Below are positions 1 to 11,304 of a stretch of DNA of 11,304 nt, piece after piece. The stretch comes from an uncultured Desulfovibrio sp. (GTDB taxonomy: Bacteria > Desulfobacterota > Desulfovibrionia > Desulfovibrionales > Desulfovibrionaceae), in contig UQJT01000059.1 in NCBI GenBank assembly GCA_900541395.1, positions 1 through 11,304 on the forward strand, in the 5' to 3' direction. Numbering within the stretch: position 1 is the stretch's first letter; each line of letters begins with the position of its first letter. The translations under genes were made by a program, and so were the position numbers. The notes below the pieces were generated by a model. It worked only from the letters and a program-made list of their open reading frames with translations. It made no database searches and was not told the DNA's origin.

Positions 1-213
1 AAAGCTTCGCTTTCGGAACACTCGGACTTGTCGGCACGGGATCGCATGGAGGGGCGACCAAACTAAACGCTTCGTTTTCACCCTTTCCGCCGTACGGCCC
101 GGCCGGGAGCGCGATTTTTCTCAGGTCGCGCCCGCCCCCGGCAATCCCTCCGGCGGCGGGCCGGGGTATGCACAAAGGGCAGCACCTTATCGTAACTTCA
201 TGCCGCCCCACCC
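1..213. other. Intergenic stretch downstream of cmk-moaC, no gene seen
   Basis: I see no supported gene here. The stretch holds several short inverted repeats. Two look alike: AAAGC-TTC-GCTTT at 1-13 and AAACG-CTT-CGTTT at 65-77, both with a CTTCG core. CGCGA (110-114) pairs with TCGCG (126-130). A GC-rich 11-bp stem with one mismatch lies at 131-141 and 150-160. None is followed by a clear T-tract on either strand, so none is a textbook intrinsic terminator. The stem at 131-160 is the best candidate for ending the hisC-cmk-moaC transcript. Confidence 0.5.
131..160 (-). terminator. Candidate stem-loop downstream of cmk-moaC
   Basis: Arms 131-141 and 150-160 pair over 11 positions with one mismatch around an 8-base loop, about 54 bases past the MoaC stop codon. 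The minus strand beyond the stem has no run of T. It could be a factor-dependent terminator or an mRNA 3'-end protecting hairpin. Support is structural only. Confidence 0.3.
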
Positions 214-1374
214 TCACAAGGCGGCCACAAACTCGCCGCTTTTGCCGCCCGCCTTGTACAGCAACCGCACGTCGCGGATAATCATATCCTTCTGCACGGC
301 CTTGGCCATGTCGTAGATGGTGGCCGCCGCCGTCTGGGCGGCGAACAACGCTTCCATCTCCACACCCGTTTTACCCGTGGTCCGTACTTCGGTTTCCAGA
401 ATCACCGCCGGAGGTTCGTCCTGAATAGTGAAACGCACGTCGGCGTAAGTAATAGACAACGGATGGCAGAGAGGGATCATCTCCCAGGTGCGCTTGGCCG
501 CCATAATGCCCGCTATTTTGGCCGTGGCCAGCACATCGCCTTTGGGCAAAGCGTCGCGCCGCAGCAAATCCAGGGTCTCGGCCCGCATTTCCACCACGGC
601 CCGGGCCCGGGCCACCCGGTCGGTCTCGACCTTGGTCCCTACGTCCACCATGCGCAACGAGCCGTCCGCCGCCAGATGGGAAAAAGCGGGAGCGCGTACC
701 GCTTCGAGCAAGACGTTCAGCACTTCCTCCGGACTCAGATCGGACGTATCGACGATAACCGCGTCCGACGCGGGCCGAAGCGGATCCACGACGCGATTGC
801 GGTCCTGCTCGTCGCGGGCTGCAATGGCCGCCAGCACGGTATCTTTATCCGCCGTCTCGCCTCGATCCGCCAGTTCGCGGCAGCGCCGCTCGGCCCGGAC
901 TTCGGGCCGGGCGTCCAGAAAAAACTTATACCGGGCCTCAGGAAACACCCGGGTGCCCATGTCTCGCCCCTCCGCCACCAGCGACCAACGGCGGCCCAGA
1001 CTCCGCTGCACGTTCTGGAGCGCCTCGCGCAACACGGGCAGACGGGCCACCAGCGAGGCCAAGCGCCCGGCTTTTTCGGTGCGGATTTCATCGCCCACGG
1101 GCTGACCGTTGCAGAACAGGCACAGGCTGTCCCTGTCCGTGGGGCAGGGTTCCAGACTGAAACTATATTCCGCGCAGCGACGCCGCAACTCCTCGTCGCT
1201 CATATCGGCCGCGGCGGCGCCCAGACGCAGGCCCAGTGTACGGTACATGGCGCCGGTGTCCAGATAGGGCACGCCCAGGGCGGCGGCCAGGCGGCGGGCC
1301 GTGGTGCTTTTGCCCACCCCGGCCGGGCCGTCCAGGGTAATAACGGACGGAACGTCCCGAATTTCGGGGCTCAT
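214..1374 (-). CDS. cmk-moaC: Fused cytidylate kinase and MoaC (cyclic pyranopterin monophosphate synthase)
   Basis: One uninterrupted 386-residue reading frame holds two cytosolic enzymes. Residues about 10-230 are cytidylate kinase (CMP/dCMP + ATP to CDP/dCDP). Visible motifs are the P-loop GPAGVGKST (16-24), the LDTGAMYR nucleotide-binding stretch (about 38-45), GRDMGT (about 136-141) and the RDEQDRNR lid motif (about 187-194). Residues about 232-386 are MoaC, which converts the GTP-derived intermediate made by MoaA to cyclic pyranopterin monophosphate in molybdenum/tungsten cofactor synthesis. Here LCHPL, the TGKTGVEMEAL stretch, YDMAKAVQKDM and the terminal GGKSG are intact. Each half is near the family's normal length (about 227 and 160 residues). 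The start at 1374 is chosen because it overlaps the hisC stop as ATGA and has GGGAGG six bases upstream; an in-frame ATG at 1404 would lie inside hisC. The MoaC half has no start of its own: its first Met (residue 242) lies inside the conserved MVDVG. Both activities are inferred from conserved residues. Confidence 0.93.
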   Translation of the reverse strand: MSPEIRDVPSVITLDGPAGVGKSTTARRLAAALGVPYLDTGAMYRTLGLRLGAAAADMSDEELRRRCAEYSFSLEPCPTDRDSLCLFCNGQPVGDEIRTEKAGRLASLVARLPVLREALQNVQRSLGRRWSLVAEGRDMGTRVFPEARYKFFLDARPEVRAERRCRELADRGETADKDTVLAAIAARDEQDRNRVVDPLRPASDAVIVDTSDLSPEEVLNVLLEAVRAPAFSHLAADGSLRMVDVGTKVETDRVARARAVVEMRAETLDLLRRDALPKGDVLATAKIAGIMAAKRTWEMIPLCHPLSITYADVRFTIQDEPPAVILETEVRTTGKTGVEMEALFAAQTAAATIYDMAKAVQKDMIIRDVRLLYKAGGKSGEFVAAL

Positions 1375-2498
1375 ACCCGGCCTCCCCGCAGAATATCCGC
1401 GCACTCGGCCAAAAACAGCCGGTTTTCTTCTTCCATGCCCACGCTGACCCGCAGCCAGTCAGGCAGATGGTACCCGCCCAACGCGCGCACGATGATGCCC
1501 CGCTCCAACAAGGTCTGGTGCAGCACACGAGCATCCGGCCCGCCCACGGGCGGCGCGAACATCAAAAAATTGGCGTGGCTGGGCAGCACCGTGCACCCCA
1601 ACGCCCGCAGGCCGTCGGACAGCACGGTTCGTCCTTCGGCCACCACGCGCCGGGTGATTTCGCGGAAAATATCGTCCTCCAGCGCGGCCACGGCCGCCTG
1701 TTCAGCCAACACATTCACCGAAAAGGGCAGACGTACCCGCCACATATAGTCGGCCAGACGCGGGGGAAGAATACCATAGCCCACGCGCAATCCGGCCAAA
1801 CCATACACTTTGGAAAAAGTGCGCAACAAGGCCACATTGGGCACTTCGTCCAGATGCTTCAAAAGCGAGTGCTCCTCACCCGCAAAATCGATGTAGGCCT
1901 CGTCCACCACCAACAGGCAGGCGGGGGGCAGGGCGCGGGCCACGCGAATCAGGTCGCGGACCGGAGCCAGACGCCCTGAGGGGTTGTCGGGCGAAGTGAC
2001 GAATACCAGGGTGGTATTGGCATCCACCCGTTCCAGCAGACTGTCGAAATCAAAGCTGAAATCCTCGGCCAGACGGGCGCGGCGCAGTTCCACCCCGGCC
2101 AGGCGGGCCTGAGTGACGTAAAGACCGAAACAGGGCCGGAAGGCCACGGCGTTGTGTACGCCGGGCACGGCCCGCACCCGGAACAGAAGATCAATGACCT
2201 CATCCGAGCCGTTACCCACGAAGACACGGGCCGGCTCAACCCCCAAGCGTCCGGCCAGCGCCGCCGTCAGCCGGGGATTGCCCGCCTGCGGATAGCGGTA
2301 AACGTACTCGACGTTGTCCTGCAGCACTGCCTGCACCACAGGCGACGCGCCCAGCGGGTTTTCGTTGCTGGCCATCTTGACGACGCGCTCAAGGCTGTAA
2401 CGCCGCTGAATCTCCTCAATGCTCAGGCCGGGCTCGTACGGCTCGAACGCCGCAACTTCCGGACGCACGTCGTCGGGAGAGGTAAAGGGCATGGACAT
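1371..2498 (-). CDS. hisC: Histidinol-phosphate aminotransferase
   Basis: This 375-residue fold-type I PLP aminotransferase converts imidazole-acetol phosphate and glutamate to histidinol phosphate in histidine synthesis. Motifs in order are SNENPLG (45-51), RYPQAG (about 68-73), NPSG (172-175), DEAYIDF (199-205), the Schiff-base lysine in TFSK (K230) followed by GLAGLRVGYG, and the substrate-carboxylate arginine in LRVSVG (about 350). The family is usually 350-375 residues. Aromatic or other amino-acid substrates are possible for HisC relatives. The frame is open back to 2597, but that extension runs through the upstream terminator hairpin and is rejected. AGGTGA at 2501-2506 best serves ATG 2498; a second ATG at 2492 is possible. 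The stop overlaps the cmk-moaC start by 4 bp. No convincing promoter is seen between the terminator and the start, so expression may depend on readthrough or a weak promoter. Confidence 0.95.
   Translation of the reverse strand: MSMPFTSPDDVRPEVAAFEPYEPGLSIEEIQRRYSLERVVKMASNENPLGASPVVQAVLQDNVEYVYRYPQAGNPRLTAALAGRLGVEPARVFVGNGSDEVIDLLFRVRAVPGVHNAVAFRPCFGLYVTQARLAGVELRRARLAEDFSFDFDSLLERVDANTTLVFVTSPDNPSGRLAPVRDLIRVARALPPACLLVVDEAYIDFAGEEHSLLKHLDEVPNVALLRTFSKVYGLAGLRVGYGILPPRLADYMWRVRLPFSVNVLAEQAAVAALEDDIFREITRRVVAEGRTVLSDGLRALGCTVLPSHANFLMFAPPVGGPDARVLHQTLLERGIIVRALGGYHLPDWLRVSVGMEEENRLFLAECADILRGGRV
1381..1386 (-). promoter_or_regulatory. Ribosome binding site of cmk-moaC, inside hisC
   Basis: GGGAGG on the minus strand lies six bases before the ATG at 1374, which overlaps the hisC TGA as ATGA. 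This favours the 1374 start over the upstream ATG at 1404 and suggests translational coupling to hisC. Confidence 0.75.
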
Positions 2499-2500
2499 GC

Positions 2501-2506
2501 TCACCT
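2501..2506 (-). promoter_or_regulatory. Ribosome binding site of hisC
   Basis: AGGTGA on the minus strand matches the 3' part of the AGGAGGTGA consensus. Measured from AGG, it sits 5 bases from the ATG at 2498 and 11 from the ATG at 2492, so 2498 is preferred. Confidence 0.55.
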
Positions 2507-2540
2507 GCCGGGTTGAAGGCGCTTCCCGCCCGCGGGAAGG

Positions 2541-2588
2541 AAAAAAAGCCGCTTTCCGGCGGAACAAAAGCCGTTCCCCGGAAAGCGG
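2541..2588 (-). terminator. Intrinsic terminator of the universal stress protein gene
   Basis: An 11-bp perfect stem (2549-2559 with 2578-2588) continues, after one bulged base at 2560, into GGAAC/GTTCC (2561-2565 with 2573-2577) closed by a 7-base loop. On the minus strand the stem is followed almost directly by seven T (2547-2541). It starts 24 bases beyond the stress-protein stop. A second hairpin (2522-2539, CTTCCC/GGGAAG) sits between the T-tract and hisC. Confidence 0.9.
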
Positions 2589-2611
2589 TCGGATCAAACC
2601 CGAAACGGGGC

Positions 2612-3085
2612 TCAGGCCTGGGCCGGAGCGCCGGTCGCCTCATCCGTGACAGGACGGATGGTCAGCACGGGCAAAGCCGAATTTTTGACCACCTTTTCGG
2701 CCACCGAGCCGAACAGGATGCGGTCGATACCCTTGCGCCCGTGGGTACCCATGACGATAAGGTCGGCCTTCTCGTTTTCGGCCAGGGCCAGAATTTCTTC
2801 GGCCGCGTAGCCCACCACCACTTCCGCCTTGACGGGCACATCGCCGAAATGCTCGGCTACAAAGGTGGTCATGGCCTTTTCCGCGCCGCTGACGATTTCG
2901 CCCACGAAACTGTCAATGGTGTTGGGAGGCACATGAAAGCCGGTGTACTGGGTCAGCGTGGGCGCGGCGTATACGGCCACGATGCTCGCGCCGGACATTT
3001 TGGCCAGCATGGTGGCGTATTCCGCCACGACCTTGCTGTGCTCGGACAGATCAAGCGCGCAGACGATCTTTTGCAGTTGCGGCAT
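2612..3085 (-). CDS. Universal stress protein (UspA family, ATP-binding type)
   Basis: A 157-residue single Usp domain. It begins with the typical first strand QKIVCALDLSE (conserved Asp at residue 11) and carries the ATP-binding signature G-2X-G-9X-G-S at about 113-127 (MGTHG...FGS), so it is of the nucleotide-binding class rather than the UspA class proper. The end, LPVLTIRPV, is the usual last strand. Members are cytosolic dimers linked to survival under starvation, oxidative or energy stress; the client process of this one cannot be told from sequence. GGAGG lies six bases before the ATG. A sigma-70-like promoter lies about 60 bases upstream and a strong terminator follows, so it is probably a single-gene transcript. 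It is divergent from the sigma-54-driven gene at 3327. Confidence 0.93.
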   Translation of the reverse strand: MPQLQKIVCALDLSEHSKVVAEYATMLAKMSGASIVAVYAAPTLTQYTGFHVPPNTIDSFVGEIVSGAEKAMTTFVAEHFGDVPVKAEVVVGYAAEEILALAENEKADLIVMGTHGRKGIDRILFGSVAEKVVKNSALPVLTIRPVTDEATGAPAQA

Positions 3086-3144
3086 GAGAAGCCTCCAGAG
3101 TTAGAGCCACGGAAGACGCGGACGACGTCCCCTCGAATACCCGT

Positions 3145-3173
3145 AGAATAGGTGGTTTTTGCCGCATAGACAA
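3145..3173 (-). promoter_or_regulatory. Sigma-70-like promoter of the universal stress protein gene
   Basis: On the minus strand TTGTCT (3173-3168) and TATTCT (3150-3145) are separated by 17 bases, each matching 4 of 6 consensus positions. The predicted start near 3138 leaves a leader of about 53 bases. Confidence 0.5.
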
Positions 3174-3280
3174 GCCCCGGAGCCGGCGGACGGAACGTCC
3201 CGGCGGGCGGGAGCGGCATTCTTTGCCTGGCGTCTTTTTTGAAAACATGGTATTTCAAGTTCTTAGAAAATGAGCCCGCA

Positions 3281-3298
3281 CTGGCAAGCTTTTTGCTT
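3281..3298 (+). promoter_or_regulatory. Sigma-54 (-24/-12) promoter
   Basis: CTGGCAAG-CTTT-TTGCT matches the sigma-54 consensus TGGCACG-N4-TTGCW at all but one defined position. GG (3283-3284) and GC (3295-3296) have the required 10-base spacing. The predicted start near 3308 gives a 19-base leader to the ATG at 3327. Sigma-54 promoters need an enhancer-binding activator; no binding site for one could be assigned in 3086-3280. Confidence 0.75.
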
Positions 3299-3326
3299 GT
3301 GAGGGAGAAACAAGCTTGGAGGCCCC

Positions 3327-3854
3327 ATGAAGATTAATGAGGAACTGGAGCGCCTGCTCGGCACGGAAGCTTTCCGGCAGCAGACGCGTACGGTGGGAAA
3401 CTCCGGCGGAGACGGTTTTGAAAGCCTGCTGACCCGACAACTGGCGCAGGGCGGACAGAGCGGGGCGGACAACCCCGACCTGTTGCGCGCGCTGGGCGAT
3501 CCTCTGCGCCTGGCCAACCTTGATGTCATGACTCTGGGCGGCCTGAACGCCGCTGAAAACGCGGCGGACTCAAACGGGGACGAGGCCCTGCTGGAATCCC
3601 TGACCGCCGGACTGGCCTCGGGTCTGGACGGTCTGGACAATTACGCCGCCGGGCTGGACGACCGTTCCTCCGACGGACTGCGCCGGGCCTGGAACGCCCT
3701 GGAAAACCTCGACGGCGCCCTCGCGGGTTTGCGTCAGGACCTGGGCAGGCTTTCCCAACCCAACGCGGAGCTGGAATCCATGCTGAATGAACTGGAAGTT
3801 CTCGCCACCACAGAGAAATTCAAGTTCAACCGCGGCGACTACCTGGTCGGCTGA
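3327..3854 (+). CDS. Conserved-looking hypothetical protein behind a sigma-54 promoter
   Basis: I do not recognise this 175-residue protein with confidence. It has no signal peptide, no membrane segment and no cysteine. It is acidic and rich in Leu, Asp, Asn and Gly. The first 30 residues look amphipathic (MKINEELERLL...), residues about 30-110 are low-complexity with FESLLTRQLAQ and several LA/GL repeats, and about 110-160 is likely helical. The last 20 residues (ELEVLATTEKFKFNRGDYL region) look like the conserved core; I have an unverified impression that similar F-N-R-G-D-Y tails end small proteins of other deltaproteobacteria. GGAGG precedes the ATG by four bases. Its own sigma-54 promoter and a following stem-loop make it a single-gene unit under activator control. 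A motility or surface role is possible because sigma-54 often drives such genes, but nothing in the protein proves it. Confidence 0.8.
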   Translation: MKINEELERLLGTEAFRQQTRTVGNSGGDGFESLLTRQLAQGGQSGADNPDLLRALGDPLRLANLDVMTLGGLNAAENAADSNGDEALLESLTAGLASGLDGLDNYAAGLDDRSSDGLRRAWNALENLDGALAGLRQDLGRLSQPNAELESMLNELEVLATTEKFKFNRGDYLVG

Positions 3855-3888
3855 ATTCGGCCGCGACCAAGCGCGACAGCTCGCATTC

Positions 3889-3919
3889 GAGGGGGAGAGG
3901 ATATAATCCTCTCCCCCTC
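3889..3919 (+). terminator. Stem-loop terminator after the 3327-3854 gene
   Basis: A perfect 14-bp stem (3889-3902 with 3906-3919) with a 3-base loop starts 34 bases after the stop codon. The tail (TTGCGTT) is only weakly T-rich. It separates the sigma-54 gene from the TetR operon promoter. Confidence 0.65.
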
Positions 3920-3947
3920 TTGCGTTAACGGCAGCCCCTTTTATTAA

Positions 3948-3980
3948 TCAAACGTTTGACAAATAAGTGTCGACAATTGT
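3948..3980. promoter_or_regulatory. Candidate TetR operator palindromes over the -35 box and spacer
   Basis: TCAAACGTTTGA (3948-3959) is a perfect 12-bp palindrome running into the -35 box. TGTCGACA (3968-3975) and ACAATTGT (3973-3980) are perfect 8-bp palindromes in the spacer. TTGACA and TGTCGA (3956-3961 and 3968-3973) also form a near-perfect inverted repeat with a 6-base gap. TetR proteins bind palindromes of this size as dimers, so autoregulation by the adjacent repressor is likely. Which palindrome is the operator cannot be decided here. Confidence 0.5.
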
Positions 3981-3985
3981 AGACT
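3956..3985 (+). promoter_or_regulatory. Promoter of the tetR-hlyD-permease operon
   Basis: A consensus TTGACA (3956-3961) and TAGACT (3980-3985, 4 of 6) are separated by 18 bases in a locally AT-rich stretch. A start near 3992 would give an 18-base leader containing the AGGAGA at 3999-4004. The elements overlap several palindromes, as expected for a repressed promoter. Confidence 0.65.
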
Positions 3986-4009
3986 GATGCCGAATTTCAG
4001 GAGAACCCC

Positions 4010-4768
4010 ATGTCGTCCGCCGTCCGTCCGCCCTCCGTCCCTTTTCCCGCCGCCGTGCCGTCCCCGGAAACGGAGGCTGAAGGCAGCCGGGATCAACGCA
4101 CCGCCAAGGGAGAGGCCACCCGCGCCCGCTTGCTGACCGAGGCCATGCGGCTGTTTGCCGAACGCGGCTACGACGGGGCGAGCACCCGCGCCCTGGCCGA
4201 GGCGGCTTCCAGCAACGTGGCCCTCATCACTTTTCATTTCGGCAGCAAACGCGGCCTGTACGAGGCCACCATCAAAGCCGTGGAGCAGCGTCTGACCACG
4301 GTGGTCGCCCCCATACTCGACACCCTGCGCCGGGAACGGGCGAGTCGCAACGTCGGGCACGCCGAACTCATGACTCTCATCCGCGCCCTCATCCGGCGTT
4401 TGCTCGGTCAGTTGCTGCCCGTCACGCCCACCCCCGGCTTCTTTCAACTGCTTTCGCGCGAAATGCAGGAACAGGGACCGCTGTCCGAACGGCTGTGGAA
4501 GCTTTTCATGCCCGTACTGGCCACCGTGGAGGAAACCCTGGTGGCCGCCAGTTCCCCCGCCCTGCGCGACAAGGCCCGCATGGCCTCGTTTCTGCTGGTC
4601 GTGTCTCTGCTCGGCGTGGTGCGCGACTACGACGCCTTTCGCCGCCATCTGCCCGAGCCCCGGGATCAGGCCGCCGACGCCGCCGCTCTGGCGGATCTGC
4701 TGTGCGCCGGCCTGCCCGGCCAGTTTCCCGCCCCGGCGGCGCGGTTCCCGACAAGGAGTGCCTCATGA
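4010..4768 (+). CDS. TetR-family repressor, CecR-like
   Basis: A 252-residue regulator. Residues 1-30 are a Pro/Ala-rich tail, probably disordered. The helix-turn-helix domain spans about 34-80 (KGEATRARLLTEAMRLFAERGYDGASTRALAEAA, then the recognition region ending FHFGSKRGLY). The effector/dimer domain follows; its FFQLLSREMQEQGPLSERLWKLFMPVL stretch resembles the C-terminal domain of E. coli CecR (YbiH), which controls the ybhGFSR exporter genes. The same arrangement here (repressor, then fusion protein and permeases) supports the assignment. AGGAGA five bases before the ATG fixes the start. The stop overlaps the hlyD-type ATG by 4 bp. It probably represses its own operon through the upstream palindromes and responds to a substrate of the exporter. 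The inducer is unknown. Confidence 0.88.
   Translation: MSSAVRPPSVPFPAAVPSPETEAEGSRDQRTAKGEATRARLLTEAMRLFAERGYDGASTRALAEAASSNVALITFHFGSKRGLYEATIKAVEQRLTTVVAPILDTLRRERASRNVGHAELMTLIRALIRRLLGQLLPVTPTPGFFQLLSREMQEQGPLSERLWKLFMPVLATVEETLVAASSPALRDKARMASFLLVVSLLGVVRDYDAFRRHLPEPRDQAADAAALADLLCAGLPGQFPAPAARFPTRSAS
4753..4758 (+). promoter_or_regulatory. Ribosome binding site of the membrane fusion protein gene
   Basis: AAGGAG lies inside the end of the repressor gene, six bases before the ATG at 4765, which overlaps the repressor TGA as ATGA. It selects this start over the much longer open frame upstream. Confidence 0.75.
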
Positions 4769-5763
4769 AAAAAGTCATTCTGCCCGTCCTGGTGGGCATT
4801 GCCGGTCTGGCCCTGCTGCTGCTCGCCGTGGGCGGCGCGCTGGACGTTTCAAACAAACCGGTCTTTATTCAGGGAGAAATAGACGCCACCCGGGTGGACG
4901 TGTCGGCCAAAATTTCCGGACGCGTGGCTGAACAGGCGGTGCGCGACGGCGCTCAGGTCGCGACGGGCGAGCTCTTGCTGGTGCTGGACAGCCCCGAGCT
5001 TCAGGCCCGCGTGCGGCAAGCCGAGGCAAACCTGGCCGCCGCCAGGGCCCAGCTTGAAAAAGTGCGCAACGGCACGCGCGTGGAAGAGGTACGCCAGGCC
5101 GAAAACGCCCACGCCGAGGCTGTGGCCGCTCTCACCGTGGCCGAACAGACTTTTGCGCGCATCAAACGTCTGCACGACGCCAGGGCCATTTCCTCTCAAA
5201 ACTACGATGAGGCCAAAAGCCAGCTCGATATGGCCCGTGAACGCGAAAAACGGGCACGCGCGGCCATGGATATGGCCCATGCCGGAGCGCGGGCCGAGGA
5301 CGAGCAGGCCGTGGACGCCCAGGCTCGCCTGGCCGAAGCCAAACTGGCCGAAGTGGAGTCCATGCGGGCCGACGTGCAGTTGCGTTCGCCCATAAACGGC
5401 GAAGTGAACAAGGTGCTGGTGCGCCAGGGCGAACTGGTCAGCGCGGGCTATCCGCTGGTCACCCTGGTGGACCTGAACGACGTATGGGCCGTGGTGCAGT
5501 TGCGCGAGGAATACCTCACTCATATCCGCATGGGCGAAACCTTCAAAGCCCGCGTTCCCGCCCTGGGCGACAAGGAAGTGACCTTCCGCGTCACCTATAT
5601 CGCGCCTCTGGGCGATTTCGCCACCTGGCGGGCCACCAACGACTCGGGCTCCTTCGATCTCAAGACCTTCGAGATTCACGGACAGCCCGTGGAGTCCGTT
5701 CCCGGCCTGCGGCCCGGCATGAGCGTCATCTTCGATATCAAGGACAATATACCGGGGGCATGA
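4765..5763 (+). CDS. HlyD-family periplasmic membrane fusion protein
   Basis: A 332-residue adaptor linking an inner-membrane exporter to an outer-membrane channel. Residues 4-26 form the N-terminal membrane anchor. The two lipoyl half-motifs lie at about 43-77 (VDVSAKISGRVAEQAVRDGAQVATGELLLVLD) and 203-236 (VQLRSPINGEVNKVLVRQGELVSAGYPLVTLVDL). Between them, about 78-200, is a long Ala/Glu/Arg-rich coiled-coil hairpin with YbhG-like RNGTRVEEVRQAE. A beta-barrel domain follows and the tail holds FATWRATNDSGSFDLKTFE and LRPGMSVIFDI. Length matches E. coli YbhG/YhiI (about 330-355). It is coupled to the repressor upstream, and the first permease starts one base after its stop. The substrate is unknown; CecR/YbhG relatives are linked to antibiotic or small-cation tolerance, but that cannot be transferred safely. 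Confidence 0.92.
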   Translation: MKKVILPVLVGIAGLALLLLAVGGALDVSNKPVFIQGEIDATRVDVSAKISGRVAEQAVRDGAQVATGELLLVLDSPELQARVRQAEANLAAARAQLEKVRNGTRVEEVRQAENAHAEAVAALTVAEQTFARIKRLHDARAISSQNYDEAKSQLDMAREREKRARAAMDMAHAGARAEDEQAVDAQARLAEAKLAEVESMRADVQLRSPINGEVNKVLVRQGELVSAGYPLVTLVDLNDVWAVVQLREEYLTHIRMGETFKARVPALGDKEVTFRVTYIAPLGDFATWRATNDSGSFDLKTFEIHGQPVESVPGLRPGMSVIFDIKDNIPGA

Positions 5764-5764
5764 C

Positions 5765-6946
5765 ATGACGGGCGTTCTGGAGGCGGCGGCGCGGCAGCTC
5801 CGCTCCTGGCCCCGGAGCCTGGTTTTCTGGTGGCTCCTGGTCCTGGCCCCCGTGGGAGGCATGGGCGTGCTGTGGGCTCTGCTCGACACGGGCGCGCTGC
5901 ACAAGATGCCCGTGGCCCTGTGCGATCAGGACCACAGCGCCCTGTCCCGCCAGGTGGCCCGCTGGATCGACGCCACCCCCAGTATGCGCGTCACCCGCGT
6001 GGTGACCAGTCCGGACGAGGGCGAAGCTCTGCTGCGCTCCGGCAAAGTTTACGCCCTTATCCTGATCCCCCGCGATTTCGAGCGCGATGTCCTGCGCCGA
6101 CGCCCCGTACGGCCCATAGCCTTTTTGGAAGGACAGCATATGGTCGCGGCAGGGGTATTGAGCCGCGACCTTACCGAGCTGGGCCTGAGCCTGTGGCGCG
6201 AACTGGACACGGACCTGCGCGAGCGCATGGGCGTGCCCGCCGCCTCGGCATTGCGCCAGGCCTCCACTGTGGGACTGGACCTGCGCCCCATCGCCAACCC
6301 CGGCACCAACTACCGCCCCTTTCTGTTGCCCGGCGTGCTGGCCTCTCTGCTCCAACTCACCCTGAGCATCATGACCGTGGCCGCGCTGCACCGTCTGGCC
6401 CGCACCGACGGCCCCGTCCGGGGCGTATGGCGCGAAGTCGCGGGGACCCTGCTGCCCCCGGTCCTGTGGACCTGGATGCTGGGCTGCGGTCTGACCGGCC
6501 TACTCATACTCCACGGCGATCTGAGCCTGCGTGGGAATTTCGGCCTGCTGGTCGCGGCATGGCTGGTCTTTTCCCTGGCCTCCGCCGCCCTGGGCCTGCT
6601 CATTTTCGGCCTGACCGAAAACTTCATCCAGAGCCTTAGCGTGGTATCGGCCTTTTCCTCTCCGGCTTTCGCCTTCGCCGGACTGACCTTTCCCCTGCTC
6701 AGCATGCCGTTTTTCGGCCGCTTGTGGGCCATGCTGCTGCCCGTCACCCATCTGCTGAAAATCGTGGTGCAGGGCGGACAGATGGGGTCGCCTTTTTCGG
6801 CCCAGGCGATGTCGTTTCTGTCATTGGGTCTGCTCGTTCTGGTCGAGGTCGGATGTGGTCTGCCCCTGGCCGCCCTGCGCGTGCGCCGCGTCCGTCGACG
6901 CCCCGATTCGCGCGCGCCGGAGCCCCGGCAGGAGGTCCGGTCATGA
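5765..6946 (+). CDS. ABC-2-type transport permease (first of two)
   Basis: A 393-residue integral inner-membrane protein with the ABC-2 permease layout: one N-terminal membrane helix (about 19-40), a large periplasmic domain (about 45-183) and about six further membrane segments (roughly 184-207, 228-249, 258-283, 290-312, 318-336 and 350-371). The periplasmic domain starts with PVALCDQDHSALS and carries IPRDFERDVL (101-110) and NPGTNY (178-183), typical of YhhJ/YbhS-like permeases. The tail (372-393) is Arg/Pro-rich and cytoplasmic. The start lies one base past the fusion-protein stop with only a G-run (GGGGG) as ribosome binding site, so coupling is likely. It probably pairs with the next gene as a heterodimer. 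No Walker A/B cassette is fused to it or encoded next to it. Confidence 0.88.
   Translation: MTGVLEAAARQLRSWPRSLVFWWLLVLAPVGGMGVLWALLDTGALHKMPVALCDQDHSALSRQVARWIDATPSMRVTRVVTSPDEGEALLRSGKVYALILIPRDFERDVLRRRPVRPIAFLEGQHMVAAGVLSRDLTELGLSLWRELDTDLRERMGVPAASALRQASTVGLDLRPIANPGTNYRPFLLPGVLASLLQLTLSIMTVAALHRLARTDGPVRGVWREVAGTLLPPVLWTWMLGCGLTGLLILHGDLSLRGNFGLLVAAWLVFSLASAALGLLIFGLTENFIQSLSVVSAFSSPAFAFAGLTFPLLSMPFFGRLWAMLLPVTHLLKIVVQGGQMGSPFSAQAMSFLSLGLLVLVEVGCGLPLAALRVRRVRRRPDSRAPEPRQEVRS
6930..6935 (+). promoter_or_regulatory. Ribosome binding site of the second permease gene
   Basis: AGGAGG lies seven bases before the ATG at 6943, which overlaps the first permease's TGA as ATGA. The same frame is open back to 6724, but this site and protein alignment to the first permease place the start at 6943. 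Confidence 0.8.
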
Positions 6947-8118
6947 AGACCATATTCCGCGCTTTTGTTGATGAATGTCAGGCCCTGCTCCACAGCATCG
7001 CCGGTCTGACCGTGCTGGTCATGGGCGTCCTTTTTTATTCCGTGCTTTATCCCCAGCCCTACCTGCACCAGGCGCCGCAAAAGCTGCCTCTGCTGGTGGT
7101 GGACCGCGATCGCACCACCACCAGCAGAACCCTATTGCGCCTGCTCGACTCCACCGAAGGCGCGCGCGTGGCCTCCGTATACAGCGACGCGCCCTCGGCT
7201 CTGGCCGATCTGCGCGACGGCAAGGGACAGGCCGCGTTGATTATTCCCGACGATTTCGAGCGCAACGTGCTGCGCGGCTCGCCCAGCGTGCTGCCCATTT
7301 ACCTGGACGCGGGCTATCTGTTGCCTTACCGGGTCATCTACAAAGGTATCAAACTGGCGGCGGAAAACATGGGTGCGGGCGTGCGCGTGCAACAGTTTCA
7401 GGCCCGGGGCATGCCCGAAAAACCCGCCCTGGCCCTGCAACTGCGCGGGCAATTCGACGTGCGCACTCTGTACAACCCGGCGGGCAACTACGCGCTCAGC
7501 ACCATCCCCGCCGTATTCGTGCTCATTCTGCAACAGACCCTGCTCATCGGCAGCGCTATCCTGGCCGAACGCCTGTATCGTCCGGCCTCCCCCGACGCCA
7601 GCCCGGACAAAGACGCCTCCAGCGCCCGATACCTGTTCGGCCGCCTGCTGTTTTTGTGCTGCCTGTATGTGGTGTACGCCGTATATTATACATGGCTGCT
7701 GCCCGTGTTGTACGACCTGCCTCGGGCTCATTCCACCGGCGATGTGCTGCTTTTCCTGCTGCCTTTTTTCCTGGCCTGCGGGGCGGCGGGCACGGCCTTC
7801 GCCCGCCTGGTCGGCAGGCCGGAATACGTGCTGATGGCCGCCCTGCCCTGCTCTATGCCCTTCCTTTTTCTATCCGGCGTCGCCTGGCCCCCCGAGGCCA
7901 TGCCCGCCGCAATCCGTTGCCTGGCTCAGATTCTGCCCAGCACCCCCGCCATCAACGGCTACCTCTATCTTTCCCAGCGCGGCGCGACCCTGGCCGACGT
8001 GCTGCCCCTGTGGGGACAACTGTGGGGACTGGCGCTGTTTTTCTTCGGGCTGGCCTGGCTGCTGATCAAACTTCGCGCCGCCCAAGGTCCGCATCCGCGA
8101 CACAACGACCGTCCTTGA
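6943..8118 (+). CDS. ABC-2-type transport permease (second of two)
   Basis: A 391-residue inner-membrane protein paralogous to the preceding permease and collinear with it: IPDDFERNVLR falls at 101-111 and NPAGNY at 178-183, the same residue numbers as in the first. One membrane helix (about 19-37) precedes a periplasmic domain (about 45-185, opening LPLLVVDRDRTTTSR). Further segments lie at about 186-207, 231-256, 266-288, 296-315 and 355-376. An acidic loop at about 214-228 (SPDASPDKDASS) is not seen in the first permease. This is the last gene of the operon, followed by the palindromic terminator. With the HlyD protein it should form an export pump, but an ATPase must come from elsewhere or be absent. 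Confidence 0.88.
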   Translation: MKTIFRAFVDECQALLHSIAGLTVLVMGVLFYSVLYPQPYLHQAPQKLPLLVVDRDRTTTSRTLLRLLDSTEGARVASVYSDAPSALADLRDGKGQAALIIPDDFERNVLRGSPSVLPIYLDAGYLLPYRVIYKGIKLAAENMGAGVRVQQFQARGMPEKPALALQLRGQFDVRTLYNPAGNYALSTIPAVFVLILQQTLLIGSAILAERLYRPASPDASPDKDASSARYLFGRLLFLCCLYVVYAVYYTWLLPVLYDLPRAHSTGDVLLFLLPFFLACGAAGTAFARLVGRPEYVLMAALPCSMPFLFLSGVAWPPEAMPAAIRCLAQILPSTPAINGYLYLSQRGATLADVLPLWGQLWGLALFFFGLAWLLIKLRAAQGPHPRHNDRP

Positions 8119-8484
8119 ATCCGGCCGGGACGCCCCGACCCGACATCCCCTCCGTCTTATGCACTGTGGACGGAATCTCGTTCCGCTTTCGCAGGGCCCG
8201 AACAAAGTCCCGCCCCGTCGGATATCCGACGGGGCGGGACTTTGTTGCTTCCGTTACGCCGCCCGCCTTCCTGACGGGCTCCGGTCTTGTCCGTCGACGG
8301 CCGGAGCGCGACCTTCGGTCGTTCGCCGCCCGATTGCCTGCGCGACGAGCATAAACCCGACCGCGCCCTTGCTCCCGGCTCGACATCGCCGCCGTCCGTA
8401 CCCCGTACGCCTCGCAATTTCGGCTACGGCTACGCCCCTGCGAAGCGTTCTTCGGGCGTCTGAACCCGCGTGTCGTTCGTGGAG
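8119..8484. other. Convergent intergenic region, hairpin-rich, no gene supported
   Basis: This 366-base gap lies between the converging permease and EF-G-like genes. Open frames cross it on both strands, but their peptides have no recognisable domain and share a stretch merely because the 46-bp palindrome at 8201-8246 reads the same on each strand. Other structures are CGGAA/TTCCG (8171-8185), CTCCGG/CCGGAG enclosing the palindrome CCGTCGACGG (8279-8306), CGACC-TTC-GGTCG (8309-8321, containing a C(TTCG)G tetraloop) and ACGCCC...GAAG-CGTT-CTTC-GGGCGT (8432-8459). No tRNA or known riboswitch fold is apparent. Confidence 0.6.
8201..8246. terminator. Perfect 46-bp palindrome, probable bidirectional terminator
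   Basis: Bases 8201-8246 equal their own reverse complement: AACAAAGTCCCGCCCC... at one end mirrors ...GGGGCGGGACTTTGTT at the other, centred on GATATC. As RNA it forms a stem of about 20 bp whose GC core is followed by the T-rich ACTTTGTT on either strand. It lies 83 bases past the permease stop and 239 past the EF-G-like stop, between convergent genes, which suits two-way termination. Confidence 0.75.
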
Positions 8485-10563
8485 TTATTCCCCGCCGTTC
8501 GCCTTCCCGTGCTCCGCAATTACCTTGTCCACCACCGGTTGAGGCGCTTCCTCGTAATGATCAAACTCCATGGTGAACACGCCCTGGCCGCCGGTCATGC
8601 TGCGCAGGTCCGGAGCGTAGCGCAACACTTCGCTCATGGGCACATGGGCCTTGATCTCGGTGATCCCGGCCTGGGAATCCGACCCCAACACCTTGCCGCG
8701 TCGCGAGGACAAATCGCCGATAACGTCGCCCATATAATCGTCGGGAATGGAAACCGTAACCAGAGCGACAGGCTCCAGCAGCACCACCTTGAGCGTTTCC
8801 ATAGCCTTTTTGAAAGCCAGCGAGCCCGCCACTTTGAAGGCCATTTCCGACGAATCCACGGTATGGTATGATCCGTCGTACACACGCACCTTGAAGTCCA
8901 CAACCGGATATCCGGCCAGATAACCGCGCGCGGCGGATTCCTGAATACCCTTGTCGATGGCCGGGATATACTGGCGGGGGATGACGCCGCCCACAATGCC
9001 GTCCTCATACACATAACCCGAGCCGCGCGGCAGACCTTCCATTTCAATCCAGCAATCGCCGAACTGCCCGCGCCCGCCGGACTGTTTCTTGTGGCGGCCC
9101 TGCACCTGGCATTTGCCCTTGACCGTTTCGCGGTAGGGCACCTTGGGCGTTTTGAGCAGAATATCCACCTTGGAACGACGCTTGGCCTTTTCCACGGCGA
9201 TTTCTATGTGGAGCTGGCCCATGCCGGACAGCAGGATATCGCCGCTTTCCTCGTCACGGTTCAGTTTCAGGGTGGCGTCCTCGTCCAGCAGTTTCTGAAC
9301 GGCGGCGTACACCTTATCCTCATCTCCCTTTTCCTTGGGGGCCAGGGCAAAGGTGATGAGCTGCGGCGGCAGGGCGGGCATGGGCAGGGCAAAGGGAGCC
9401 TTCTCGTCGCACAGGGTATCGCCGGTGCGGGTGGTCTTGAGCTTGGCCACTCCCACAATGGCGCCGGGGCCCAAGGGCTCTTTGCACGGCGTCTGCGTCT
9501 TGCCGGTGACGAAAAGCAGACTGCCCATACGCTCCGTTTCGCCCGAACGCATATTTTTGAGCGTGGCATCGGGGCTCAGCTCGCCCGAGAGCACGCGCAC
9601 CATGCTCAACTGCCCGGAAAACTGATCGCTGAGCGTTTTGAACACCACGCCGGCCACAGGCTGATCCGGGGCCGAGGGACGCTCCACGGCGTCGCCGTTC
9701 TCGTTTTCACCCAACCAGGCGGGGCGATCCAGCGGCGAGGCCAGCAGCTTGTCGATGTGGTTGAGCAGGCGGCGGCCCCCCTTGTTGGCCAGGGCCGAGC
9801 CCACCAGCACGGGCACGATGTCCCCGGCCAGCACGCCTTTGCGCAGGCCGAGATCGATTTCCTCGGGCGACAGAGCGCCCTCGTCCAGATATTTGTTCAT
9901 GAGGTCTTCATCGGACTCCGCGATGTTTTCCACCGCGGTGTCGCGCAGCAACGCGGCCTCGTCGGCCAGATCCTCCGGCACGGGCGCTTCCGTGACCTCG
10001 CCGTTTTCACCGAACATAAGAGCTTTGCCCGCAAAAACGTCCACCAGGCCGACAAAGGCATCCTTGTCCAGAATGGGCATATAGAAGACCACGGGCTTCA
10101 TGCCCAGGGTGGATGTCAGACCGCCCAACGCCATGTCGAAATTGGCGCGCTCGCGATCCATCTTATTGATGAATACGATGGCGGGCAGACCGGCAGCCCT
10201 GATATGGGACCATAATTTGCGGGTCTGGGGGCGCACGCCGTCCACGGCGTCCAGGGTCAACACCACGCTGTCCACCCCCTGAAGCAGATATTCCAAATCG
10301 CCGTTGAAATTGCTGTCGCCCGGAATATCCACCAGAAAATGACGGTTCCTGTTCCACAAAAACGTGGCGAACCCCGGCTGTATAGAACCGCGGCGCTTGA
10401 TTTCCTCAGGTTCATAGTCCAGAGAGGCGGTTCCCTCTTCAATGGCGCCCAGCCGGGTTACGACACCCGCCTGAAAGAGCAGCATTTCCGCCAGCGAAGT
10501 CTTGCCGCAGCCCCCCGTGCCGACCAGGGCATAGGTGCGTTGCGTTTCCAGAGCGTTGGACAT
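8485..10563 (-). CDS. fusA: Elongation factor G paralog (EF-G2-like translational GTPase)
   Basis: A 692-residue protein with the five-domain EF-G plan: GTPase domain about 1-275, domain II about 300-385, III about 395-475, IV about 476-600 and V about 601-680. The P-loop is GTGGCGKT (15-22) rather than the AHIDAGKT of housekeeping EF-G. Switch I reads KRRGSIQ, with Ser60 where Thr is usual. Switch II is DIPGDSNF (79-86), placing Asp83 at the position of the catalytic His of DTPGHVDF. NKMD (133-136) and GSALANKG (255-262) give guanine specificity. SGMGQLHIEI (domain III) and YHTVDSSEMAFK (domain IV tip) are conserved. It is therefore a paralog and may act in translocation, ribosome recycling or a stress condition; which one is unknown. 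GGGAGAGGAAT precedes the ATG at 10563. It stands alone, with no rpsL/rpsG/tuf neighbours. Confidence 0.9.
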   Translation of the reverse strand: MSNALETQRTYALVGTGGCGKTSLAEMLLFQAGVVTRLGAIEEGTASLDYEPEEIKRRGSIQPGFATFLWNRNRHFLVDIPGDSNFNGDLEYLLQGVDSVVLTLDAVDGVRPQTRKLWSHIRAAGLPAIVFINKMDRERANFDMALGGLTSTLGMKPVVFYMPILDKDAFVGLVDVFAGKALMFGENGEVTEAPVPEDLADEAALLRDTAVENIAESDEDLMNKYLDEGALSPEEIDLGLRKGVLAGDIVPVLVGSALANKGGRRLLNHIDKLLASPLDRPAWLGENENGDAVERPSAPDQPVAGVVFKTLSDQFSGQLSMVRVLSGELSPDATLKNMRSGETERMGSLLFVTGKTQTPCKEPLGPGAIVGVAKLKTTRTGDTLCDEKAPFALPMPALPPQLITFALAPKEKGDEDKVYAAVQKLLDEDATLKLNRDEESGDILLSGMGQLHIEIAVEKAKRRSKVDILLKTPKVPYRETVKGKCQVQGRHKKQSGGRGQFGDCWIEMEGLPRGSGYVYEDGIVGGVIPRQYIPAIDKGIQESAARGYLAGYPVVDFKVRVYDGSYHTVDSSEMAFKVAGSLAFKKAMETLKVVLLEPVALVTVSIPDDYMGDVIGDLSSRRGKVLGSDSQAGITEIKAHVPMSEVLRYAPDLRSMTGGQGVFTMEFDHYEEAPQPVVDKVIAEHGKANGGE

Positions 10564-10592
10564 ATTCCTCTCCCTGTAAGTTTAGGATGAGC

Positions 10593-10657
10593 TTCCATGC
10601 CGTGGAACGGCCCGCGCCGCATCCGGCGCCTCGCCCCATATCGGGGCCCGGCCGGAT
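10593..10657 (-). promoter_or_regulatory. Structured 5' leader of the EF-G-like gene
   Basis: Two hairpins lie between the putative promoter and the ATG: TTCCA-TGCCG-TGGAA (10593-10607), and a two-part stem of ATCCGGC/GCCGGAT (10621-10627 with 10651-10657) enclosing GCCCC/GGGGC (10633-10637 with 10643-10647). No known riboswitch class is recognised. They may affect mRNA stability or translation. Confidence 0.35.
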
Positions 10658-10693
10658 TGGAAGAACGCCGCAAGCCTCTTCCAGCTTCCATCT

Positions 10694-10723
10694 GTCTTAG
10701 GTAGAGGTCTTGTATCCTGTCAA
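10694..10723 (-). promoter_or_regulatory. Possible sigma-70 promoter of the EF-G-like gene
   Basis: On the minus strand a consensus TTGACA (10723-10718) is followed, 18 bases on, by a poor -10 element TAAGAC (10699-10694, 3 of 6). The leader would be roughly 125 bases. The -35 box is persuasive; the -10 is not. Confidence 0.4.
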
Positions 10724-10755
10724 GGGCAAAACCGGTCTTCGTTCCGAGGAAAGCC

Positions 10756-11295
10756 ATGCCGCCGTCCCTGTTCCTGCTTTTGGGCCTTGCCGCTCTACTG
10801 CTGATAGCCGTGCTCCGTTTCGTCCGCCCCCGTTCGTCCTGGTCGGCCTTTCACGCCGGGGCGCTGGTCCGCGCCGAACGCACCCGCCGCGAAACCGAAC
10901 GGGCCACCGAGGCCATTTCGGGCGCTGAGGCCCTTCTTCCCCTGCGCGCGCTGCTGCGCGAACCGATCGTCCCTTCCGGCGTCGAACTGCATGAACTGGA
11001 CGCGGGCGCGGAAGAGGTACGCGTACTGGTGACTTCTCCACAAGCTTCGCTTATGCTGCGCCTCACCCATTCCCCCTATCGCCGGGCGGACCATTTCCCC
11101 GCACCCCCGGCGGGACTGTGGCTGTTGTCCATACGTGACGCGGTCGATGCCGCGACTCGACCGGAGGCATCATCCCCGGATGCCGAATATATGGAAGAAA
11201 CGTTCGACGACCTGGCCGCCTGCGCGGCGCGCCTGCAAACCCTTGTCGCCGATCCGTCATCGGCGCGACGGAGCCTGCATGCCCCCTCGGATTGA
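10756..11295 (+). CDS. Membrane-anchored hypothetical protein
   Basis: I do not recognise this 179-residue protein. Residues about 3-22 (PSLFLLLGLAALLLIAVLRF) form one N-terminal membrane helix followed by positive charges (RPR), which suggests a signal anchor; the positive side after the helix favours a cytoplasmic body. A charged helical stretch (about 33-60, ARAERTRRETERATEAI region) follows, then a mixed alpha/beta body to about 165 and a short polar tail. No cysteines, no catalytic motif and no lipobox are seen. GAGGAAA precedes the ATG by about four bases. It is divergent from the EF-G-like gene and complete within the window, stopping nine bases before its end, so any operon partner lies outside. 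Confidence 0.75.
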   Translation: MPPSLFLLLGLAALLLIAVLRFVRPRSSWSAFHAGALVRAERTRRETERATEAISGAEALLPLRALLREPIVPSGVELHELDAGAEEVRVLVTSPQASLMLRLTHSPYRRADHFPAPPAGLWLLSIRDAVDAATRPEASSPDAEYMEETFDDLAACAARLQTLVADPSSARRSLHAPSD

Positions 11296-11304
11296 CGCCC
11301 CCTC

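Follow-up and report, generated by a model that had tools for sequence, protein, structure and literature searches.

Background

The cytidylate kinase (Cmk) of E. coli functions as a lone subunit, and we know of no metabolic step that Cmk has in common with MoaC, an enzyme of molybdenum cofactor synthesis. Both enzymes occur in bifunctional proteins. In PanC-Cmk (PRK13477), AroA-Cmk (PRK11860) and Cmk-Der (PRK09518), Cmk is joined to an unrelated housekeeping enzyme. In MoaC/MoaB (PRK03604), MoaC-MOSC (PRK14499) and MoaC/MobA (PRK14500), MoaC is joined to a second domain related to the same cofactor. Archaeal MoaC is fused to MoaC, MoaE or MoaB, according to excerpts of PMC11237513; these partners are cofactor-related, unlike Cmk, and the excerpts suggest that the fusions are frameshift products in syntenic blocks. 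Among MoaC structures the hexamer is the common assembly, and the dimer interface of M. tuberculosis MoaC2 consists of helices a3 and a2, the loop LIPLCHQ and two more residues (excerpts of PMC3602415).

We analyzed an 11,304-nt stretch of DNA from an uncultured Desulfovibrio sp. (the window), in which one gene encodes Cmk followed by MoaC. Like the first group of bifunctional proteins, its product combines Cmk with an unrelated housekeeping enzyme, but the partner is a different one and the protein scored far under each cut-off (185.8 bits against 524 for PRK13477, 163.9 against 943 for PRK11860 and 146.6 against 953 for PRK09518). Like the second group, it combines MoaC with another domain, but Cmk is not related to the cofactor, and these cut-offs were not reached either (179.9 bits against 285 for PRK03604, 179.1 against 457 for PRK14499 and 132.1 against 606 for PRK14500). 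None of the 15 NCBIfam families matched by the protein was a dedicated Cmk-MoaC model. The preliminary description of the window did not know the fusion as an established architecture. This was borne out by the literature: we found no paper on the fusion in listings of open-licence publications, and excerpts of PMC2248599, PMC10248530 and PMC11237513 do not report it. It was not borne out by the databases, as the automatic annotation of JGI already names such proteins (P0041 and P0045) 'cytidylate kinase/molybdenum cofactor biosynthesis protein MoaC'.

The fusion gene

The following features were annotated around the fusion.

214..1374, minus strand: Cmk-MoaC fusion gene, 386 aa (ORF, Pfam, NCBIfam, identical protein on 208 contigs)
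694..1341, minus strand: cytidylate kinase domain, residues 12-227 (Pfam, aligned residues, AF2 match to solved CMP kinases)
214..690, minus strand: MoaC domain, residues 229-386, Pfam 242-377 (Pfam, aligned residues, AF2 match to E. coli MoaC)
1371..2510, minus strand: hisC-type aminotransferase, class I/II (ORF, Pfam, gene order in relatives)

The ORF starts with an ATG at 1374 and ends with its final coding base at 217 and the stop at 214-216. The coordinates proposed earlier were correct, and the coding strand is minus; a plus-strand reading of 214-1374 as a gene was rejected. Every motif that had been listed (P-loop, GRDMGT, RDEQDRNR, LCHPL, TGKTGVEMEAL and YDMAKAVQKDM) was present in the translation. 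Full-length Cmk and MoaC lie in one uninterrupted frame, as had been claimed, and both exceeded the Pfam and NCBIfam cut-offs. PF02224 (Cytidylate_kin) matched residues 12-227 with 204.8 bits (cut-off 26; profile positions 1-210 of 211) and TIGR00017 (cmk) scored 184.6 bits (cut-off 135.55). PF01967 (MoaC) matched residues 242-377 with 178.3 bits (cut-off 27; profile positions 1-136 of 136) and TIGR00581 (moaC) scored 187.3 bits (cut-off 141.5).

The P-loop and the GRDMGT and RDxxDRxR motifs of Cmk are intact in the window protein. Conservation was surveyed in an alignment of 39 fusions (A3), made up of the window protein, two loci and 36 proteins from among the best 120 of 6727 homologues. 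Eight Cmk positions (K22, R45, R137, D138, R164, R187, D191 and R194), which we take to be P-loop and phosphate/CMP-binding residues, were invariant in all 39 sequences. So were the catalytic residues K51, H77, E112, E114, D128 and K131 of MoaC (E. coli numbering), of which K51 and D128 are studied variants according to PDB titles. The AF2 model of the fusion protein (monomer) had a pLDDT of 89.9 and a pTM of 0.63, a modest value, so the relative placement of the two domains is not fixed by the model. Its Cmk part has the same fold as solved CMP kinases, and its MoaC part matched E. coli MoaC chains with a TMt of 0.92-0.95 at 1.2-1.8 A. The window protein resembles (d)CMP kinase Cmk (TIGR00017; E. 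coli 1kdo/2cmk) and MoaC (TIGR00581; E. coli 1ekr/4pyd) in its full domains, intact catalytic residues and folds, but its Cmk bears a second enzyme C-terminally and its MoaC has a kinase N-terminally. The intact active sites suggest that both halves are functional, each independently of the other.

The junction is nearly linkerless: Cmk extends to about residue 227, and the alignment with E. coli MoaC starts at residue 231. Among 38 fusions, the spacing between the DTS motif of Cmk and the MVDV motif of MoaC ranged from 33 to 76 residues. A stop or frameshift in the junction had been named as a possible sign of an artefact, and the window ORF contains neither. A separate internal start for MoaC was considered and rejected: codons 219-241 include no ATG or GTG, just TTG at 222 and 240, and ATG 242 falls within the MoaC domain. 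By eye, no clear ribosome-binding site was seen ahead of the MoaC part in the window sequence.

Distribution and copy number

The identical 386-aa protein (P0002) was found on 208 contigs, and both Pfam domains were present in all of the best 120 of 6727 homologues. Three of 80 genome-contig loci carried the fusion, in a Desulfovibrionaceae MAG (84%), Candidatus Mailhella merdavium (72%) and Candidatus Bilophila faecipullorum (62%). We searched a profile built from the 39 fusions over the order to which G001 belongs (348 genomes; Desulfovibrionales, an inferred name), scoring up to 5 candidates per genome. Six of the 348 genomes (G001, G002, G003, G077, G240 and G337) had the architecture, at 597-688 bits; the next match had 356 bits. 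In an even sample of 395 genomes across the phylum, one matched at E<=1e-115, namely G001 itself. With the same ORF on 208 contigs, many near-identical ones, and six different genome assemblies that contain a fusion, an artefact of assembly or frameshift is refuted for practical purposes, and the two-domain fusion claimed at the outset is genuine in Desulfovibrionaceae. One related protein, P0199, is a Mailhella-type fusion whose MoaC part ends after about 30 residues and is followed by unrelated hydrophobic sequence.

Copy number was assessed in the genomes of relatives. Each of the six fusion genomes had one match only at E<=1e-30, and one MoaC per genome exceeded the family cut-off. The second PF02224 matches in G001-G003 were short and weak (21-30 bits). 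In the fusion genomes examined, no Cmk or MoaC was detected other than the fusion.

MoaA exceeded the TIGR02666 cut-off in five of the six fusion genomes, and in all five moaA was on a different contig from the fusion, which sets it apart from a stand-alone MoaC. In G001 the best match (71 bits) was below the cut-off, and therefore the source of the MoaC substrate was not seen there. Among relatives with a genome G001 is the nearest, and its assembly is a 2.2-Mb MAG whose completeness is not stated; the lack of MoaA may be an assembly gap, or the MoaC of G001 may be an orphan.

Neighboring genes

The TGA of hisC overlaps the ATG of cmk by 4 bases (ATGA), and a GGGGAGG stretch lies ahead of the cmk start. 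Because of the overlap, hisC and the fusion gene are probably translationally coupled. In 39 of the 40 relatives examined, cmk was directly preceded on its own strand by hisC; the lone exception had just 291 bases of sequence upstream. The spacing in relatives varied from overlap to 299 bases, or the two genes formed a single frame. HisC and Cmk shared one uninterrupted ORF of 619-639 codons at L140, L141, L146, L150 and L151 (genomes G338, G336, G335, G333 and G334), and in these genomes Cmk has no MoaC tail. P0194 also has the HisC and Cmk domain pair.

Elsewhere in the window, 8485-10563 (minus strand) encodes a divergent EF-G-like protein of 692 aa with EF-G domains, which is probably a second EF-G paralogue; its P-loop, GTGGCGKTS, is unusual. 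Positions 4010-8118 (plus strand) hold a run of genes for a TetR regulator, a HlyD-type adaptor and two ABC-2 permeases; no ABC ATPase was found among the window ORFs scanned. Two plus-strand ORFs of 175 and 179 aa (3327-3854 and 10756-11295) had no Pfam match at E 0.001.

A degenerate MoaC domain in the sister lineage

The preliminary description was right about the fusion but did not include a finding that tells more, a dead MoaC domain that is carried by the Cmk of a sister lineage. In 12 genomes, Cmk is followed by a MoaC part shortened to ~110 aa (pseudo-MoaC). These proteins have a related Cmk, the same hisC-cmk pair and the same domain order as the window fusion, but their catalytic residues are lost and the genome has a separate MoaC/MoaB protein. 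Its moaC, fused to a MoaB-type domain, adjoins moaA (L155-L164 and L188-L193); the second domain is MoaB-type by PF00994 and PRK03604, and all four proteins scanned were over the PRK03604 cut-off.

We aligned 46 pseudo-domain proteins (A1), comprising 43 of 80 new proteins (among the best 120 of 5683 matches) and three loci. The catalytic residues were nearly absent: K131 and E114 in 0 of 46, D128 and E112 in 2, and K51 in 3. The domain is predicted to have the MoaC fold, and the 46 proteins were near-constant in length (329-355 aa). Helix a3 was best kept, with a column entropy of 1.62 bits, followed by a2 (2.02) and b1 (2.10); the value for Cmk was 0.55. The LIPLCH loop, which also contributes to the dimer interface of MoaC2, was not kept.

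Substitution rates were compared in 11 of the 12 pseudo-MoaC genomes; G250 was left out because a contig end truncates its pseudo-domain. In the three closest pairs, dN/dS (Nei-Gojobori) was 0.42, 0.26 and 0.20 for the pseudo-domain, against 0.07, 0.10 and 0.09 for Cmk. The remaining pairs among the 25 closest of 55 gave 0.37-0.84 for the pseudo-domain, at high dS. The pseudo-domain evolves faster than Cmk and distant pairs reach these values, and therefore its constraint is relaxed. Neutral evolution was also simulated from the real sequences for five hand-picked pairs under three mutation settings. In four pairs, a pN as low as that observed occurred in 0 of 200 runs; in the closest pair it occurred in 4, 9 and 5 of 200. 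The pseudo-domain is dead, yet under purifying selection.

An HMM built from A1, and so tested in part on its own members, recognized the pseudo-domain in 69 of the 80 related proteins (among the best 120 of 5683). The 11 without a recognizable one included two apparent frameshifts (P0153 and P0156), three Cmks of plain length (P0193, P0196 and P0197) and others that were partial, chimeric or different. P0153 and P0156 are close relatives of the Cmk of G253/G254, and with their tails apparently frameshifted they indicate that the tail can be lost.

Evolutionary history

A tree of RpoB was built from 23 genomes, four of them outgroup; G077 and G333 were left out as fragments, and no RpoB was available for G074, G130, G242, G248 and G251. 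The 19 ingroup genomes (five fusion, eight pseudo-MoaC plus G256, three HisC-Cmk and two MoaC-less) formed one clade (100/100), within which the pseudo-MoaC genomes and G256 also formed one (100/100). In the Cmk tree, 28 rows grouped together at 96/76, the pseudo set at 97/98, and the window with G001 at 100/99. In the simplest history the fusion arose once, at the base of the clade, which is likely, although the small number of outgroup genomes and the weak Cmk node fall short of proof.

In the MoaC tree, seven fused MoaCs and 15 MoaC/MoaB ones grouped in one clade (100/99) that excluded the 20 separate MoaCs sampled from the order. A clade of all fusions had a p-AU of 0.22, and of 0.49 in a repeat without P0065, P0068 and G337; in the best tree of the repeat, MoaC/MoaB was nested with the Mailhella-type fusions at a support of 61/0. 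The MoaC of MoaC/MoaB may have been copied from the fusion or may be older than it, and either origin would be compatible with the trees.

Four branches would have followed. The fusion would have been retained in Bilophila, Mailhella, the lineage of the window and G337. In the sister lineage, the MoaC half would have lost catalysis and retained its fold. In G333-G336 and G338, the tail would have been lost and Cmk joined to HisC on the opposite side; a separate moaC adjoins moaA in the four of these genomes where both were found. In G072-G076, MoaC may have been lost along with MoaA. Neither exceeded its cut-off there, and cofactor synthesis is apparently lost; some of these assemblies are small and maybe incomplete.

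Why the two enzymes are joined

The explanation that we favor, with slightly better than even confidence, is a bifunctional Cmk-MoaC joined once in an ancestor, in which the MoaC core gathers Cmk and the MoaC half, once dead, served as support for Cmk. A single housekeeping protein would provide an N-terminal CMP kinase (CMP + ATP -> CDP + ADP) and a C-terminal MoaC (3',8-cH2GTP -> cyclic pyranopterin monophosphate). moaC would have joined the cmk of an old hisC-cmk pair once, in the ancestor of an apparently gut-associated Desulfovibrionaceae clade. The fusion would yield co-expression, and probably co-translation with hisC; co-expression had been put forward as the minimal reading, which a real two-domain fusion supports. 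Cmk would be gathered on the MoaC core because MoaC proteins form dimers and hexamers, in which subunits share the active site. In the sister lineage, the MoaC/MoaB protein beside moaA would have taken over the MoaC chemistry, and the fused half would have lost its active site and mostly kept its fold as structural support for Cmk. Pseudo-MoaC is the one piece of evidence on why the fusion persists: a dead domain with its fold kept, in a cell with another MoaC, hints at a scaffold role, which it fits but does not prove.

A stronger claim is that the MoaC dimer or hexamer was recruited as the Cmk assembly core in gut Desulfovibrionaceae and became, after the catalytic takeover, a pseudoenzyme scaffold needed by Cmk, with dimeric HisC acting likewise in the HisC-Cmk branch. 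This seems rather unlikely to us. Several points also count against the favored explanation. The MoaC tail is absent from the HisC-Cmk and MoaC-less genomes, and therefore the scaffold is not needed generally. The constraint on the pseudo-domain is relaxed, and 11 of the 80 related proteins have no recognizable one. The conservation of a2/a3 residues may stem from the core of the monomer, and the MoaA gap of G001 and the lost interface loop slightly lower the probability of a scaffold. The strongest rival to the scaffold is a frozen accident, which we regard as a serious possibility with somewhat less than an even chance. A stop codon would have been lost between adjoining genes of the hisC-cmk operon, leaving two enzymes on a string whose sole gain is one promoter and one ribosome-binding site; pseudo-MoaC would be a slowly decaying remnant, kept so as not to misfold. 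The near-absent linker in the window and the variable DTS-MVDV spacing agree with this, as does the suggested frameshift origin of the archaeal MoaC fusions (excerpts of PMC11237513). Gene joining is easy here because the hisC-cmk pair is old and tight (39 of 40 loci) and in frame in five genomes; the tail is gone altogether in two branches and in some close relatives. However, mere decay does not sit well with the near-constant length of the pseudo-domain proteins, the predicted fold, the purifying selection and the retention of the domain in 69 of 80 related proteins among those best matches.

The preliminary description had also raised a metabolic link, in which the fusion ties CTP supply to synthesis of molybdopterin cytosine dinucleotide (MCD). 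MCD synthesis uses CTP, and the two best sub-threshold MocA-like matches were in fusion genomes (G240 and G003, 110 bits). However, the suggested search for mocA gave no match over the TIGR03310 cut-off in any of 34 genomes (fusion, pseudo-MoaC, HisC-Cmk, MoaC-less and outgroup), and non-fusion genomes gave comparable sub-threshold matches, the next being 104 bits. Three other fusion genomes scored weakly, with 60 (G002), 42 (G077) and 32 bits (G001). The cut-off is strict, being exceeded by only one of 14 control genomes, and therefore the absence of MocA is not proven. The MoaC step precedes the CTP-dependent step by several steps, CMP kinase belongs to salvage while de novo CTP comes from CTP synthase, and the same protein in relatives gave up MoaC catalysis. 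The link was left unsupported, and we consider it very improbable.

Implications

The only MoaC of such genomes sits inside a gene called cytidylate kinase, which is a warning for annotation, and in the sister lineage about one third of the 'cytidylate kinase' chain is left unannotated. The clade offers a natural series among close relatives, leading from one apparent origin to a bifunctional enzyme, a pseudoenzyme, loss of the tail and fusion on the opposite side. Pseudo-MoaC makes it testable whether metabolically senseless fusions may become fixed since the partner is an oligomer scaffold.
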